64,000 bases of DNA. It comes from Xanthocytophaga agilis (GTDB lineage Bacteria; Bacteroidota; Bacteroidia; Cytophagales; 172606-1). The stretch lies in assembly GCF_030068605.1 (NCBI RefSeq), contig NZ_JASJOU010000013.1, positions 124,001-188,000 of the forward strand. Direction: 5' to 3'. Positions 1-64,000 of the stretch are shown one piece after another. A program made the position numbers and the translations under genes. The notes under the pieces were generated by a model, which did no database searches, was not told the origin of the DNA, and was given only the letters and a program-made list of their open reading frames with translations. The first letter of the stretch is position 1. Every line of letters starts with the position of its first letter.

Positions 1-768
1 ATGTACATTGGTAAAACCCATCAGCTCCAGCACCTGTGGCACTTGCGTAATACCTGTTCCATGAATAGGTGTGAAGACAATCTTCATGGCTTTTTGCCGT
101 TGAATCACATCCGGAAACACCACATTACCCAAGATCATTTTCCGGTATTTTTCATCCAGTTCAGGTCCGATTTTCACGATAAGATCCGGATTTCCGGCAA
201 ACTTCACTTCATCTACAGACTTGATTTTCTGTACTTCACCGATGATATTCTTATCATGTGGAGCAATTACCTGTCCTCCATCATTCCAGTAAGCTTTATA
301 ACCATTGTATTCTTTCGGATTGTGTGAAGCTGTAATCACTACACCTGAATGGCAGTTCAGTTCACGAACGGCAAAGGATAACTCAGGAGTAGGACGCAAT
401 TCCGGAAAGAGAAATACTTTGATGCCATTGGCAGAAAATACATCCGCAGTAATCTGAGCAAAGGTATCACTCTTGATACGACTGTCATGGGCAATAGCTA
501 CACGGATTTCTTCGTTAGGATAGGTCTGCTTCAGGTAATTTGCCAATCCCTGTGTAGCCATTCCGACTGTATACTGATTCATCCGGTTGGTTCCGATACC
601 AATAGTACCCCGCAATCCACCTGTACCAAACTCCAGATCCTTATAAAATGCATCATTCAATTCCGCATCATTATTGTCAGTCAGAAGTTTATTCAGGTAT
701 GCTTTGGTATCAGCATCATAATTACCACTAAGCCATGTGTCGATTTTCTGGCGGATAGCTGTTTCCAT
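1..768 (-). CDS. phosphohexomutase (phosphoglucomutase/phosphomannomutase family), 5' part only
   Basis: The gene starts with ATG at 768 and runs off the left edge, so only about 256 N-terminal residues are visible. The translation shows GTGGLRG near residue 43, a hallmark of the large PGM/PMM family, and the active-site phosphoserine loop TASHNP near residue 129. These enzymes interconvert hexose 1- and 6-phosphates (or pentose phosphates) in the cytosol through a phosphoserine. The spacing between start and TASHNP fits the long subgroup of about 570-580 residues, such as PgcA or PGM2-like enzymes. Substrate specificity cannot be settled because the sugar-binding C-terminal part is outside the window. 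Forward-strand reading frames over this stretch have no recognisable protein and are shadows. Confidence 0.9.
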   Translation of the reverse strand, partial: METAIRQKIDTWLSGNYDADTKAYLNKLLTDNNDAELNDAFYKDLEFGTGGLRGTIGIGTNRMNQYTVGMATQGLANYLKQTYPNEEIRVAIAHDSRIKSDTFAQITADVFSANGIKVFLFPELRPTPELSFAVRELNCHSGVVITASHNPKEYNGYKAYWNDGGQVIAPHDKNIIGEVQKIKSVDEVKFAGNPDLIVKIGPELDEKYRKMILGNVVFPDVIQRQKAMKIVFTPIHGTGITQVPQVLELMGFTNVH

Positions 769-1130
769 TTTAAATAAATAAAGGTTAATAAATAGTCTCA
801 GTATATAATGTACATTTCCTCAGTCGTAAAATAATCCTGCCAGATGTATCTGATACACCTATATAGATTATTTTGATCCCTTTCTGCGAATATGCAATGA
901 TTTTTTTAATATCGAAAAAGCCTGCTATGAAGAAAAAGAAAACTGTATGTTAATACGTAAAAGTAAAGACAGTAAACACATTTTCTTACAATTTTCCCTT
1001 TTCCACTCTTGTAATGAAGGCATAGAGCGCTCTGCAAGGTAGTACGATTTGCGTTATCACTCCCTGAACCTCAGCTTTCTCAATGCGTACACAACTACGA
1101 GACATCAAAATTCTGATATCTCAGTTACAT
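769..1130. other. AT-rich gap upstream of the phosphohexomutase gene
   Basis: This non-coding stretch should hold the promoter of the minus-strand mutase gene. I could not pick a convincing TAnnTTTG box and saw no strong hairpin. It leads directly into the 28-bp-step repeat element that begins near 1131. Confidence 0.4.
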
Positions 1131-1301
1131 GATCAGTATTCCGATATTTTGAAAAATTGACCATTATTCAAATAGTTGTACAAAATGACCGGAGTTTAGG
1201 TCAACTACAAAAGTGACTTAAACTCTGGTCAAATCAAATGTTGATTAGCAGATTGACAAGCGTGTTGTCTGTGTAAGCCTGACCATAATTCCGATATTTT
1301 T
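1131..1301. repeat. dispersed intergenic element, copy A, with a 28-bp step
   Basis: GACC-like tetranucleotides fall at 1131 (GATC), 1159 (GACC), 1187 (GACC), 1215 (GACT) and 1243 (GATT), exactly 28 bp apart each time. The same series and the flanking words (GATCAGTATT, TTGAYCATTATTC, CTGGTCAAA, TGTTGATYAGCA, TTGTTGTC or similar) recur at 23309-23511. The two copies are colinear but clearly diverged. No reading frame is kept, since 28 is not a multiple of three. Regularly spaced TGACC-type motifs recall transposase-binding ends of IS21-like elements, but no istA or istB gene is present, so that origin is an inference. Confidence 0.7.
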
Positions 1302-1389
1302 TCAGATGCAATCAAATTAACTAACTCTCACATGAGGAGTGAATTTATAGCAGTGGAGCAGTGAAAATCTATTTAAAGCTCTGATAAAA

Positions 1390-4300
1390 TCAAGTTTGTT
1401 TAACAGGCAAGATAATGACAAACTCAGCACCCTCACCTAACTGACTATGCGCATCAATAAGCCCGTTGTGCTTTTCGATAATTTTTTTGCAAAGCGCCAA
1501 ACCAATGCCTGTACCTTCGTATTCATCTGTACCATGTAGCCTCTGAAACAGTGTAAATATTTTGTCTTTGTAGGCTTCATCAAAGCCTATACCATTATCT
1601 TTGACAATGATGCGTACAAAACCACCCTCTTTCTGTGATGGACTACTGAATCTCTTCTCACTGATCACTGTTGAATGAATAGTAATTGATGGCACTACGT
1701 CTGGTTTTGAAAACTTGAGTGCGTTACTGATCAGATTCTGGAACAATTGCCGGATCAGACCGGGAATTGCTTCAATCATCGGGAAATGGCTAATCGAGAA
1801 GGTGGCGTCTTTCTCACGAATCACAATCTCAAGATCATCCAGAATTTCCGTAATGATAGTATTCAGGTTAAGCATCTCAAAGAAAGACCCGTCTGACACT
1901 TTCGAATAACTAAGCAGATCATTTACCAGCTTGGTCATACGGGAAGCAGACTGTATAATCTTATCTGCAAAGATAGTGGCCCCATCCATTTCCTGAAGAT
2001 ACTTATTCTTCAACAGGTTACCATACAGGTGTATTTTGCGGATAGGCTCTTTCAAGTCATGTGAAGCTACTGATGCAAACTGTTGCAGGTCATTGTTACT
2101 GCTTCTGAGAGCCACATTCAGCTTTTTAAGTTCTATTGTACGTTCCAGCACCTTCTGCTCCATAACTTCCGAAATCCTTTTCTGCTGATCAATATCAGTA
2201 GCACTACCTACCCAGGAATAAATCACACGGTTGGTGATCTGAGCACGTGCCCGTAACAGATGCCACTTATATTCATGGCTGGCATTACGAATTTTAATCT
2301 CAACCTCGAAGTCATGTGTAGACCGCAGAGCTGCCAGCCAGATCTTTTTTAGTTTGAGCAAATCGGCTGGGTCAACAAAACGTTTCCAGCTATAGTCCGC
2401 TGCTTCTGTAGCAGATTCACCTGTAAACAGTTCGAAGTTTTTATTGATAAATGTGATCTTTCCATCCGGACTGGCAGTCCATACGATCAGCGGAACAGAT
2501 TCTGCCAGAAACTGCCGTTGTTCTATGTTCCACTTTACTTCCTGCCTCGCCTTACGAAGTTCGGTAATATCCAACATGGATTTTAGCATCCGGTAGGGTG
2601 TGCCATATTCATCATGCAAAATATACGAACGATCAAGTACTTCTGCATACCCCCCATCAGACTTCTGAAAGCGATATTCCAGTGAGAAGTGACTGGTATT
2701 GGTATTAAGCAATCTATGAATTGTAGATTGTACCCTCTCTTTATCGTCCGGATGGATATTGGCAGACCAGAGTTTGCGTGATTGCTGAGGTTCTGCATTT
2801 TTGTATCCAAACATTGAGAAAAAGCTGTCACTATACCAGATATCATTATCGATCAGTCTCCAGTCAATAATAGCATCGTTAGTGGCTTGAGACAACAACC
2901 GGAACCGCTCCTCACTTTTACTGAGTTCCTGTGTACGTTCCTGTATCTTTTCCTCCAAATTGGAGTTAAGTACCTTCAGATCTTCCTTCGTGCGAATGAG
3001 TTCGTTAAAGTTCTTTCTCAACTTAGCCTCATCCATTCTTTTATCTGTAACATTGGTAAAGGTAGCAGCGATTCCGTTTTTAGTTCTTACCGCTACTCCT
3101 TCAAAAGATTTTTGTTCAAAGGCAATTTCAAAGTGTGATGGAATGCCTTGGGTATATACCTTCCGAAACTCTTTGAAGAGCGTTGTCTTTATGTCTATTG
3201 GGAAAATTGACTCCAGTGAATGGTTGATAATGGCGTTGATAGGCTTTTTCCAGAAAGACTCGGATGCACGATTGGCAGCTACACAGGTAAAATCCCGAAC
3301 CTTATGATCCCCATCCGTCACCGTTTCAAAAGCAAAAATAGAGCTTTGAGAAGATTCAAATACCCCGTTAATGATCTCATTCAGATTCTTGATCAGACTG
3401 ATATCTACAAAAGTAAGTATGATACCGTCAGATTTGTTATTATTGTTGATGTAAGGGTATAACTTCATCAAATACGACTGTCCGGACCTGGTAAAAATCT
3501 CCTTCTCCACTACCATTTTGGTACTGATAACCTCTTGTAACGCATTATCAATATTGGTATTGAGCAAATTAGTAGAGATATCAGTAATAGGTCGGCCAAT
3601 ATCGCTTTCGATTAGGTTTACTAGTTTACCTACGGATGGATTGAATTTACGTATTCGTAAATCCTTGTCGAGAAATATCTGGCCGATATCTGTGCTTCTG
3701 AAATAGTTATTCAGGTCATCATTGAGCTGAATGAGTTCATTGATTTTAAGCTGGTGTTCGGTATTTAGTGTATGTAGTTCTTCATTGAGCGACTGCAGCT
3801 CTTCATTGGAACTTTGCAGTTCTTCATTGGAAGAGATCATCTCTTCGTTGGCACTCTGGAGCTCTTCATTGGTAGTCTCAAGCTCTTCAATAGTAGTTTG
3901 CAGACTCAGCTTGGTTTCGTTGAGCTCTTCATGCAAGCCATTCAGAAAATCCGGATCATTAAGTTCACCTATCTTTACAGGTGTTTCTTCTACAGGCTGA
4001 ACTGTTACAGGAAGTTCTTTCAATAAAATCAATGTATAGCCTGTCTTTAACGAAGAAGCAGGCATAGGTCTGACGAGAACACTTACCTGCTTGATTCCCT
4101 CACTGGATCGATAGGTTACCTTCTCCTCATTAACCTTTTCGTTATTATTCCATGCCTGCCGGATCATCTTGTGAACAGGAATTACCAGACTTTTGGAAAG
4201 CAGTTTTAATAAGTTCAGATTGATCTGCTTATCCGGTAACGAAAGAAATTTTTTATAATCGCCTGCTGTATGTCGTACTTCCAGATTGCTGTCAATATAA

Positions 4301-5910
4301 ATAGCTACATACCCCAGGTCATCACACAAAATCTGCTTGATGTCTTCAGAGAAGTCGCCCGACTGAGTTTTGGCTTGTGAGAAGTCGGGAACTGTTCTCG
4401 GAGTATAGGTTCTGGTTGAAGTTAATGGCTTACTAAACAATTCATGATAAGGCCTATTAACTGTTTCGATACGCCGAAAGATCTTCCATTTGCGATCTAC
4501 ATCTTCCAGGGTTTCCCTGATCATACTCACAGACTCTGTACTACCCAGAAACAAATATCCTCCTGGATTCATAGCAAAATGCAAGGTAGAAAGCACCTTC
4601 TTCTGCAGAGCAGAGTTCATATAAATAAGCATGTTTCTACATGTCACCAGATCATTTTTAATAAAAGGAGGATCAGTGATAATATTATGCTTGGCAAAAA
4701 CAATAAGCTTGCGTATCTCCGGAATAATCTGATAAGTAGCATCCCGTTTGATAAAATAGGAATCCAGATAAGAAGCAGGAATGTCTTTCTCTACTGTATT
4801 TTCATAAATACCGCGTGAAGCATAATCTATGGCATTGGCATCTGTGTCTGTAGCAAAGATCTTAATTGACAGATTTTTTTTCGACTGTGCTATCATATCA
4901 TATAGCAGAATCGCAATGCTATAGGCCTCTTCCCCACTGCTACAGGCAGTAACCCATACTTTTATGGTTTCACCGGCAGACTTGTCGTGGATGATTTTAG
5001 AAATTACCTGTTCCTTCAGTGAATCAAAGGCTTCTTTGTCTCTGAAGAATTTAGTTACACCAATCAGAAAGTCCTTGCACAGAACCTGCGATTCACCTGG
5101 TTGTTTCTTCAGATAAGAGAGATATGCCTTTACATGACGTAATTCCAGTTTCTTTATCCTGCGAGCAATACGCCGAAGAATAGTCGGGTATTTATAATTA
5201 TGGAAATCACACCCTGTATTCTTATAGATCAGCTTCAGAATGTCTTCCAGCACCTTTTCATCCATGGTCTTTTCTGTAAAGACCCCATTGGATGTATCGT
5301 CGATGTAATTGGCGATTTCTTCCGGCATTTGCCAGGGAGCCAGGATCATATCAGCACAGCCTGTGGCAATAGCACTTTTTGGCATTCCATCAAACTTGGC
5401 AGATTCGGGCTCCTGTACTACCACCATTCCACCTGCCCGGCTGATTACCTCAATCCCTTTTGTACCATCTGTACCTGTACCTGACAAAATAACGGCAATA
5501 GACTTATCTCCCTTATCTTTGGCAAGGCTGTGCAGAAAGATGTCTACGGCGGTATTAGGGCCTTTATCTATGTTCTTTTTGTCAGTCAGCTGTAGCCGGC
5601 AGTCTGAGATAGTCATCATCTTTTTGGGTGGAATTACATAGATGCACCCTCTCTCTAACAACACACCATCCTCAGCTTCCTGTACTTTCATATAGGTATG
5701 CTTAGCTACCAGTTCTACAAGAAGACTTTTGTAGTCTGGCGACAGATGTTGAATAATGACAAAGGAGAGATTTGAACTCTCAGTCACATTATCAAAAAAG
5801 TCATGAATGGCCTCCAGCCCTCCTGCTGAAGCACCTATTGCTACAATAAAGTGCTGTCTGTCAATAGGTACTTCCGTTAATTTTGTATCTACAGAATGAT
5901 TCTTTTTCAC
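1390..5910 (-). CDS. CheB-CheR-PAS-histidine kinase fusion protein (1506 aa)
   Basis: This is a cytosolic signalling fusion. A CheB methylesterase domain (about 20-205) keeps the S28, H55, D148 triad (GASAGG, IQHLSP, SGTGTDG) but has no receiver domain in front. A CheR methyltransferase follows (about 220-475), with the SAM-binding motif [11 protein letters not shown] and the CRNMLIYM motif. Next come a PAS region, a Glu-rich coiled coil of repeated NEELQS heptads (about 645-720), several PAS domains, and a C-terminal HisKA with SHDLKEP (His near 1283), N box [10 protein letters not shown] and G boxes DNGIGFD and GTGIGLAL. The predicted start is GTG at 5908-5910, because no ATG lies nearby in frame. 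It follows the phytochrome-like gene by 23 bp on the same strand and very probably shares its mRNA. Both methylation-type activities and autophosphorylation look intact; the targets are unknown, with no MCP gene in the window. Confidence 0.93.
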
Positions 5911-5933
5911 GTTCTTCTCTGTCTGTTAGAGCG

Positions 5934-7460
5934 TTAAACAACGCTTTTACGTAACGTATATTCGAGTAAAATATGCTGAAGCGAATCAGCGACCTGAATT
6001 TCCTGTGTATGCCAGGGCAAAGAAGTATCCTTTACGGTCTGTTGCCATATTTTAAACGAATTGCGTGGGTGATAGTTTTTCTTATCCTGCTCAAATTGTA
6101 TTGCTTCATCCGGATTTCCTCCCCAGTTAATTTTTTGAATCGCTTCTGACCGGAACACAAACAAGTATTCGTCTTTTGCCGGATGAATAGGAATAGCAAT
6201 CATCCCTGCGATGTCCTGAGACAGCTTTTCATTATCATATACAGACGCTATAGAGTCGGTAGAAAAGACCTTGTCTGGTTTATTACCCTGTAACCACATA
6301 ATCAGATTCTTTACTTCGTCCTCATCAGGTGTAACGCCAATGGTTGCCATACCCCGACTATAGGTTAGAGCTGCCCCTTCCGCTTGTAACAGATCCAGTA
6401 CAGTTGTCTCTTTTTGTAGCAATCCTTTGACCAGGCTATCTTCTGCATAGATCTGCTCTGCCAGACGGGCATGAATGGTCTGTAGGTGTGAGTTACGCTG
6501 AAACTCCTCTAATACCTGAAGCCGTGAAAATGTAGAGGATATAAAGCCAGACAAAAGCTCAAAAACAGAACAAAGCTGATACGGAATAAACTTAGCCTGG
6601 CGATGGTGACAGGCAATCAGTCCCCATAATCTGTTGTCTTTTATAATACGGATAGACATAGACGACATCACATTCATATTACGCAGGTACTCTATATGAA
6701 CGGATGCAACACTCCGTAAATTGCAATCAGACAGATCAATAAATGTTTCTGTGGCAGGATTCAGCAGAGGATATAACTTTACGGGAGTGTATTCGCGGTC
6801 AGGTATCTGCCGATAGGGATTTTGCAGATATAAGGCTCTGGCCTGGCGAGGTACATCCGAAGCCGGAAATACCAGACCCAGATAAGGCTCCATGCCTTCT
6901 TCCAGCGTTTCGGCAATGACAGTACCATTCCAATTTTCATCAAATTGATACACCATGATCCGATCAAAACCAGATATCTTCTTTAACTCGGTGATAGCAA
7001 TCTCACAGGCAGATGTAATAGTCTGTGCAGATTCCAGCCATGTAATCACATGTTTGACATCCTGATAGACAGATAAAAATGATGTTGTAGCTGATTCATC
7101 TTCCGGCAGAATTTCTATTTCCAGAATCAGATAGCTATCTTTTATATGAACAATGGCAAGGCAATTGGTTTGGCGACCAGGTACTGTAAAGGAAAATGAT
7201 ACCGATGTTTTTTTGATTACATCAGATTGTATATGCTCCTCAAGCAGAGTTAATTCCTTTGCTGAAACGTATTTTTTCCAGGAACTATTTATAACTTCTT
7301 CAACAGCGATACCAAGTTTTTCTTCAATGTTCTGACTCACCTGAATAATTGTCAGATTGGTCTTCTCCAATACTACCAGGATACCATAAGCCTGGACATG
7401 ATTGATAAAGTTAAGAGGGAGGCTTCCACAAAATTCTGAATCATAATTTTTTTTAGACAT
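5934..7460 (-). CDS. bacteriophytochrome photosensory module without output domain (508 aa)
   Basis: The 508 residues match a complete PAS-GAF-PHY core and stop there. C11 lies in a segment aligning with the biliverdin-attachment region (C-x3-P-x10-Q-A-Y-G). The GAF domain has PASDVPRQAR (about 198-207), VHIEYLRNMNV and LWGLIACHH, the classic chromophore-pocket motifs. The PHY domain has NWGG and the tongue PRNSFKIW (about 464-471). Typical bacteriophytochromes continue into a histidine kinase, but here only about 40 residues follow the tongue. It is the first gene of a two-gene unit with the CheB-CheR-kinase fusion 23 bp downstream, so light or redox input may be passed to that protein. Biliverdin binding is inferred from C11 and the pocket motifs. 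No heme oxygenase gene is in the window. Confidence 0.93.
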   Translation of the reverse strand: MSKKNYDSEFCGSLPLNFINHVQAYGILVVLEKTNLTIIQVSQNIEEKLGIAVEEVINSSWKKYVSAKELTLLEEHIQSDVIKKTSVSFSFTVPGRQTNCLAIVHIKDSYLILEIEILPEDESATTSFLSVYQDVKHVITWLESAQTITSACEIAITELKKISGFDRIMVYQFDENWNGTVIAETLEEGMEPYLGLVFPASDVPRQARALYLQNPYRQIPDREYTPVKLYPLLNPATETFIDLSDCNLRSVASVHIEYLRNMNVMSSMSIRIIKDNRLWGLIACHHRQAKFIPYQLCSVFELLSGFISSTFSRLQVLEEFQRNSHLQTIHARLAEQIYAEDSLVKGLLQKETTVLDLLQAEGAALTYSRGMATIGVTPDEDEVKNLIMWLQGNKPDKVFSTDSIASVYDNEKLSQDIAGMIAIPIHPAKDEYLFVFRSEAIQKINWGGNPDEAIQFEQDKKNYHPRNSFKIWQQTVKDTSLPWHTQEIQVADSLQHILLEYTLRKSVV

Positions 7461-8060
7461 AAGGTATGTAAGTTTGTTTCTGAGGAGCTAAGCCATTTTG
7501 CCCTAATACTCCTCAGTTGATGCGTTTGTATGGAAATAGATACACATTTTCTAAGGGCAAAAAAAATAATGCCTGCTGTTTTTTATCTCAAAGCCTCACA
7601 CGAATCCGAGTCCTATTTGCCAAATCGCACGAAAATCAATTTACGAATGTGTGAAATAAAAGACACCAATGATACATTTTTTTTGCTTTTCTTTTTGATC
7701 CTCGTCTACTTATGTCTGCTGTACTCATACTATGTATAGCTGAATATATCAGTCGTTTAACCAGATTATGGGCTATTTTGTTACAAAATTATCTTTGTTT
7801 TTGGCGAAAATTACTGGTAATATCTTTCACCATAAATCGGAAAGCAGACAAGTTACTAAGCTGTAGACAAATAACGATAGGATTTGTCTGGTAATTTTTA
7901 AAAGACATAAAAATAGTAGGTGATGAATGAGAAAATGTTGAACCTTCTGCCCTTAAAAATGTTATTATGATGTATGGTGGTCACCATCGGCAGTAGCATC
8001 CCTTTATCAGACCGCATTTGTGATGCAATGATCTTTTAAATATCTATTGCTCATGTTTCA
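7461..8060. other. AT-rich intergenic region upstream of the phytochrome operon
   Basis: Short open frames occur here, but their translations are low-complexity and hydrophobic without a motif or a good start context. It must contain the minus-strand promoter of the phytochrome operon; I could not identify a clear TAnnTTTG box. Nothing else stands out until the structured RNA candidate that follows. Confidence 0.35.
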
Positions 8061-8081
8061 CTTAAAAGAAAGGAGGTACAC

Positions 8082-8144
8082 ATGTCTAGTCCCAAGCAAA
8101 TTTTATCAAACACTACCAATCATCTTTTAGGTGTGAGATTTTGA
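8082..8144 (+). CDS. possible 20-residue peptide inside the structured RNA
   Basis: An ATG at 8082 is preceded by AAGGAGG (8070-8075 region) with about 5-6 nt spacing, an unusually good Shine-Dalgarno site for a Bacteroidota genome. The ORF encodes a peptide starting MSSPKQ and ending LLGVRF before TGA at 8142-8144. Its codons cover the 5' arm of the long helix (8098-8113), so ribosomes on this ORF would open the RNA fold. It could be a regulatory leader-type peptide, a small functional peptide or chance. I do not recognise the family. Confidence 0.35.
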   Translation: MSSPKQILSNTTNHLLGVRF

Positions 8145-8237
8145 TCGCTTTGCTTTTGTAAAGTGACTCGGGCGGAAATGGTTGGACCGTGCTGGTTGCG
8201 TGCCGGCGGTGTTTGATAAGATTTAACCGAGGATTTT

Positions 8238-8285
8238 GAAACGCATCTGACACCTTATACTGGGTTGGATGCGTTTCGCTTTTTA
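8238..8285 (+). terminator. intrinsic terminator of the structured RNA
   Basis: A perfect 10-bp stem, GAAACGCATC paired with GATGCGTTTC, with a 20-nt loop, is followed by a short T tract (GCTTTTTAT). It lies on the plus strand, about 90 bp before the convergent lactonase gene ends. Confidence 0.7.
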
Positions 8286-8374
8286 TGGGGATTTATAGAG
8301 AAAAAACTATGATAGGTTCTATTTTAACCAGATCAAAGAATAAGATGACTTTCTCTTCTGAAGCGGTGAAAACC

Positions 8375-9346
8375 TCATTGTACTCCCTTTACCTGCATTT
8401 TCAATGTATAAACAGATTCCGAAGCGGTAATAAATAACAAGTTCTTTTCTTTCCCCCCAAAGCATACATTAGCAGTCCATTTGGCCTGAATAGGTATATG
8501 TTCGATCTTTTGTCCTTCTTTGCTATATACAGTTACTCCATTCCCTGTCAGATAGATATTGCCCTGATTATCAATAGTCATTCCATCTGATCCCTGATTT
8601 ACAAACAACTGGCGGTTTTTGAGTACTCCATTGCCTGCAATCTCATATTTATAAGTCTTGTTGTTACCAATATCAGCAACATATAATATTTTACCATCCG
8701 GAGTACCGATCAAGCCATTGGGTTGCTTGAAGGTATCATCCAACAGGATAGCTGCTGATGCACCTTTTGGTAAGTAATATAATTTCTCTCCTCCCAAGTT
8801 TGGATCAGGGCTCTGACGTTTCCAGTATGGGCGCTGATAGTACGGATCGGTGAAGTAGATGCCACCCGATTTGTCTACCCATACATCATTGGGACCATTG
8901 AATGTATGTCCCTGAAAATCTTTGAGCAGAACAGTAACCTTACCTTGTGGACTGATAGACCAGAGCTGGTTGTTTTCATCTGCACAGCTAATGAGATTTC
9001 CTTTTTGATCAAAGTACATCCCATTGGAACGACCTGAATTTTCCATGAACACAGAAAGCTTTCCTTCAGTATCATACTTCCAGATTTTGTTATTGGGCTG
9101 ATCAGTAAAGTATACATTTCCTTTTTTATCTACTGCGGGTCCTTCTGTAAAGCTAAACTGGCTGGATACCAGCTGCGGTTTTGCCTGTGGTGCTATAATG
9201 CCACTGCCTGATGTTGAGTCTGCGATAGTTTGCACGGTTTGTCTGAAGTTAAGGTTAGCTACACTTTCTGATAGAGAGCTTTGAACAAATGGCAAGCCTA
9301 AAGCTATACAGAGAGCAAATAAACTGGTTGTGAACAGGTTTGTCAT
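8375..9346 (-). CDS. SMP-30/gluconolactonase-family secreted protein (323 aa)
   Basis: The protein has an N-terminal signal peptide (hydrophobic stretch LFALCIALGLPFV) and a six-bladed propeller of the SMP-30/gluconolactonase family. Family signatures are visible: FTEGPAVDKKGNVYFTD (the metal-binding Glu), NGPNDVWVDKSGGIYFTDP (Asn) and YVADIGNN (Asp). Such enzymes hydrolyse sugar lactones with a divalent cation; here it would act in the periplasm. I chose the ATG at 9346, which sits directly before the signal peptide; the frame could also open at a TTG at 9364. It stands alone, converging on the structured RNA. Confidence 0.88.
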   Translation of the reverse strand: MTNLFTTSLFALCIALGLPFVQSSLSESVANLNFRQTVQTIADSTSGSGIIAPQAKPQLVSSQFSFTEGPAVDKKGNVYFTDQPNNKIWKYDTEGKLSVFMENSGRSNGMYFDQKGNLISCADENNQLWSISPQGKVTVLLKDFQGHTFNGPNDVWVDKSGGIYFTDPYYQRPYWKRQSPDPNLGGEKLYYLPKGASAAILLDDTFKQPNGLIGTPDGKILYVADIGNNKTYKYEIAGNGVLKNRQLFVNQGSDGMTIDNQGNIYLTGNGVTVYSKEGQKIEHIPIQAKWTANVCFGGKEKNLLFITASESVYTLKMQVKGVQ

Positions 9347-9642
9347 GGATAAACGAAGTTGCAAGGTAAATGGATCGTAAGTTACATTTTTTCAAGACAG
9401 ATAGGATTTTTTTACGTGGAAATATGAAATACAAATGTCCTTAAGTATAACAGAACAATAGATATGCTTTGCCACCATCAAACAACTAAGTAACAGCTTC
9501 CTGGAATATTTCAATGAACTAGATGCAGATGCTGTTTTATATTTCTTTATAAGAAAGTAAAGTGATAGAAGAAGACAAAATCTGAAATATATTCTTATCT
9601 CTCAGTATCTTGCTTCCCTCCTAACCACCTTTACCTAGTATA

Positions 9643-10101
9643 ATGATCTCACTAAAACGAACAACGGTTACTGATCCGGCCTTTGTGGAATTGGTCAGCA
9701 TGCTCGACAAAGACTTGTGGGCACGTTACCCTGATAAACAAGGTATTTTTGCCCCTAGCAACAAACTGGATGAACGAGTACAGGTAGTAGTAGCATTTTC
9801 AGAAGGACAGCCTTTAGCCTGTGGAGGCTTCCGTCCTACGGCTTCTACTACTGAGATAGAGATTAAGCGGATGTTTGTTCATCCGGCCTTTAGAGGAAAA
9901 GGTATCAGCCGAATGATTTTGCAGGAACTGGAACGTTGGGCATCAGAACAACACTATACTTCTGCCATACTGGAAACTGGTATCAAACAACCCGAAGCCA
10001 TCCGATTATATGAGACTTCTGGCTTTACCCGCATTCCTAATTATGGTCCGTATCAGGATATAGAGGAAAGTGTATGTATGCGCAAGATATTTGCAAGCTG
10101 A
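9643..10101 (+). CDS. GNAT-family N-acetyltransferase (152 aa)
   Basis: A single GNAT domain fills the protein. The acetyl-CoA binding motif is visible as KRMFVHPAFRGKGISRMIL (about 78-97), followed by the usual C-terminal segment with ETGIKQPEAIRLYETSGF. Length is standard. GNAT enzymes transfer an acetyl group from acetyl-CoA to an amine; the substrate cannot be told from sequence. It is a single-gene unit that converges with the TonB-domain gene across a hairpin at 10143-10179. Confidence 0.9.
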   Translation: MISLKRTTVTDPAFVELVSMLDKDLWARYPDKQGIFAPSNKLDERVQVVVAFSEGQPLACGGFRPTASTTEIEIKRMFVHPAFRGKGISRMILQELERWASEQHYTSAILETGIKQPEAIRLYETSGFTRIPNYGPYQDIEESVCMRKIFAS

Positions 10102-10142
10102 TATAGATACAAAAGACCTGACAGGATCTCTTTACTATAAAA

Positions 10143-10179
10143 GTAAAGCGTTTGATCATAAGATGTTCAAACGCTTTAC
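10143..10179. terminator. hairpin between convergent genes
   Basis: A perfect 13-bp stem, GTAAAGCGTTTGA with TCAAACGCTTTAC, has an 11-nt loop between the convergent acetyltransferase and TonB-domain genes. There is no strong T tract on either side, so termination may be weak or aided. Confidence 0.5.
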
Positions 10180-10213
10180 CTAACAGAAATTAAACAGAAG
10201 ATTATAGAAAATA

Positions 10214-10804
10214 CTAATTGGCAGGAACAAAATTAACCTGTAACATGTAGTAAGACCGAACAATATTTTCGTGCTGGCGTGCAGGTTTCCAATTGGAAGT
10301 AGTTTTAATAACCCGTACAGCTTCTTCATCACAGCCATGGCCTAGTCCTTTTATAATCTGTACATCAGAAACACTTCCATCCTTCTCAATCAAAACCTTG
10401 GTATATACTTTTCCGGCAATGTTATCCTTTTTCGCCTCTTTAGGATAGTGAACATTGATAGTCAGGAACTGATTTAGTGCTGTAGCACCACCAGGAAACT
10501 GTGCAGAAACTTCTACCACAGTATAAATCCGGTTTTCATCCGTCTGAGGAGCTTCTTCAGTTGTTGCCTGTGTAGATGTGGCAGCCTCCAGTTGCTGAGT
10601 AACCATCTCCAATGCCTGTTCATCTGTCATTTGCTCGGCAACATATTCTTTCTTATCCGGAACAGATGAGTTTGCCAGGGCCACTGTTTGATTTGATGCA
10701 AATGTTTTAGTAGCCGTAGTGCTTTTCTTCTTCTGAGCAAATACTACATTTCCAGCGAAGATTAGTACGAATACGAGTGAAGGGAGAAATATAGACTTTT
10801 TCAT
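10214..10804 (-). CDS. TonB C-terminal domain protein, secreted (196 aa)
   Basis: A signal peptide (LPSLVFVLIFAGNVVFA) is followed by a low-complexity Thr/Gln/Glu-rich linker (about 25-90) and a TonB C-terminal domain (about 105-196) containing YPKEAKKDNIAGKVYTKVLI and the typical C-terminal end with NWKPARQ. Such stand-alone domains are common in Bacteroidota and may energise or organise outer-membrane transporters. A Pro-rich periplasm-spanning segment and ExbBD neighbours are missing, so a classical TonB role is doubtful. Confidence 0.85.
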   Translation of the reverse strand: MKKSIFLPSLVFVLIFAGNVVFAQKKKSTTATKTFASNQTVALANSSVPDKKEYVAEQMTDEQALEMVTQQLEAATSTQATTEEAPQTDENRIYTVVEVSAQFPGGATALNQFLTINVHYPKEAKKDNIAGKVYTKVLIEKDGSVSDVQIIKGLGHGCDEEAVRVIKTTSNWKPARQHENIVRSYYMLQVNFVPAN

Positions 10805-11510
10805 GATTGAATACGTTAAGGGGATGAGTTATATCTTTCTTTTGTTAATTTCAAGAAGTTGTTTTTAATACTGACTGCACACAGAAACAACTTTTCAAGA
10901 AACAATTTTGCTAGCGTTTACATACCTAGATACACTGTAGTGGAAACAGGTAATAGTCAGCATTCCTGTAGGAACCATACTGAATGTAAGGATTGATTTA
11001 TCTCTATTTGATTAACAGGAGTTACCTCTAACTACCACTATGCATTCAGCACCCCAGATTGCCAAAGGTCTTCGACGGAATATTGCCTAAATACAAGAGT
11101 TAGGCTTAAAAAAAGCGATATCTATTGGATTATTTATAAGCACAACAGGACATATCCCCTTTGGCAGAGAAAATACACAGATTGAGCAGATAAAAAATAA
11201 AAATTATACACTAGTAACACTAACTACGTAAAAAATTCATCCCACCTACTCATCAACACACTTATAAAAGTACTGATTATCTGATAAATACAACAACAAT
11301 GCAAAAATTTATATCAACCCCACGCCTCATCAAACAAAGTCCGTATCACCTCCATTTATAGTTTGTATTCATGGTGATTCGTGTAGATGCCCTTCACCCC
11401 AACAGATATCATACCCATGTTAGTTTTGTAAGTAATTTTACTTATTACTGCCATTTAAAGAAGACTAAATTATTTTTCCTTCAGACTTACAAGTGACCTA
11501 ATTTAGCATC
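10805..11510. other. 700-bp region without a supported gene
   Basis: The stretch is AT-rich, with no open frame of credible composition, no clear terminator and no long inverted repeat that I could find. It separates two minus-strand genes and presumably holds the TonB-domain gene's promoter near 10805-10900. Confidence 0.4.
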
Positions 11511-12221
11511 TTACCTTATAGGACGACCATTATAATAGCTTCTATACTTGTCTCTTGCATCCACAGCTTCGCTATCTACCAGATGAAATGTTTTAGAATC
11601 TGCTTCTGGTATTGGCTGTAAGCCCCAAAACACATGTTTAGCATCCACAAAATAGCAATCACCACAATTCCAGCAGCCTCTCTCGGGGTTCATTACACGA
11701 ATAGTAGCAGGGTCTGCACCAGGCAGCGTATCCATATTGCCTGGTGGGCCTCCATAAAAGACATGTGCTTTATCTTTACCACCTGCTATTGAGTCAAAAG
11801 GAACAAACGTTCCAGGATCAGCTACTTTCACTTCTACAGGATAATGTCCTCCATCATTGCTCCACCACATATACACTTTTCCTTTTGTGGTAAAGTATCC
11901 TTTATCTAACTCTCTGTAATCAGCTATGTTCAAAAAATCAGTAATGTCTTTCAGGTATTCCACATAGTGAGCTCTTTTATACCTATGTGGATATAGAGTT
12001 CGCAGATACACCTTACCATCGTTGTCCTGGTAAATCTGGTTACCTATCCTCTGTAGATCAGTGGTATCATCAATAGGATTGATGAAAGTATCCGGATTTC
12101 GATCTGTTTGAATCCAGTTTTCTATACTATTTCTTGAAGAAGAATGCTTTGACTTTGTACAGGAGAATACCAGCAATATAGTGACAAGAAGTACAGCAGG
12201 GACAACATATAAAAGTCTCAT
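11511..12221 (-). CDS. DKNYY-like lipoprotein (236 aa)
   Basis: An N-terminal lipoprotein signal ends in the lipobox VFSC (Cys near 21). The body resembles DKNYY-family proteins: repeated short units such as GNQIYQDNDGKVYLR and YFVDAKHVFWGL, in which a residue type is matched to its displayed value or position. A CWNCGDC cysteine cluster sits near residue 178 and could form disulfides or bind metal. Function is unknown. It opens a run of lineage-specific envelope proteins on the minus strand. Confidence 0.6.
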   Translation of the reverse strand: MRLLYVVPAVLLVTILLVFSCTKSKHSSSRNSIENWIQTDRNPDTFINPIDDTTDLQRIGNQIYQDNDGKVYLRTLYPHRYKRAHYVEYLKDITDFLNIADYRELDKGYFTTKGKVYMWWSNDGGHYPVEVKVADPGTFVPFDSIAGGKDKAHVFYGGPPGNMDTLPGADPATIRVMNPERGCWNCGDCYFVDAKHVFWGLQPIPEADSKTFHLVDSEAVDARDKYRSYYNGRPIR

Positions 12222-12430
12222 ACAATAAATGGAGGGTTCACAACCAAAATGTATTTCTATTGAAAACTGTAGGTAAGATGGGTAATTTTCCTCTCTAAGG
12301 CAAAATACAGGATAAAGTAATCAGACCATTGCAATCTATTCTATAATGGCAGGCCCTCAGTGATAGTAGATGGTAAACCGAGAGATGGGAACATTGCTTC
12401 GATTCAGACTTACCTTATGCTTCTTTTGCA

Positions 12431-12874
12431 CTAATTGTATGATAGCCAAGCATAATATCCTTCATGGTGAACTAGTAACAATAGCTTCTGATCAACATAC
12501 CAGAATACTACATCCAATGGCTGAAATAGGCTCATTCCATATGTTTCCGTATAGTAGTCATGTATGAATGTGTGAAGATAACTACTCCCCATTACAGCAA
12601 ATTTCTTTTCTTTAATAAATTCATCTGTAATAATGATCAACTTACTATCTTTAACAGAAGTCTCTCCAAACAGCTTTGTGTAAAGCTTTTCTGTATCTTC
12701 TTCAAAATCTAGTAATTCCGGAAGTTCCTTATAGGGTAAAGGAAGGTTATATAACTCAGTTATCTTTTCAAAGGAGGCAGGGGTGATATCGTATCTATTC
12801 AGTTTGTCCAGAGGATACCTGGGAAAAGTTTCGTGTAGTAGTACACGTAAGTCCGGATAGCTTATAAACTCCAT
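12431..12874 (-). CDS. hypothetical protein (147 aa)
   Basis: I do not recognise the family. The protein is acidic and soluble-looking, without signal peptide, with aromatic-rich C-terminal strands (VVFWYVDQKLLLLVHHEGYYAWL). That layout recalls immunity-type or SUKH-like proteins, but no diagnostic motif is visible. It lies 72 bp downstream of a small membrane protein on the same strand, so the two may be co-transcribed. Confidence 0.6.
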   Translation of the reverse strand: MEFISYPDLRVLLHETFPRYPLDKLNRYDITPASFEKITELYNLPLPYKELPELLDFEEDTEKLYTKLFGETSVKDSKLIIITDEFIKEKKFAVMGSSYLHTFIHDYYTETYGMSLFQPLDVVFWYVDQKLLLLVHHEGYYAWLSYN

Positions 12875-12946
12875 TATTAGGGAGAACTTGTTTCTATTTA
12901 ACGAGTAGCTGCTCTTATACCAAGAAGAAGATAGTTGTATATATAC

Positions 12947-13261
12947 TTAATTGTATTCAGAGTAGGGAGGTGGGGTATCTAATATTTTTGTATCAATCTT
13001 CTTCCAAGTCATGAAAAGCTGGAAAGCTACAATTAAAGCAGCCAGAAAGTAGAGACAAGCATAAAACATTCCTTCAGTGTCCAACCACTCCACATATGCT
13101 TCTTGCTTTTTTGGATCACTATACTGGAAAAAACCCAAAGCCTTACACAACTTTATAATTGTAAATAAAAGTATAAAAGAAAAGACCCATGCACTTATGA
13201 TCAAATACCATTGATTAAATATTGCACCTTCGTACATTTCCTCCAGAGCCCATCTTTTCAT
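12947..13261 (-). CDS. small membrane protein with two transmembrane helices (104 aa)
   Basis: Two hydrophobic segments are visible, about residues 18-40 (WYLIISAWVFSFILLFTII) and 70-90 (FYACLYFLAALIVAFQLFM), joined by a charged loop (SDPKKQEAYVEW). The short tail is Pro/Tyr-rich. There is no recognised family. It probably precedes the 147-aa hypothetical gene in a two-gene unit. Confidence 0.6.
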   Translation of the reverse strand: MKRWALEEMYEGAIFNQWYLIISAWVFSFILLFTIIKLCKALGFFQYSDPKKQEAYVEWLDTEGMFYACLYFLAALIVAFQLFMTWKKIDTKILDTPPPYSEYN

Positions 13262-13489
13262 AGTATACTATATAATTGTGAGTTTTAAAACATATAATAC
13301 CTATACAATTCTGATGATAAGCATATCCCAAACCTGTGGATAGGAAATAAATTACTACTTACATATGGTCTGTAAAGGCGAAGACAAATTTAAACCATTT
13401 TACATGGTTATCAACACAATACCTACACAGCTGACTATCCTATTCGCTTGGGAGGTAAATAAAGAGTCATGGCTGACTGGCATACACAA

Positions 13490-13606
13490 CAAAAATTCCC
13501 CGATGGAAACCTTCGGGGAATTTCAGTAACAAACCACTTACAACCTAAATTTTATTTTTATATCTATAATCAGACTGATGTCTGAGGATATGTCTGCTTG
13601 ACTTAC
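13490..13606 (-). ncRNA. candidate small RNA of about 115 nt with promoter and terminator
   Basis: On the minus strand a good promoter box TACCTTTG (13611-13618) fits the Bacteroidota -7 consensus TAnnTTTG, with a TTTAC element about 19 nt upstream. Transcription would begin near 13605 and reach an 11-bp terminator stem with a TTTTT tract at 13491-13523. A second small hairpin, TCAGAC with GTCTGA, lies near the 5' end (13571-13586). No ORF with a sensible start is present. The unit sits in a 640-bp gap between minus-strand genes. It matches no RNA family I know. Confidence 0.55.
13491..13523 (-). terminator. intrinsic terminator of the small RNA candidate
   Basis: An 11-bp perfect stem (AAATTCCCCGA with TCGGGGAATTT) has a 9-nt loop and, read on the minus strand, is followed by a run of T (complement of 13491-13495). 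It lies about 380 bp after the stop of the lipoprotein gene at 13903, so it more likely ends the local RNA than that mRNA. Confidence 0.75.
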
Positions 13607-13610
13607 ACTA

Positions 13611-13618
13611 CAAAGGTA
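13611..13618 (-). promoter_or_regulatory. -7 promoter box TACCTTTG for the small RNA
   Basis: It is an exact match to TAnnTTTG, the -7 element recognised by the Bacteroidota primary sigma factor. A TTTAC about 19 nt upstream could serve as the -33 element. The predicted start is near 13605, leading into an RNA that ends at 13491. Confidence 0.55.
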
Positions 13619-13902
13619 CTACAATCACACCACTTGTAAAGTCATAATACACTCATTATCATACATATATGCTTTCTCTGGATTTTTTCAAGGAAATAGT
13701 TCACCGACAACATAAAACACTGAAAAATAGGCAGATACATATCGCATCAGGTAAATAGAAAATATAACTGCATAGAAAAGTTCCCAGGGCTTTTTACAAT
13801 TTGTGTCTGTTTCTGTCATCAGGTGCAGATATAACGACAGAAAAAGAGAAAAAAATTAGCCTTTACTAACTAAAAATTTGTACTTACAAGACAATCAAGA
13901 GG

Positions 13903-14610
13903 TTATTCTACATCTTCTAAAAGTAAATAATAGCTTTTGTTAGGCTCGCAACCATTGAGATAATACGGAAAAATAGTATCTCCTTTTATTAGCCATTTCC
14001 AGTTATGAAGGTAGTGTTTCTCACTATCCAAATTGTTTATATACACTTTGAATAGGTTGGCTTTGGGATTACTGACTTTTCGTATATACACTGTCTTACT
14101 CTGACAATTATTGGTAGTCATAGGTTGGTAACGAATTTGATTCACCTTAATGGAATCAGGAATAAAAGCAACACTAGCCGAATCCAGATTATAAGAAAGT
14201 TCAGTAGTATCAGTATTAACATAGATAGGATCAGAGTAAAAAGATCCATTACTGATAGTATCTATTTGAATATGTCCAAAACCATATACAAATTCTCGTT
14301 TGTACAACTGGATGACCTTTGTACCAGTTATAGAGTTATTGTATACACTCACCACACTGTCTATCAAATTGTCTGTTAGTTGTGAAGGATTCAAGATCAG
14401 TGTATCATTGGAAATCTGGAATTTCCCGCTAGAGGTTCGGGAGTAATAGTCAGCATGAATCGTTAATTCAAATTCATTATTCGGATATAAACTAAGTGAG
14501 GTAGCTTCTATAGGAATATCATTTCGATACCGTTTAACTGTGTCTTTCTTTTTCTGACATGACAACAAAGCACTTATCCATATCAGAACAATCAGGTATG
14601 TAAGCTTCAT
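13903..14610 (-). CDS. lipoprotein of unknown function (235 aa)
   Basis: The ATG at 14610 is preferred over an earlier in-frame one because it gives a compact lipoprotein signal (LTYLIVLIWISALLSC, Cys about 18) followed by a charged QKKKD stretch. The body is beta-rich with an SGKFQISNDTLIL segment like lipocalin-type lipoproteins, in which a strand is followed by NDTLIL. A similar SGSYLLQNDTLIL occurs in the unrelated-looking membrane protein at 34421-34993. No function can be given. Confidence 0.6.
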   Translation of the reverse strand: MKLTYLIVLIWISALLSCQKKKDTVKRYRNDIPIEATSLSLYPNNEFELTIHADYYSRTSSGKFQISNDTLILNPSQLTDNLIDSVVSVYNNSITGTKVIQLYKREFVYGFGHIQIDTISNGSFYSDPIYVNTDTTELSYNLDSASVAFIPDSIKVNQIRYQPMTTNNCQSKTVYIRKVSNPKANLFKVYINNLDSEKHYLHNWKWLIKGDTIFPYYLNGCEPNKSYYLLLEDVE

Positions 14611-14730
14611 AGTTTGGAGTTTAGATGTATCTGAATGAATCCACCATTCTACAAATAGCAAGTATACTCACAACTCTCTCAACTATTCACTTATCAGCAG
14701 ACATATTTCTTTATTAAATTCAGCATACAA

Positions 14731-14764
14731 AAAGAGGAGATTGAACTAACTCAATCTCCTCTTT
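14731..14764 (-). terminator. terminator after the 353-aa secreted protein gene
   Basis: A perfect stem of at least 12 bp (AGAGGAGATTGA with TCAATCTCCTCT) has a 6-nt loop and, on the minus strand, a following T tract. It lies about 23 bp after the stop at 14787. Confidence 0.85.
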
Positions 14765-14786
14765 CAATGATTTATTTACAAAAGTT

Positions 14787-15848
14787 TTATTCGACTTCTA
14801 TTCCTTTGCCCTGTACCTGCTCCACAATTTTATTTAGTGTTTTAATGGTAAAGTTACGTGTACCGGCTTTACCCGTAAAACTACTGGCAAGCATCATACC
14901 GCCATAATTTGGTTTTATAAAAACTATAGGTTGACTATCTTTTCCATCCATTACATATTGGGTATAAACAACAAATGTACTTCGTGAAGTAGACATTACT
15001 ATAGGAAGTTCTACACCATAGACATAGTTAGCATCTTCATTCATTACCACATTATCCATCGTTTCACGATCACATATCTGGTATTTGTAAGGATAAAAGG
15101 TTTTAAAGTTAGCAGCAGTAAGTTCTTTATCAAGCCATTCTTCCCGAATCAACAACGTTTTTTCTGTAACCTTTGGAGCTCTTTCTTTCATCTCTGCCAG
15201 TACTCTTTCCTTTTCTTCTTTCGCTTTTATTCCATTCTTTTTAATATTGAGACGCTTAGTAAAATACGCATCAATAGTTTTAAGGCCATATACCATGGAA
15301 GCTTTTGTAGGAAAAACATCAAAAAGAGTGGTTGAAAATACAGGCACTCTCCCCCAATCTTCTATTCTATTAACCAACATCACTGAAAACATATCATCAT
15401 CTCTATCTTCAAAATCTTCTTTAATGTCTTTTACCCAGTACAAACCATTGGCATACAAATAACCAGCACTGAATGATGACGCTCTTGCTGATAAACAAGC
15501 AAGCACTGCATACTCAGTCGATTTACTTTTTTTCAACGCATTAATTTCTTCAAATGTCATGTACTGAATATCCTTCTTATTATACGGCCAAAACTTCTCG
15601 ACAACTGCTTGTACATTTTCATTGTAAATCTTCAAATCCTTTTTATAGTCTTCAATAGATCCGCGTTTAGGTTTTTTCTCAATACGTTTTAGCATTTTTT
15701 CACGAGGTTCTTCAATCAGCACAATCAATTTACGAGACATTACTTCTTCAATCTCTTCCACCTTCCCCATTCCCATTTGCGCATAGGTATATGCTGAGAG
15801 GCATAAGAATACAAAGGTAAATACTAATTTAAGTAGACTTTTTTTCAT
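14787..15848 (-). CDS. secreted protein of unknown function (353 aa)
   Basis: A clear signal peptide (LLKLVFTFVFLCLSAYTYAQ) is followed by a Lys/Glu-rich helical region (about 30-90) and a mixed C-terminal region that looks partly globular (VYGVELPIVMSTSRSTFVVY). No known domain is recognised. A -7 box TATATTTG 35 bp upstream and a strong terminator 23 bp downstream make this a single-gene transcript. Confidence 0.65.
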   Translation of the reverse strand: MKKSLLKLVFTFVFLCLSAYTYAQMGMGKVEEIEEVMSRKLIVLIEEPREKMLKRIEKKPKRGSIEDYKKDLKIYNENVQAVVEKFWPYNKKDIQYMTFEEINALKKSKSTEYAVLACLSARASSFSAGYLYANGLYWVKDIKEDFEDRDDDMFSVMLVNRIEDWGRVPVFSTTLFDVFPTKASMVYGLKTIDAYFTKRLNIKKNGIKAKEEKERVLAEMKERAPKVTEKTLLIREEWLDKELTAANFKTFYPYKYQICDRETMDNVVMNEDANYVYGVELPIVMSTSRSTFVVYTQYVMDGKDSQPIVFIKPNYGGMMLASSFTGKAGTRNFTIKTLNKIVEQVQGKGIEVE

Positions 15849-15882
15849 AGATTACTGTTTATTTTCTTTAAATAAATAAGCA

Positions 15883-15890
15883 CAAATATA
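15883..15890 (-). promoter_or_regulatory. -7 promoter box TATATTTG
   Basis: It is an exact TAnnTTTG match on the minus strand, 35 bp upstream of the ATG of the 353-aa secreted protein gene. No convincing -33 element is visible. Confidence 0.5.
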
Positions 15891-16151
15891 TAGCTGGCTT
15901 TTATTTTACATCATGCTATCTCAGTAAAAATCCTACAAACAACAATCTATAGATAAGTTCCAGAGCAAAAACATAGTATCCAGATGTTTCTCAATTTGAA
16001 TGTAGTTACATCTGTAAAACTCCTTTTTCTGATAAACAAAATCTATTATTCCTTCTCTGTTAGCAATCCAACTATTAATCTTTCCATAAAACTTACATCT
16101 TAGCCTATAAAGCTTATCTTTATCAGAAAATAACAGGTAGCTAACCCAATA
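15891..16151. other. AT-rich gap
   Basis: I see no gene or clear structural element beyond the promoter region of the secreted-protein gene. Confidence 0.35.
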
Positions 16152-16793
16152 TCAGTACACATCCCATTGCAACGGATGGATGATCTTTTCAAAAGGTAAT
16201 TGCGTTTCCAGATTCAGGCCTGACCAGATACGCTTATTGCGAAGAATAGAAGAAGTATACAGGCTATCAGCGGTTTCAAAGCGGTCACTGAGAAAGAGAC
16301 GATTTGTGTTTATATCTACAATATAATATTCCTCATAATCTACCAGGTCTGCAAGGGCGGTATAGGCAGTAAAAACAAGCAGTCCATCTTGTTGGAGTTG
16401 AAAGGTAAAATCATGATTGGTATTGGAATGTATTATTTTCTTTCGGATCAGTTTCCGAAAATCATGAATCAGCAGGCAGTCTGTCACATCGTCCCAGATA
16501 GGAGTCTTTAACTTAATCCATGAAAGATATCCGTTTGCAAGCTTGTAATTCCGAAAAAGCAGGATTTTTTCGCTGGAATAGCCCTCTGGAATAATGCGGG
16601 CCTTAGCTAATAGTACAAGCACAGTTTTCAGGCTATCGTGCTGTCTGTTTTCTATATGTAGTGTAGTTTTTGGCTGTAAAAAACACTTTTCCTGATCCGT
16701 TTCATACAATATCTTCGTACCATCTGTATGTACCTTGCCAGTACCCATTACCAGGATACCAGCAAGACTCAGAATAATCAGAGTACCTTGCAT
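16152..16793 (-). CDS. exported protein of unknown function (213 aa)
   Basis: A short N-terminal hydrophobic segment (LIILSLAGILVMG) suggests export or membrane anchoring. The remaining sequence is mixed alpha/beta with no recognised domain; a segment such as YYIVDINTNRLFLSDRF suggests a beta-rich fold. It is divergent from the WG-repeat gene, with a shared upstream gap of 177 bp. Confidence 0.55.
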   Translation of the reverse strand: MQGTLIILSLAGILVMGTGKVHTDGTKILYETDQEKCFLQPKTTLHIENRQHDSLKTVLVLLAKARIIPEGYSSEKILLFRNYKLANGYLSWIKLKTPIWDDVTDCLLIHDFRKLIRKKIIHSNTNHDFTFQLQQDGLLVFTAYTALADLVDYEEYYIVDINTNRLFLSDRFETADSLYTSSILRNKRIWSGLNLETQLPFEKIIHPLQWDVY

Positions 16794-16970
16794 AGATCAA
16801 CACGAGTTAATTAACTGTTGCTGTTACTATTACTTTACTAAATATAGAATAAAAGCACAATAAAATTTATTAATAAATAGCTATTTTTTAACGGAAAGTA
16901 ACTCTGTTGGGATAATAAAATCTGAGAAGCTAAGACGCAAATTGTGTCATAAGCTGAAAAAGTAGAATAT

Positions 16971-18941
16971 ATGAAACTAACCTACTGGCATGATCGTATT
17001 TTACTCGAATCAGGATATTCTCTGGTAAGGGTAAACCAAAGCTGGGGTATCGTAAATGCCAACGATAAGTGGGTAGTTCCGGCACTGTATCATTCGATAC
17101 AACCCCTGAAAAACAATGGAGGGTTTCTGGTACGAACAACCACTCAGACTTATCGTGCTCCCCGGCAATCAGCAGTCATTGATCTACACCATAACATTCT
17201 TCTGCCGTTTGCATGCAGACGTGGTATATGCTATAACAGACAAGAAAATACGATTACCTACTATGAACTTCTGACAGAACAAAACAAACATTCACATACC
17301 CTCTATATTACCTCAACAGGCATCACAAAAGACATACCAGGCTCCAATCCCTATACAAGGTTTACAAGGGATGGTTATATAGGAGTTATCAATGCTGAGA
17401 ATGAAATTGTACTGCCTGCCGAATGGAAAACGGTCCAGTTCTATCCGACCTATTTCTGTGTTATGGATTCACAGGATCAGTGGTTTAGCATTCCGTTGGT
17501 GGCACCACACCAAAAGATTCCACTGCAGGTAGATATATCGTATGCGCTGGATAAAGATGGGCTCTATCTGCGTTTCAGACAGGGAGACTTTCTAGGTATT
17601 ATAGACAATACAGGACATGTACGAATTCCACCTCTGTATACTTACATTACCTATGAGGCAGAGCACCTGTTTATCGTATCGATTCAGAAACAACAACTAC
17701 TAGTCAATCTGACTTCCGTAACCACCAGTACTATCTATCTGTCTGTTCAAAAACTAAGAGAAGGAGAATGGGCAGGGTTTACATCTACATTTACATATGA
17801 TGTCTTGAATCAGGCAGTGCAGATAATCAGACAGGAAAGTCTGGAACACCTGAAAGAGATGTTTCCGGATAACACACAATGGATACATATTACCCCGGAA
17901 ACAGATGGATATTTGATCCTAAGAGGGCAATCAGAACGCCAATCTATTTCCCTATGGGTAAACCAGAAAATGGAGCCGTTATTTCCAATCAGGCAGTCTG
18001 TGGAGTCCATTTACAGGGATGTTGTTTTTTTCTCCAATGGCAATAACAAAGTAAACTGGATGGACGCAACTACCTATGAAGTTCTATCCACAAATGTGTA
18101 TGAGTCGTATCGTTACTCCCGCCTGATACAGGAATCTGCTTTTGATGTAAAGATGCTCTCACTATCTCTTGAAGCTTTCTGGGATATTCCGTCTGCCCAG
18201 CCAGAAGATACACCTTACTTCCGGCTCGATAACGGATTTGTGATGGCCCTGCTCAACAAAAAAGGACATGTAATTCAGTGGCACTGGCGAACATTTTTGC
18301 CTGCCGAGCCTCATCCGATTGTAGCCCGATCTTTTTCCAGAGATCGGTTTCGGAGCTGCTTTTATCTGTATACTAAACCTTTTCGCTCTCAGGAGAAGCT
18401 CCCCTATTTCAACATAGTATGGGCTAATGAAAATATGCTGCTTGTAAAACAGAACCAGAGATTACATCTACTTGATAAACACTTATATCCGCTCACGAAC
18501 AACACATTCAAGCGATATAAGGCAGAAAGTCATTACCTATTGTTGCGTAATAACAGAAAGATAGAACTCTGGGACTTTGACGGAAAATTGTTGGTACACA
18601 ATACACATGTATGGCAGTTTACCCTCTGGAACGCCGATTATATTATTTACCGGGCACCTCATTGCCAGACAGGTATTATCACTATACAGCAGGAATGGAT
18701 TCTACCAGCAGAATATGAAGCGATTTGTCCTGTAAATGCCTTCTACTGTATGGTAAAAAAGAACAGACGATGGTACCTTTATTCTTTAACACACAGAGAT
18801 TTTGTATTGATGGGTGATATACAAAAGTTTACCCTAAAGAGAGAGTCCAGACAAAAAAATCATACAATTTTGCGGGTAAGACGAATGAATGGAGCCTGGC
18901 AGGTGTTTACGGTATACAATACAAAACTTACTCCTGCATAA
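16971..18941 (+). CDS. WG-repeat protein (656 aa)
   Basis: The N-terminal part carries WG/KWG repeats, in which each unit reads like a G-I-V/I-N/D segment followed by a strand: WGIVNANDKWVVPALYHSI (about 25-45), GVINAENEIVLPAEW (about 137-152) and LGIIDNTGHVRIPPLYTYI (about 205-223). These repeats form beta-propeller-like ligand or protein platforms. The C-terminal half is more diverged but retains similar strands (GIITIQQEWILPAEYEAI). No signal peptide is seen, so a cytosolic location is likely. Its end overlaps open frame upstream of the next acetyltransferase, whose chosen start lies 58 bp downstream. Confidence 0.8.
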   Translation: MKLTYWHDRILLESGYSLVRVNQSWGIVNANDKWVVPALYHSIQPLKNNGGFLVRTTTQTYRAPRQSAVIDLHHNILLPFACRRGICYNRQENTITYYELLTEQNKHSHTLYITSTGITKDIPGSNPYTRFTRDGYIGVINAENEIVLPAEWKTVQFYPTYFCVMDSQDQWFSIPLVAPHQKIPLQVDISYALDKDGLYLRFRQGDFLGIIDNTGHVRIPPLYTYITYEAEHLFIVSIQKQQLLVNLTSVTTSTIYLSVQKLREGEWAGFTSTFTYDVLNQAVQIIRQESLEHLKEMFPDNTQWIHITPETDGYLILRGQSERQSISLWVNQKMEPLFPIRQSVESIYRDVVFFSNGNNKVNWMDATTYEVLSTNVYESYRYSRLIQESAFDVKMLSLSLEAFWDIPSAQPEDTPYFRLDNGFVMALLNKKGHVIQWHWRTFLPAEPHPIVARSFSRDRFRSCFYLYTKPFRSQEKLPYFNIVWANENMLLVKQNQRLHLLDKHLYPLTNNTFKRYKAESHYLLLRNNRKIELWDFDGKLLVHNTHVWQFTLWNADYIIYRAPHCQTGIITIQQEWILPAEYEAICPVNAFYCMVKKNRRWYLYSLTHRDFVLMGDIQKFTLKRESRQKNHTILRVRRMNGAWQVFTVYNTKLTPA

Positions 18942-18999
18942 CGTACCAATGCAGGATACTTATTGCCTATGTGAAGAAAATTTACAATCAAACCACCAT

Positions 19000-19695
19000 A
19001 TGACACATATACTTGATAACCCCATCTGGAATGCATTAACGACTCACAACCAAGATATCTCCACAGGAAACAACCACGTCCGATACTTTGACCGGGAAAT
19101 TGCAGCCTTTGCTGGACTCAAAGACAACAGTGAAGAGGATCTCAACAGCCTCTATGCACTAACTCCATCGCCTATCCATTTTATCCTGTTCACTCCAGGT
19201 GAGATCTCTATTCCGACAAACTGGAAGATATTGGTAAAAAGAGAACTGCTACAAATGGTATGTGAAAAGCCAACCCTCCCTGGTAGCCAATTAGCTAAAG
19301 GCGCCGAACTAATACCTCTGCAAACCAAAGATGTACCTGCTATGCTGGAACTAACCGCTAAAACCAATCCAGGGCCTTTTTTTGTACGTACAATAGAATT
19401 TGGTGGCTATCATGGCATTTTCGATGGAGACCGGCTGGTAGCCATGACAGGCCGACGTATGCAACCCGGACCCTATGTGGAAGTTAGTGCAGTATGTACT
19501 CATCCTGATTACATAGGCAGAGGATACGCTGCCCAACTGGTTAACCACCAGCTACAGAGTATCCTGACAGAGTCCCGCATCCCATTCCTGCATCTGTTTT
19601 CAGATAATATCGGTGCCTATAAGGTATATAAGAAATTAGGATTTGAAACTCGCCGGGAGATGATGGTCTATGTAATTGAAAAACAGGACAAATAA
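19000..19695 (+). CDS. GNAT-family acetyltransferase, FR47-like (231 aa)
   Basis: The C-terminal half is an FR47-type acetyltransferase domain with VCTHPDYIGRGYAAQLVNHQ as the acetyl-CoA site (about 168-187) and HLFSDNIGAYKVYKKLGF. The N-terminal half is a less conserved domain typical of this two-domain subgroup. I chose ATG 19000 (MTHILDNP), where family-like sequence begins; ATG 18949 and one at 18889 overlapping the WG gene are alternatives. Substrate unknown. It probably forms a transcript with the WG-repeat gene and the following glycosidase-domain gene. Confidence 0.82.
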   Translation: MTHILDNPIWNALTTHNQDISTGNNHVRYFDREIAAFAGLKDNSEEDLNSLYALTPSPIHFILFTPGEISIPTNWKILVKRELLQMVCEKPTLPGSQLAKGAELIPLQTKDVPAMLELTAKTNPGPFFVRTIEFGGYHGIFDGDRLVAMTGRRMQPGPYVEVSAVCTHPDYIGRGYAAQLVNHQLQSILTESRIPFLHLFSDNIGAYKVYKKLGFETRREMMVYVIEKQDK

Positions 19696-19798
19696 GAATT
19701 CTATACGAGGAATAGCGTTTTCCAGCACCATATCTTGTCTGAAAAGAAGACTACAACATCCAATAAAATCTTCTAACTTATGGCATCATTCTATCTCT

Positions 19799-20515
19799 AT
19801 GCACCTGATCTCTTACCTGCTTGTCTTTCTGCTTTGCATATCCTGGACAACCTCACATTGGTATGAGGAATCACTGATTACCTATACGGCAGATCCTGCT
19901 AAGATTCAGCTTTTCTGGAAGGATAATGAAGGCCAGTATCTTCGCAGCATTGGCAGGCTGGAGAGCTGGATAACCTCTCAAAAGAAAAAGCTCATTTTTG
20001 CAACCAATGGGGGAATGTATGAATCAGATGGTACTCCTGTCGGATTGTTTATCCAGAATAGTAAAGTAGTAAAGCCTCTCAATCAAAAAGAAGTTTTGAA
20101 GAATGGCTCTGCCATACCAAACTTTTACTTAAAGCCCAATGGTGTTTTTTATATTGATAAAGCGGGTAAAGCCTTTGTAACTGAAACCAGTAAGTTTATA
20201 TTATCGAAGCAGATTCAATGGGCCACCCAATCTGGCCCTATGCTGGTAACAAATGGAGCCATTCATCCTGTATTTCAAAAAGGATCACCCAATCAGGTGA
20301 TCCGAAGCGGTGTAGGCATATTACCCAATGGTAAGGTATTATTTGCTATCTCCCGCACTCCTATGAACTTCTATGACTTTGCGTTGTATTTTCAACAACA
20401 GGGCTGTGCCAATGCTTTGTTTCTCGATGGCTTTGTATCCCGTATGTATCTTCCGGAGAAAGGTGTCCGGCAAACAGATGGCAACTTTGGTGTAATAGTT
20501 GGGGTAGCAGAGTAA
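19799..20515 (+). CDS. phosphodiester glycosidase (NAGPA/DUF2233) domain protein, exported (238 aa)
   Basis: A signal-anchor-like N-terminus (LISYLLVFLLCISW) precedes a domain of the phosphodiester glycosidase family, named after the mammalian uncovering enzyme NAGPA. Typical elements are FATNGGMYESDGTPVG (about 57-72), TQSGPMLV (about 140) and ALFLDGFVSRMY with the final DGNFGVIVGV. Bacterial members act in the periplasm or cell wall on phosphodiester-linked sugars; the substrate is unknown. The ATG at 19799 sits just before the hydrophobic stretch; an earlier in-frame start at 19676 would overlap the acetyltransferase gene and place that stretch internally. Confidence 0.8.
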   Translation: MHLISYLLVFLLCISWTTSHWYEESLITYTADPAKIQLFWKDNEGQYLRSIGRLESWITSQKKKLIFATNGGMYESDGTPVGLFIQNSKVVKPLNQKEVLKNGSAIPNFYLKPNGVFYIDKAGKAFVTETSKFILSKQIQWATQSGPMLVTNGAIHPVFQKGSPNQVIRSGVGILPNGKVLFAISRTPMNFYDFALYFQQQGCANALFLDGFVSRMYLPEKGVRQTDGNFGVIVGVAE

Positions 20516-20550
20516 TACACTATAGAGCTCCTGAATATGGCAGAATAAAA

Positions 20551-20580
20551 AAACAGGACAGAACTATATTCTGTCCTGTA
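20551..20580 (-). terminator. terminator between convergent genes
   Basis: An 11-bp stem, ACAGGACAGAA with TTCTGTCCTGT, is followed on the minus strand by a run of seven T. It serves the hydrolase gene ending at 20613 and may also stop plus-strand transcripts. Confidence 0.8.
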
Positions 20581-20612
20581 TCTTCACATTCTATTCTAAA
20601 GTCCATCTGCCA

Positions 20613-21653
20613 TTATTGACAATACTGTGGACGTGGATTGGTTGATGAATTACAAGGGAACTCGTATTTGCTTTGTGGATACTGTGGTGTTGGATTATCG
20701 GTTACCTCCAGTGGAGCCAGTGACTGTCCGTTATAAGAAGGCATTGTTACCTGCTCTTTGGAACCATTACCCAAAGCTACTGTTTTGGCGGCAGCGTTGT
20801 TATTGAAGCTATAATCAATCATAGCATCCAGCAACCGATAAATGCCATAGTAATCATACGCATCATAGGCGCTGCGGGAATTAGGCAACACGTGGTCTGC
20901 CACATAGGTATATCCTCCTACTACACTCTGGCGAATCAGAATAAAATCCTTCTCAGAATCAGCAATATTGATATGCTTAAACATGTCGATAGCCAGGCGA
21001 TGATCGTTGGTATCGTCATCATCATAGATCTGGGAAATCAGCTTGGTATTAGACGGAAAAGACTGTAGCTGCTGAGCAGTGATCTGATACGAATACCACT
21101 GTGCCATCGAAAAGATAAACCGGCCATTTTCACCCCAGCCCTGTTCTACAAATCCTTTATAAGCCAGACCAAATGAAGCGCCACCTCCGAATGAGTGTCC
21201 CATAAAACCTACCTTTTTAGTATCAATCAGATCCGGATAATCCTTTACAGCCTTCGTAAAGCTTTCCCATAGGGTACTGTACCGCTCATCAATAGAGACA
21301 CCCGTAGTTGGGTAAGGAGCAAATACTACCACATAGCCTTTTTTAGCAATGAAGTTAAACAGTCCGATGTTATATTCACTATTCTCTCCTCCATAAGGAT
21401 GTGAATAGAAAATAACAGGTCGAGGAGAAGTAATGCCTTGTGGATAGAAAATATCTACCATCTTGCCACTATACAACGGACTGGCAAAGCTAACCTTAGC
21501 AACTGTATACGAACCATCGGCACCATATCCGGAGGAAGGTCTTGAAATAGGTCCGGCCAGATCATCATCCACATAGGGTGTTCCGGTAACATCATCGTCT
21601 TTGGAACAGGAGACGACAAACAATAAAATCAGTAAAAGTGTGAGTAATCGCAT
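20613..21653 (-). CDS. alpha/beta-hydrolase lipoprotein (346 aa)
   Basis: The lipobox VVSC (Cys about 16) with a following KDDD spells an SPII lipoprotein. The body is an alpha/beta hydrolase of the PAF-acetylhydrolase/chlorophyllase/polyesterase type: an oxyanion-region segment VIFYSHPYGGE (about 80), the nucleophile elbow GHSFGGG (about 152-158), and a late His in VADHVLPN as the probable catalytic base. It probably cleaves esters at the cell surface or in the periplasm; the substrate is unknown. It is monocistronic, with a terminator just downstream. Confidence 0.82.
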   Translation of the reverse strand: MRLLTLLLILLFVVSCSKDDDVTGTPYVDDDLAGPISRPSSGYGADGSYTVAKVSFASPLYSGKMVDIFYPQGITSPRPVIFYSHPYGGENSEYNIGLFNFIAKKGYVVVFAPYPTTGVSIDERYSTLWESFTKAVKDYPDLIDTKKVGFMGHSFGGGASFGLAYKGFVEQGWGENGRFIFSMAQWYSYQITAQQLQSFPSNTKLISQIYDDDDTNDHRLAIDMFKHINIADSEKDFILIRQSVVGGYTYVADHVLPNSRSAYDAYDYYGIYRLLDAMIDYSFNNNAAAKTVALGNGSKEQVTMPSYNGQSLAPLEVTDNPTPQYPQSKYEFPCNSSTNPRPQYCQ

Positions 21654-21851
21654 TGTATGGTATCTGGTTAAAAAATTTGTTCATGCCTTGGACGTGACCA
21701 GACTACAATGGTTTAATTCGTGTAAGAAAATGATCCAAAAAGTAGTAAATAATATTGTAAGCCATAAAACAAACCTTGTGGCCTGCTCTTTCGTATTCTT
21801 CTGGCTTACCACCCAATTTTAGCACCTATATTTTTTATATAACCAGCAACC

Positions 21852-22547
21852 ATGAAAAACCATTTTTGTACTCTCCTGCTATCCTTGGGATTGGCAGCCT
21901 GTACATCCGTTACCCATTCCGATCAGCCATTAGCCACATCACCTTTAGCCCAACGCTTTTTACAAAAATTTACGCCGATCTCTCCCAATGCCGGGGGATT
22001 ATACGAATGGGAAGAGGCGTCTCCTGAATCGGATACCTCTATATTAGATACAGCTTTTCTAGCCCTGTTTCCCAAGCCGGACACTAATACAACAGAACAC
22101 ATCCCACTCCACTCTCTTCTCAGTAGTGGTAGTCTTAGAGCACAATACCAGTTTCAACAAGGAGAGTATACTATGCTTACAGCAATATATATAGCAGAAC
22201 TGGGCGATTATAGTGAAAGCGGAACGTATCTGCTTGTATGGAATAAAGCTACTCAGTCTATTACGGATTGGCTACCTGTTGGAAGAAATGGAGGTGGAGC
22301 CTATGAAGAAGAAGCATTCTCAGATTCAAGTGAAGACATTACTACATTTCAGATAGGCTATTTTATAGATTCCAACAGAAAGCCTTCTCATGATACATTA
22401 CGTATACGACAAATGGCAGTCTCCCGGTTTACACATACAGAGAACGAACAAGCAACCGTTAACTGTGACAGTACAGTTACACAGTGGGTTTGGGAGGATC
22501 ACTTTACAGAGGAATGGAAGAAACAGCTACCCTGTGACACAAAGTAG
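21852..22547 (+). CDS. lipoprotein of unknown function (231 aa)
   Basis: The signal ends in the lipobox LAAC (Cys about 17). The mature part is acidic and beta-rich (TMLTAIYIAELGDYSESGTYLLVWNKATQSITDWLPVG) and resembles no family I can name. The next gene starts 109 bp downstream on the same strand. Confidence 0.6.
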   Translation: MKNHFCTLLLSLGLAACTSVTHSDQPLATSPLAQRFLQKFTPISPNAGGLYEWEEASPESDTSILDTAFLALFPKPDTNTTEHIPLHSLLSSGSLRAQYQFQQGEYTMLTAIYIAELGDYSESGTYLLVWNKATQSITDWLPVGRNGGGAYEEEAFSDSSEDITTFQIGYFIDSNRKPSHDTLRIRQMAVSRFTHTENEQATVNCDSTVTQWVWEDHFTEEWKKQLPCDTK

Positions 22548-22656
22548 CAGAGCTATAAAAGAGTCACACAAGTAGCTACTATTTGAAAATAAAGGCTGAT
22601 TATATCCATTTAGTCACTATTTTAGAAGTGACTTGCTCAGCCTATCACTCATTATC

Positions 22657-23160
22657 ATGGTTTCTAAACGCCTACAACTTACGCTGTTTGTTGATGAAAC
22701 AGTATCCCAGACAATAGAGAAAGTTCGCCACCAGTTTAATCCGGAGCAATACAACCTTATCAAAGCACACGTAACCCTTTGCAGGGAAGACGAACTGGAA
22801 GATCTTACTCAAGTATATAAGAACCTAAACAGCCTAAAGTTTTCAGGTATTGAAATCAGATTTGGACAGCCTGTGCGTTTTGCAGAAGGCAAAGGAGTAT
22901 TTCTACCAGCAGAGGGCGAGAATGAAACATTCTATACATTGCGAAACTACATTTTACAAGATGTAGTACAGGAACCTAAACGTCCTGAACCACACATTAC
23001 ACTGATGCATCCTCGCAATTCTACCTGTACAGACGAGATATTTACTCAAATCAAAGCGACTTCCTTTCCTCAGTCCATACATTTCACCAGAATCAGCCTC
23101 ATCGAACAGATGGGTGGTGAAGAATGGAATGTAATCAAAGAGCTTATGTTAAAAGAATAA
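22657..23160 (+). CDS. 2H phosphoesterase / 2'-5' RNA ligase-like protein (167 aa)
   Basis: Two HxT motifs define the 2H phosphoesterase fold: HVTLC (about 41) and HITLM (about 117). Family members act on 2'-5' RNA linkages or cyclic phosphodiesters. No signal peptide is present once the start at 22657 (MVSKRL) is used; an upstream in-frame ATG at 22633 would add an unrelated hydrophobic octapeptide. The 3' end of the gene is half of a perfect 20-bp hairpin that encloses the stop codon (23138-23182). Confidence 0.85.
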   Translation: MVSKRLQLTLFVDETVSQTIEKVRHQFNPEQYNLIKAHVTLCREDELEDLTQVYKNLNSLKFSGIEIRFGQPVRFAEGKGVFLPAEGENETFYTLRNYILQDVVQEPKRPEPHITLMHPRNSTCTDEIFTQIKATSFPQSIHFTRISLIEQMGGEEWNVIKELMLKE

Positions 23161-23182
23161 ACTTCTTTTAACATAAGCTCTT
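23138..23182. terminator. perfect 20-bp hairpin enclosing the stop codon
   Basis: The arms AAGAGCTTATGTTAAAAGAA (23138-23157) and its exact complement (23163-23182) are separated by five bases; the TAA stop lies at the top. No T tract follows on the plus strand, and the following gene is on the same strand. It may stabilise the mRNA 3' end or assist termination. Confidence 0.55.
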
Positions 23183-23308
23183 CTGACAGAAACATCTTAC
23201 ACGCTATTTACGTACAAGTTTCTACCCACACTTATATAAACAAAGCAGCAGGTAATCGGAATTCCGGTTACACGAAAAATTATTAAAATACCCATAAAGT
23301 GGTAACCT

Positions 23309-23511
23309 GATCAGTATTTTGATAATTCTAAAAGTTGACCACAATTTGCATATTTCTTCAATCTGACCATTATTCGAATAGCGTCCGAATGTGACCAGCG
23401 TTCTGGTCAAACATAAAAATGACCTAGACTCAGATTATTTTATGTTGATCAGCAAACGAATGAACCAGGTTTGTTGTCCATGTATCTGAACAGAATTCAA
23501 ATTCTTAAAGA
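23309..23511. repeat. dispersed intergenic element, copy B, with a 28-bp step
   Basis: GATC or GACC occurs at 23309, 23337, 23365, 23393 and 23421, each exactly 28 bp from the last; a GATC at 23447 follows at 26 bp. The segment is colinear with 1131-1301 (shared TGATCAGTATT, TGACCATTATTC, CTGGTCAAA, TTGATYAGCA) but contains one additional unit. It lies in a 512-bp gap upstream of the prolyl-oligopeptidase gene. The same IS21-type-end interpretation applies, unproven. Confidence 0.7.
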
Positions 23512-23672
23512 AACAATAATAACCCTTATTATACGCAGCTTACTTAAATGCCTCTCTTCAGAAATAATAATCTTCTGGCAATATCTCCCAATACTCATAA
23601 CTGCTTAGTAATCTAAAAGCTTTTATATAAACCCGGCTGTCAATATATTTATATATTCAAATCATATACAAC

Positions 23673-25847
23673 ATGAGAAAATATTTATTAATTATTGTAA
23701 CTCTGGGGCTCCAGCTACCCCTATTGGGACAAACGACACCTGTGGTCATTGCTCCCAAACCTGTTACAGAAGAGTATTTTGGAGTAAAAATTACAGATCC
23801 TTACCGTAACATAGAAAATCTTGCAGATCCGGAAGTACAAACCTGGATGAGAGCTCAGGCAGAAAAAGCCCGCCATACATTGGATGCTATACCCGGCAGA
23901 CAAGGTCTGATTGATAAAATGAATGAATTTGATCAGAGACGTACTGCACGTATTACCAATCTGAAGATACTGGAAACAGATCGATATTTTTATCTAAAAA
24001 CACGTCCACAGGATCAGCAGCCTAAGTTATATTATCGTGATGGGTATAAAGGGCAGGAAATTATGCTATTTGATCTGGAAAAATACAATAGAGAAAAAGC
24101 CTATTCACTGAACAACTTTTCACCTTCTCCCGATGGCACTAAAGTAGCTGTTTATGTTTCTGAAAAAGGAGCTGAAATGGGACAAATCATCTTCATCAAC
24201 ACCCAAACCCAAACTATCTATCCTGAACGATTAGATAGAACATGGTTTAATGGCAGCTGGCTTCCTGACAACAAAACCTTTTCTTACACCCCTGCCAATA
24301 GCCACAATGTACAAGACCCAAATGCAAGGCTCAATACCAAAGCCATGCTGCATACGATAGGTACTTTTCAGAATAAAGATAAAGATGTGTTCTCCTCTAC
24401 CAGCTATCCGTCAATGGGCATCCAGCCGGAAGAATACCCAGAACTGGCTTACGATAAAGCAACTAGGCTAGTATATGGTACTCTGAGTACTGTAAGCCGA
24501 TACCTCAAAGTATATTATGCGCCAGCAAGCCAGTTGACGCTTCCCCCTCTTATGTGGCAACCTCTGTTTTTGCCGGAACAGGAGATCACCAGTTTTGTTT
24601 CTGACAGTACTCATATCTACTTCGTCACATCTAAAGATGCTCCTCACCAAAAGGTTATGCGCATGCCATTATCAGCTATTGATCTAAATAAAGCAGAGGT
24701 AATAGTAGCAGAAAACCCTGAAGAAGTCATTGATGATCAAAAGCTTACGATTACCAAAGATGGAATCTACTTTGTACGGGCCAGAAATGGTGTAGAGGCA
24801 ATGTTATACTTTGTGCCCAAAACAGGAAGTGAACCTCGCAAGATCGAACTTCCTCAGGCAGCTGGCAGTATAAATCTACAAGCAAAATCTCCAAAGTCTT
24901 CAGAGCTATGGGTCACTATTTCAGGATGGACCACAGATGCCAAACGCTATTATTTTGATCTGGCGAGCCATAAGTTTACGTCTCAGCCTCTGTCTACTGA
25001 AGCTGAATATCCGGAATATGCAGATATGATAGTAGAAGAAGTAATGATTCCCTCTCATGATGGTGTAAAAGTTCCGGTGTCATTAATTTATAAGAAAGGT
25101 ATACCTAAGAATGGTACAGCCTCTGTACTTATGTATGGATATGGTGCATATTCTACCTCTGTAAACCCTGCATTCTCGCCCAGCTTTCTATTATGGGCAC
25201 AATATGGTGTATTAGCAATAGCCCATGTACGGGGTGGTAGCGAACTGGGAGAAGCCTGGCACAAAGCAGGCCAGAAAGCAACAAAGCCAAACACATGGAA
25301 AGATCTGATTGCCAGTGCAGAATACCTGATAAAAAATAACTACACAGGACCACAAAAGATTGCTATTTATGGAAGCAGTGCAGGTGGCATACTGATAGGT
25401 CGTGCCATGACTGAACGACCAGACTTATTTGCTGCAGCTATTCCCAAAGTAGGCTGTTTGAATGCAGTCCGTATGGAAGAGTCGCCGAATGGTCCGGTAA
25501 ACGTACCGGAATTTGGTACTGTAAAGAAAGAAGATGAGTGCAAAGCCCTGATTGAAATGGACGCATATCTCCATATCAAAGAAGGTGAAAAATACCCGGC
25601 TACCCTGATTACAGCTGGCTTCAATGATCCACGTGTCATTGCCTGGCAACCTGCCAAGTTTGCCGCCCGTCTGATGGCCAGCAACAAGTCAGACAAACCT
25701 ATTTTGTTCTTTACAGATTATGAAGCGGGTCATGGCATTGGAGACGCCAAACAAAAACAGTTTGAGAACCTGGCAGATGTCTATTCTTTTGGATTATGGC
25801 AAACGGGCTCACCTAACTTTCAGACAGCTACATTAGGCAATAAATAG
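23673..25847 (+). CDS. secreted prolyl oligopeptidase-family serine peptidase (724 aa)
   Basis: A signal peptide (LLIIVTLGLQLPLLGQ) sends the protein to the periplasm. The N-terminal propeller starts with EYFGVKITDPYRNIEN, typical of S9A peptidases, and the C-terminal alpha/beta hydrolase domain contains AHVRGGSELGEAWHKAG, the nucleophile elbow GSSAGG (Ser about 569), an Asp in FNDPRV (about 653) and the catalytic His in AGHGIGD (about 690). It is expected to cleave after proline in short peptides. The active-site residue preceding the Ser is part of GSS rather than the usual GGSNGG, a mild variation. Confidence 0.92.
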   Translation: MRKYLLIIVTLGLQLPLLGQTTPVVIAPKPVTEEYFGVKITDPYRNIENLADPEVQTWMRAQAEKARHTLDAIPGRQGLIDKMNEFDQRRTARITNLKILETDRYFYLKTRPQDQQPKLYYRDGYKGQEIMLFDLEKYNREKAYSLNNFSPSPDGTKVAVYVSEKGAEMGQIIFINTQTQTIYPERLDRTWFNGSWLPDNKTFSYTPANSHNVQDPNARLNTKAMLHTIGTFQNKDKDVFSSTSYPSMGIQPEEYPELAYDKATRLVYGTLSTVSRYLKVYYAPASQLTLPPLMWQPLFLPEQEITSFVSDSTHIYFVTSKDAPHQKVMRMPLSAIDLNKAEVIVAENPEEVIDDQKLTITKDGIYFVRARNGVEAMLYFVPKTGSEPRKIELPQAAGSINLQAKSPKSSELWVTISGWTTDAKRYYFDLASHKFTSQPLSTEAEYPEYADMIVEEVMIPSHDGVKVPVSLIYKKGIPKNGTASVLMYGYGAYSTSVNPAFSPSFLLWAQYGVLAIAHVRGGSELGEAWHKAGQKATKPNTWKDLIASAEYLIKNNYTGPQKIAIYGSSAGGILIGRAMTERPDLFAAAIPKVGCLNAVRMEESPNGPVNVPEFGTVKKEDECKALIEMDAYLHIKEGEKYPATLITAGFNDPRVIAWQPAKFAARLMASNKSDKPILFFTDYEAGHGIGDAKQKQFENLADVYSFGLWQTGSPNFQTATLGNK

Positions 25848-25920
25848 TTGTAACATGATTCATCCCAAATATTGAGGAAAGGAATTTGACTTTGAAGTGG
25901 AATATATATAGTAAAATAAA

Positions 25921-26220
25921 GAAGCTACAAAGAGAGTTGCGATAACTTAAATCGTGTGTGGTGGTGTAGGTGCGTATGGCTTCTTTTTCCCGCGAGGTTG
26001 GCCTTTGGCCTTGCGGGCTGAAGGATCGGGAAAAAGTGCCTTTTTTTGGTTATCACGCCGTGGCGTGACAAAAAAGTGACAAGGCTATAAGAAGAGTGAT
26101 GCTCTGGATTTTAAACCAACTCAGAAAGAGAAACCTCCCAAAAAATTAGCTCAAGCCCACACTATTTTCAAAAGCATGGGCTTGGGTTCTATTCACATCA
26201 AAATTTGGGATGACTCATGT
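25921..26220 (+). repeat. dispersed element R2, copy 1 (plus orientation)
   Basis: Colinear words shared with the reverse complement of 38396-38757 include GAAGCTACAAAGAG, GTAGGTGCGT, CATAAGAAGAG (ATAAGAAGAG here), ATGCTCTGGA, AAGCCCACAC, GGCTTGGGTT and TGACTCAT. It contains a small palindrome TCACGCC-GT-GGCGTGA (26053-26068) and a hairpin CAAGCCCA with TGGGCTTG (26152-26184). It has no plausible reading frame. It sits between the peptidase and DUF4132 genes. Confidence 0.75.
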
Positions 26221-26538
26221 TGCTACTCAGAAAAGATTAATTTCTTCATACCTGGATTTCATTATCACATGAAAATCATAGCTAGTTCCATAACCTTTCT
26301 GGAAAGTCAACAAGTATTCTGTCCTCAAAGGAATTCCCACCTACTGTCGGACACAGCAAAACTGACCTTTAAGTATTTCTTTCACAAACCAGACATCACT
26401 CTATTTGTCACAGGATCCTTTCAGGAGGACAAAGAAGGGTGCGTCACCTTCTTTTGTTTACATTATTACAATAATACATAACAAATACTATCTTACAATA
26501 TCTTCTAACACAATACAATAACGACCCAGATACGGTCT

Positions 26539-28059
26539 ATGGAAACTACCTCGTCTTCCGATGCTCAGGCAAAACTTCAGCAAAGCATTGCTGCTCTGCA
26601 AAAAACAGGCAAATTAGACAAACCACTTATCGGTTGGTGGAACGACGCTGCACTGCCGCCTTTATATACCCTGGCAGGCAATACGCTAGATCCCCTATCT
26701 ATCAAATTTTTGCTTTATCATCTGAGCAAGATGAAAAGAGATATCCCTGACGAAGCCAAACTAGTACTGGATCAGATTGACAAGAGTAAAAGTGTAGACT
26801 TTGTTCTGAAAGTACTGGAACTGTTTGTACAAAACGGATCCAATAACAAAGAAAAATATTGCCTGATACTGGTGTCTCAGTTGGGTAATGAATCCATACT
26901 CCCCATTGTAAAAAAACAAATTACGGATTGGATAGAACGTTATATGCGGTTACAGCTAGCCATTACAGCACTGGATATCTTTACTACCTGGGGTACACCC
27001 AAATCCTATCGAACAATCTACGAATTTGCCAAGAAATATAAAACCAAGAAACGAAATGTAGGTACTGCCGCATCAGCCATTATACGTAGATCAGCAGAGA
27101 AGCAAGGCCTTACAGAAGAACAATTCACAGACCGTCTGATGCCTGACTTTGGTTTCGAAGGATCTTTCCGATATTTTGAAGTAGAGGGACAAACCTACAG
27201 GGCATATATTGACATGAACTTTAAGCTGGCCTATCAGAATGAGGAAGGCAAGCCACTAAAATCATTTCCGAAAAACACACCCAAAGAACTTCAGAGTGAA
27301 TTTAAAGACATTAACAAGGAAATAAAGGGAATCACGCAAATGCAAAATTCCCGTCTGACCAATGAAATGATTCTGCAAACCAAACGTACTGCCACCACAT
27401 GGAGTGATTTGTTTCAGGGTAATCCCATTCTATTTACCTACGCTATGCGTCTGGCCTGGGGAGAATATGATGCCAACAACCTCTTAAAACAGACGTTTGT
27501 CTGCCAGGAAGATGGCAGTTTACTCAATGCTCAGGAAGAAGAAATAGTGCTGGATGAATCCAGCTTTGTGGGTCTGGTCCACCCTATTTTACTTGAGGAA
27601 GAGATATTGCAACACTGGAAACAGAAGTTCTACGAATCAGATCTCACCCAACCCTTTGCCCAGTTACATCGTCCACTGATTAGAGTGCCAGAGGAACTAA
27701 AGACTCAGCGCATGGATACTTCTTTTCAGGGCAAAAAAGTAAATGGCTATCAGATCTTTGGTCTCGAAAAAACAGGCTGGGCAAGAGGCTCGGTTGGTGA
27801 CGGCGGATCTATTAGCTCATATCAACGATCCTTTGCAGAGTTAGAGACAACAGCAGTCATTGAGACAGAAGGTATTGGAATAGGCTACTATAGTAATCCG
27901 GAAGCAGCTTTAGGAAAAGTCTATTTTGTTCGTACCCGTTTCGCTCCCGTCTGGGAAATTTATGATGAAAAAGATATCCGTCTGATTCCTTTTGAGAAGG
28001 TTCCTGCTACAATCTATTCAGAGGTAATGAGTGATTTACAAAGGCTGGGAAATACTTAA
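26539..28059 (+). CDS. DUF4132 domain protein (506 aa)
   Basis: The N-terminal third looks helical, like HEAT repeats (LVLDQIDKSKSVDFVLKVLELF and similar). The C-terminal half carries the DUF4132 signature pieces FAQLHRPLIRVPEE (about 375) and GWARGSVGDGGSISSYQRSF (about 414-433). DUF4132 is found in E. coli MolR and in many predatory or multicellular bacteria. At 506 aa it is short compared with the common long members of 800-1200 aa, but no frameshift is evident. No signal peptide. Function unknown. Confidence 0.75.
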   Translation: METTSSSDAQAKLQQSIAALQKTGKLDKPLIGWWNDAALPPLYTLAGNTLDPLSIKFLLYHLSKMKRDIPDEAKLVLDQIDKSKSVDFVLKVLELFVQNGSNNKEKYCLILVSQLGNESILPIVKKQITDWIERYMRLQLAITALDIFTTWGTPKSYRTIYEFAKKYKTKKRNVGTAASAIIRRSAEKQGLTEEQFTDRLMPDFGFEGSFRYFEVEGQTYRAYIDMNFKLAYQNEEGKPLKSFPKNTPKELQSEFKDINKEIKGITQMQNSRLTNEMILQTKRTATTWSDLFQGNPILFTYAMRLAWGEYDANNLLKQTFVCQEDGSLLNAQEEEIVLDESSFVGLVHPILLEEEILQHWKQKFYESDLTQPFAQLHRPLIRVPEELKTQRMDTSFQGKKVNGYQIFGLEKTGWARGSVGDGGSISSYQRSFAELETTAVIETEGIGIGYYSNPEAALGKVYFVRTRFAPVWEIYDEKDIRLIPFEKVPATIYSEVMSDLQRLGNT

Positions 28060-28072
28060 ATATCATAGAAGT

Positions 28073-28106
28073 GAGGGAATAGGTAACTGATTTATACTAT
28101 TCCCTC
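28073..28106 (+). terminator. hairpin after the DUF4132 gene
   Basis: A 10-bp stem, GAGGGAATAG with CTATTCCCTC, has a 14-nt loop, 14 bp after the stop, followed by GCTTTG; a moderate terminator. Confidence 0.55.
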
Positions 28107-28710
28107 GCTTTGTATAAATCTGTAACAAATATTCCCCAAACTACTTTATACAAATACATACAAAACTATCCAGTTTCTTATGTCCGGAAGATGTAGTCTT
28201 TACTTTCATTCTCTATCAAAAAATAACCTACTGATACAGGTGTAACTACTCTTTCACGATTAATTCCACACAATAGCACACAAAGATATCAGTACTATTC
28301 AGATAGGATCAATACTTTCCTCTTTTGTTCCGCAATCCGAATTCACACCAGAAAAAAACACTCTCAGTATCATAGTATCTTCTTTTGCTTTTCTGATATG
28401 AGCATCACAAGCTATTATAATCATTGAAAATACATTGGCTTATCCCCAATATATCCACACACAAAAAAATATACAATTAAGTGAATACAATACATCAAAA
28501 GAAAACTAATTAAATATAACACTTTCAGCCACTAAGACACATATCAGGTAATACACAGTAACTGCTTCAGGATAAAATTAATATTAAAAGTAAAATTCCT
28601 ATAAAAACTTTGTTTACTGTGTACAGGAACAATTATTAATAGACAACATAGCAACAATTGTTACTATGGATATTTTTTTGTCGACATTTTATTTACATCC
28701 ATTTACTAAT
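28107..28710. other. 600-bp AT-rich upstream region of a T9SS cargo gene
   Basis: I see no gene or long repeat here. A near-consensus AAACTTTG (around 28605-28612) might be a -7 box for the gene starting at 28711. An upstream in-frame ATG at 28666 exists but is not supported. Confidence 0.35.
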
Positions 28711-31050
28711 ATGAAACACTTTTATTTGTTGCTACTTTTTATAAGCAGCATTGTCTCAACCAGCTATGCAGTGGAAAGGAATAAATCAGCCTCCACGTCT
28801 GTAAATTCTATCTATGTACAGGACACTCAACCTTTATCGGTAAGTATCTCTGTTTTAGCCACATCAAATCCTTTACATCCTACATTTGAAGCAACTGCAC
28901 AAACAGATCCATCCGGAGTACGACAGGTACTTTACAAGTCTTTTGAAGTAGATGGATATCCGGCAGATTGGCAGGGGGAGGATTATGAATACAGGGCATC
29001 CGTTTCGCCTATGCAGAATCTATATACAGCCTATAAGCGTTTGCAACCAAATACAAAATATGAGGCAAAGATAGGATATGTTATCAGTGATGATACAACC
29101 AAACTGTATTATGCCTCCTACCTGTATGATGTACCTAATGTAGAAACACCTGATCCGATTCTGATCTGGCCTGCAGCTGATTCGTATGTAGATGTATGTG
29201 GGCGTTTTATGACTGTACAGGCAAATGCCAATGATATAGATGCTAAAAAGCTTACCTATACCATATTTCTGAACGATCCACGAACCATTGTAGCTAAATA
29301 TGAATTTAATCTGAGCACTGGAAATCAGGATGTTTCAGAAATTAGTGGCTGGCCTATACGTCCCAAGAACCAATACCTGATAGAATTGAAAAGTGAGGAT
29401 GCTTATGGTAGAATACTTAAACAAAAGTATTTCACCTTCTTTACCAGCGACCGCAACAGCGAATCACTGATTCCTCAATTTATTACTCCGCTGGATGGTG
29501 CTGTCAATGTATCTACCAACCCTACTATTGCAATCAAGCCCTTTCCTTCAACAGCCTGTGGACAAGGATTGTTTAATACTTCTTTTCTGATTGATAGCTA
29601 TCCGGCAGACTGGGCAGGAGATGATTATCAGGCATACAGTTTTGCTCCTGGTACCTATTCATGGAATGTGCCAAACACTTTGCAACCTAACACAAAATAT
29701 GTAGTAAAAGCTATATTTCTAGCTCCTGGTGCAGCCAGCAGTACCGAACTCTTTATGAAGGAAATCACCTTTACTACAGGTAATGTTTCTCCGGAACCTT
29801 TACATGTAAGTCTTGCTGTTAAAGGTTTAGATGGTTCAACGCCTTTCCACCCAGTGATTGAAGCTACTCCTGAAACAGATTCAACAGGTGATCGAAAAGT
29901 AATTTTCCTTTCAAGAGAATTGGACCTTTATCCAGCAGACTGGACAGGAACAGGGTATGACTATTATAAAGCAGTCTCTCCAAATCAGAATTTATTTACT
30001 ACCTATACACCATTAAAGGGCAGTACTGCGTATGTGACTCGTGTAGCGTATACCAATAGTGATGACACATCTAAAATATATTATGCAACAGCTGACTTTT
30101 ACACAACGGCTCCTCGCCCACCTGTTCTGGTTTATCCGGTACCGGGATCTACTTTCAATTCATGTACAGATGTGAATCAGTTTATTGTTAATGCAAACAA
30201 CAATTCTGATATTACAAAAATTGAGCTTACCATTTTCCGCAATGATCCCCGTGAGCAGATAAGTGCGACAGGTGAATTTAGCATACCTGTTAATCAGACC
30301 CAGGATGCTTCTGTATCTGATTATGCTACTTACCTGCGCCGTTCAGGTGAAGGACAATTCCTGATAGAATTAAAAGGACTGGACAACAATGGTAATCTTA
30401 TTGATCAGAGTTATTCTACTATATTTGTAACAGGTTTAGGCAATATATTGCCTGGAGTTACCAGCATCTCGAATGGAGCAACAGACGTATCTCTGAATCC
30501 AACAATCACTGTTAAACCATACACCTCCTGCGGCAACCTGTTGAAGGTACAATACATACTTGACACCTACCCGATAAACTCCACTGGAAACTATACAGAA
30601 AACTATCAATCAGCAAGTTTTGATAGTGCAGTTTATTCATGGACAGTTCCTCAGGCACTGAAACCTAACACTGAATATGAAGTATGGACTGTTTTTGTGA
30701 CAGATTATCCCTGGGATGCACCAAGATTGATTCAGAGTACAAGATTTACCACCACAACAAGTGGTTCTTCAGCCCGTGTTGCCGGAGCGACAACAAGTAA
30801 TGAATTGGGACAACATTCTCTGTTATCACCAAATCCATTCTCAGATCAATTGTCTATTCAGCTCCACACCGGCTATCAAAAAGCAACTGTATCAGTAGTA
30901 TCTATGGATGGCAGAGTTGTATTTTCCAAATCTGCTTCAGCCAACGAACAGGTAAGTTTTAAAGATAATTCTTTACCCGCAGGTTTGTATCTGGTTCGCA
31001 TCAGTGATCAGACAGGCATCAAAGAACAGTTTAAAGTAGTTAAACAATAA
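28711..31050 (+). CDS. secreted T9SS cargo with duplicated Ig/FnIII-like modules (779 aa)
   Basis: The signal peptide (LLLLFISSIVSTSYA) is best placed with ATG 28711. The body contains two copies of a large beta-sandwich module set: a unit with SFEVDGYPADW...YKRLQPNTKYEAKIGYVISDD recurs about 300 residues later as SRELDLYPADW...YTPLKGSTAYVTRVAYTNSDD. The last 75 residues are a type A sorting domain (LSPNPFSDQLSI to LPAGLYLVRISD), expected to be cleaved after export by the T9SS. It is followed by a perfect terminator. Probably a surface adhesin or matrix protein; ligand unknown. Confidence 0.85.
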   Translation: MKHFYLLLLFISSIVSTSYAVERNKSASTSVNSIYVQDTQPLSVSISVLATSNPLHPTFEATAQTDPSGVRQVLYKSFEVDGYPADWQGEDYEYRASVSPMQNLYTAYKRLQPNTKYEAKIGYVISDDTTKLYYASYLYDVPNVETPDPILIWPAADSYVDVCGRFMTVQANANDIDAKKLTYTIFLNDPRTIVAKYEFNLSTGNQDVSEISGWPIRPKNQYLIELKSEDAYGRILKQKYFTFFTSDRNSESLIPQFITPLDGAVNVSTNPTIAIKPFPSTACGQGLFNTSFLIDSYPADWAGDDYQAYSFAPGTYSWNVPNTLQPNTKYVVKAIFLAPGAASSTELFMKEITFTTGNVSPEPLHVSLAVKGLDGSTPFHPVIEATPETDSTGDRKVIFLSRELDLYPADWTGTGYDYYKAVSPNQNLFTTYTPLKGSTAYVTRVAYTNSDDTSKIYYATADFYTTAPRPPVLVYPVPGSTFNSCTDVNQFIVNANNNSDITKIELTIFRNDPREQISATGEFSIPVNQTQDASVSDYATYLRRSGEGQFLIELKGLDNNGNLIDQSYSTIFVTGLGNILPGVTSISNGATDVSLNPTITVKPYTSCGNLLKVQYILDTYPINSTGNYTENYQSASFDSAVYSWTVPQALKPNTEYEVWTVFVTDYPWDAPRLIQSTRFTTTTSGSSARVAGATTSNELGQHSLLSPNPFSDQLSIQLHTGYQKATVSVVSMDGRVVFSKSASANEQVSFKDNSLPAGLYLVRISDQTGIKEQFKVVKQ

Positions 31051-31085
31051 CTTGCTTTGTTACTCTAACAGGCAGAAATCGTATA

Positions 31086-31125
31086 GAAACGGTCAATGGC
31101 TCACATCATTGACCGTTTCTTTTTT
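31086..31125 (+). terminator. strong intrinsic terminator
   Basis: A perfect 13-bp stem, GAAACGGTCAATG with CATTGACCGTTTC, has an 8-nt loop and is followed by six T. It ends the 779-aa T9SS cargo gene. Confidence 0.92.
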
Positions 31126-31133
31126 GAAAGCTC

Positions 31134-31141
31134 TATATTTG
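31134..31141 (+). promoter_or_regulatory. -7 promoter box TATATTTG
   Basis: An exact TAnnTTTG match lies 25 bp before the ATG at 31166 and immediately after the preceding terminator, so the 160-aa gene is a separate transcript. Confidence 0.6.
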
Positions 31142-31165
31142 TTTATACACTACTAAAATATCAGT

Positions 31166-31648
31166 ATGGGGATAAAAAAGACAAGACACATTGACGTAGA
31201 GGTAGCTAAAGAAAACTATAATAGCCTTATAAATAAACTATTTCCAATTATAAAACCCATTTTTAACTTCAAAGGCAAGTTAGATTTGTCTCAACACGAT
31301 CCAACCGAACAAACATCCTCTCTATTGGCATACTTACTGGATTGTAAAATCGCTATAGAAGATAATGAAAATGCAAAGCATTTCTGTGCAGATGATATAC
31401 TAACCAAACAGGTAATTATAGAAGAAGATGGATTAATGAGGTTTTGGGGAACCATCTACTGGCTTGATACACCTCATGAATATGAAATCAATAAAACCGG
31501 GCAGGACCCGTTTTATGCAGAACTGAGAATCGTCAATAACAGGTTGAAAATAGAACGGATGAAATGTGGCGACTACAATCTCACAAATGTAGACAGATAC
31601 TGGTGGTTTGATATGGAGATGGACTGGATTTACGAGTTTGAAGATTAG
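31166..31648 (+). CDS. hypothetical protein (160 aa)
   Basis: It is a small soluble protein with no signal peptide and no motif that I recognise. The C-terminal half is Trp/Tyr-rich and acidic (RYWWFDMEMDWIYEF). It has its own promoter box, and the 28-29-bp tandem array begins about 100 bp after its stop. Confidence 0.6.
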   Translation: MGIKKTRHIDVEVAKENYNSLINKLFPIIKPIFNFKGKLDLSQHDPTEQTSSLLAYLLDCKIAIEDNENAKHFCADDILTKQVIIEEDGLMRFWGTIYWLDTPHEYEINKTGQDPFYAELRIVNNRLKIERMKCGDYNLTNVDRYWWFDMEMDWIYEFED

Positions 31649-31728
31649 TATTTTGTATCATCACAAAAGAAATTCTGCTGTCCCATTATCATGCGTATAC
31701 TTCTATACAGAAGAAGTTGTTGACTGGA

Positions 31729-31950
31729 ATTATGCGCATGAAATTTTTTGCAGTGAATTCCGATCAAATGCTCAGCTTGCGGTTTTTTCCGCTCAAGCAT
31801 CAATGTTGCGGTTTATTCTATGCAAAAACTTTTTTGCGGTAAATTCAACGCATCAGCATTTTTGCGGTAAACTCCAGGCAAAAGTCGTTTTCTTCCAGAT
31901 AAATCAAACCGCTTCTTCCCTTCGCTGTTTGCATAGAATTATACGCATGA
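31729..31950. repeat. 28-29-bp tandem array flanked by direct repeats
   Basis: TTGCGGT-type motifs start at 31748 (TTGCAGT), 31777, 31806, 31834 and 31862, giving steps of 29, 29, 28 and 28 bp; each is followed within a few bases by a TTC-like word. The array is bracketed by the direct repeat GAATTATRCGCATGA (31728-31742 and 31936-31950). An 11-bp inverted pair, TTCTATGCAAA (about 31816-31826) and TTTGCATAGAA (about 31928-31938), lies within. It does not read as protein because the step is not a multiple of three. It sits between convergent genes. Confidence 0.7.
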
Positions 31951-31999
31951 TCCAATTATGAAACAAACTATGCTCAACTGATAACCTCTAAAAGTAAAA

Positions 32000-32024
32000 C
32001 ATCCTGCCGGATTTGGACAGGATG
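32000..32024 (-). terminator. terminator of the OmpA-family gene
   Basis: A stem pairs CATCCTG with CAGGATG and extends inward through CC with GG. On the minus strand it is followed by TTTTACTTTT. It lies about 30 bp beyond the stop at 32054. Confidence 0.75.
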
Positions 32025-32053
32025 CTTTAGTATGTTTACAACAACACTCTCTG

Positions 32054-34183
32054 TTATTTACTCAAAATCACAAATTCTACGCGACGGTTTTTCTGACGGC
32101 CTTCTTCAGTAGTATTAACTCCAACAGGCTTACCTTTTCCATATCCCTGAGAAGTCAGTCGGCCTGCTTCTATTCCTTTGTTTGTCAGGTAGGCAACTAC
32201 AGCTTTAGCCCGGTTGCCAGACAGCGTCATATTGGAAGCGGCATCTCCCACATTGTCGGTATGCCCTTCTATTTTGATCTTCATTTGTGCATTATCTTTC
32301 AGAATAGCAATCAAACGATCCAGTTCTGCTTTGGATTCGTTTCGCAACTCAAACTTGTTAGAGTCAAAGAAAAGATTATTCAGTCGTACCGTTTGTCCCA
32401 CTTCGATTGGAGACAGATACAGGTCCCGTTTAATCTCCTGATACTTATTGAGCTTTTTCAAATCAATGTTTTCACTTACAGCATAGAAGTCAGCTTTTTG
32501 GGCCAGGAAGCTATATACAACTCCCGCTGGCAATACAATTTTGTATGACCCATCTACAGGGTTAGAAGTAGCTGTACCCAACTCCTTATTGTTACTCAGA
32601 TCCCGATAGGTAATGTCAGCCTGTACAGGTTGTTTTGTCTTGCTGTTTAACACAGTCCCATAGACAAGCACTACAGGTTTAGGCTTTGCCACATCCGGAA
32701 TACTTAGTTTAACAATATCCAGTTTGCCGATACTATTCTGGTCACTGGTCAGATAAGCAAAGTCTCCGGAAGCTGGAATTGTATAATAACCATCCCAGCC
32801 AGGTGTGTTAATCGCCAGCCCCAGGTTCATCGGTGCAGACCAGTTCTTCCAGGTATCATCTAGCCTATGGGACACAAATATATCAGAAGCGCCATACCCC
32901 GGATGTCCATCTGACCCGAAGTACAGACTCACACCATCTGCAGCCATAAAAGGAGAAGACTCATCTCCTTTTGTATTAACTACATTGCCAATGTTAAAAG
33001 GAATACTCCATTTGCCATCTTCCCCCTTCAAACTTACATAGATATCCCGTTCACCATAACTATCCTGTCTTTTTAACGTTACCAGAATGGCTTTCTGGTC
33101 AGCAGATACTGCCATTTCCAGAATATTAGCCTTGCTATAAAAATCAGGAATATCAATATTTTCACGCAGCTTCCATCCGGTAGTTGTTTTCTGTACCACA
33201 GATAATCCCCATTCCGGGATAATATTCATATTTTCATCATACTTACAGTTCATTACCAGCGTGTTGTTATCTGGCAATGGACTTACAACATAAGTAGATC
33301 CTGTACCATTGGGAGGAGCCGACAGCTTTTTTCGAGGTCCCCATTTACCATCTTTACCCAGCTCAGAATACCAGGCCTCATCCGAATCAGAAGTCCCTCC
33401 TGTATTATCAGGATGTTGTTTTATACTGTAATAGATTGTTTTTCCATCCGGGGCAATGCGGGGAACTACCTCATCATAGGTAGTATTTACAGCAGGGCCA
33501 AGATTCTCTTTCTTCAGGTAAGCAGGCATATTCGGAAATGTATTCACTGCATTGTCCTGCTTCACAGAAGCTTTCTCCACCTCCATTGTCATCTTACCTG
33601 CCACGATAAACCCAAGATTTCCATCAAAGCGTTCGAAGAGTTTAGAATAACCTCCTCTGAATACTTCTACATTGTTCACAAGAAAGAGGATTTCATCACC
33701 CTTGCGTTGCAGTGTTAACTTGTTTAATGTAGTATCTTTTTTGACGCTGCTGCTGGCTTTATAATCTTCACTGGCAAATGCCTTTGCTTCATTGTTTACA
33801 ATAGACTTCCACTCCTTTTTGAAAGAACCTACCCAGCTTTTTTGTGTAGTTGGGTTAATACGAAACTGATAAACTGTCCCATTTTTCCCCAGTGCAGTAA
33901 TGCCAAAATCTGCACCTTCCTCACCAGTCTTTTTGCGTGCTATAACCTCATAAATAAAATCTTTTCCATCGTTTACATGCACATATTTCCACACCCAGTA
34001 CACATTCCCATTCTTTACTTCCAAAGTATATACCCCATTGCCTACAGCATATCTGTTCTCTGCAGATTCGCTGACAGGCCATCCATGATGATTGTCTACA
34101 AAGTCGTCATAAAACCAGAGTGTGCTTTGTCCCTGAGCTGCAAACGAAAGCAACAAAAGAAAGAAAAGTATACGGTGTCTCAT
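32054..34183 (-). CDS. OmpA-family envelope protein with PD40 propeller (709 aa)
   Basis: A signal peptide (LFFLLLLSFAAQGQ) is followed by an N-terminal LamG/DUF1080-like region (about 20-200, FYDDFVDNHHGWPV), PD40/WD40-like beta-propeller blades (about 230-500, for example DGVSLYFGSDGHPGYGASDIF), a carboxypeptidase-regulatory-like beta sandwich (about 505-590) and a C-terminal OmpA peptidoglycan-binding domain (LFFDSNKFELRNES, IEGHTDNVG, NRAKAVVAYL, GYGKGKPV). This architecture is common in Bacteroidota, including T9SS-associated PorE-like proteins, but I cannot assign it to a named member. It probably tethers an outer-membrane complex to the cell wall. Confidence 0.88.
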   Translation of the reverse strand: MRHRILFFLLLLSFAAQGQSTLWFYDDFVDNHHGWPVSESAENRYAVGNGVYTLEVKNGNVYWVWKYVHVNDGKDFIYEVIARKKTGEEGADFGITALGKNGTVYQFRINPTTQKSWVGSFKKEWKSIVNNEAKAFASEDYKASSSVKKDTTLNKLTLQRKGDEILFLVNNVEVFRGGYSKLFERFDGNLGFIVAGKMTMEVEKASVKQDNAVNTFPNMPAYLKKENLGPAVNTTYDEVVPRIAPDGKTIYYSIKQHPDNTGGTSDSDEAWYSELGKDGKWGPRKKLSAPPNGTGSTYVVSPLPDNNTLVMNCKYDENMNIIPEWGLSVVQKTTTGWKLRENIDIPDFYSKANILEMAVSADQKAILVTLKRQDSYGERDIYVSLKGEDGKWSIPFNIGNVVNTKGDESSPFMAADGVSLYFGSDGHPGYGASDIFVSHRLDDTWKNWSAPMNLGLAINTPGWDGYYTIPASGDFAYLTSDQNSIGKLDIVKLSIPDVAKPKPVVLVYGTVLNSKTKQPVQADITYRDLSNNKELGTATSNPVDGSYKIVLPAGVVYSFLAQKADFYAVSENIDLKKLNKYQEIKRDLYLSPIEVGQTVRLNNLFFDSNKFELRNESKAELDRLIAILKDNAQMKIKIEGHTDNVGDAASNMTLSGNRAKAVVAYLTNKGIEAGRLTSQGYGKGKPVGVNTTEEGRQKNRRVEFVILSK

Positions 34184-34420
34184 AGCCAGAATAGTTTGAA
34201 AAGTCGTTGTGTGCCTGTGAAAACATATAGTAAAACACCAGGTAATCGCGAAGTAAAAGACCAGAAAATTTACCTGATAGCCAATGCATTCTATGTGTAC
34301 TTCTTACAGATGAGGTAAAAGGGTAGATTTATGTTGAGAAGTTCTTGGTATCAGCGACCATCTATAGCTACTGGAATGCTGGTTAAAACAGAACTGCTCA
34401 AGCCTGTAAAATAAGCGGGA

Positions 34421-34993
34421 TTAGTCTTTTGGGACAATTCTCAGATAGAGGAGAGAATCCTTTGCAATACCTTTATCAAATATAGGAATCAGATAGGGTT
34501 TGCGAATGAGATACTTCTTATAAAATACAGAATCAATAGTCTGTCTGATATTTTCCAGTATTAGTGTATCATTTTGAAGCAGGTAGCTTCCCGAATAGTT
34601 ACATCCCCAGTCTATTGCTTTTTGCTCTACTAGATATGTACCATTATTCCATAACGCAAGTGAATTACCATAGTGTGTCTCAGCATATATAAAAGCTTTA
34701 TCTGTGTTGAGGCGTAGCAGCGATAAAATCACATAACATCCCCCACAAAAAACTACTATTCCAATTGGAAGTAGTTCCACTTGATTTTCTTGTTCTTTAT
34801 ATCGTTGTAAAGCCCTTGGCAGAAAAAGGCTTACTAACAATACACTTAGTACCCATAAAAAAATGGTTGTAAGTCCATCTGTTAGCCCTGTGCATTTTTC
34901 TAGTCTAAAAGTCCTCCATAAAATTATTCCACCAACTAATGCAATGATCAACGAAGAGTAAATGGGTCTGGTGTTTCTCTTATAGGTTTTCAT
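34421..34993 (-). CDS. membrane protein of unknown function (190 aa)
   Basis: Three hydrophobic helices are visible in the first 110 residues (IYSSLIIALVGGIILW, TIFLWVLSVLLVSLFL, IGIVVFCGGCYVILSL), followed by a soluble tail with SGSYLLQNDTLILENI, a segment also found in the lipoprotein at 13903-14610. No family assignment is possible. Confidence 0.6.
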   Translation of the reverse strand: MKTYKRNTRPIYSSLIIALVGGIILWRTFRLEKCTGLTDGLTTIFLWVLSVLLVSLFLPRALQRYKEQENQVELLPIGIVVFCGGCYVILSLLRLNTDKAFIYAETHYGNSLALWNNGTYLVEQKAIDWGCNYSGSYLLQNDTLILENIRQTIDSVFYKKYLIRKPYLIPIFDKGIAKDSLLYLRIVPKD

Positions 34994-35367
34994 TGAAGCG
35001 TAATATCATACATAGCAAGATAATTCTGATAGTATAACTTAGTCAGGGTATTACGTTAGATAAAGAATATGAATCCTACACACTCCTGGTGCCTATTTAT
35101 ACTATTAGCTATTTCTGCACTCCCAACAATAGAAATAAAACAAGTTTTTATATAAATCCCTCGCAAAACGCAACCATCTGCATATCAACAACTTATATAA
35201 ACAGACCAAACGGCAATACATTGTAAATCAACATATTAACCAATACACAATTTACACATATGTAAAAAATATTTTTTACAATCTGGTTACCAAATAATAT
35301 CTTGGCGTACAAATATGAAATCTGCATAAAAACTACATCTGTACCGTCTTTTGAATAATCCACTTAT
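34994..35367. other. AT-rich region between divergent genes
   Basis: It should contain divergent promoters for the membrane protein (minus) and the T9SS cargo gene (plus). I could not identify clear TAnnTTTG boxes and saw no strong structure. Confidence 0.35.
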
Positions 35368-37335
35368 ATGGTAAAAAACTACTTCTTATCAGGAATTTTC
35401 CTGCTCTTTTTTTATTGTTCACTTACTGCCCAAACAGGTCCGGGCGGTGTAGGCCAGACTGGATCTTCAGGCAATATAGGCCTCTGGCTACGAGCTGATA
35501 ATATTACGAATATACCCAATGGAGGAGCGGTTCCCACATGGCCTGACGCTTCGGGAAGAAGTAATAGTGCAATACAGAATACAGCCGCCAATCGTCCTAC
35601 ATATATTTCTACTAGCAACTTTAACAGTAGGCCAGCTATAAGGTTTGATGGAGTAAATGATATTATGACTATTGCTACTCCTAATCCAGGAGCAGCTACA
35701 CATATTTTGAATGGTTATACAGGAAGTAGCTATGATGCACTTACTTATTTTGTAGTACTTCGACCAAGAAACATAAGTGCTCTTAATCCAAGAGGTATTT
35801 TAAGTAAGCGTAATACCAATACAGGCACAATCAATAGTGATTATGCCTATGATATGTATCTACAAGACCCTTTCTTTTTTACAGATCCTTATGGACTCTT
35901 TGTGGGAGTAGCAAATAATGGAAACAGAGAGCAATTCAACAATAACAGATCCTATTCTGATAATAACAATTATATTGTAGGTTTCCGTTTTGATGGTAGT
36001 CAAGGTGGTAATGACAATAACAATGACAGAGGTGGTATTTATGAAGGAAGATATAATCCCGTGTTTCCAACTATAGATTTCACTAATCTAAATAATAGTA
36101 CAGCCCCATTAACAATTGGAGCATTGGCAGCAAATAATAATTCATACTCAGACATGGATATTGCAGAAATTATCCAACTAAACCGTTCATTGAATGAAGC
36201 TGAAAGAATTATTCTGGAGAACTATTTATCTTCTAAATACAACATCAATATAGACAATAATGATGATGATTATTTCGCCTATGATAACCCAGGTAATAAT
36301 TATTATGGTAATGATGTAGCTGGTATTGGAAGATCAGGAAACGCTATCCAAACAGATGCAATTGGTACGGGGATAGTAAGAGTAACACTTAACAATACTA
36401 ACAATTTAGATAATGGGGACTTTCTATTTTGGGGACATAATGGAACTCCTCTTAATATACTAAGCTCAAATGTTCCAGCCAGCTTTTTTGGTAATGGACA
36501 ACGTCTTTCCAGATTATGGAGATTTGACGCAACCGACAATGTAGGCAATGTCACAATTACATTTGACGTGTCCAGCATACCGACAATTACAGCTAATAAC
36601 TATGCATCATTACGTTTATTAATAGATAGTGATGGAAACTTTGGAGGTCCCCCAAATAATACGACTATTATTAATAACCCTGTACCTAACTTCTCTGGGA
36701 ATAACAGACTTGTGTCTTTTAGCGTAACTAATGTAGGCAACTATGATGGTGCTTTCTTTACATTAGCAACCTCAAATTCTTCTACTACCCCACTCCCTGT
36801 TACTTTCATCAGCTTTGATGCAACCAATCAGGCAGGAAAAGTATCTTTGAAATGGTATACGGCTTCTGAAGAAAACAACAGCTATTTTACAGTTGAGAGA
36901 TCACACAATGGTCAGGATTGGGAAACAGTGACTACTGTAAATGGAGCAGGTAATAGCGATCAGGCACTAGGTTATACAGCCTACGACAACAATCCTTACC
37001 AGGGAACTTCATACTATCGGATCAAACAAACAGATTACAATGAAGAATTCAGTTACTCACGAATCGCAACAGTAACTGTACTGGGAGTTAATTCAGAAGT
37101 TACACTATCACCTAACCCTGTTAAAGACGACATTCTGCGGCTTACCTTTGCAGAAGGAATACAGGTCAGTCAGGTTGTGATTACCAATACACTGGGTCAG
37201 GAAGTATATCGTAAAAACGTATCTCAGGTTCAGGAACTGGAAATCAATACACAAGGCTACCCAACTGGTGCTTATTTCGTAATCATATCAGGTAATAACT
37301 ACCATAAGACTTCGAAGATCTTAGTTGAAAGATAA
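35368..37335 (+). CDS. secreted LamG-like T9SS cargo protein (655 aa)
   Basis: A signal peptide (FLLFFYCSLTAQ) is followed by a LamG/concanavalin-like domain with IGLWLRADNITN and RPAIRFDGVNDIM (about 30-300). A second region of the DUF8202 kind follows (GNDVAGIGRSGNAIQTDAIG, about 310-480), and then an FnIII-like segment (VSLKWYTASEENNSYFTVERS). The last 75 residues form a type A sorting domain (LSPNPVKDDILRL to YPTGAYFVIIS). This organisation is typical of outer-surface proteins exported by the T9SS and cut by PorU. Asn/Asp-rich stretches are prominent. Ligand unknown. Confidence 0.85.
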   Translation: MVKNYFLSGIFLLFFYCSLTAQTGPGGVGQTGSSGNIGLWLRADNITNIPNGGAVPTWPDASGRSNSAIQNTAANRPTYISTSNFNSRPAIRFDGVNDIMTIATPNPGAATHILNGYTGSSYDALTYFVVLRPRNISALNPRGILSKRNTNTGTINSDYAYDMYLQDPFFFTDPYGLFVGVANNGNREQFNNNRSYSDNNNYIVGFRFDGSQGGNDNNNDRGGIYEGRYNPVFPTIDFTNLNNSTAPLTIGALAANNNSYSDMDIAEIIQLNRSLNEAERIILENYLSSKYNINIDNNDDDYFAYDNPGNNYYGNDVAGIGRSGNAIQTDAIGTGIVRVTLNNTNNLDNGDFLFWGHNGTPLNILSSNVPASFFGNGQRLSRLWRFDATDNVGNVTITFDVSSIPTITANNYASLRLLIDSDGNFGGPPNNTTIINNPVPNFSGNNRLVSFSVTNVGNYDGAFFTLATSNSSTTPLPVTFISFDATNQAGKVSLKWYTASEENNSYFTVERSHNGQDWETVTTVNGAGNSDQALGYTAYDNNPYQGTSYYRIKQTDYNEEFSYSRIATVTVLGVNSEVTLSPNPVKDDILRLTFAEGIQVSQVVITNTLGQEVYRKNVSQVQELEINTQGYPTGAYFVIISGNNYHKTSKILVER

Positions 37336-37352
37336 ACATAACACACATATAT

Positions 37353-37394
37353 AACAAAAAAGGAGTGGTCATCTCAGATCACTCCTTTTTTGTT
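37353..37394 (+). terminator. strong intrinsic terminator
   Basis: A stem of about 15 bp (core AAAAAAGGAGTG with CACTCCTTTTTT) with a T tract inside the 3' arm and beyond, 20 bp after the stop of the LamG-like cargo gene. It also reads as a terminator on the minus strand. Confidence 0.9.
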
Positions 37395-37621
37395 ATTGCC
37401 TCCTCTCCTATTCTCTCTGACTCAGTAATACATCTTCTCAAATAACATCCCAGGAATATCTCCTCATTTATAAGGAGCTTAAATTACTGATTACTTGGGA
37501 TTGTATCTCAACCCTTTAAATAAGAGATTTGTAACAAGTTATTCATCTGTCACACAGTAGATAACCCGCAGAAAACACAGGTAAAAAACTTATTTTCAAA
37601 CACTACACTATAATACAACTT

Positions 37622-38389
37622 ATGAAAACTTCTTATTTTCTAGTTGCAGGGATGATGGCGTCCCTGCTGGTTCTTACCGGATGCCCGGGTACTGATGACA
37701 ATCATTCAGATCCCATCACAGAAGAGAATGGTTACGCCAAAGGGAAAATAACTGACACAAAAGGGGCTCCGTTAGCAGGCGTAGAGGTTGTTATTGACAA
37801 CACCTATTTATATGACTCTAACCTGTTGACTACTACAGGTCAGGATGGAACCTATAATGTAAAGCTTCCCAATGTTGCCAGCACTTACATAGCGTATGCG
37901 ACATTGAAGAAAACGTACAATGGTAAACAATTTGAAATGGAGCTTCATCCCGAAAATACAGATGCCTTTACACAGGAAGGTGGAGTTCGTAACTTTCAAT
38001 GGCGTTTAACAGGAGAAAAGCCAAGCGGTCTGGGATATTATGGTGGTATGATTCAAATTGAGAAAGACATAAACAGCTCTATCTATGACTCTGAAAACGT
38101 TGAATTTACTCTTACACCAGCAGGCCCTCTTATCGATGGATCTACAGGGCAAACACTAAAATTAAAACCGGGATTACCTCACTCAGACAACTATTCCAAA
38201 TTGGTAGATGTACCTATGGGTCGTTATACTGTAACTGCTGTGCATAAGTCTGCATCTGGAGATAAACCGCTCAAACTACGGGATAGATCCATATACAACA
38301 GTCAGTTTACCAGTTCCATGCAACTTGATTTCCAACCTGAAAGTATGTATTGCTCTAATTGTAGCAATATTGAATATACAGAGCTGTAA
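37622..38389 (+). CDS. carboxypeptidase-regulatory-domain lipoprotein (255 aa)
   Basis: The lipobox LTGC (Cys about 21) marks a lipoprotein. A beta-sandwich of the carboxypeptidase-regulatory-like (transthyretin-like) kind follows: AKGKITDTKGAPLAGVEVVIDNTYLY (about 40-65) and GTYNVKLP. A CSNC motif lies near the C-terminus (about 247-250). Such domains usually bind or decorate surface complexes rather than act catalytically. Confidence 0.72.
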   Translation: MKTSYFLVAGMMASLLVLTGCPGTDDNHSDPITEENGYAKGKITDTKGAPLAGVEVVIDNTYLYDSNLLTTTGQDGTYNVKLPNVASTYIAYATLKKTYNGKQFEMELHPENTDAFTQEGGVRNFQWRLTGEKPSGLGYYGGMIQIEKDINSSIYDSENVEFTLTPAGPLIDGSTGQTLKLKPGLPHSDNYSKLVDVPMGRYTVTAVHKSASGDKPLKLRDRSIYNSQFTSSMQLDFQPESMYCSNCSNIEYTEL

Positions 38390-38395
38390 ACCCAT

Positions 38396-38757
38396 ACATA
38401 TGAGTCATACCGAATGTTGGATATGAGTAAAACCCAAGCCTATATTTTTGAAAGTGTGGGCTTGGATTCATTTTTAAGAAATCTCTCTTGTTGAGCTGAT
38501 TTATAGCCCTGATCTTTCTTCGTCTGGTGGCTTCTTCATTTCTTCCTTACTAGTATCCAGAGTAGGTTAATATTCCAGAGCATTTCTCTTCTTATGGCCC
38601 TGTTACTTTTTTGCTTGCCCAAAAAAGTAACCCAAAAAGGGCAAAAAATTCCAAAGCTTCGCCCCACAGGGCTAACGCTAGGCCCGCGGAATTTTTATCC
38701 TCACGCACCTACGTCAACTTTCGCGATTGAAGTGAAGGCAATCCTCTTTGTAGCTTC
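38396..38757 (-). repeat. dispersed element R2, copy 2 (minus orientation)
   Basis: Read on the minus strand, it follows the order of 25921-26220. Elements include CCAAGCC with GGCTTGG (38434-38465), a perfect 12-bp hairpin GTTACTTTTTTG with CAAAAAAGTAAC (38602-38631), a GC-rich block around 38655-38695 (CCACAGGGC...GGCCCGCGG) and GTAGCTTC at the far end. A 118-codon open frame that runs through it has no protein-like features and is disregarded. The hairpin resembles the extragenic palindromes common in Cytophagales genomes. Confidence 0.75.
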
Positions 38758-38986
38758 TATATTATGCTTCACTATGTATACAGTTCCAAGGTCAGATCCT
38801 TTTCCTCAAAACTCAGGATCATTCATATTTATCTTATATTGGAAACAGTACATCCGAAAATTACGAGTACGGACACATTTACTTACTTATTTCCAAAAAA
38901 ACTCAAAAACAACCTTTCAAAACAAATACAGAGCTAGAATAATGAAATAAAGTCTACCTTCGCTACCCCACTTCACCACATTTCCT

Positions 38987-40360
38987 ATGAATGTATCCAA
39001 TCCATTGGGGAAGGCACCTATCAACACACTATTTTTTAAGTATTACATTCCGGCTCTTACAGGTATTCTTTCTTCAACCCTCCACCAGCTTATCAATGGT
39101 GTTATATTGGGACAACAAGTGGGCAAAGAGGGATTAGCAGCAGTAGGCTTATATGGTCCTGTCACCATCGTGTTTATTGCTCTGACCTTGCCCATCATGA
39201 CTGGAGGAGGGATTCTAATTGGAAAAAATAGTGGAGCTACTCAATATGATAAGGTACAACAGACTTTTGAGTTTGGTACCACTCTTGCATTGGTTGCTGG
39301 AAGTTGTGTAGCAATACTTACACCATTCCTCACCACTACTATTGCTACCTTTCTGACGGGAGCCGAGAATACAGTACTGTTAAAGAATACATCTCACTAT
39401 ATATTCTGGCAGTTGCTCGCAATGCCTTTCTTTTTTCTCCGCATGATATGGAGTAACTTCATTAGCAATGATAATGCCCCTCAGATTTCCCGTAATGCGT
39501 CTCTGCTGGCAGTAACACTCAACATTGTACTCGATCTGTTTTTCATCGTTGTACTTCACATGGGTGTCGAAGGAGCTTCTATAGCAACAGCTATTTCTAT
39601 GGTAGCAGCTGTAGTATATCAGTATACATATATATGGAAACAAAAAGGACATTTTAGCTTTCATGGCTTTCGATTTACGTTACAGCTTACCGAATGGAGA
39701 GAACTTTTGCATCTGGGCACGCCCTCTTTTGCCTCTGAAATTTCCTTTTCTTCTGGTCTTTTACTGATCAGTCATTATATAGTACCTTATGGTCCATTGG
39801 CAGTATCTGCATTTGGTCTGGTTAACTATATCAGCTTTCTATTTATCCGTCTGTTTACAGCAGCAATGATTGCATCTCTCCCAATACTCTCATTCAATAT
39901 AGGTGCCAGGTTACCTCATAGAGTATTGGAAACATTCCGGTTCTCGTTTTTTTTTACGATCACATTGGGAATTGTAATTGTGGCATTAGGCTGGATATTA
40001 CCCGACTTTTTAATAGACATATTCTCCAGTAACTCTACTATACCCTTCAAAAAAATAGCCAGTCAGGCTATTGCTCTCTATTTTCTTCTATTCTTTGCAG
40101 CTGGTCCCAATTATATTCTATCAGCCTATCTACAAAGCATAGGAAAATCGATCATTTCTACACTCATCAACGTATTAAAGGGTTTTGTTTTTATTGCTCT
40201 ATTCATACTGTTATTGCCAGAGCATTTTGGAATGGGTTTAGAAGGTGTATGGTTATCGCGTTCGCTGGCGGAAATTTTAACGTTGCTTCTCGTAGGCTTA
40301 TATACCCTGTGGAACAAAGAAAGTTACTATACTGAAAAAAGTATACTAGTTAAATCGTAG
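38987..40360 (+). CDS. MATE-family efflux transporter (457 aa)
   Basis: The protein has about 12 hydrophobic helices and the MATE two-bundle layout. Family pieces include KYYIPALTGILSSTLHQLINGVILGQQVG (helix 1-2 region) and, in the second half, LGTPSFASEISFSSGLLLISHYIV. MATE proteins export cationic drugs or metabolites using Na+ or H+ gradients. A near-consensus -7 box (TACCTTCG around 38955) lies about 30 bp upstream. Substrate cannot be deduced. Confidence 0.9.
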   Translation: MNVSNPLGKAPINTLFFKYYIPALTGILSSTLHQLINGVILGQQVGKEGLAAVGLYGPVTIVFIALTLPIMTGGGILIGKNSGATQYDKVQQTFEFGTTLALVAGSCVAILTPFLTTTIATFLTGAENTVLLKNTSHYIFWQLLAMPFFFLRMIWSNFISNDNAPQISRNASLLAVTLNIVLDLFFIVVLHMGVEGASIATAISMVAAVVYQYTYIWKQKGHFSFHGFRFTLQLTEWRELLHLGTPSFASEISFSSGLLLISHYIVPYGPLAVSAFGLVNYISFLFIRLFTAAMIASLPILSFNIGARLPHRVLETFRFSFFFTITLGIVIVALGWILPDFLIDIFSSNSTIPFKKIASQAIALYFLLFFAAGPNYILSAYLQSIGKSIISTLINVLKGFVFIALFILLLPEHFGMGLEGVWLSRSLAEILTLLLVGLYTLWNKESYYTEKSILVKS

Positions 40361-40396
40361 CTGTATTTTAGTGATAACCCCTTTCAGCAACTACAA

Positions 40397-40944
40397 CTAC
40401 TTATAGCGTAATAACCTATCCGGATCCAGATAAAATATCTTTTTCCACCCCTGTCTGCTAGTGTCCCATCGCCAGAGATAAGGGATCAACGTAAATACAG
40501 AATAATGCAGATGAGGAGACTTCCCTGCTGCATTCCCAGATGTACCCACAGACCCGATAGCCTTACCCTGAGATACCCATGCCCCCAATGAGTATGATAA
40601 TCCTGCAGGTGAGCATAATAATGACAATGCCATTTGGGCCCAATCACGATAACAGCCTTCCCACCTATACCCATCGTACCTTTCCATATAACTAACCCAC
40701 CTGTTGATGCAACTACATTTCGGCCTTTAGGAGCAAAGATATCGATACCTTTATGCACACCGGATTTTCCCCATGGATAGTGCCAGAAGGACTGATGATT
40801 CCAATCTTTGTCAGAAGCTTTTTGCACAGGAATCCTAAGTTTTTCAGGAATACAATACCCTATCAGCATTACAAAACAAAAAAATCCCAGAATCCATCGT
40901 TTGTAACGCGGCCGGGATATCTTTTTTACATTGGTAGTTTGCAT
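40397..40944 (-). pseudogene. M23-family metallopeptidase, frameshifted
   Basis: Two overlapping frames together spell one LytM/M23 peptidase of about 181 aa. The first (from ATG 40944) has an N-terminal transmembrane segment (WILGFFCFVMLIGYC) and the zinc motif HKGIDIFAPKG. The second frame carries AWVSQGKAIGSVGTSGNAAGKSPHLHYSVF, including the second zinc motif HLHYSV. The switch falls at a run of five C on the plus strand (40582-40586); one more base in that run would restore continuous reading. It is either a decayed cell-wall hydrolase gene or a homopolymer error. It follows the methyltransferase gene by 28 bp. Confidence 0.85.
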
Positions 40945-40972
40945 GAAAACAACGATGTAAATAAATCTTAGA

Positions 40973-42223
40973 TTATTTCTGTATAGCTTCTATCTTTTGA
41001 CAAACCAGAATAATCTTTCGGTTCTGGCAATCTGTAGTGGCAAACAAATATTGTTCTCCCCCATCCCGGATACCCGTTTTCTTACGAATGTCTTCTACAC
41101 TCATTGGAAAGTTCCGCACACTGATATTGGCTTTTCCGTCTGGTAAAAAGGACTGAAGTTCTTTCTTATCCAGCTTACACACAGCCATTATTTTAAAAAT
41201 TCGTCCTGGAAAATCAGTATGCAAAGATTCTGAAGTATATAAATGACTATTGCTATGTAGCTTATTGAGTGAGAATGTACTGGCAATACATCGGAAAGCA
41301 CCGGCTTTAAGAACGGCAGCGTTAGGTTCATAGAGATATGTCTGAGGCAAAGTAAAAGACACCTCACTATTTCCTTCATGACTGCGATAAAATTGGAATA
41401 AAGAAACAGTGCTCCCACTCTTATTCAGATTTACCGTTTCGATTTCCGGCTCTCCGTTAAATGCTTTCACCAAATGAAAAAGCAACTCCTTTACTTCATT
41501 CTCTACTGCTACAACATATACTTTGACAACATTTTTAAGTTCATTGATGGCTAGGTCAATATCCAACATAGGAGATGCCTTTAGTAATAGATGAGAGGCT
41601 TTACCGAACAATATATCTTTCAAACCTAAAATATCTGGTACACAGTCCTGTAACCGAACTACCTTACCACCTGCATCATTACGCCTGGCAGGATCTATGT
41701 ATATCCAGTCCACATGTTGTGAAAAGGATGACAACCAGGTTTCGCTGGTGGCCGATATATGTTGTACATTGGTAATACCCAATTGCTCAAAATTATATTG
41801 AGTAACTTCACATAGTTCCGGATTCTGTTCAATGTAGAAGACCTGCGCAAACTGTTTGCTAAAAGCAGCAGTATCTACTCCCATACCACCCGTAAGATCC
41901 ACAAGAATATGACCTGACAGCAACTGAGCTTTAAACAAAGCAGTACTCTCTGAAGAACATTGTTCCAGAGAAAGTAATGAAGGATAACAGATTGTTGGAA
42001 TAGAAAACCAGGAAGGAAGTTTGTTTTTAGCTTTTTGTCGTGCCTGTATTTGAAGGGCAGCTTCCTGCACAGGAATATCAGGATATCTATGCTTTTTCAG
42101 GAGCAAATCCTGAGGATTGGCATACTCATGTTGTTGAACAAAATCAATGACCTTAGAAAAATTGGTAAGTTTCTCAGATAAAGGCACAGGCAGAATAATA
42201 TCTAATACAGAGAACCACACCAT
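40973..42223 (-). CDS. class I SAM-dependent methyltransferase with THUMP-like C-terminus (416 aa)
   Basis: The Rossmann methyltransferase core shows motif I VDLTGGMGVDTAAFS (about 108-122), an acidic IEQNP, and a catalytic-region IYIDPARR (DPA in place of the DPP/NPP of N6-adenine or guanine enzymes). The C-terminal part resembles the THUMP-like domain found in this Bacteroidota family. It probably modifies a nucleic acid, most likely RNA, but the substrate is unproven. Its ATG lies within a hairpin (42220-42241). It follows the small alpha/beta-barrel gene by 44 bp on the same strand. Confidence 0.8.
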   Translation of the reverse strand: MVWFSVLDIILPVPLSEKLTNFSKVIDFVQQHEYANPQDLLLKKHRYPDIPVQEAALQIQARQKAKNKLPSWFSIPTICYPSLLSLEQCSSESTALFKAQLLSGHILVDLTGGMGVDTAAFSKQFAQVFYIEQNPELCEVTQYNFEQLGITNVQHISATSETWLSSFSQHVDWIYIDPARRNDAGGKVVRLQDCVPDILGLKDILFGKASHLLLKASPMLDIDLAINELKNVVKVYVVAVENEVKELLFHLVKAFNGEPEIETVNLNKSGSTVSLFQFYRSHEGNSEVSFTLPQTYLYEPNAAVLKAGAFRCIASTFSLNKLHSNSHLYTSESLHTDFPGRIFKIMAVCKLDKKELQSFLPDGKANISVRNFPMSVEDIRKKTGIRDGGEQYLFATTDCQNRKIILVCQKIEAIQK

Positions 42224-42241
42224 TTCTAAAAACAGAAATGG
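42220..42241 (-). promoter_or_regulatory. short hairpin enclosing the methyltransferase start codon
   Basis: CCATTTCT and AGAAATGG pair over 8 bp around a 6-nt loop, and the ATG at 42221-42223 lies in the 3' arm on the mRNA. It could occlude initiation unless translation of the upstream gene opens it; weak evidence. Confidence 0.3.
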
Positions 42242-42267
42242 TCCGGAAAGATACTACAATATATGTC

Positions 42268-42558
42268 TTAATTCATGACCAGTTTTGGAAATCGATAGGC
42301 ATGGCTATCTAAAACAAATAATTCTTCAACCTCCAGTTGCCAGAACTGATGCAGCGGAGATTTCTCGAGATAAGCTTCTGCTTCTTCTCTTGATTCTGCA
42401 CTGAGTGTAATCCATGCCTTACCAGATTCTATACTCACAGCATATTGATCAATGACACCATTATTAATCAATCGATTGATATAATTGCGATGTGCAGGAA
42501 CATTGCGCATAAAGGCCTCACTCAATTCAAAGCGGATGGTAGCTTGGTATTTGCTCAT
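42268..42558 (-). CDS. small YciI/muconolactone isomerase-like protein (96 aa)
   Basis: The length and layout fit a dimeric alpha/beta-barrel protein: MSKYQATIRFELSEAFMRNVPAHRNYINRLINNG, then VDQYAVSIESGKAWITLSAESREEAEAYLEKSP. Similar folds are seen in YciI-like and muconolactone delta-isomerase proteins. No catalytic residues are certain. It is the first gene of a probable three-gene unit with the methyltransferase and the M23 peptidase. Confidence 0.6.
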   Translation of the reverse strand: MSKYQATIRFELSEAFMRNVPAHRNYINRLINNGVIDQYAVSIESGKAWITLSAESREEAEAYLEKSPLHQFWQLEVEELFVLDSHAYRFPKLVMN

Positions 42559-42624
42559 AGTCTTCTTTTTTTAGTAAAACCGCAAAAAATAAGCCAAAGT
42601 TCGTTTTAGAGTCTATTCTAAAAC

Positions 42625-42656
42625 AAAAACCTCTACATTTATTTGCAGAGGTTTTT
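42625..42656 (-). terminator. terminator after porU
   Basis: A perfect 10-bp stem, AAAAACCTCT with AGAGGTTTTT, has a 12-nt loop; on the minus strand it continues into TTTTTGTTTT. It lies about 22 bp after the stop of porU. Confidence 0.9.
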
Positions 42657-42677
42657 AGTAGGCTTATTGTCAAAAAC

Positions 42678-45600
42678 TTATCTAAGAATATAAAGTTTTC
42701 CATAATCTTTCTTAAACGCTTTATCTGCGCTGGTTGCACGATGTTCAATAGCTTGTCCATCCATTCGTGTGACTACCCGATAAATATAGACACCATTAGC
42801 CAGCTTATCTCCAAATTCATCTGAACCATCCCACACATACGAACTAATATTGTTACCAATATGGATAGGGCCTAGTTCATCTTGCGTAATTTCCCGAACC
42901 ACCTTACCAGAAACAGTCATAATCTGAATTTTTATCTGATCAGGTAGAGATGCTCCAGTTAATGTAAATACAAATCGGGTTCCGGAAGAAAAAGGATTAG
43001 GATAAGGATAGAAGTGAGTAATGGTTGATTCATTTACTACCTCAAAGCTAATCTGAAACGGTTCGCTTCCGGCTTGATTACCAGATAGATCAGAAGCAAA
43101 CACTTTTAGAGTATAAACACCATCTGAAAGTTTTTCCGGAGTCCATTCCATTCTGAAATCATTATCTCCATTGCCTGCTGCCCAGCTAAAGGCACCCCCT
43201 GAGATACGTTCAAAGTTACTGCTGCCCGGTTTCTTGATATAGATCAGGATACCTGATGTATCTGTACGAATCTGTTTGGTATTCTCATCTTTTAATCGCA
43301 TGATTATCTGGGGAGTAGGAGAAACAATATCTCCATTGAGAATCTTCTGACCATCAAATGTTACTTCCAGAATCGGATTAAGATTATCTGTATTTACAAC
43401 AAATGGAATACTCAATACATTGTTAGCATAATTTTGCTCCGGAAGTATGCGAGGATTTATAAAAACCTGTAATTCGTTATTTCCGCTTAGTGTATCAGTC
43501 CGTACAGGAATCTTAAAGGATATTGTATCTCCATTGGCAGCTAATGGCCTTGCCTTAAAAGTAACTCGTGTGGTCTTTTTACTTTTTGCATTCAGAATTG
43601 TATACTGCACTGTCAATGAATCCGTAAAGGCTCTTGGTGAAATATTCTGAAAAACAACAGGAATCTCAAATGAACCACCAGCCATTTGCTCTGGTATCGT
43701 ATACGCATCGGAAGCTACCATGCCTGTATTAATTAAACCTTCTGGTACTCCATCATAAATCACTTGCCACTTTTTCAGCTGAGGAGGAGTCAGATTTGTT
43801 TCATCTCTTGCCTGTAGTCGTAGCTTCAGGTATGGGTATTGCTGAGAATTGATAAAATCAATAGGCAACGGGCTTGTTTTCACATCTGTAGAAACTACCG
43901 TTTCTGCACCCTGAAGATTCACTCCCACAATATCGAGTTGCCACTGATCTGTAAGAGGTAGTTCAGATGCCTGAATAGCATGATACATTGTTCCCCACAA
44001 AGAAGCAGGGCCTATCAGAGAAGAAGTGATAAATCCATTATCTACACGCCCCTGTAATGTATAATCTAATGACAGTGCCTGCTGTGAACCGGCTATACTT
44101 CCACTATAATCAGGATAGATTTCTGTTGCCAAACCAGCGGTTGCCCCTTTTTGTCCTATAATAATATAAGGGTCACCACTTTTCAGATTAGCAATTTTTG
44201 AGACATCGGCCCCAATACTTACCAGGAGTTGTTTGGTAGCAGCTGACCAGTTAGTAAAATCTACAGAACCAGCTGTAAATAACAAAATATAATCATTGTT
44301 GCTTACCCTGTTTACAAAATCTGCCAGACCGCCTCCTGCAATATAGCCATTGGTAAGGTAGTGTGCGGCAAAAGGTTCCCGTCCACAATTCAAAGAAGCT
44401 ACTACACTGTAGGGTTGTACATTTCCTCTATGAAATGCTACAGCAATCAACGTATTGGGATCTGAGGCAGGACTACATCTGCCACCTGTTACGACTGGGC
44501 CTTCATTCAAAAGCAGCTCTACCTGTTTGTAGGCATCTGTCTGATTCTGGTAGCCATACGTTTTAACAGATATATCCATTGTATTTCCTGTAAACTCCCA
44601 TTTTAATGTTTCTGTGTTGCGTTTTACAGAAGATAAACCAGCTTTGGAAAATTGAGGAAACTTGGTTTGTGACCATCCTTCGGGACTGTTATTAATATAA
44701 ATAAAGGAGCTTTCCATCCAGCTGTTATCATTTCCGATTGGTCGGTCAGCCAGACTGATACGCCAGTAATAGACTGTGCTGTCATGAGAAGTTGCCTTAC
44801 TAAGGAGATCTGTTTCCCAATTCACCAATAGACTCCCTGATACAGTAGTTTCTATTTTGGCTGCACTGGAAAATGTAGCAGAAGTATCCAGCTCTATCTT
44901 ATAAGACCGGGTTTCCAGTGGTGATACAGTTGATTGAGCTACAAACTTTACAGGTTGAGAACTGACAATGCTATATTCTCTTGGAAACAAAGGAATTGCT
45001 CCAACTATTGGAATATCTATTTCCTTCGATGCCTGGTTATTTTGTTCATTGCTTTCGTCAATCTGATTGGCAGGATCTACCAATACTGTAAATGTTTGTG
45101 TACCTCCTACATATTTCTGTGTGTTGGCAATCGTAACATACACTGTATCAGTAAAACTGATTGGATTAAAATATGTTGTATCAGATTGCTGAAATGTGCC
45201 ATCTCCAAACCGGCGAGTTACAGTTACACCAAATTTCTTATTCAGTGTTTTACCATAATTAGTTACTACTACCCCTATCCGGAACGAATCCAATGCAGCA
45301 GTTAGTTGTGATCCATCGAAAGACTGAGCAAAAATCCCGGTTTCTGTAATGGCATAATCCGGTTTGCTGAATGGCACCAATACCACAGCAGGATCACCTT
45401 GTAACACCATTTGTTCTGCATGTGTCAGTCCTAATGTCCAGTTAGTCATCAACGTAACATACCGACGAATAGTCTCTTTCTGTACATTGCCAATAGGCTT
45501 TCCTAACATCGTACTATCCGCAAAAGCAGTCTGATAGAATAGCGTAGAGTAGGCATGCAACTCACTGGCATAGCCGGCAGAAGAATGTGCAATCCAGGCA

Positions 45601-47720
45601 ATAGCACCTCGATCTGATCGTCCCATAACCCAATCTTCAGCATACGTATACTGATTGTTGAATACGTCTCCGGATTGACATCCATTTACCAGAACAAGCG
45701 GATATTTTCCCTGATTTTTGTATCCTAACGTTTCATCAGTTGCATAGCCGATTTCTATGTCATTCACCGTTCTACCTGAGTGGCCAAACATAGTTACCAG
45801 ACTTGCTCCTTCATTTAATTGCTGAGATATATTGATCTGCTCAACTTCATCACCTGTTTGTTTGGATAAAGACTGTACCTTACCCCCAAAATACTCACCC
45901 TCAACAATTGATTTATAGCTATCTATATAAGACTTGAAATTACTTACTTCTGCAGCAGTATGGCCTCCCGCCAGATGAATTATGTTTTTACGCCAGCTTT
46001 CATTAGGAGATAAGGCTTCATGTTCTTTTACCTTAACCAGATAATTATACACCTGTTGTGGTTCAATAGCACTGATACGACCTGTAGCCAGACCTGGTAC
46101 CAAAGAAATACCACTCAATGTATCTGAAAAAAGGTAATCGGATCCGGGCCTGCCATCAGAAGGAACATAATCATAGATAGTTTTAGCGACATTTATAAAA
46201 TTGGTTGTTCTGCCTGGAGCATTACGTACCATTTCAGGTGAAATCCCGCGCCCTATGATAAATAAATAACCTGGTTTACTGATATTATACATCCACTTTA
46301 CAAACCGAGCAATTCCCACAGGTGTATATTCGCCATAGCTAAACTGATTATATAGCTGATCTACGTTTGCAATCAGGGTATCATATCCTCCACCTGCTGT
46401 AGATGCCCGATACTCCGCATAAGCCTGTACAGGATCAGCCACCGAGCTAAAAGGTTTTCTCAGTGCAGAATTTGTTACAATCAGATAATTTGGCTTTACA
46501 GAACTAAAATTGCGAAAGGATACCTTTTTAATAGTTCCTGTAATAGAAGATGCATTGGCATTAGCAAATATAACTGTTCCATTAGAAAGTGTAGCAGCTA
46601 ACTTTCCATTGACAGTAGTGGTAATTATACGTCGGGGAGAATCAGTAGAAGTAATATCATACAGTAAGGTACCTATAGCAGGATTAGTAATCTCAAAATA
46701 ATGTTGATTAGCAGATCCTGCTTCTATGGTAAAGGTTTTTTGTATACTTCCAGCCATATCCCAGGTCTGAGGATATACCAGGCGAATCAGTGAAACAGAC
46801 ATGGCATCCGGATTGGCATCTGAAACCCCATTCACACGCATACGTACAGAAAGTGCACCCGTCGATAAATCTGTAGCCTCAATGGTAGTATTTAACCTAC
46901 GGGTGTTGTGATAGCTAAAACTAATTGTACCTAGTGATCGCAACGAACTGGTAGAAGATCCGGCAAAGATTTCTCCCACATGTGAATAGTTATTTCTTCC
47001 TGCTACAACCACTTCCAGTTTAGGTTTATAGGAAGTATTGACAATCGTGCCCAGATTGGGTAAAGTATAGTCAACACTTGTAAATTTACTTATATAGGAC
47101 CCGGTCCACCCTTCTCCATAATCATAAAAGCTATGTTCACCTTCTGCATTACCTATATATTCAGGATATACTTTTCCATAGTCATAGTCACTTTTAAGCA
47201 CCAGAATACTTTCAGCCCAGTGAAATGCTTCAGCAGCCAGATTATTGGTGTTTGATTCGTTTACTGTTACCATTCTCTTTCCTAATCCATTATCTAACCT
47301 CCAGGTAATAAAATAATAAGTAGTATCAGAGTATAAATTATAATATTTATGTGGTTGAGCTTCTGCGGGACGGTACAACTCTGCATCCAGTGTTCCATCA
47401 TTTCCTTTCCCATAAAACTCCACATAATCTGCTTCATCAAAAAATGCATCAGATTCACCTGATACAATAATAGACTGCTCTACTCCTCTGTGAAAAATCT
47501 GGATTCTACGGGGATCAATAGCAGATAAAGGCATACCCGCCTGAGTCAGATCCTGATAACTTAACCGGTAAATACCTGGCTGTGTAACAGGGATCTTATA
47601 ATACTGCTGGGCATAATTAATCCACTCATTTCCATAGGTTTGAGCAAAAGCCTGCATACCTGTCAGAAATAAGATAGCAAGACCAGTCAAAAAAGACCAG
47701 TCCCTTCTTTTTAAAAACAT
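42678..47720 (-). CDS. porU: PorU, type IX secretion system sortase (1680 aa)
   Basis: This is a gingipain-type (C25) cysteine peptidase with the catalytic His in MFGHSGRT (about residue 645) and the catalytic Cys in VNGCQSGD (about 680). In the T9SS, PorU removes the C-terminal sorting domain of cargo and links cargo to surface lipid. The start ATG 47720 precedes a signal peptide (FLTGLAILFLTGMQAFA); an in-frame GTG at 47774 is less likely. Long beta-sandwich regions occupy residues about 800-1580, and the C-terminal region itself is sorting-domain-like (YPYPNPFSSGTRFVF and NGVYIYRVV). The gene follows a PorV/PorQ-family gene by about 110 bp on the same strand. Confidence 0.88.
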   Translation of the reverse strand: MFLKRRDWSFLTGLAILFLTGMQAFAQTYGNEWINYAQQYYKIPVTQPGIYRLSYQDLTQAGMPLSAIDPRRIQIFHRGVEQSIIVSGESDAFFDEADYVEFYGKGNDGTLDAELYRPAEAQPHKYYNLYSDTTYYFITWRLDNGLGKRMVTVNESNTNNLAAEAFHWAESILVLKSDYDYGKVYPEYIGNAEGEHSFYDYGEGWTGSYISKFTSVDYTLPNLGTIVNTSYKPKLEVVVAGRNNYSHVGEIFAGSSTSSLRSLGTISFSYHNTRRLNTTIEATDLSTGALSVRMRVNGVSDANPDAMSVSLIRLVYPQTWDMAGSIQKTFTIEAGSANQHYFEITNPAIGTLLYDITSTDSPRRIITTTVNGKLAATLSNGTVIFANANASSITGTIKKVSFRNFSSVKPNYLIVTNSALRKPFSSVADPVQAYAEYRASTAGGGYDTLIANVDQLYNQFSYGEYTPVGIARFVKWMYNISKPGYLFIIGRGISPEMVRNAPGRTTNFINVAKTIYDYVPSDGRPGSDYLFSDTLSGISLVPGLATGRISAIEPQQVYNYLVKVKEHEALSPNESWRKNIIHLAGGHTAAEVSNFKSYIDSYKSIVEGEYFGGKVQSLSKQTGDEVEQINISQQLNEGASLVTMFGHSGRTVNDIEIGYATDETLGYKNQGKYPLVLVNGCQSGDVFNNQYTYAEDWVMGRSDRGAIAWIAHSSAGYASELHAYSTLFYQTAFADSTMLGKPIGNVQKETIRRYVTLMTNWTLGLTHAEQMVLQGDPAVVLVPFSKPDYAITETGIFAQSFDGSQLTAALDSFRIGVVVTNYGKTLNKKFGVTVTRRFGDGTFQQSDTTYFNPISFTDTVYVTIANTQKYVGGTQTFTVLVDPANQIDESNEQNNQASKEIDIPIVGAIPLFPREYSIVSSQPVKFVAQSTVSPLETRSYKIELDTSATFSSAAKIETTVSGSLLVNWETDLLSKATSHDSTVYYWRISLADRPIGNDNSWMESSFIYINNSPEGWSQTKFPQFSKAGLSSVKRNTETLKWEFTGNTMDISVKTYGYQNQTDAYKQVELLLNEGPVVTGGRCSPASDPNTLIAVAFHRGNVQPYSVVASLNCGREPFAAHYLTNGYIAGGGLADFVNRVSNNDYILLFTAGSVDFTNWSAATKQLLVSIGADVSKIANLKSGDPYIIIGQKGATAGLATEIYPDYSGSIAGSQQALSLDYTLQGRVDNGFITSSLIGPASLWGTMYHAIQASELPLTDQWQLDIVGVNLQGAETVVSTDVKTSPLPIDFINSQQYPYLKLRLQARDETNLTPPQLKKWQVIYDGVPEGLINTGMVASDAYTIPEQMAGGSFEIPVVFQNISPRAFTDSLTVQYTILNAKSKKTTRVTFKARPLAANGDTISFKIPVRTDTLSGNNELQVFINPRILPEQNYANNVLSIPFVVNTDNLNPILEVTFDGQKILNGDIVSPTPQIIMRLKDENTKQIRTDTSGILIYIKKPGSSNFERISGGAFSWAAGNGDNDFRMEWTPEKLSDGVYTLKVFASDLSGNQAGSEPFQISFEVVNESTITHFYPYPNPFSSGTRFVFTLTGASLPDQIKIQIMTVSGKVVREITQDELGPIHIGNNISSYVWDGSDEFGDKLANGVYIYRVVTRMDGQAIEHRATSADKAFKKDYGKLYILR

Positions 47721-47831
47721 ATTGGAGAAAAAGAAGTGATGAATACTTTGCAGAAATTTATTAGTAATGATCACGGATCAATGTGGTTTCGTAAATACAA
47801 ATGCTGTATAGAATAATGTTTCAATTAAAGA

Positions 47832-48911
47832 TCAGAAGCCAACTTTAATAGAAAATACGTTTGAATAGAGAGATTCGGATTGATCTCCTATATCTGTAAG
47901 TGCATAGTCTATCTGGAATTTATTAATTCGAACACCTACACCCATATTGGGTTCAAATGTGGTTCTGGTTTTTGTATAGAGATTTGTTTGCTCATCTACA
48001 TCCTTCACTTGTTGAATATTGCCAATTCCTGCCCGAAAAAAAGCTATCTTCTTATAATCAAGTTCTATACCTGCGCGAGGATCTATCGAAGTAAAATCAG
48101 ATTTTACAAGGACATTGCGTTTTCCATCAAAAGTAAAATCAGCATCTAAAGCGGCCAGTACACCAAACTTTTCTTTAATACGCCAGCTATGGGCTATTCC
48201 TATTGAAAGTTTGGGAAGCGTAAGTTCTGTATAATTTCCTCTGAGAGTATTATTAGTCTGCCCATATACCTGTTCAAGCAATGCCGTATTTACAGACCAG
48301 GTATTGAATGTACTTGTTACATCACGTGCCGCAATACCTATACGCCAGTTCTTTCTTTCCCACATTGCACCCACATCCAATCCGAATCCCCAGGCATTAG
48401 CAAATGAACCGGCAACGCGGTGAATAACCTTGACATTAGCACCCAGTTTCAACCCTTTGAGTTTCGGAAACTTGCGGGCATAGGATAATAAAAAGGCGTA
48501 ATCTGCAGCAGAGAAAAATCTGATATTATCATAGTTGATAGCTCCGTTTGCATCAAATAAGAAACGTGTGTCAGGAATATCGTCTACAGCAAACCGGATC
48601 ACGGATACACCCAAATGACTTACAGAATCAATAGGGGTAGCAAAAGCAGCATAATCATATTTTGCAATGCCTGCAAAGTACTCAGCATGCATAAGGGATA
48701 CTTCATATTTGGTGCGTATATCCAGTAAAGCAGAAGGGTTCCAGTAACCAGCAGTTACATCGTTTACAGCAGCCGTTTGAGTACGTCCCATACCCAGTGC
48801 CCTGGCCCCTACTCCAATCGCCAGAAACTCATTACTATACTTAGGTGTAAGCACCTGTGCCTGAGACAAAAACGACACAAAAAATATACAGACAATGTAA
48901 AAATATTTCAT
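47832..48911 (-). CDS. PorV/PorQ-family outer-membrane protein (359 aa)
   Basis: A signal peptide (FYIVCIFFVSFLSQAQ) is followed by the family's N-terminal signature GARALGMGRTQTAAVNDVTAGYWNPSAL (about 33-60) and amphipathic beta strands to the end. PorV is an outer-membrane barrel that shuttles cargo to the PorU sortase, and PorQ attaches similarly. Placement directly upstream of porU supports a T9SS role, but sequence alone does not separate PorV, PorQ or a third paralogue, so no symbol is given. Length of 359 aa is slightly short for PorV. Confidence 0.78.
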   Translation of the reverse strand: MKYFYIVCIFFVSFLSQAQVLTPKYSNEFLAIGVGARALGMGRTQTAAVNDVTAGYWNPSALLDIRTKYEVSLMHAEYFAGIAKYDYAAFATPIDSVSHLGVSVIRFAVDDIPDTRFLFDANGAINYDNIRFFSAADYAFLLSYARKFPKLKGLKLGANVKVIHRVAGSFANAWGFGLDVGAMWERKNWRIGIAARDVTSTFNTWSVNTALLEQVYGQTNNTLRGNYTELTLPKLSIGIAHSWRIKEKFGVLAALDADFTFDGKRNVLVKSDFTSIDPRAGIELDYKKIAFFRAGIGNIQQVKDVDEQTNLYTKTRTTFEPNMGVGVRINKFQIDYALTDIGDQSESLYSNVFSIKVGF

Positions 48912-49330
48912 AAATAGACTACACCTAATTGCTTAATATCTAAACAGATACAGTTCGTAAACTTACAGAAAAAACCTATGGCAGACAATGCGTGAAATAT
49001 ACTACATTCACTCAGGTGTAAGATATTATGGGATATTATACTATAGGAAGCGGTTACCTTTTCTGGTTCTTATATCACCTTTCAGTATTTAAGTTCTACC
49101 CTTAAAAATAAAGGTATTGTAATCTCTCTCTTAGCAAAGCTTCTCTCTCTATATCAGAGTATTCAATTTCATTATCAAACAGTTTTATATCTAACTCAAT
49201 AATAAATATCATTTTTCTTAGAAAAAACCATTCAAAAAACTAGCTTATCTTAGCTAAATGCCGTATTATTGGACTGGCTTATTTTTAGTATCTCACCTGT
49301 TAAAAAAATAACACACAAACTTTCACAATC
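48912..49330. other. AT-rich region between divergent genes
   Basis: No gene or clear structural element is visible. Promoters for the T9SS genes (minus) and the MFS gene (plus) must lie here, but I could not assign boxes with confidence. Confidence 0.35.
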
Positions 49331-50560
49331 ATGAGCACTTCGATTAATAAAGATCGCTTGTTTATAGCCAGTTGTATGGCTCTTATTACAACAGCGATGG
49401 CATTTGGTATTAGAGCAGGAGTTTTAGATAAGATTGGTACGCAATATGGTATCACTCCCCTAGAGTTAGGTTATATTGTAGGGACTGCTTTTTGGGGATT
49501 CACCTTGGGAATTATCTTTGGAGGCCCACTTTGTGACTTTGTAGGTATGAAAAGGCTAATCTATCTGGCATTTTTTGGCCACCTGATAGGTATTATCATG
49601 ACTATTTTCTCAACCAGTTTCTGGTCTTTCTATATATCCACACTTTTTGTTGGAGTAGCAAACGGATTAGTTGAAGCAGTTTGTAATCCTCTGGTTACCT
49701 CTCTTTATACCAATAATAAAACTCAAAAACTTCATCAGTTCCACTTATGGTTCCCTGGTGGTATCCTGATTAGTACCTTAATTGTTTATCTGCTTAGCAA
49801 CATATTAAATCTGGGCTGGCAGGTACAGATTGCAACTATGCTGATTCCGAATATCGCCTATGGTATTATGTTCTGGGGACAGGAATTTCCTCCTACCGAA
49901 CGGGTAGCAGCAGGTGTAAGTAATAATGAGATGGTGAAAGCTTCTCTCTCCCCTCTCTTTATTTTTATGGTAATTTGCATGTTTCTTACAGCTACCACCG
50001 AATTTGGCCCTAACAACTGGATACCAACTTTTCTGAAAGGTGGTAGTGTTCCGTCTATTCTGCTTTTGACAGGTACTACACTGGTAATGGTTATCTGTAG
50101 GGCATTTGCAGGGAACTTTATCCATAAATTTGAGAATGCATGGGTATTATTATTTTCAGCTGTAGTCTCAGCATTAGGTATATGGATGATCAGTAAGACA
50201 TCTGGTAATCTTGCCTTTGTTGCTTCACTAATATTTGGAGCAGGAGTAAGTTTCTTTTGGCCTACTATGTTAGGTTTTGTATCAGAAAATATACCTAAGA
50301 CGGGTGCCTTGGGACTTGCAGTAATGGGAGGTGCCGGAATGTTGGCACAAGCCTTTGCTCTTCCAATTATTGGAGATATCTATGCAAATCTGCAAGATAC
50401 CAAAATTGCTTCTGGCCTTAGTTCAGATGCGGCACAACTGGAAGCAGGTATGCAAACCTTGCAATATATAACGATCATCCCGCTCTTTCTGATAGCTGCA
50501 TTTACCGGACTTGTCATATATAAGAGACGCAATAGCGCGGTGAAACAACAGTTGGCATAA
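49331..50560 (+). CDS. MFS transporter (409 aa)
   Basis: Twelve hydrophobic helices are visible, with MFS-type loop sequence GGPLCDFVGMKRLIYLAF between helices 2 and 3 (about 72-89) and a second-half PNNWIPTFLKGG loop. It resembles sugar or organic-acid symporters in length, but the substrate is not evident. A strong terminator follows, and the next gene downstream encodes an orphan sugar-type binding lipoprotein, so a role in carbohydrate uptake is plausible. Confidence 0.87.
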   Translation: MSTSINKDRLFIASCMALITTAMAFGIRAGVLDKIGTQYGITPLELGYIVGTAFWGFTLGIIFGGPLCDFVGMKRLIYLAFFGHLIGIIMTIFSTSFWSFYISTLFVGVANGLVEAVCNPLVTSLYTNNKTQKLHQFHLWFPGGILISTLIVYLLSNILNLGWQVQIATMLIPNIAYGIMFWGQEFPPTERVAAGVSNNEMVKASLSPLFIFMVICMFLTATTEFGPNNWIPTFLKGGSVPSILLLTGTTLVMVICRAFAGNFIHKFENAWVLLFSAVVSALGIWMISKTSGNLAFVASLIFGAGVSFFWPTMLGFVSENIPKTGALGLAVMGGAGMLAQAFALPIIGDIYANLQDTKIASGLSSDAAQLEAGMQTLQYITIIPLFLIAAFTGLVIYKRRNSAVKQQLA

Positions 50561-50582
50561 TTGGTCATACATACAATCTATC

Positions 50583-50628
50583 AACATCCTCATTCGTTTA
50601 CTTTTATGTATAACAATGAGGATGTTTT
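50583..50628 (+). terminator. terminator after the MFS gene
   Basis: A 12-bp stem, AACATCCTCATT with AATGAGGATGTT, has a 20-nt loop and is followed by TTAT; it reads acceptably as a terminator of the MFS gene. Confidence 0.75.
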
Positions 50629-50928
50629 ATTATGTGCTATTGCTGAAATTAGTTCTTTATGAACAATTAAATATACTGTCTCCTACTATTGTATATTTTT
50701 CAAAATAAAAAATACTGTACTTTAACCTATACACTATTTGTCTAATACTCTGATTACTAACTTCTGTCTTTGTTCAGTATGAATTGTATTCAAATTTCAG
50801 GCTTTTGCCAATTATTGCTAAAGTTGGAAGATGAATCAAAATGCCATATCTTGCCACAGTACAATACAATAAAAAACAGTTTTAGTCTCAACTATGGGTT
50901 TACGAAACTGAAACTATTAATTCTGATA
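50629..50928. other. gap upstream of the binding-protein gene
   Basis: AT-rich sequence without clear promoter boxes. An in-frame ATG at 50770 exists but would put 53 unrelated residues before the signal peptide, so the region is treated as non-coding. Confidence 0.4.
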
Positions 50929-51936
50929 ATGTCAAAAGCTTCTCTTTTCACTGTAACTATACTTCTTGGCTTATGTTTGTTTGCATGTACAAGCACCAAA
51001 CAAAATAGTAGTGCTGACGAAAACAAAGCACTACATGGTACATATCGTATTGCTTTAATACCCAAAGGAACTACTCATTCATACTGGTTATCCGTACATG
51101 CGGGAGCAGAAAAAGCTGCCCAGGAACTGGGAGTAGAACTGATATGGCAAGGACCCCAAAAAGAAGATGATAAACAGGGACAAATTCAAACAGTACAACA
51201 CTTTACATCACAGTCAGTAAATGCTATTGTATTAGCCCCCATTGATGTACATGATTTGGCTCCTTCAGTAGCCTCGGCCTCCAGGAAACATATACCTGTT
51301 ATTATCATTGACTCAGATTTAGAATCACAGGACTTCCATTCTTTTATTGCTACTGATAACAAACTGGCAGGCAAGCTTTGTGCAAAACGTCTATGTGAAC
51401 TGTTGGAAGGTAAAGGAAAAGTAGCCATGCTACGTTATCATGAAGGATCAGCCAGTGCAATGGCACGTGAAGATGGGTTTCTGGAAGGACTAAAAGAATA
51501 TGGACCGTCAATCGAACTGGTATCAAGCAATCATTATGCAGGTGTCACAATAGAAAAATCTGTCCATGCCTCTCTGAACTTATTAAATAGCTGTAGTCAG
51601 CTGGATGGTATATTTACGCCAACAGAACTTACTACACAAGGGATGTTACAAGCCCTGGAAAAGCGGGGACAAGCAGGTCAGGTAAAATTTGTGGGTTTTG
51701 ATTCCAATACAACATTGCTGGACGCACTGAAAAAGGATAAATTACATGGACTAGCCATACAGGATCCTTTTAAAATGGGATATGAAGGAGTAAAAACAGC
51801 TATTGCGATACTAAAAAATCAGCCTTTCGAAAAACATATCGATACTGGTATTATCATAGTGACTAAAGAAAATCTCAATGATCCTATGGTAACCGAACTA
51901 CTCAATACCAATCTAAACAGATGGTTAAAAGAATAA
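50929..51936 (+). CDS. sugar-type periplasmic-binding lipoprotein (335 aa)
   Basis: The ATG at 50929 gives a lipoprotein signal with lipobox LFAC (Cys about 18). The body is a two-lobe type I periplasmic-binding fold of the RbsB kind: IALIPKGTTHSYWLSVHAGAEKAAQELG (about 44-71), ALAPIDVHDLAP-like region, VAMLRYHEGSASAMAREDGFLEGLK and VKFVGFDSNTTLLDALKK. No ABC permease or ATPase of sugar type is near, so it may feed an unlinked transporter or a membrane sensor. Its 3' end is half of a perfect 15-bp hairpin that encloses the stop codon (51913-51953). Confidence 0.87.
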   Translation: MSKASLFTVTILLGLCLFACTSTKQNSSADENKALHGTYRIALIPKGTTHSYWLSVHAGAEKAAQELGVELIWQGPQKEDDKQGQIQTVQHFTSQSVNAIVLAPIDVHDLAPSVASASRKHIPVIIIDSDLESQDFHSFIATDNKLAGKLCAKRLCELLEGKGKVAMLRYHEGSASAMAREDGFLEGLKEYGPSIELVSSNHYAGVTIEKSVHASLNLLNSCSQLDGIFTPTELTTQGMLQALEKRGQAGQVKFVGFDSNTTLLDALKKDKLHGLAIQDPFKMGYEGVKTAIAILKNQPFEKHIDTGIIIVTKENLNDPMVTELLNTNLNRWLKE

Positions 51937-51953
51937 GGTAACCATCTGTTTAG
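51913..51953. terminator. perfect 15-bp hairpin enclosing the stop codon
   Basis: CTAAACAGATGGTTA (51913-51927) pairs exactly with TAACCATCTGTTTAG (51939-51953); TAA at 51934-51936 lies in the loop. There is no T tract. The next gene ends 11 bp away on the opposite strand, so it probably acts as a shared 3'-end structure. Confidence 0.6.
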
Positions 51954-51963
51954 TAATTAAATA

Positions 51964-53019
51964 CTATCTGTATTTAGGTGTATGTACATCCAGAAACTTC
52001 GAAGAAGCATTATTCCACCCTTCAATGGCTTTCTTGCGTCCATTATTTAACTGAGTAGTTGCACTATTGAAATCATTAATACCTTTGTTCATATCCTGAA
52101 CCGCTTTATTATACTGAGCAACATCGTCTTTGGTTCTTTCTTTTTCACGTTTTGCTTCAAATGCCTTTCTGATCTTATCAAAGTTTTCTTCTTTCAAATA
52201 GAAATCTGTCATTACCGGAATCTGTGTAGTACATTCCTGAATATAGAATTGTAGTGCCTGCCGACATCCGCTTTCCAATGTATTATCACTAAATAAGGCA
52301 GGAGTGGCTTTCAATTTTTCAATTCCTTCCTGGCTGTACTTTAACAAAGTATTTTTACTCTGTTCAATAGCATTGATATCTTTCTTCTGAATTGCTTCAC
52401 TCAAATACATTTCCTGCTTATAGCTTTTGAAGAAAATAAGATATACCACTCTATGATAATCTGTTATTTTCCCAGCTTTTGCAGCTTTCTCGGACAACTC
52501 ATCTTTTGTATCAACCAGTTGAACATTATGGTCTTTGGCAAACAGTTTCTCTGTTAACTGAAGACGGTCATTGGCCTGTTCTATTTTTTCACTAGCAAGA
52601 TCCTGAGCCAACAGATAAGCCTCCATAGCATCATACGATTGCTCTGCTACATCTTCCAGATTCACGATTTTGCCATAGTCTTCATTTAAGATATGTGAGG
52701 TAATCAAATAATAATTGGCTGTAGAATCGCGTAATGTCTTATCTCCTTCATAAGCAGGCATTGAACTTACCTTCTGACGGGCTTCTGCTACGGTTTTAAT
52801 CAACTCCTTTCGGCGATTTTCAATCTTTCGGGCACTTTTTCCATGGCCAACTGCACTTGTATAACTAAGAAAGTCTTTTGTAATCTCCCGATGTTGCTGA
52901 CTTATATAGGTCATATAAGAACCTGCCTGTTTGGGATTGTAATCCTGTGCATGTACTGAAATTTGTGTAATACTGAAAAAAGAAATAAAACAGAAAATGG
53001 AGTGTAATGTATATTTCAT
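51964..53019 (-). CDS. helical surface protein, LIC11966-like (351 aa)
   Basis: A signal peptide (FCFISFFSITQISVHAQ) precedes an almost wholly alpha-helical, Lys/Glu-rich protein. The section YTSAVGHGKSARKIENRRKELIK (about 48-70) and MPAYEGDKTLRDSTANYYLITSHILNEDY (about 82-110) match my memory of LIC11966-family surface proteins, which are exported and of unknown role. The assignment is tentative; export and helical content are what the sequence shows directly. Confidence 0.65.
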   Translation of the reverse strand: MKYTLHSIFCFISFFSITQISVHAQDYNPKQAGSYMTYISQQHREITKDFLSYTSAVGHGKSARKIENRRKELIKTVAEARQKVSSMPAYEGDKTLRDSTANYYLITSHILNEDYGKIVNLEDVAEQSYDAMEAYLLAQDLASEKIEQANDRLQLTEKLFAKDHNVQLVDTKDELSEKAAKAGKITDYHRVVYLIFFKSYKQEMYLSEAIQKKDINAIEQSKNTLLKYSQEGIEKLKATPALFSDNTLESGCRQALQFYIQECTTQIPVMTDFYLKEENFDKIRKAFEAKREKERTKDDVAQYNKAVQDMNKGINDFNSATTQLNNGRKKAIEGWNNASSKFLDVHTPKYR

Positions 53020-53291
53020 AAAGTGTTTAATATGTTTTAAAATAAAAACATGTTTGACGGTGTAATTTCCCCTAAAGATAATTCTTTTTTCAGAATCAAT
53101 TATTTAGGGTGTTGGGAGAAGAGTTTGCCAGAATGTAATGAATTTGTCCATTCTTCTTATTTGCCTATAGCTTCAACTCAACAACACACTCACTCACAAC
53201 ATTTTATCTACAGACATTACTTACCCATACAGACCATATCTTATAATATTTTCTTTCAAATTCTCTTAATTTCTGGTAATGAGTTAGTTAC

Positions 53292-54188
53292 TCACAATTT
53301 GCGAACTGAGGATGATTCATAGGGAAGAGTAATAACAATGGTATCTCCTACTTTGCATTGAGTAGGATTTTGTAGTGTGGAAGCACCACTATCCTGAAAG
53401 ATCCGATGGGTGCTATCAGATGCATAGATAGTAAGAATCGAACCTCCTTCTACTATTTCTATTTTAGTAAGAATGCCTTTTAATTCTAAATGATGATATT
53501 GTTTTGGAGAAGATAATAGATCTGCGGGCCTCCCCTTCTTTATTATTTTCCCCTGTTCTATTTTTATTACAACATCGGCCATCTTACGAATCTCTTCTAT
53601 ATCATGGCTTACCAGAATGGTTGTAAGAGAAAAATGCCTGTGTAACCGAAGGGTTTCATCCTGTAAACGAGTTCTGGTTGCTTGATCCAGAGACGAAAAA
53701 GCTTCGTCCAAAAGAAGCAATGAAGGCTTACACACCAGGGTACGACACAAAGCCACACGCTGTTGTTGTCCGCCAGACAATGTACCTGGTTTTCGGGCGG
53801 CTAGTTGAGTCAGATCAGTCAGTTCCAAAAGTTCATCTACCCATCGTTTATCTCTATGATCAGCCAAGCCATATTCAATATTTTGTCGTACTGTCATATT
53901 GGGAAACAAGGCATATTCCTGAAACACCATCCCAACCCCTCTCTTTTGTGGACTTACATGAATGCCTTTTTTCTTATCAAACCAGATTTGTCCGTTTACC
54001 TCGATATGTCCATCATCAGGTTTCGTTAGCCCAGCAAGCATCCGAAGCAAGGTAGTCTTTCCAACACCCGAACTTCCATACAAAGCCACAACGGATCCGG
54101 TTTCAATCTGCATCTCTATCGTAAGCATTTGATTCCCTTCTGAGGTATGGATATATTTAGAGAGTTGGATATCAATCATAGGTGACAT
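53292..54188 (-). CDS. modC: molybdate ABC transporter ATP-binding protein ModC (298 aa)
   Basis: The ATPase domain shows Walker A GSSGVGKTTLL (about 33-43), the Q loop in GMVFQEYALFPNMTV, the signature LSGGQQQRVALCR and Walker B LLLLDEAFSSLD. A C-terminal TOBE-type domain (about 225-295) fits ModC. The start at 54188 (MSPMIDIQ) follows modB's stop by 25 bp; ATG 54179 is also possible. It powers molybdate import with ModA and ModB. Confidence 0.88.
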   Translation of the reverse strand: MSPMIDIQLSKYIHTSEGNQMLTIEMQIETGSVVALYGSSGVGKTTLLRMLAGLTKPDDGHIEVNGQIWFDKKKGIHVSPQKRGVGMVFQEYALFPNMTVRQNIEYGLADHRDKRWVDELLELTDLTQLAARKPGTLSGGQQQRVALCRTLVCKPSLLLLDEAFSSLDQATRTRLQDETLRLHRHFSLTTILVSHDIEEIRKMADVVIKIEQGKIIKKGRPADLLSSPKQYHHLELKGILTKIEIVEGGSILTIYASDSTHRIFQDSGASTLQNPTQCKVGDTIVITLPYESSSVRKL

Positions 54189-54213
54189 GAATAAACAACA
54201 CAATGTGTCTCAC

Positions 54214-54891
54214 TTAAAATAGTGTATGTGACTGAGTTCTTCGGGATAATCGATATAAAGCAATTAACAAGGCAAAGGAAAACAGTAATAAAGCCAAGGC
54301 ATACTGATTAGCCTCTTTGTATTTCAGATCTTCTACCAGATCATAAATTACAATAGATGCTACACGCGTCTCACCGGGAATATTGCCTCCAATCATCAAA
54401 ATCACGCCAAATTCTCCCATAGTATGTGCAAAGGTAAGTACAATACCACTTAGCAGAGAAGGTTTGATGTTCGGTAAAATCACTTTCCATAGAGTAGTCA
54501 TCCGCGATTTGCCTAGAGTATAGGAAGCATCCAGTAGAATAGAGGGAAAATTTTCAAAGCCTGCCTGTATAGGATGTACCATAAAAGGCAAACTATATAT
54601 TGTTGAGCCTATCAGAATGCCCGCAAAGGTAAAATTAAGTGAAACATGCAGATACTTCTCCAACCAGTGTCCCAGCATATTCTCGGGGCTGAATGTAACC
54701 AACAGATAGAACCCCAATACAGTAGGTGGTAATACCAGAGGTAAACTAATCAGGGCTTCTATAATGGGCTTGATCCGAAAACGGAAAAACGCCAGACCAT
54801 ATGCCAGAGGAATACTTAGTATCAATAAAATAAAGGTTGTACAAAAAGCCAGCTGACATGTCAGCAACAATGTTTCAAGATACTCTTCCAT
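54214..54891 (-). CDS. modB: molybdate ABC transporter permease ModB (225 aa)
   Basis: About five transmembrane helices and the permease EAA-like loop (DASYTLGKSRMTTLWKVILPNIKPSLL, about 140-166, with HTMGEFGVILMIGG) match ModB. Family-typical text includes SLPLVLPPTVLGFYLLVTF. It begins 27 bp after modA's stop and ends 25 bp before modC's chosen start, in one operon. Confidence 0.9.
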   Translation of the reverse strand: MEEYLETLLLTCQLAFCTTFILLILSIPLAYGLAFFRFRIKPIIEALISLPLVLPPTVLGFYLLVTFSPENMLGHWLEKYLHVSLNFTFAGILIGSTIYSLPFMVHPIQAGFENFPSILLDASYTLGKSRMTTLWKVILPNIKPSLLSGIVLTFAHTMGEFGVILMIGGNIPGETRVASIVIYDLVEDLKYKEANQYALALLLFSFALLIALYRLSRRTQSHTLF

Positions 54892-54918
54892 AAATCCATT
54901 TGTACCTGTTAGTATATA

Positions 54919-55695
54919 CTACTTAGGAAGAGAAAAGCCAAACTTTTGTAATAGGGACTTAGCAGAGGGAGAGCTTATAAAAGTAGAAAATAGCTGTGTC
55001 CCTTTTTTCTTTTCACCACGCTTTAAAATTACATAAGCTTGTTCCAGAGGAGTATGTGTAGTATCTGGAATAACATAATACTTTCCCTGATTCTGAAGTT
55101 CAGGACTCATCACCAATGATAAGGCAACAATCCCAATGTCAGCAGCACCAACAGATATATATTGTGCAGTCTGTGAGATATTTTCACCTAATACTAGTTT
55201 AGACTTTATCTTATCATACAATTTGTAGTGAATGAGACTTTCCTTAGCCTTCTTTCCATAAGGAGCATGTTCCGGATTCGCAATCGCAATTTTGTTGATA
55301 GAAGGATCAAGCACTATATTCATACCTTTTGTCACTGGATTGAGTTTCTTGCTCCATAGTACAAGTTTCCCAATTGCATAGAGTTTCACAGAGGATGCAG
55401 TAAGTTTTTTTTCCTGTAGCTGTACCGGATACTCTTTATCAGCAGAGAAGAACATGTCAAAGGGAGCTCCATTGGAGATCTGATGGAAAAACTTACCCGA
55501 AGAACCATAGATAACAGTCACTTTATAAGATGGATACGTTTTTTTAAAGACGGTCACCAGTGAATCCATGGCAAATCGCAGATCAGCTGCCGCCGCAATA
55601 GTAATTTCTTCTTCTTTAGGAGTAGAAAGCTTTAAAGGAGATACTCCATTCGCAAACAATAAGAAGACAAGCAATCCAAGAATTGTATATTTCAT
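54919..55695 (-). CDS. modA: molybdate-binding protein ModA (258 aa)
   Basis: It is a periplasmic binding protein with a signal peptide (ILGLLVFLLFANGVSP) and the ModA features ITIAAAADLRFAMDSL (about 33-48), GSSGKFFHQISNGAPFDMFFSAD (about 72-94) and a later SVGAADIGIVALSL. It captures molybdate (or tungstate). ATG 55695 gives a proper signal peptide and lies 23 bp after a good -7 box; the longer frame to 55770 would begin upstream of that box. Confidence 0.9.
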   Translation of the reverse strand: MKYTILGLLVFLLFANGVSPLKLSTPKEEEITIAAAADLRFAMDSLVTVFKKTYPSYKVTVIYGSSGKFFHQISNGAPFDMFFSADKEYPVQLQEKKLTASSVKLYAIGKLVLWSKKLNPVTKGMNIVLDPSINKIAIANPEHAPYGKKAKESLIHYKLYDKIKSKLVLGENISQTAQYISVGAADIGIVALSLVMSPELQNQGKYYVIPDTTHTPLEQAYVILKRGEKKKGTQLFSTFISSPSAKSLLQKFGFSLPK

Positions 55696-55717
55696 TGTGT
55701 TGAAGTAGTTGCTTTCA

Positions 55718-55725
55718 CAAAAATA
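55718..55725 (-). promoter_or_regulatory. -7 promoter box TATTTTTG for modABC
   Basis: An exact TAnnTTTG match on the minus strand, 23 bp before the chosen modA start. Nothing recognisable as a ModE operator is visible near it. Confidence 0.55.
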
Positions 55726-55886
55726 AGGCATGAAAGATACTATCCTACTAAAAAAGGATTGCCTATTCAAACTCGTTGATAGAGAAAGTATCTGAATTTA
55801 TAAAGGATCATTCTGTCTTGCTGAAAATCTGACAAGAATCATTTTTTAGTGTAGTAAATGTTACATAACGCATGGTTTAGAGAGCC

Positions 55887-55894
55887 TAATTTTG
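55887..55894 (+). promoter_or_regulatory. -7 promoter box TAATTTTG for the MBL-rhodanese gene
   Basis: An exact TAnnTTTG match, 38 bp before the ATG at 55933, on the opposite strand to the mod promoter box about 160 bp away. Confidence 0.55.
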
Positions 55895-55932
55895 CTCTAT
55901 ATACTATTTTCATCTGAAACCAACTACTAACC

Positions 55933-57354
55933 ATGAAAGTCGAACAAATCTATACAGGTTGCCTGGCAGAAGCAGCCTACTATATTGTATCAGACGGAGA
56001 AGCTGCTGTCATAGATCCGCTACGGGATATCCAACCTTTTATTGAACGGGCAAACCAGGATAATGTCATAATCAAATATGTTTTTGAAACACACTTTCAT
56101 GCTGATTTCGTATCAGGACATTTAGATCTTGCCGAGAAAACCGGAGCAGATATTGTGTTTGGACCATCCGCACAACCTGCCTACCCAGCCCTTATCGCCG
56201 AAGACGGCCAAGAGTTTCGAATTGGTAAAATCAGTATTCGGGCCATTCATACACCTGGACACACCATGGAATCTACGTGTTATCTTTTGCTGGATGAACA
56301 AGGGAAGGAAGTAGCTATATTTACCGGAGATACCCTTTTTATTGGAGATGTAGGACGCCCGGATCTGGCGCAGCATGTAATCAGCGAACTAACAGAAGAA
56401 AAACTTGCCGGACATCTGTATGATTCTCTGCATACCAAAATACTTCCTTTACCTGATACGGTTATCATTTATCCAGGTCATGGAGCAGGCAGTGCCTGTG
56501 GTAAGAAAATGAGCAACGAAAGGACTGATACTCTCGGTAATCAGAAAAAACACAACTATGCACTAAATCCCAACCTTACCAAAAAACAATTTATTCAGCA
56601 AGTTCTGGATGGATTAATGCCCCCTCCTGGTTATTTTCCATATAATGTATTACTCAATATCAAAGGATATGAAAAGCTGGATAAGGTTATTGAACGAGGT
56701 AATAAGGCACTTTCTCCTGGTACATTTGAAGCTATAGCAAACACAACAGACGCTATTATACTGGATGTCAGACATGCACAGATTTTTGCCAAAGGATTCA
56801 TTCCTAATTCGATCAATATAGGTCTGGACGGGCAGTTTGCGTCCTGGGCAGGAACACTGATACCCGATTTTAAACAACCGATTTTACTGGTCACAGAATC
56901 AGGAAAAGAACAGGAAACGATTACCCGTCTGGCACGTGTAGGGTATGATAACTGTATAGGTTATCTGGAGGGTGGTTTTGAAACCTGGAAAGTAGCTCAG
57001 ATGGAAACGGATCAGATAGAATCCATTTCAGCAGAACAATTCTCGGAACTACTTATTGAAAACTCCAAGCTAGCAGTTTTAGATGTACGTAGAAGAAGCG
57101 AATACAATTCTGAGCACATTGTAGGTGCTGAAAATCTACCTTTAGACTTTCTTAATCAATACATGTCACAAATCAAGCCTGAACAAACATATTATGTGCA
57201 TTGTGCAGGTGGCTATCGATCTATGACAGCTATTTCTATATTAAAAGCTCGTGGCTTTCAAAATTTGGTAGATGTAAAAGGTGGGTTTTCTGCCATTAAG
57301 TCTGTTAATAAAGTTCCTTTAACAGAGTATGTCTGCCCTACAACTCTTCTATAA
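55933..57354 (+). CDS. MBL-fold persulfide dioxygenase-like protein with two rhodanese domains (473 aa)
   Basis: The N-terminal metallo-beta-lactamase domain (about 1-245) has the THFHADFVSGH metal motif (about 54-64) and later HTPGHT and GDTLFIGDVGRPDL, as in ETHE1/Blh persulfide dioxygenases that convert glutathione persulfide to sulfite. Two rhodanese domains follow (about 262-355 and 370-465). The first lacks the catalytic Cys (its loop reads VTESGKEQ), while the second has VHCAGGYRS with the active Cys near residue 428. This domain order is common in Bacteroidota. It is divergent from modABC. Confidence 0.9.
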   Translation: MKVEQIYTGCLAEAAYYIVSDGEAAVIDPLRDIQPFIERANQDNVIIKYVFETHFHADFVSGHLDLAEKTGADIVFGPSAQPAYPALIAEDGQEFRIGKISIRAIHTPGHTMESTCYLLLDEQGKEVAIFTGDTLFIGDVGRPDLAQHVISELTEEKLAGHLYDSLHTKILPLPDTVIIYPGHGAGSACGKKMSNERTDTLGNQKKHNYALNPNLTKKQFIQQVLDGLMPPPGYFPYNVLLNIKGYEKLDKVIERGNKALSPGTFEAIANTTDAIILDVRHAQIFAKGFIPNSINIGLDGQFASWAGTLIPDFKQPILLVTESGKEQETITRLARVGYDNCIGYLEGGFETWKVAQMETDQIESISAEQFSELLIENSKLAVLDVRRRSEYNSEHIVGAENLPLDFLNQYMSQIKPEQTYYVHCAGGYRSMTAISILKARGFQNLVDVKGGFSAIKSVNKVPLTEYVCPTTLL

Positions 57355-57366
57355 AAGGATAGCTCA

Positions 57367-57402
57367 CTCCATCCTGTCAACTGTTTTTTTTACAGGATGG
57401 AG
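57367..57402 (+). terminator. hairpin after the MBL-rhodanese gene
   Basis: An 11-bp stem, CTCCATCCTGT with ACAGGATGGAG, with a T-rich loop, lies 12 bp beyond the stop. There is no T tract after the stem, so it may act in mRNA stability as much as termination. Confidence 0.55.
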
Positions 57403-57641
57403 CAAAGAGAAAAATAAGCATCCTTCCAATCTCTCCTGCTATTCTCATCACAATCTATTTCAGTCTTATCTGAAATCTCTGCTCATTCTTCTTAAAGGCA
57501 TGCTTTTTTTGAGAGTTAAACAAATGTCTTTTTTATACTCTCTTTATATCCTGTTTTGTTTATTGACAGTTGTTTTCAGATAATTTCCCTGAATAATATT
57601 CAGGATGGTGCATAGTTTCAAACAAAACAGCCTTATAAATT

Positions 57642-58160
57642 ATGCTATACTATTTAATTGACGATGACGAGACCTCCCGACTAATATTTGAAAAACAACT
57701 CGAAAAAACAGTCGGTAAAAATCAGCTTCTTTCTATTCCTGTTGAATACACCCATCCACTATACACATCAGATACAGAAAGTAACAAACAAGCTGAGCCC
57801 TTTCCAACAGATACACAATCAAAAGTAAAAGTAAAGCTACAAAGTTTTTCTTCTGCTGTTTCTGCTCTTACTCTTATTCGCAAGCACTTTCTTTTGGGTA
57901 ACTATACCTCTTTACCAGACTGGATATTTCTTGATATTATTATGCCTGGTATTGATGGATGGCAATTTCTGGATAAATTGATGGAATTATTCAGAACTGT
58001 TCCCAGTGCCAAAGACACAGGCATCAAAGTAGGCGTTTGTCTGCTTACAGCATATGTAAATCAATATGATCTTCAGCGTGCACAGCAATATCCACTTGTT
58101 AAAGATTGCTTATTAAAACCCCTTACGGCTATAGATTTAAAGCTGGTTACCCAGATTTAA
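57642..58160 (+). CDS. response regulator, single REC domain (172 aa)
   Basis: A receiver domain shows DDDETS (acidic pair about 6-8), the phospho-acceptor Asp in FLDIIMPGIDGWQF (about 106), the LLTAY Thr/Ala position and the KP lysine in CLLKPLTA. There is no output domain. An unusual insertion of about 35 residues, rich in Thr/Ser/Lys (TSDTESNKQAEPF and following), lies between strand 1 and the phosphorylation site. It is a stand-alone regulator without a neighbouring kinase; the phytochrome-linked kinase at 1390-5910 is the only kinase in the window, but linkage is unproven. Confidence 0.85.
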   Translation: MLYYLIDDDETSRLIFEKQLEKTVGKNQLLSIPVEYTHPLYTSDTESNKQAEPFPTDTQSKVKVKLQSFSSAVSALTLIRKHFLLGNYTSLPDWIFLDIIMPGIDGWQFLDKLMELFRTVPSAKDTGIKVGVCLLTAYVNQYDLQRAQQYPLVKDCLLKPLTAIDLKLVTQI

Positions 58161-58285
58161 CATGTACCTGTTAGCGGAGGCACCATCTTTTACATTCTAT
58201 ATAAAGATATTTGGACTGTTGCGATGTTTATTACAGGTCTCTGAATATCTATCGGAATACGGGTAACTAAATGAAAGGAGGGTTT

Positions 58286-58717
58286 ATGCAAATGACCTAC
58301 TCACAACCAGCAAACCTTCAGTGGTTGCTCAATAAAGTGCAGAAGGACTCAGAATTAAAGAATATGTTTGTCTATCATCTCCAATTGGCGATACACTATC
58401 AGAATGGATGTGATGAACAAATTGACAATCTTCAGAATCAGGACTTTCAGGAAAGCCTCACTTTGATGAGGCATCTATATGAGGCCAGTCACGAATTATT
58501 ACATTTTTATATAACACAGAACCTGTCCTATAGGTCCTTTGCAAATGATATAATGCAAATCGTTGACAGACCTGCAGCAGAACTTGAAAGTGTTCTTCAG
58601 CAACTGGACATTCACAGACAGATAGATGATCAGATAAGTGAAAATAAAGGACTAACAAATCATGAAGGAGCAGCACCTCCTATGAACGACCAGCAAAGAG
58701 TTATTCCAAGGTCCTGA
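58286..58717 (+). CDS. hypothetical protein (143 aa)
   Basis: It is a helical, His/Gln-rich, cytosolic-looking protein with no recognised domain. A strong AGGAGG (58277-58282) precedes it; ATG 58286 is only 3 bp from it, while the second ATG at 58292 is about 9 bp away and is likely used. An upstream ATG at 58271 overlaps the ribosome site and is not preferred. It follows the response regulator by 125 bp and might be its partner; this is inference only. Confidence 0.5.
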   Translation: MQMTYSQPANLQWLLNKVQKDSELKNMFVYHLQLAIHYQNGCDEQIDNLQNQDFQESLTLMRHLYEASHELLHFYITQNLSYRSFANDIMQIVDRPAAELESVLQQLDIHRQIDDQISENKGLTNHEGAAPPMNDQQRVIPRS

Positions 58718-58764
58718 GAAATTCTACAGCAAAAAAATAGCTAAACAGCATAAAAATTGTGCAC

Positions 58765-58790
58765 TCCACACTTTGGAAAATAAGTGTGGA
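58765..58790 (+). terminator. hairpin after the 143-aa gene
   Basis: A 9-bp stem, TCCACACTT with AAGTGTGGA, has an 8-nt loop, about 50 bp after the stop; no T tract. A weak terminator or attenuator. Confidence 0.4.
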
Positions 58791-58878
58791 AGTATAGCTA
58801 CATACTCAATACTCATAGCTTTCCAAGAGGCATCCTTTTTTAGGCATAGTTAATACAACCTATAAAAATTAACTAGCT

Positions 58879-60426
58879 ATGAGAAGAGATGGAAAAACAA
58901 CCAGCCTATGGCAAGACCAGATACCTGATTATGAGTCAGACAACCAAGCCCTGAAATCTGGTAAAATTTATGATGTATTGGTCGTTGGAGGAGGGATCAC
59001 AGGTATAACAACAGCCCTTCTATTACAAAAATCTGGTAAGAATTGTATAGTTGCAGAAGCAAACTCTATTGGGTTTGGAACTACAGGAGGAACTACAGCC
59101 CATCTGAATACCATGCTTGATACGGATTACCATACCCTAATCAGTAATTTCGATGAGAAAAGTGCTCAAATGGTAGCCGGGATTACCCGTGAAGCTATTG
59201 AAATGATCAGGCAACTGGCTAACAGCTATCAGGCAAACTGTGAATTTAAAGAATTACCTGGGTATCTCTTTGCTCAGGATGAAGAACAGGCAAAGTATAT
59301 AGACAAAATAGTTGAGGCGTCCCGTAAAGCAGGAATTTCCATCGAATATACAAATCAGATTCCAATAAATGTTTCATTTCAGAAGGCACTGGTCTTTGAT
59401 AAACAAGCACAGTTTCATCCTACCCGCTATCTATATGCCCTGGCAAACGCCTTTGAAAAAGCAGGCGGAACCTTATTGCAAGACTGCAAAGTAACAAATA
59501 TCGAGGAAGGAGATATTATTCAGGTACCCACTTCTCAGGGAACTATTCAGGCCAGACAAGTAGTATATGCTACACATATACCTCCTGGTGTGAATCTGTT
59601 GCACTTCCGTTGCGCTCCTTATCGAAGTTATGTATTGGCTGTAACACTAAACAATGAGGCACAATACCCGGACGCTTTAGTATATGACATGCAGGATCCT
59701 TACCATTATTATCGCACTCAGGACATAGATGGTAAACGTTATCTGATTGTGGGTGGAGAGGATCATAAAACAGCGCATATGGAAAATACAGAAACTTGCT
59801 TCCGTAATCTGGAAAGCCATGTAAGACAGTATTTTGATGTAGATCAGATTGCATTCCGATGGTCGTCCCAATATTTTGAAACAACCGACGGCTTACCTTA
59901 TATAGGACATTTACCAGGAGCGTCTGACAATATCTATGTTGCTACAGGCTTCAGTGGAAATGGTATGACACTTGGTACAGTGGCAGCTATTGTACTCAAT
60001 GAACTGCTCACTACAGGTCAAAGCCCTTATAAAGATTTGTTTGCTCCCGGCAGAGTAAAACCAGTAGCAGGATTTACTTCTTTTGTGAAAGAACAGGCAG
60101 ATGTTATAAAGGAATTCGCCAGTAAATGGTTTTCTCAGAGTGATCTTGGAGAGTTGGCAGATCTGGCACATGATGAAGCCCGGGTTGTGGAATACGAAGG
60201 CACCTCCATAGCTATGTACAAAGACGAATATGGACGCATACATGCTGTAAATCCGACATGCCCTCATGCCAAATGTGCTGTAGCCTGGAATAGTACTGAA
60301 AAAAGCTGGGATTGCCCATGTCATGGATCTCGTTTCTCCTGTGATGGCGAACTCCTGACGGGACCAGCACGTAGTAATCTGGAAAAAATCAATATAGATG
60401 AACTGGAAGAAGCAGATGGAGAATAA
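58879..60426 (+). CDS. FAD-dependent oxidoreductase fused to a Rieske domain (515 aa)
   Basis: The N-terminal region is a DAO-type FAD enzyme with the dinucleotide motif VVGGGITGITTALLLQKSG (about 35-53). The last 110 residues form a Rieske [2Fe-2S] domain with CPHAKC (about 470-475) and CPCHGSRF (about 490-497), supplying the two Cys and two His ligands. Similar fusions (YhfW type) occur in Firmicutes and Bacteroidota. The substrate, probably an amine or amino acid, is not known. It is monocistronic, with a strong terminator. Confidence 0.9.
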   Translation: MRRDGKTTSLWQDQIPDYESDNQALKSGKIYDVLVVGGGITGITTALLLQKSGKNCIVAEANSIGFGTTGGTTAHLNTMLDTDYHTLISNFDEKSAQMVAGITREAIEMIRQLANSYQANCEFKELPGYLFAQDEEQAKYIDKIVEASRKAGISIEYTNQIPINVSFQKALVFDKQAQFHPTRYLYALANAFEKAGGTLLQDCKVTNIEEGDIIQVPTSQGTIQARQVVYATHIPPGVNLLHFRCAPYRSYVLAVTLNNEAQYPDALVYDMQDPYHYYRTQDIDGKRYLIVGGEDHKTAHMENTETCFRNLESHVRQYFDVDQIAFRWSSQYFETTDGLPYIGHLPGASDNIYVATGFSGNGMTLGTVAAIVLNELLTTGQSPYKDLFAPGRVKPVAGFTSFVKEQADVIKEFASKWFSQSDLGELADLAHDEARVVEYEGTSIAMYKDEYGRIHAVNPTCPHAKCAVAWNSTEKSWDCPCHGSRFSCDGELLTGPARSNLEKINIDELEEADGE

Positions 60427-60430
60427 ATAC

Positions 60431-60466
60431 AAAACAGGTACAAGCATCAATTTGTACCTGTTTTTA
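60431..60466 (+). terminator. strong intrinsic terminator
   Basis: A 13-bp stem, AAAACAGGTACAA with TTGTACCTGTTTT, ends in a T-rich tail (TTTTTATTTATTT). It lies directly after the FAD-Rieske gene. Confidence 0.9.
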
Positions 60467-60793
60467 TTTATTTAACTACATACTCACTATTCGCCATTGA
60501 AATTAAACCATTTCCTATCATATCGTCTAATTACTCTCCTGATTATTAAACAGTCTATAAATACTAATTGTAGGTAAAAATAACCTGCCTGTCGAAAATA
60601 AACTACAAAAAGCTTAAACCAATTGCAGGAGTCTAACAATTTTTTGTACTTTATAAATAAAACATCTTCCCTGTCAGAAAATGTCTTTTTAAATGCTACC
60701 CAAACACCTAATCATTCAAAAGCTGGTATATCCCTGGTAAACCATTGGGAACCAGAGTATAAACGTATTTGTCAACCTATTCCCCATTGCTAT
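60467..60793. other. gap upstream of the sugar isomerase-like gene
   Basis: Mostly AT-rich. An in-frame start at 60623 would add 57 residues without a signal peptide ahead of the Tat signal, so the region is considered non-coding. No clear promoter box. Confidence 0.4.
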
Positions 60794-61810
60794 ATGGAAC
60801 AGCCACTACTCACAAGACGTAATTTCCTGGGAACTGTAACTACAGCCTTGACAGGAGCAGTTCTATTGCCACAATCTGTTTTCAGTGCTCCTGCTATTCT
60901 GAAAAATCTGGGTAAGCCCAATTCAAAATTCAATGGAGTTCAGATAGGTGTAATCACATATTCATTCAGAAGTTTGCCAAGCAATGCAGAACAAATTCTC
61001 CAATACTGCATTGAGTGTAATATCAGCGCTATCGAACTGATGGGAAACGTAGCAGAAGCATTTGCAGGAGCACCCCATGCTTCTACAGAGCCGATGCAGC
61101 CCTTCAGAGGAACTCCAGGTCAACGACCAGAACTAACACCTGAGCAAAAAGCTGAACAGGCAGCCAAGGCCAAAGACATAGCAGACTGGCGGACAAAAGT
61201 TGCTATGGATAAATTTGAACAGCTTCGTAGCATGTACAAAGCTGCTGGAGTAAGCATATATGCATATAAACCTAATGCATTTGGAGTTAACAATACAGAT
61301 AGCGAAATTGACTATGGTATGCGGGCAGCAAAAGCATTGGGAGCCACCCATGTTACCCTGGAAATGCCAACAGATTCAGTTCAAACCCAGCGTCTCGCGA
61401 ACATAGCAGCTAAACATAAAGTCCTGGTTGCATACCATGGACACCTTCAGCAAACTCCTACCTTATGGGATGTTGCCTTGGGACAATCCAAATACAATGC
61501 CCTAAACTGTGATCTGGGACATTACACCGCAGCAGGATACAATGCCTTGGAACTACTTGAGGCTAAACACGACCGTATTGCAAGTGTCCATTTGAAAGAC
61601 AGACAAAATCCTGATCATGGAAAAGAAAATCTCCCCTGGGGCACAGGAGACACACCTCTTAAAGATATATTACAACTCATGCGGAAAAACAAGTACACAT
61701 TTCCGGGAACAATTGAACTGGAATATCAGATACCTGAAGGTTCCACAGCAGTCAAGGAAGTTGCCAAGTGTGTAGAATACTGCCGCCAAACACTTGAAAA
61801 AAACGGATAG
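60794..61810 (+). CDS. Tat-exported sugar phosphate isomerase/epimerase-like protein (338 aa)
   Basis: The ATG at 60794 places a twin-arginine signal at the start (LLTRRNFLGTVTTALTG), so the protein should be exported folded. The rest is an AP-endonuclease-2/xylose isomerase-type TIM barrel with GVQIGVITYSF, ATHVTLEMP, YHGHLQ, NCDLGHYTAAG and VHLKD, the last four being metal-ligand-bearing strands. Members isomerise or epimerise sugars, or carry out unknown reactions. A Gly/Pro/Gln-rich insertion (about 95-125) follows the first helices. Confidence 0.86.
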   Translation: MEQPLLTRRNFLGTVTTALTGAVLLPQSVFSAPAILKNLGKPNSKFNGVQIGVITYSFRSLPSNAEQILQYCIECNISAIELMGNVAEAFAGAPHASTEPMQPFRGTPGQRPELTPEQKAEQAAKAKDIADWRTKVAMDKFEQLRSMYKAAGVSIYAYKPNAFGVNNTDSEIDYGMRAAKALGATHVTLEMPTDSVQTQRLANIAAKHKVLVAYHGHLQQTPTLWDVALGQSKYNALNCDLGHYTAAGYNALELLEAKHDRIASVHLKDRQNPDHGKENLPWGTGDTPLKDILQLMRKNKYTFPGTIELEYQIPEGSTAVKEVAKCVEYCRQTLEKNG

Positions 61811-61827
61811 GAATGTAGTCCTGAAAC

Positions 61828-61870
61828 AAAAAAAGACGTTGGTGTAATTGATTATACCAACGTCTTTTTT
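61828..61870. terminator. strong bidirectional terminator
   Basis: A stem of about 18-20 bp (core AAAAGACGTTGGT with ACCAACGTCTTTT) lies between T-rich tracts on both sides. It closes the isomerase-like gene and would also close a convergent minus-strand transcript. Confidence 0.9.
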
Positions 61871-61919
61871 TGTTTTATTATGTCAGAATAAGAAGTAGAA
61901 ATACCTTCTTATTGGCATC

Positions 61920-62054
61920 TTACATATAAATTGTAAAATAACATACAGCTAATAGTATCAGGATCACTCTGCAATAGAAGATCCAACCAACCGTTTTATT
62001 TCTTAAAAAAGAATACGATAACAAAGTGACCAAATTGATATAAGTAGTTTTCAT
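61920..62054 (-). CDS. possible small membrane protein (44 aa)
   Basis: An ATG at 62054 opens a 44-codon frame that starts MKTTYINLV and contains one long hydrophobic helix (GWIFYCRVILILLAVCYF) near the C-terminus. It is oriented toward the bidirectional terminator at 61828-61870, which would then have a partner transcript. The ribosome site is weak and the family is unknown. Confidence 0.35.
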   Translation of the reverse strand: MKTTYINLVTLLSYSFLRNKTVGWIFYCRVILILLAVCYFTIYM

Positions 62055-62324
62055 GGGATGGATAAAGATAAAATTTGTAAAACGTAAATAAATACTTACA
62101 CACTATTCATATTGCTACTCTGATCTGTCAAAGCTCTGTAACCTTGCGACAGTCTTTCATAATACTATACTTATATCCGTTTCGACTTAAAAAAGTAAGC
62201 GATTTCCGAAAAAAATCTTACATAAATCTGACATATATTTTTACACACACACAATAGTCTGTCTGTAGTCTTTAGTTATATTCAGGTCCAATTATTTTTA
62301 GCCTTGCTTTTATTCTTGTATTTC

Positions 62325-62332
62325 TACATTTG
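62325..62332 (+). promoter_or_regulatory. -7 promoter box TACATTTG for ndh
   Basis: An exact TAnnTTTG match, 23 bp before the ATG at 62355. A TTG at 62304-62306 lies 18 bp upstream and would serve as the -33 element. It is the best-formed promoter in the window. Confidence 0.65.
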
Positions 62333-62354
62333 ACATATCTTTCCTAAAAAGTAC

Positions 62355-63686
62355 ATGGGTAATAAAGCCAGAATTCCAGACTCCGAAAATCCACGCGTAG
62401 TAATCGTTGGTGGCGGATTTGCAGGTATAGAGCTAGCAAAATCGCTGAACGGAGTAAATGTACAGGTAGTACTGATTGATAAAACCAATCACCATACCTT
62501 TCAGCCTCTTTTGTATCAGGTATCTACAGCCGGACTGGAAGCTGAATCTATTGTTTACCCCTTCCGAAAGATCTTTGATGAACAACCCAATTTCTTTTTT
62601 CGTCTGGCTCAGGTGATTTCTGTTGATACCCAGACTCAGGTTGTAGAAACCTCTATTGGATTTCTGCGATATGACTATCTGGTAATTGCCACAGGAGCGA
62701 CCACTAATTTTTATGGGAACAAAGAAATTGAAAAGAATTCAATTCCTATAAAAAATATCATTGATGCCCTCTCACTTCGTAACACGATTCTATCCAACTT
62801 TGAAAAAGCATTACAAATTGAAGATGATGAACAGTTAAACAGTCTGATTGATTTTGTAATCGTTGGAGGAGGTCCTACAGGAGTAGAGTTGGCAGGAGCA
62901 CTAAGCGAACTGCGTAAACATGTATTTCCGAACGATTACAAAGAACTGGACTTCCTGAAAATGGACATTCATATTATACAGAGTGGTCCACGTATATTGA
63001 ATGGTATGTCAGAGGAAGCATCACTGAAAGCACTACAGTTCTTAGAGAATCTGAATGTAAAGGTGTGGCTCAACAGACGGGTAGAATCATATGATGGATA
63101 CACTGTAGTGCTCGATTCTGGTGAAAAACTGATTACTCGTACACTCATCTGGGCAGCAGGTGTATCTGGAGCCCCTATCGAAGGACTGGATAAAAAATGT
63201 ATTCTCAAAGGGTCACGCATACAGGTAGATGAATATAGCAAAGTTGTTGGGTATACTAATATTTTTGCCATTGGAGATATTGCAGCAATGGTTACACCTG
63301 ACAATCCTCAGGGACATCCAATGATGGCCCAACCTGCTATCCAGCAAGGCAGGCTTTTAGGTGAGAATCTGACCTGTATCCTCACTGGCAAACCGTTAAA
63401 GCCCTTTCACTATAAAGATCAAGGATCTATGGCTACTATTGGACGTCATCGGGCTGTTGCAGATCTGAAAATCAACAAAAAGGAATATAAAATGCAGGGT
63501 TGGTTTGCCTGGTTTATCTGGATGTTTGTCCATCTTATATCCATCATTGGCTTTCGGAACCGCCTGTTTGTATTTCTTAACTGGATATGGAGTTATATAA
63601 GTTATGATAAAGGTATACGCCTCATCATTGGCAATCCTAAATCCAATAAGCCTGTAGAAGAAGAAGTTCCCAAAGCACTTAACTAG
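62355..63686 (+). CDS. ndh: type II NADH dehydrogenase (443 aa)
   Basis: Two dinucleotide-binding sites are visible: FAD motif VVIVGGGFAGIELAKSL (about 15-31) and NAD motif FVIVGGGPTGVELAGALSEL (about 172-191). The FAD-contacting AIGDIAAM is near residue 310. The C-terminus has a hydrophobic segment (WFAWFIWMFVHLISIIGF) for membrane association. NDH-2 oxidises NADH and reduces quinone without pumping protons. A good promoter box stands directly upstream. Confidence 0.9.
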   Translation: MGNKARIPDSENPRVVIVGGGFAGIELAKSLNGVNVQVVLIDKTNHHTFQPLLYQVSTAGLEAESIVYPFRKIFDEQPNFFFRLAQVISVDTQTQVVETSIGFLRYDYLVIATGATTNFYGNKEIEKNSIPIKNIIDALSLRNTILSNFEKALQIEDDEQLNSLIDFVIVGGGPTGVELAGALSELRKHVFPNDYKELDFLKMDIHIIQSGPRILNGMSEEASLKALQFLENLNVKVWLNRRVESYDGYTVVLDSGEKLITRTLIWAAGVSGAPIEGLDKKCILKGSRIQVDEYSKVVGYTNIFAIGDIAAMVTPDNPQGHPMMAQPAIQQGRLLGENLTCILTGKPLKPFHYKDQGSMATIGRHRAVADLKINKKEYKMQGWFAWFIWMFVHLISIIGFRNRLFVFLNWIWSYISYDKGIRLIIGNPKSNKPVEEEVPKALN

Positions 63687-63731
63687 CTAATGGAGAGGTG
63701 ACACTGTTGATTTAATGGTTTTCTCACTAGA

Positions 63732-63980
63732 CTACCAGCCAGATAAGGCTAACATAAGGCTTTGCAAATCCTGGTTAATAGAACGTACAGAAGACTGCAG
63801 TTGATTTAACATATTGGCTCTGGTATGGAGGTCATCTTGCTGATACTCTCCGCCAGGGCCAAAATATAAGGTTACTTCCCGGCTGTTCATCCCATTCAGT
63901 GCATATGCCTGCCATCGCTTCCGAATATTTTGAATAACAGATATTTGAGCTGTATTGCTAAATGACTTCTCATTTAACAT
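63732..63980 (-). CDS. hypothetical protein at the right edge (82 aa, possibly 5'-incomplete)
   Basis: The frame starts with ATG at 63980 but remains open up to the window edge, so the true start may be beyond 64000. The protein has no recognised domain. It converges with ndh; the stop codons are about 45 bp apart. Confidence 0.5.
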   Translation of the reverse strand: MLNEKSFSNTAQISVIQNIRKRWQAYALNGMNSREVTLYFGPGGEYQQDDLHTRANMLNQLQSSVRSINQDLQSLMLALSGW

Positions 63981-64000
63981 ATACCATACAAAAGGAGAAT

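Follow-up and report, generated by a model that had tools for sequence, protein, structure and literature searches.

Two adjoining genes of Xanthocytophaga agilis, lying at positions 1390–7460 of the window (the whole 64,000-nucleotide stretch analyzed here), are best read as encoding a two-protein light-sensing kinase, in which CheR and CheB domains would tune the kinase by methylating and demethylating a helix of their own chain; we put the probability of this reading, derived from sequence comparison, at about 0.6. The evidence lies in the intact motifs of both proteins, in their strict pairing within one phytochrome clade, in an invariant heptad repeat specific to CheR-containing fusions, and in the many host genomes devoid of chemoreceptors and CheW.

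Domain organization of the short phytochrome and the fusion protein

Both genes are on the minus strand, with the phytochrome first in the 5′ to 3′ reading. The short phytochrome (5934–7460, minus strand; 508 residues, ATG start) is a stand-alone PAS-GAF-PHY photosensory core with no output domain, and is followed, after an intergenic gap of 23 bp (5911–5933), by a CheB-CheR-PAS-histidine kinase fusion (1390–5910, minus strand; 1506 residues, GTG start). The two open reading frames were thus found where the initial annotation had placed them, and the motifs it had read in the phytochrome translation (C11, PASDVPRQAR, LWGLIACHH, and PRNSFKIW) are all present. That annotation had been silent on the shared minus strand, the heptad helix after CheR, and the heme oxygenase and response regulator neighbors of some pairs.

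In the phytochrome, Pfam matched PAS_2 (residues 15–117; 7110–7418), GAF (residues 150–307; 6540–7013), which carries the PASDVP motif and His255, and PHY (residues 327–505; 5946–6482), which carries the PRNSF tongue, with no match to HisKA or HATPase anywhere in the chain. Alignment of 106 cores of the clade showed that Cys11, the candidate biliverdin-binding cysteine (7428–7430), is conserved in all of them, as are D202 and H255; His285 and His286 are kept in 99 and 100 sequences, respectively, the replacements (6–7 sequences) being mostly Asn, and the PR/SF tongue is present in 104, the remaining two being gapped there. We take C11 to be the chromophore cysteine, D202 and the histidines to be bilin-pocket residues, and PRxSF to be the tongue. 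Moreover, the protein could be aligned, up to residue 505 of its 508, with the PAS-GAF-PHY core of a phytochrome of solved structure (9jry; E = 3.5e-111) and therefore stops where the photosensory core stops, in agreement with the earlier view that it ends right after PHY. Against the BphP equivalog model NF041576 of NCBIfam, it scored 314.3 bits, below the cut-off of 1040. From its domains and pocket residues, we infer that the short phytochrome is a bacteriophytochrome photosensory core, predicted to bind biliverdin and to switch between red and far-red forms.

The fusion protein begins with a CheB methylesterase domain (residues 23–199; 5314–5844), with no receiver domain (Response_reg) N-terminal to it among the Pfam matches, and its catalytic Ser28, His55, and Asp148 are conserved in all 80 rows of the fusion alignment. 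(Four genes occur twice in this alignment and in the 82-row neighborhood table used below: L005/L202, L010/L141, L012/L203, and L009/L206.) CheR_N and the CheR methyltransferase domain follow (residues 221–475; 4486–5250), matching 5ftw and 1af7 in fold and containing the SAM-binding motif and the RRxxRR basic helix, of which R246, R247, and R251 are kept in 80/80 rows; the CheR active-site residues are likewise intact in every row. A probable cryptic PAS-like fold, missed by Pfam, is suggested by the AlphaFold2 secondary structure at about residues 520–633 (4012–4353), and the same model predicts a continuous helix from the CheR part to PAS_10 (about residues 653–739; 3694–3954), with a block pLDDT of 63 at its start and 71–85 beyond. 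The remainder consists of PAS_10 (residues 733–837; 3400–3714), PAS_3 (residues 1024–1110; 2581–2841), a further PAS domain (residues 1142–1240; 2191–2487), HisKA (residues 1275–1340 with His1284; 1891–2088), and HATPase_c (residues 1385–1504; 1399–1758). The H-box, N, G1, and G2 motifs of a histidine kinase are present, and H1284 is found in 77 rows, the other three being gapped; in one fusion (L147), Pfam matched HATPase and not HisKA. No MCPsignal domain was among the Pfam matches of the chain. The domain content of both proteins is thus as originally claimed, and the description of an intact CheB-CheR pair holds for the catalytic motifs of both domains as well as for the kinase H-box.

Conserved pairing of the two genes

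In three genome samples, at least 105 genes of the short-phytochrome clade were collected, the best three or four candidates per genome having been scored in most genomes, so that further short phytochromes may exist beyond the matches listed. Each of the 105 adjoins a co-oriented CheB-CheR-PAS-kinase gene, and none contains a kinase in its own open reading frame. The fusion gene is downstream in 101 and upstream, with the gene order swapped, in four; for the downstream arrangement, represented by 79 table rows, the gap, measured with mechanically assigned start codons, is 0 bp or less in 21 and 1–50 bp in 51. The clade was delimited by a threshold of 1e-160, which one full-length sequence (G521/L098), left out of the 105, also passes. 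In a quick tree with SH-aLRT support only and some long branches, the short cores, reduced from 106 to 81, all fall on one side of a single branch (SH-aLRT 95). The hosts are soil Bacteroidota drawn from the order of the window, from that of a Mucilaginibacter genome, and from one additional family in the same class. A chance neighborhood in one genome is ruled out by this adjacency in three samples, and the survey of other genomes that had been proposed at the outset never met a separation of the pair inside the clade. Pairwise distances among the phytochromes and among the fusions are correlated (r = 0.92 for 54 loci), as co-inheritance alone would also produce.

Outside the clade, such pairing is not general: three of three short phytochromes (L132–L134) lack a CheB-CheR neighbor, and no CheB-CheR-PAS-kinase neighbor was found for 27 full-length phytochromes within flanks of only about 0.7–1.5 kb. 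Two Flavobacteriaceae, in which a full-length phytochrome is paired with a CheB-CheR fusion, indicate that pairing can occur while the phytochrome retains its kinase. Among the longest open frames seen, no single chain joined a phytochrome to CheB-CheR; L130 (2431 residues) and L131 (1295 residues) are phytochrome kinases without CheB or CheR, and the long frame of G919 proved to be a separate fusion gene in the same frame (L135). As weak hints left out of the counts, a small separate CheB gene is situated upstream of a full-length phytochrome (L024), and another CheB gene is about 0.9 kb from a phytochrome (L142). Conversely, CheB-CheR fusions also occur without a phytochrome, both as further copies in the Xanthocytophaga genome and in other phyla. 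From the adjacency of 105/105 clade genes, against 0/27 full-length phytochromes within short flanks, the role of the fusion as output is well supported. Thus, the initial proposal that the second protein is the output of the first is very probably correct: the genes are adjacent on one strand, even in the four swapped-order genomes, and the sequences point strongly to a photoreceptor and its output.

A minority of pairs have further neighbors. A heme oxygenase gene, which may supply biliverdin, is within 250 bp of the pair in 23 of the 82 table rows, and an open reading frame consisting only of REC is on the same strand, at most 100 bp downstream, in 12 (four genes being counted twice in both cases). 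Heme oxygenase was found somewhere in 14 of the 15 genomes first tested, the exception (G003) also lacking the pair. Neither a response regulator nor a heme oxygenase was found near the Xanthocytophaga pair in the first 20 kb of the window and 16 kb on the other side; the single heme oxygenase match of this genome is on another contig.

Chemoreceptors and CheW in the host genomes

Chemoreceptors (PF00015) were searched for in 80 of the 104 pair genomes, namely all 28 outside the Mucilaginibacter-type order and the 52 best-scoring of the 76 inside it, and were absent from 51. CheW (PF01584) was found in none of these 51, versus all four chemoreceptor-bearing controls; Xanthocytophaga itself has eight chemoreceptor and nine CheW matches. 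Therefore, chemotaxis cannot be the task of CheB and CheR in those 51 hosts, and the pair is ruled out as a general chemotaxis device. The initial statement that chemoreceptor genes are the usual neighbors of CheB/CheR fusions cannot apply to them, and nothing was found to tie the pair to motility, leaving the suggested link to gliding without support.

A conserved heptad helix following CheR

Within the helix predicted after CheR, alignment and a pattern search revealed five heptads of the form NEELQSx (residues 681–715; 3766–3870, minus strand), which are candidate methyl-accepting sites. Residues 679–723 are the most conserved 45-residue window of the fusion (0.936, compared with 0.843 for the best CheB window); the Glu-Glu pairs of all five heptads are identical in 80/80 rows, and invariance at the exposed positions b, c, and f equals that of the core positions. 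A loose pattern, [EQ][EQ]xx[ASTG]xx scored as at least three repeats, was present in 77 of 77 CheR-PAS fusions versus one of 72 kinase reading frames without CheR. Among CheR-free reading frames of the fetched stretches, it occurred in one of 730, the exception being the other half of a split fusion, and shuffles of the same composition reached it in 3 of 8000. Furthermore, a helix search of seven genomes gave 14 matches below 1e-8, of which 13 were in CheR reading frames and one in a split partner, and the 16 weaker matches with fetched loci were all without CheR.

Methyl-accepting helices have a consensus of Glu-Glu heptads followed by small residues, and the helix of the fusion conforms to it. 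The loose pattern occurs in only 4 of 11 chemoreceptors (four of the eight from Xanthocytophaga and none of three from relatives) and is therefore far from a perfect marker of such sites. By its resemblance to chemoreceptor methylation sites, the NEELQSx helix is a candidate substrate of the fusion's own CheR, a proposal to which we give even odds. The Glu-rich coiled coil could instead be conserved for dimerization or for docking on CheB/CheR. The AlphaFold model has a pTM of 0.42, and a rigid helix may fall short of the CheR site in the same chain, which a dimer partner could reach. Since CheB-CheR fusions exist without any phytochrome, the proposal for the helix does not hinge on light.

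Discussion

We propose that the pair encodes a single light receptor made up of two separate chains. In this sequence-based scheme, the short phytochrome, with biliverdin bound, would switch with red and far-red light and, without a kinase of its own, would dock on the fusion and alter its kinase activity; the phosphate would presumably pass from the fusion to a single-domain response regulator, the gene of which adjoins the pair in some relatives. CheR would add, and CheB remove, methyl groups in cis on glutamates of the heptads between CheR and the next PAS domain, and this methylation would set the kinase gain; the result would be a photoreceptor kinase that adapts in the manner of chemotaxis without a chemoreceptor.

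The partnership seen in 105/105 loci would fit equally a plain two-component split phytochrome, in which CheB/CheR and the heptad helix form a structural or vestigial front end without methylation, and Glu-rich signaling helices are common in kinases. Nevertheless, we regard this explanation as unlikely, because CheB and CheR active sites identical in 80/80 rows are unexpected for vestigial domains, and because the heptads mark CheR fusions specifically and are invariant at solvent-exposed positions. Still less probable is methylation in trans, with CheB/CheR of the fusion acting on the phytochrome, on chemoreceptors where present, or on another target: the eight chemoreceptor matches in Xanthocytophaga would offer substrates, whereas chemoreceptors and CheW are both absent from 51 of the 80 pair genomes searched, and a substrate-like helix adjoins CheR in the same chain. 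It is most improbable that the genes are neighbors only, co-transcribed for a shared physiological setting while the phytochrome signals via something else. Co-inheritance would suffice to explain the distance correlation (r = 0.92, 54 loci), but not readily the adjacency in 105/105 cases from two orders plus one additional family, kept in the four swapped-order genomes, with no clade copy lacking a fusion neighbor among the matches listed in three samples.

The pair resembles BphP histidine kinases with single-domain regulators in its PAS-GAF-PHY core, N-terminal Cys, DIP-type motif, and PRxSF tongue, and in the heme oxygenase or REC-only regulator near some relatives' pairs; unlike in BphP, its kinase is on a separate chain together with CheB and CheR. 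CheB-CheR-PAS fusions with the same CheB, CheR, helix, and PAS architecture occur in Pseudomonadota, Deinococcota, and a cyanobacterium, and are annotated as 'chemotaxis protein CheB' or 'CheR family methyltransferase'; the fusion of the pair differs from them in ending in a histidine kinase and in being locked to a photoreceptor gene. With chemoreceptor adaptation by MCP, CheR, and CheB, it shares the catalytic domains and Glu-Glu heptads like those in four of the eight Xanthocytophaga chemoreceptors, but has neither an MCP signaling domain nor a CheB receiver, and its host genome often lacks chemoreceptors and CheW altogether. In Ppr of Rhodocista (Rhodospirillum) centenum, a phytochrome-type photosensory module is linked to chemotaxis proteins, according to the excerpted text of two reports (PMC5812497, PMC2993699); as described in the excerpt of the former, Ppr carries PYP, the phytochrome module, and a histidine kinase on one chain without CheB/CheR domains (PMC5812497). 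In the open-licence literature searched, we found no functional study of a CheB-CheR-PAS fusion, nor any report of a phytochrome paired with CheB-CheR or of CheB-CheR proteins bearing a methyl-accepting helix.

In the textbook account, bacterial memory rests on receptor methylation, which is known from chemoreceptor arrays. More tentatively, at somewhat less than even odds, CheB-CheR-PAS proteins in general may be self-adapting receptors, each with a methyltransferase, a methylesterase, and its own methyl-accepting helix, one of which was captured by a kinase-losing phytochrome in Cytophagales and Sphingobacteriales. If so, chemotaxis-type sensory memory would exist outside chemotaxis, in chemoreceptor-free bacteria, and the captured fusion with its phytochrome would be a light receptor with built-in memory. 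Should self-methylation of the helix occur in these fusions, ordinary two-component signaling in several phyla would use the same memory device, chemoreceptor-free hosts included, and a target would be assigned to a large protein group that currently goes by no other name than 'chemotaxis protein CheB'. The split phytochrome would offer a kinase naturally divided into two chains and controlled by light, potentially of use in optogenetics, with light providing a clear assay for adaptation. Collectively, our analysis suggests that the two proteins form a light receptor equipped to adjust its own sensitivity.

Genomic context and conservation of the gene pair

The short phytochrome of Xanthocytophaga agilis (a 508-aa PAS-GAF-PHY core, window 7460-5934, minus strand) and the CheB-CheR-PAS-histidine kinase (1506 aa, window 5910-1390, minus strand; hereafter designated the fusion), both assigned from ORFs and Pfam, are separated by 23 bp, and X. 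flavus carries a gene 98% identical. The 9.77-Mb host genome encodes two other phytochromes, each with its own kinase and neither adjoining CheB-CheR; near the pair, a heme oxygenase and a protein containing only a response-regulator receiver domain (REC) were looked for and neither was found. An SMP-30/gluconolactonase-like protein (window 8375-9364) lies about 0.9 kb upstream of the phytochrome on the same strand, and in the 1698-aa product of window 42678-47774 a peptidase domain of the C25 (gingipain) type is combined with CARDB and a FlgD-like Ig domain.

A survey of other genomes for the same pair, proposed in the initial annotation, was conducted with a model (A1) built from 11 short phytochromes. 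Searches of 395 phylum-wide genomes, 341 Cytophagales and 400 Sphingobacteriales, most scored on their best three or four candidates, gave 3, 27 and 77 related short phytochromes, respectively, or 105 distinct genes in 104 genomes. Matches at E <= 1e-160 were all short except that in genome G521 (863-aa open frame); among matches listed, almost every one with worse E was a full-length phytochrome, and the few short ones were unrelated. We found that the CheB-CheR neighbour was kept beside all 105 genes, being visible in the initial stretch for 101 and in longer stretches for the remaining four, which have swapped order (L141, L147, L269 and L270). The fusion always lies on the same strand, downstream in 101 cases and upstream in four, and none of the 105 phytochromes bears a kinase; one (G1045) is truncated to 431 aa, and one genome (L032) has its fusion broken in two between CheR and the helix described below. 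This gene order strongly indicates that the two proteins act as partners. Phytochrome and fusion pairwise distances were correlated (r 0.92, 54 loci), as expected from co-inheritance. Within the 82-row neighbourhood table, a heme oxygenase was found within 250 bp in 23 rows and a REC-only protein followed within 100 bp in 12.

In the phylogenetic tree, 81 short cores (106 before thinning) fall to one side of one branch (SH-aLRT 95), nearest to the full-length phytochrome L098 of G521; most simply, the output domain may have been lost once. CheB/CheR was found beside none of 27 full-length phytochromes, for which short flanks only were inspected. Two Flavobacteriaceae loci, L013 and L014, pair a CheB-CheR-PAS-kinase with a full-length phytochrome that falls outside the short clade; next in L013, Pfam recognises a heme oxygenase as well as two REC proteins, and L014 has similarly sized ORFs at the matching place, with a heme oxygenase within the same stretch. 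In a relative from the same family, a small stand-alone CheB gene lies directly upstream of a full-length phytochrome (L024:638-3738). A 2431-aa phytochrome kinase (L130:2815-10110) extends about 1700 residues past the kinase without a Pfam match. Another kind of stand-alone phytochrome, 503 aa long and not part of the clade, occurs in two families (L132:497-4692 and L133:6160-10269) with a shared order of two upstream genes (~300-330 aa; both L133 proteins without Pfam match) and a heme oxygenase-like gene.

A conserved heptad helix following CheR

The best-conserved 45-residue window of the fusion (80 aligned rows, with four genes entered twice, as also in the neighbourhood table) comprised residues 679-723, encompassing NEELQSx heptads at 681-715. 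Five Glu-Glu pairs, 682/683 to 710/711, recur invariantly at seven-residue spacing, and mean top-residue frequencies were 0.995, 1.000, 1.000, 0.963, 0.932, 0.990 and 0.765 for heptad positions a to g. Thus, unlike in a plain coiled coil, the exposed positions b, c and f match the core positions in fixity. The methylation-site consensus is [EQ][EQ]xx[ASTG][ASTG], and each row contains two to four strict sites. AlphaFold2 (mean pLDDT 80, pTM 0.42) predicted a single helix at about 653-739, running from a cryptic PAS-like fold to PAS_10.

At least three consecutive heptads were present in 77/77 CheR-PAS fusions, compared with 1/72 kinases and 1/730 ORFs free of CheR; the sole CheR-free case is the other half of the broken fusion in L032. 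These counts leave out 61 CheR ORFs ending at the stretch edge ahead of the helix. When seven genomes were searched with the helix, 14 matches scored below 1e-8 (13 CheR-bearing ORFs and one split partner), and no CheR was present in the 16 weaker matches whose loci were inspected. Since these genomes contain 14 CheB-CheR-PAS systems, judged from CheB matches, none lacks the helix. The pattern also occurs in 4/8 chemoreceptors of the X. agilis genome and 0/3 of relatives.

All CheR-PAS proteins examined from other phyla carry the pattern, among them six plasmid-borne fusions, four further fusions (one from a second Sinorhizobium meliloti strain) and a CheR-PAS protein with CheB encoded in another frame (L264). 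One Calothrix genome has it in two fusions and one CheR-PAS with separate CheB; it was absent from two ordinary Calothrix CheR proteins checked. The Calothrix CheR-PAS at L260:1495-3345 shows a nine-heptad NEELQS-type run and an adjoining small separate CheB gene.

Possible role of CheB and CheR

The basic helix of CheR takes part in substrate recognition; on alignment with Salmonella CheR, its Arg246, Arg247 and Arg251 were kept in 80/80 rows. Foldseek gave good matches for CheR and CheB and weak ones for PAS-helix-PAS structures, and none of 11 sequence matches was a solved chain spanning both CheB and CheR. The open-licence literature searched, including passages of PMC5812497, PMC11784639 and PMC11974857, did not describe the pair or the helix; PMC11974857 refers to a chimeric CheB-CheR protein but gives it no function.

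Chemoreceptors (PF00015) were absent from 51 of the 80 pair-bearing genomes tested, and CheW was absent from all 51 of these and present in 4/4 chemoreceptor-bearing controls. Sphingobacteriales account for 49 of the 51, and 26/27 Cytophagales genomes, including that of X. agilis, have chemoreceptors. CheR and CheB of the fusion may, respectively, methylate and demethylate the fusion's own helix, either in cis or from one chain to the other within a dimer. Since many of these hosts lack chemoreceptors and the fusion itself contains a helix resembling a chemoreceptor target, such methylation is the most parsimonious function to propose for the two enzymes.
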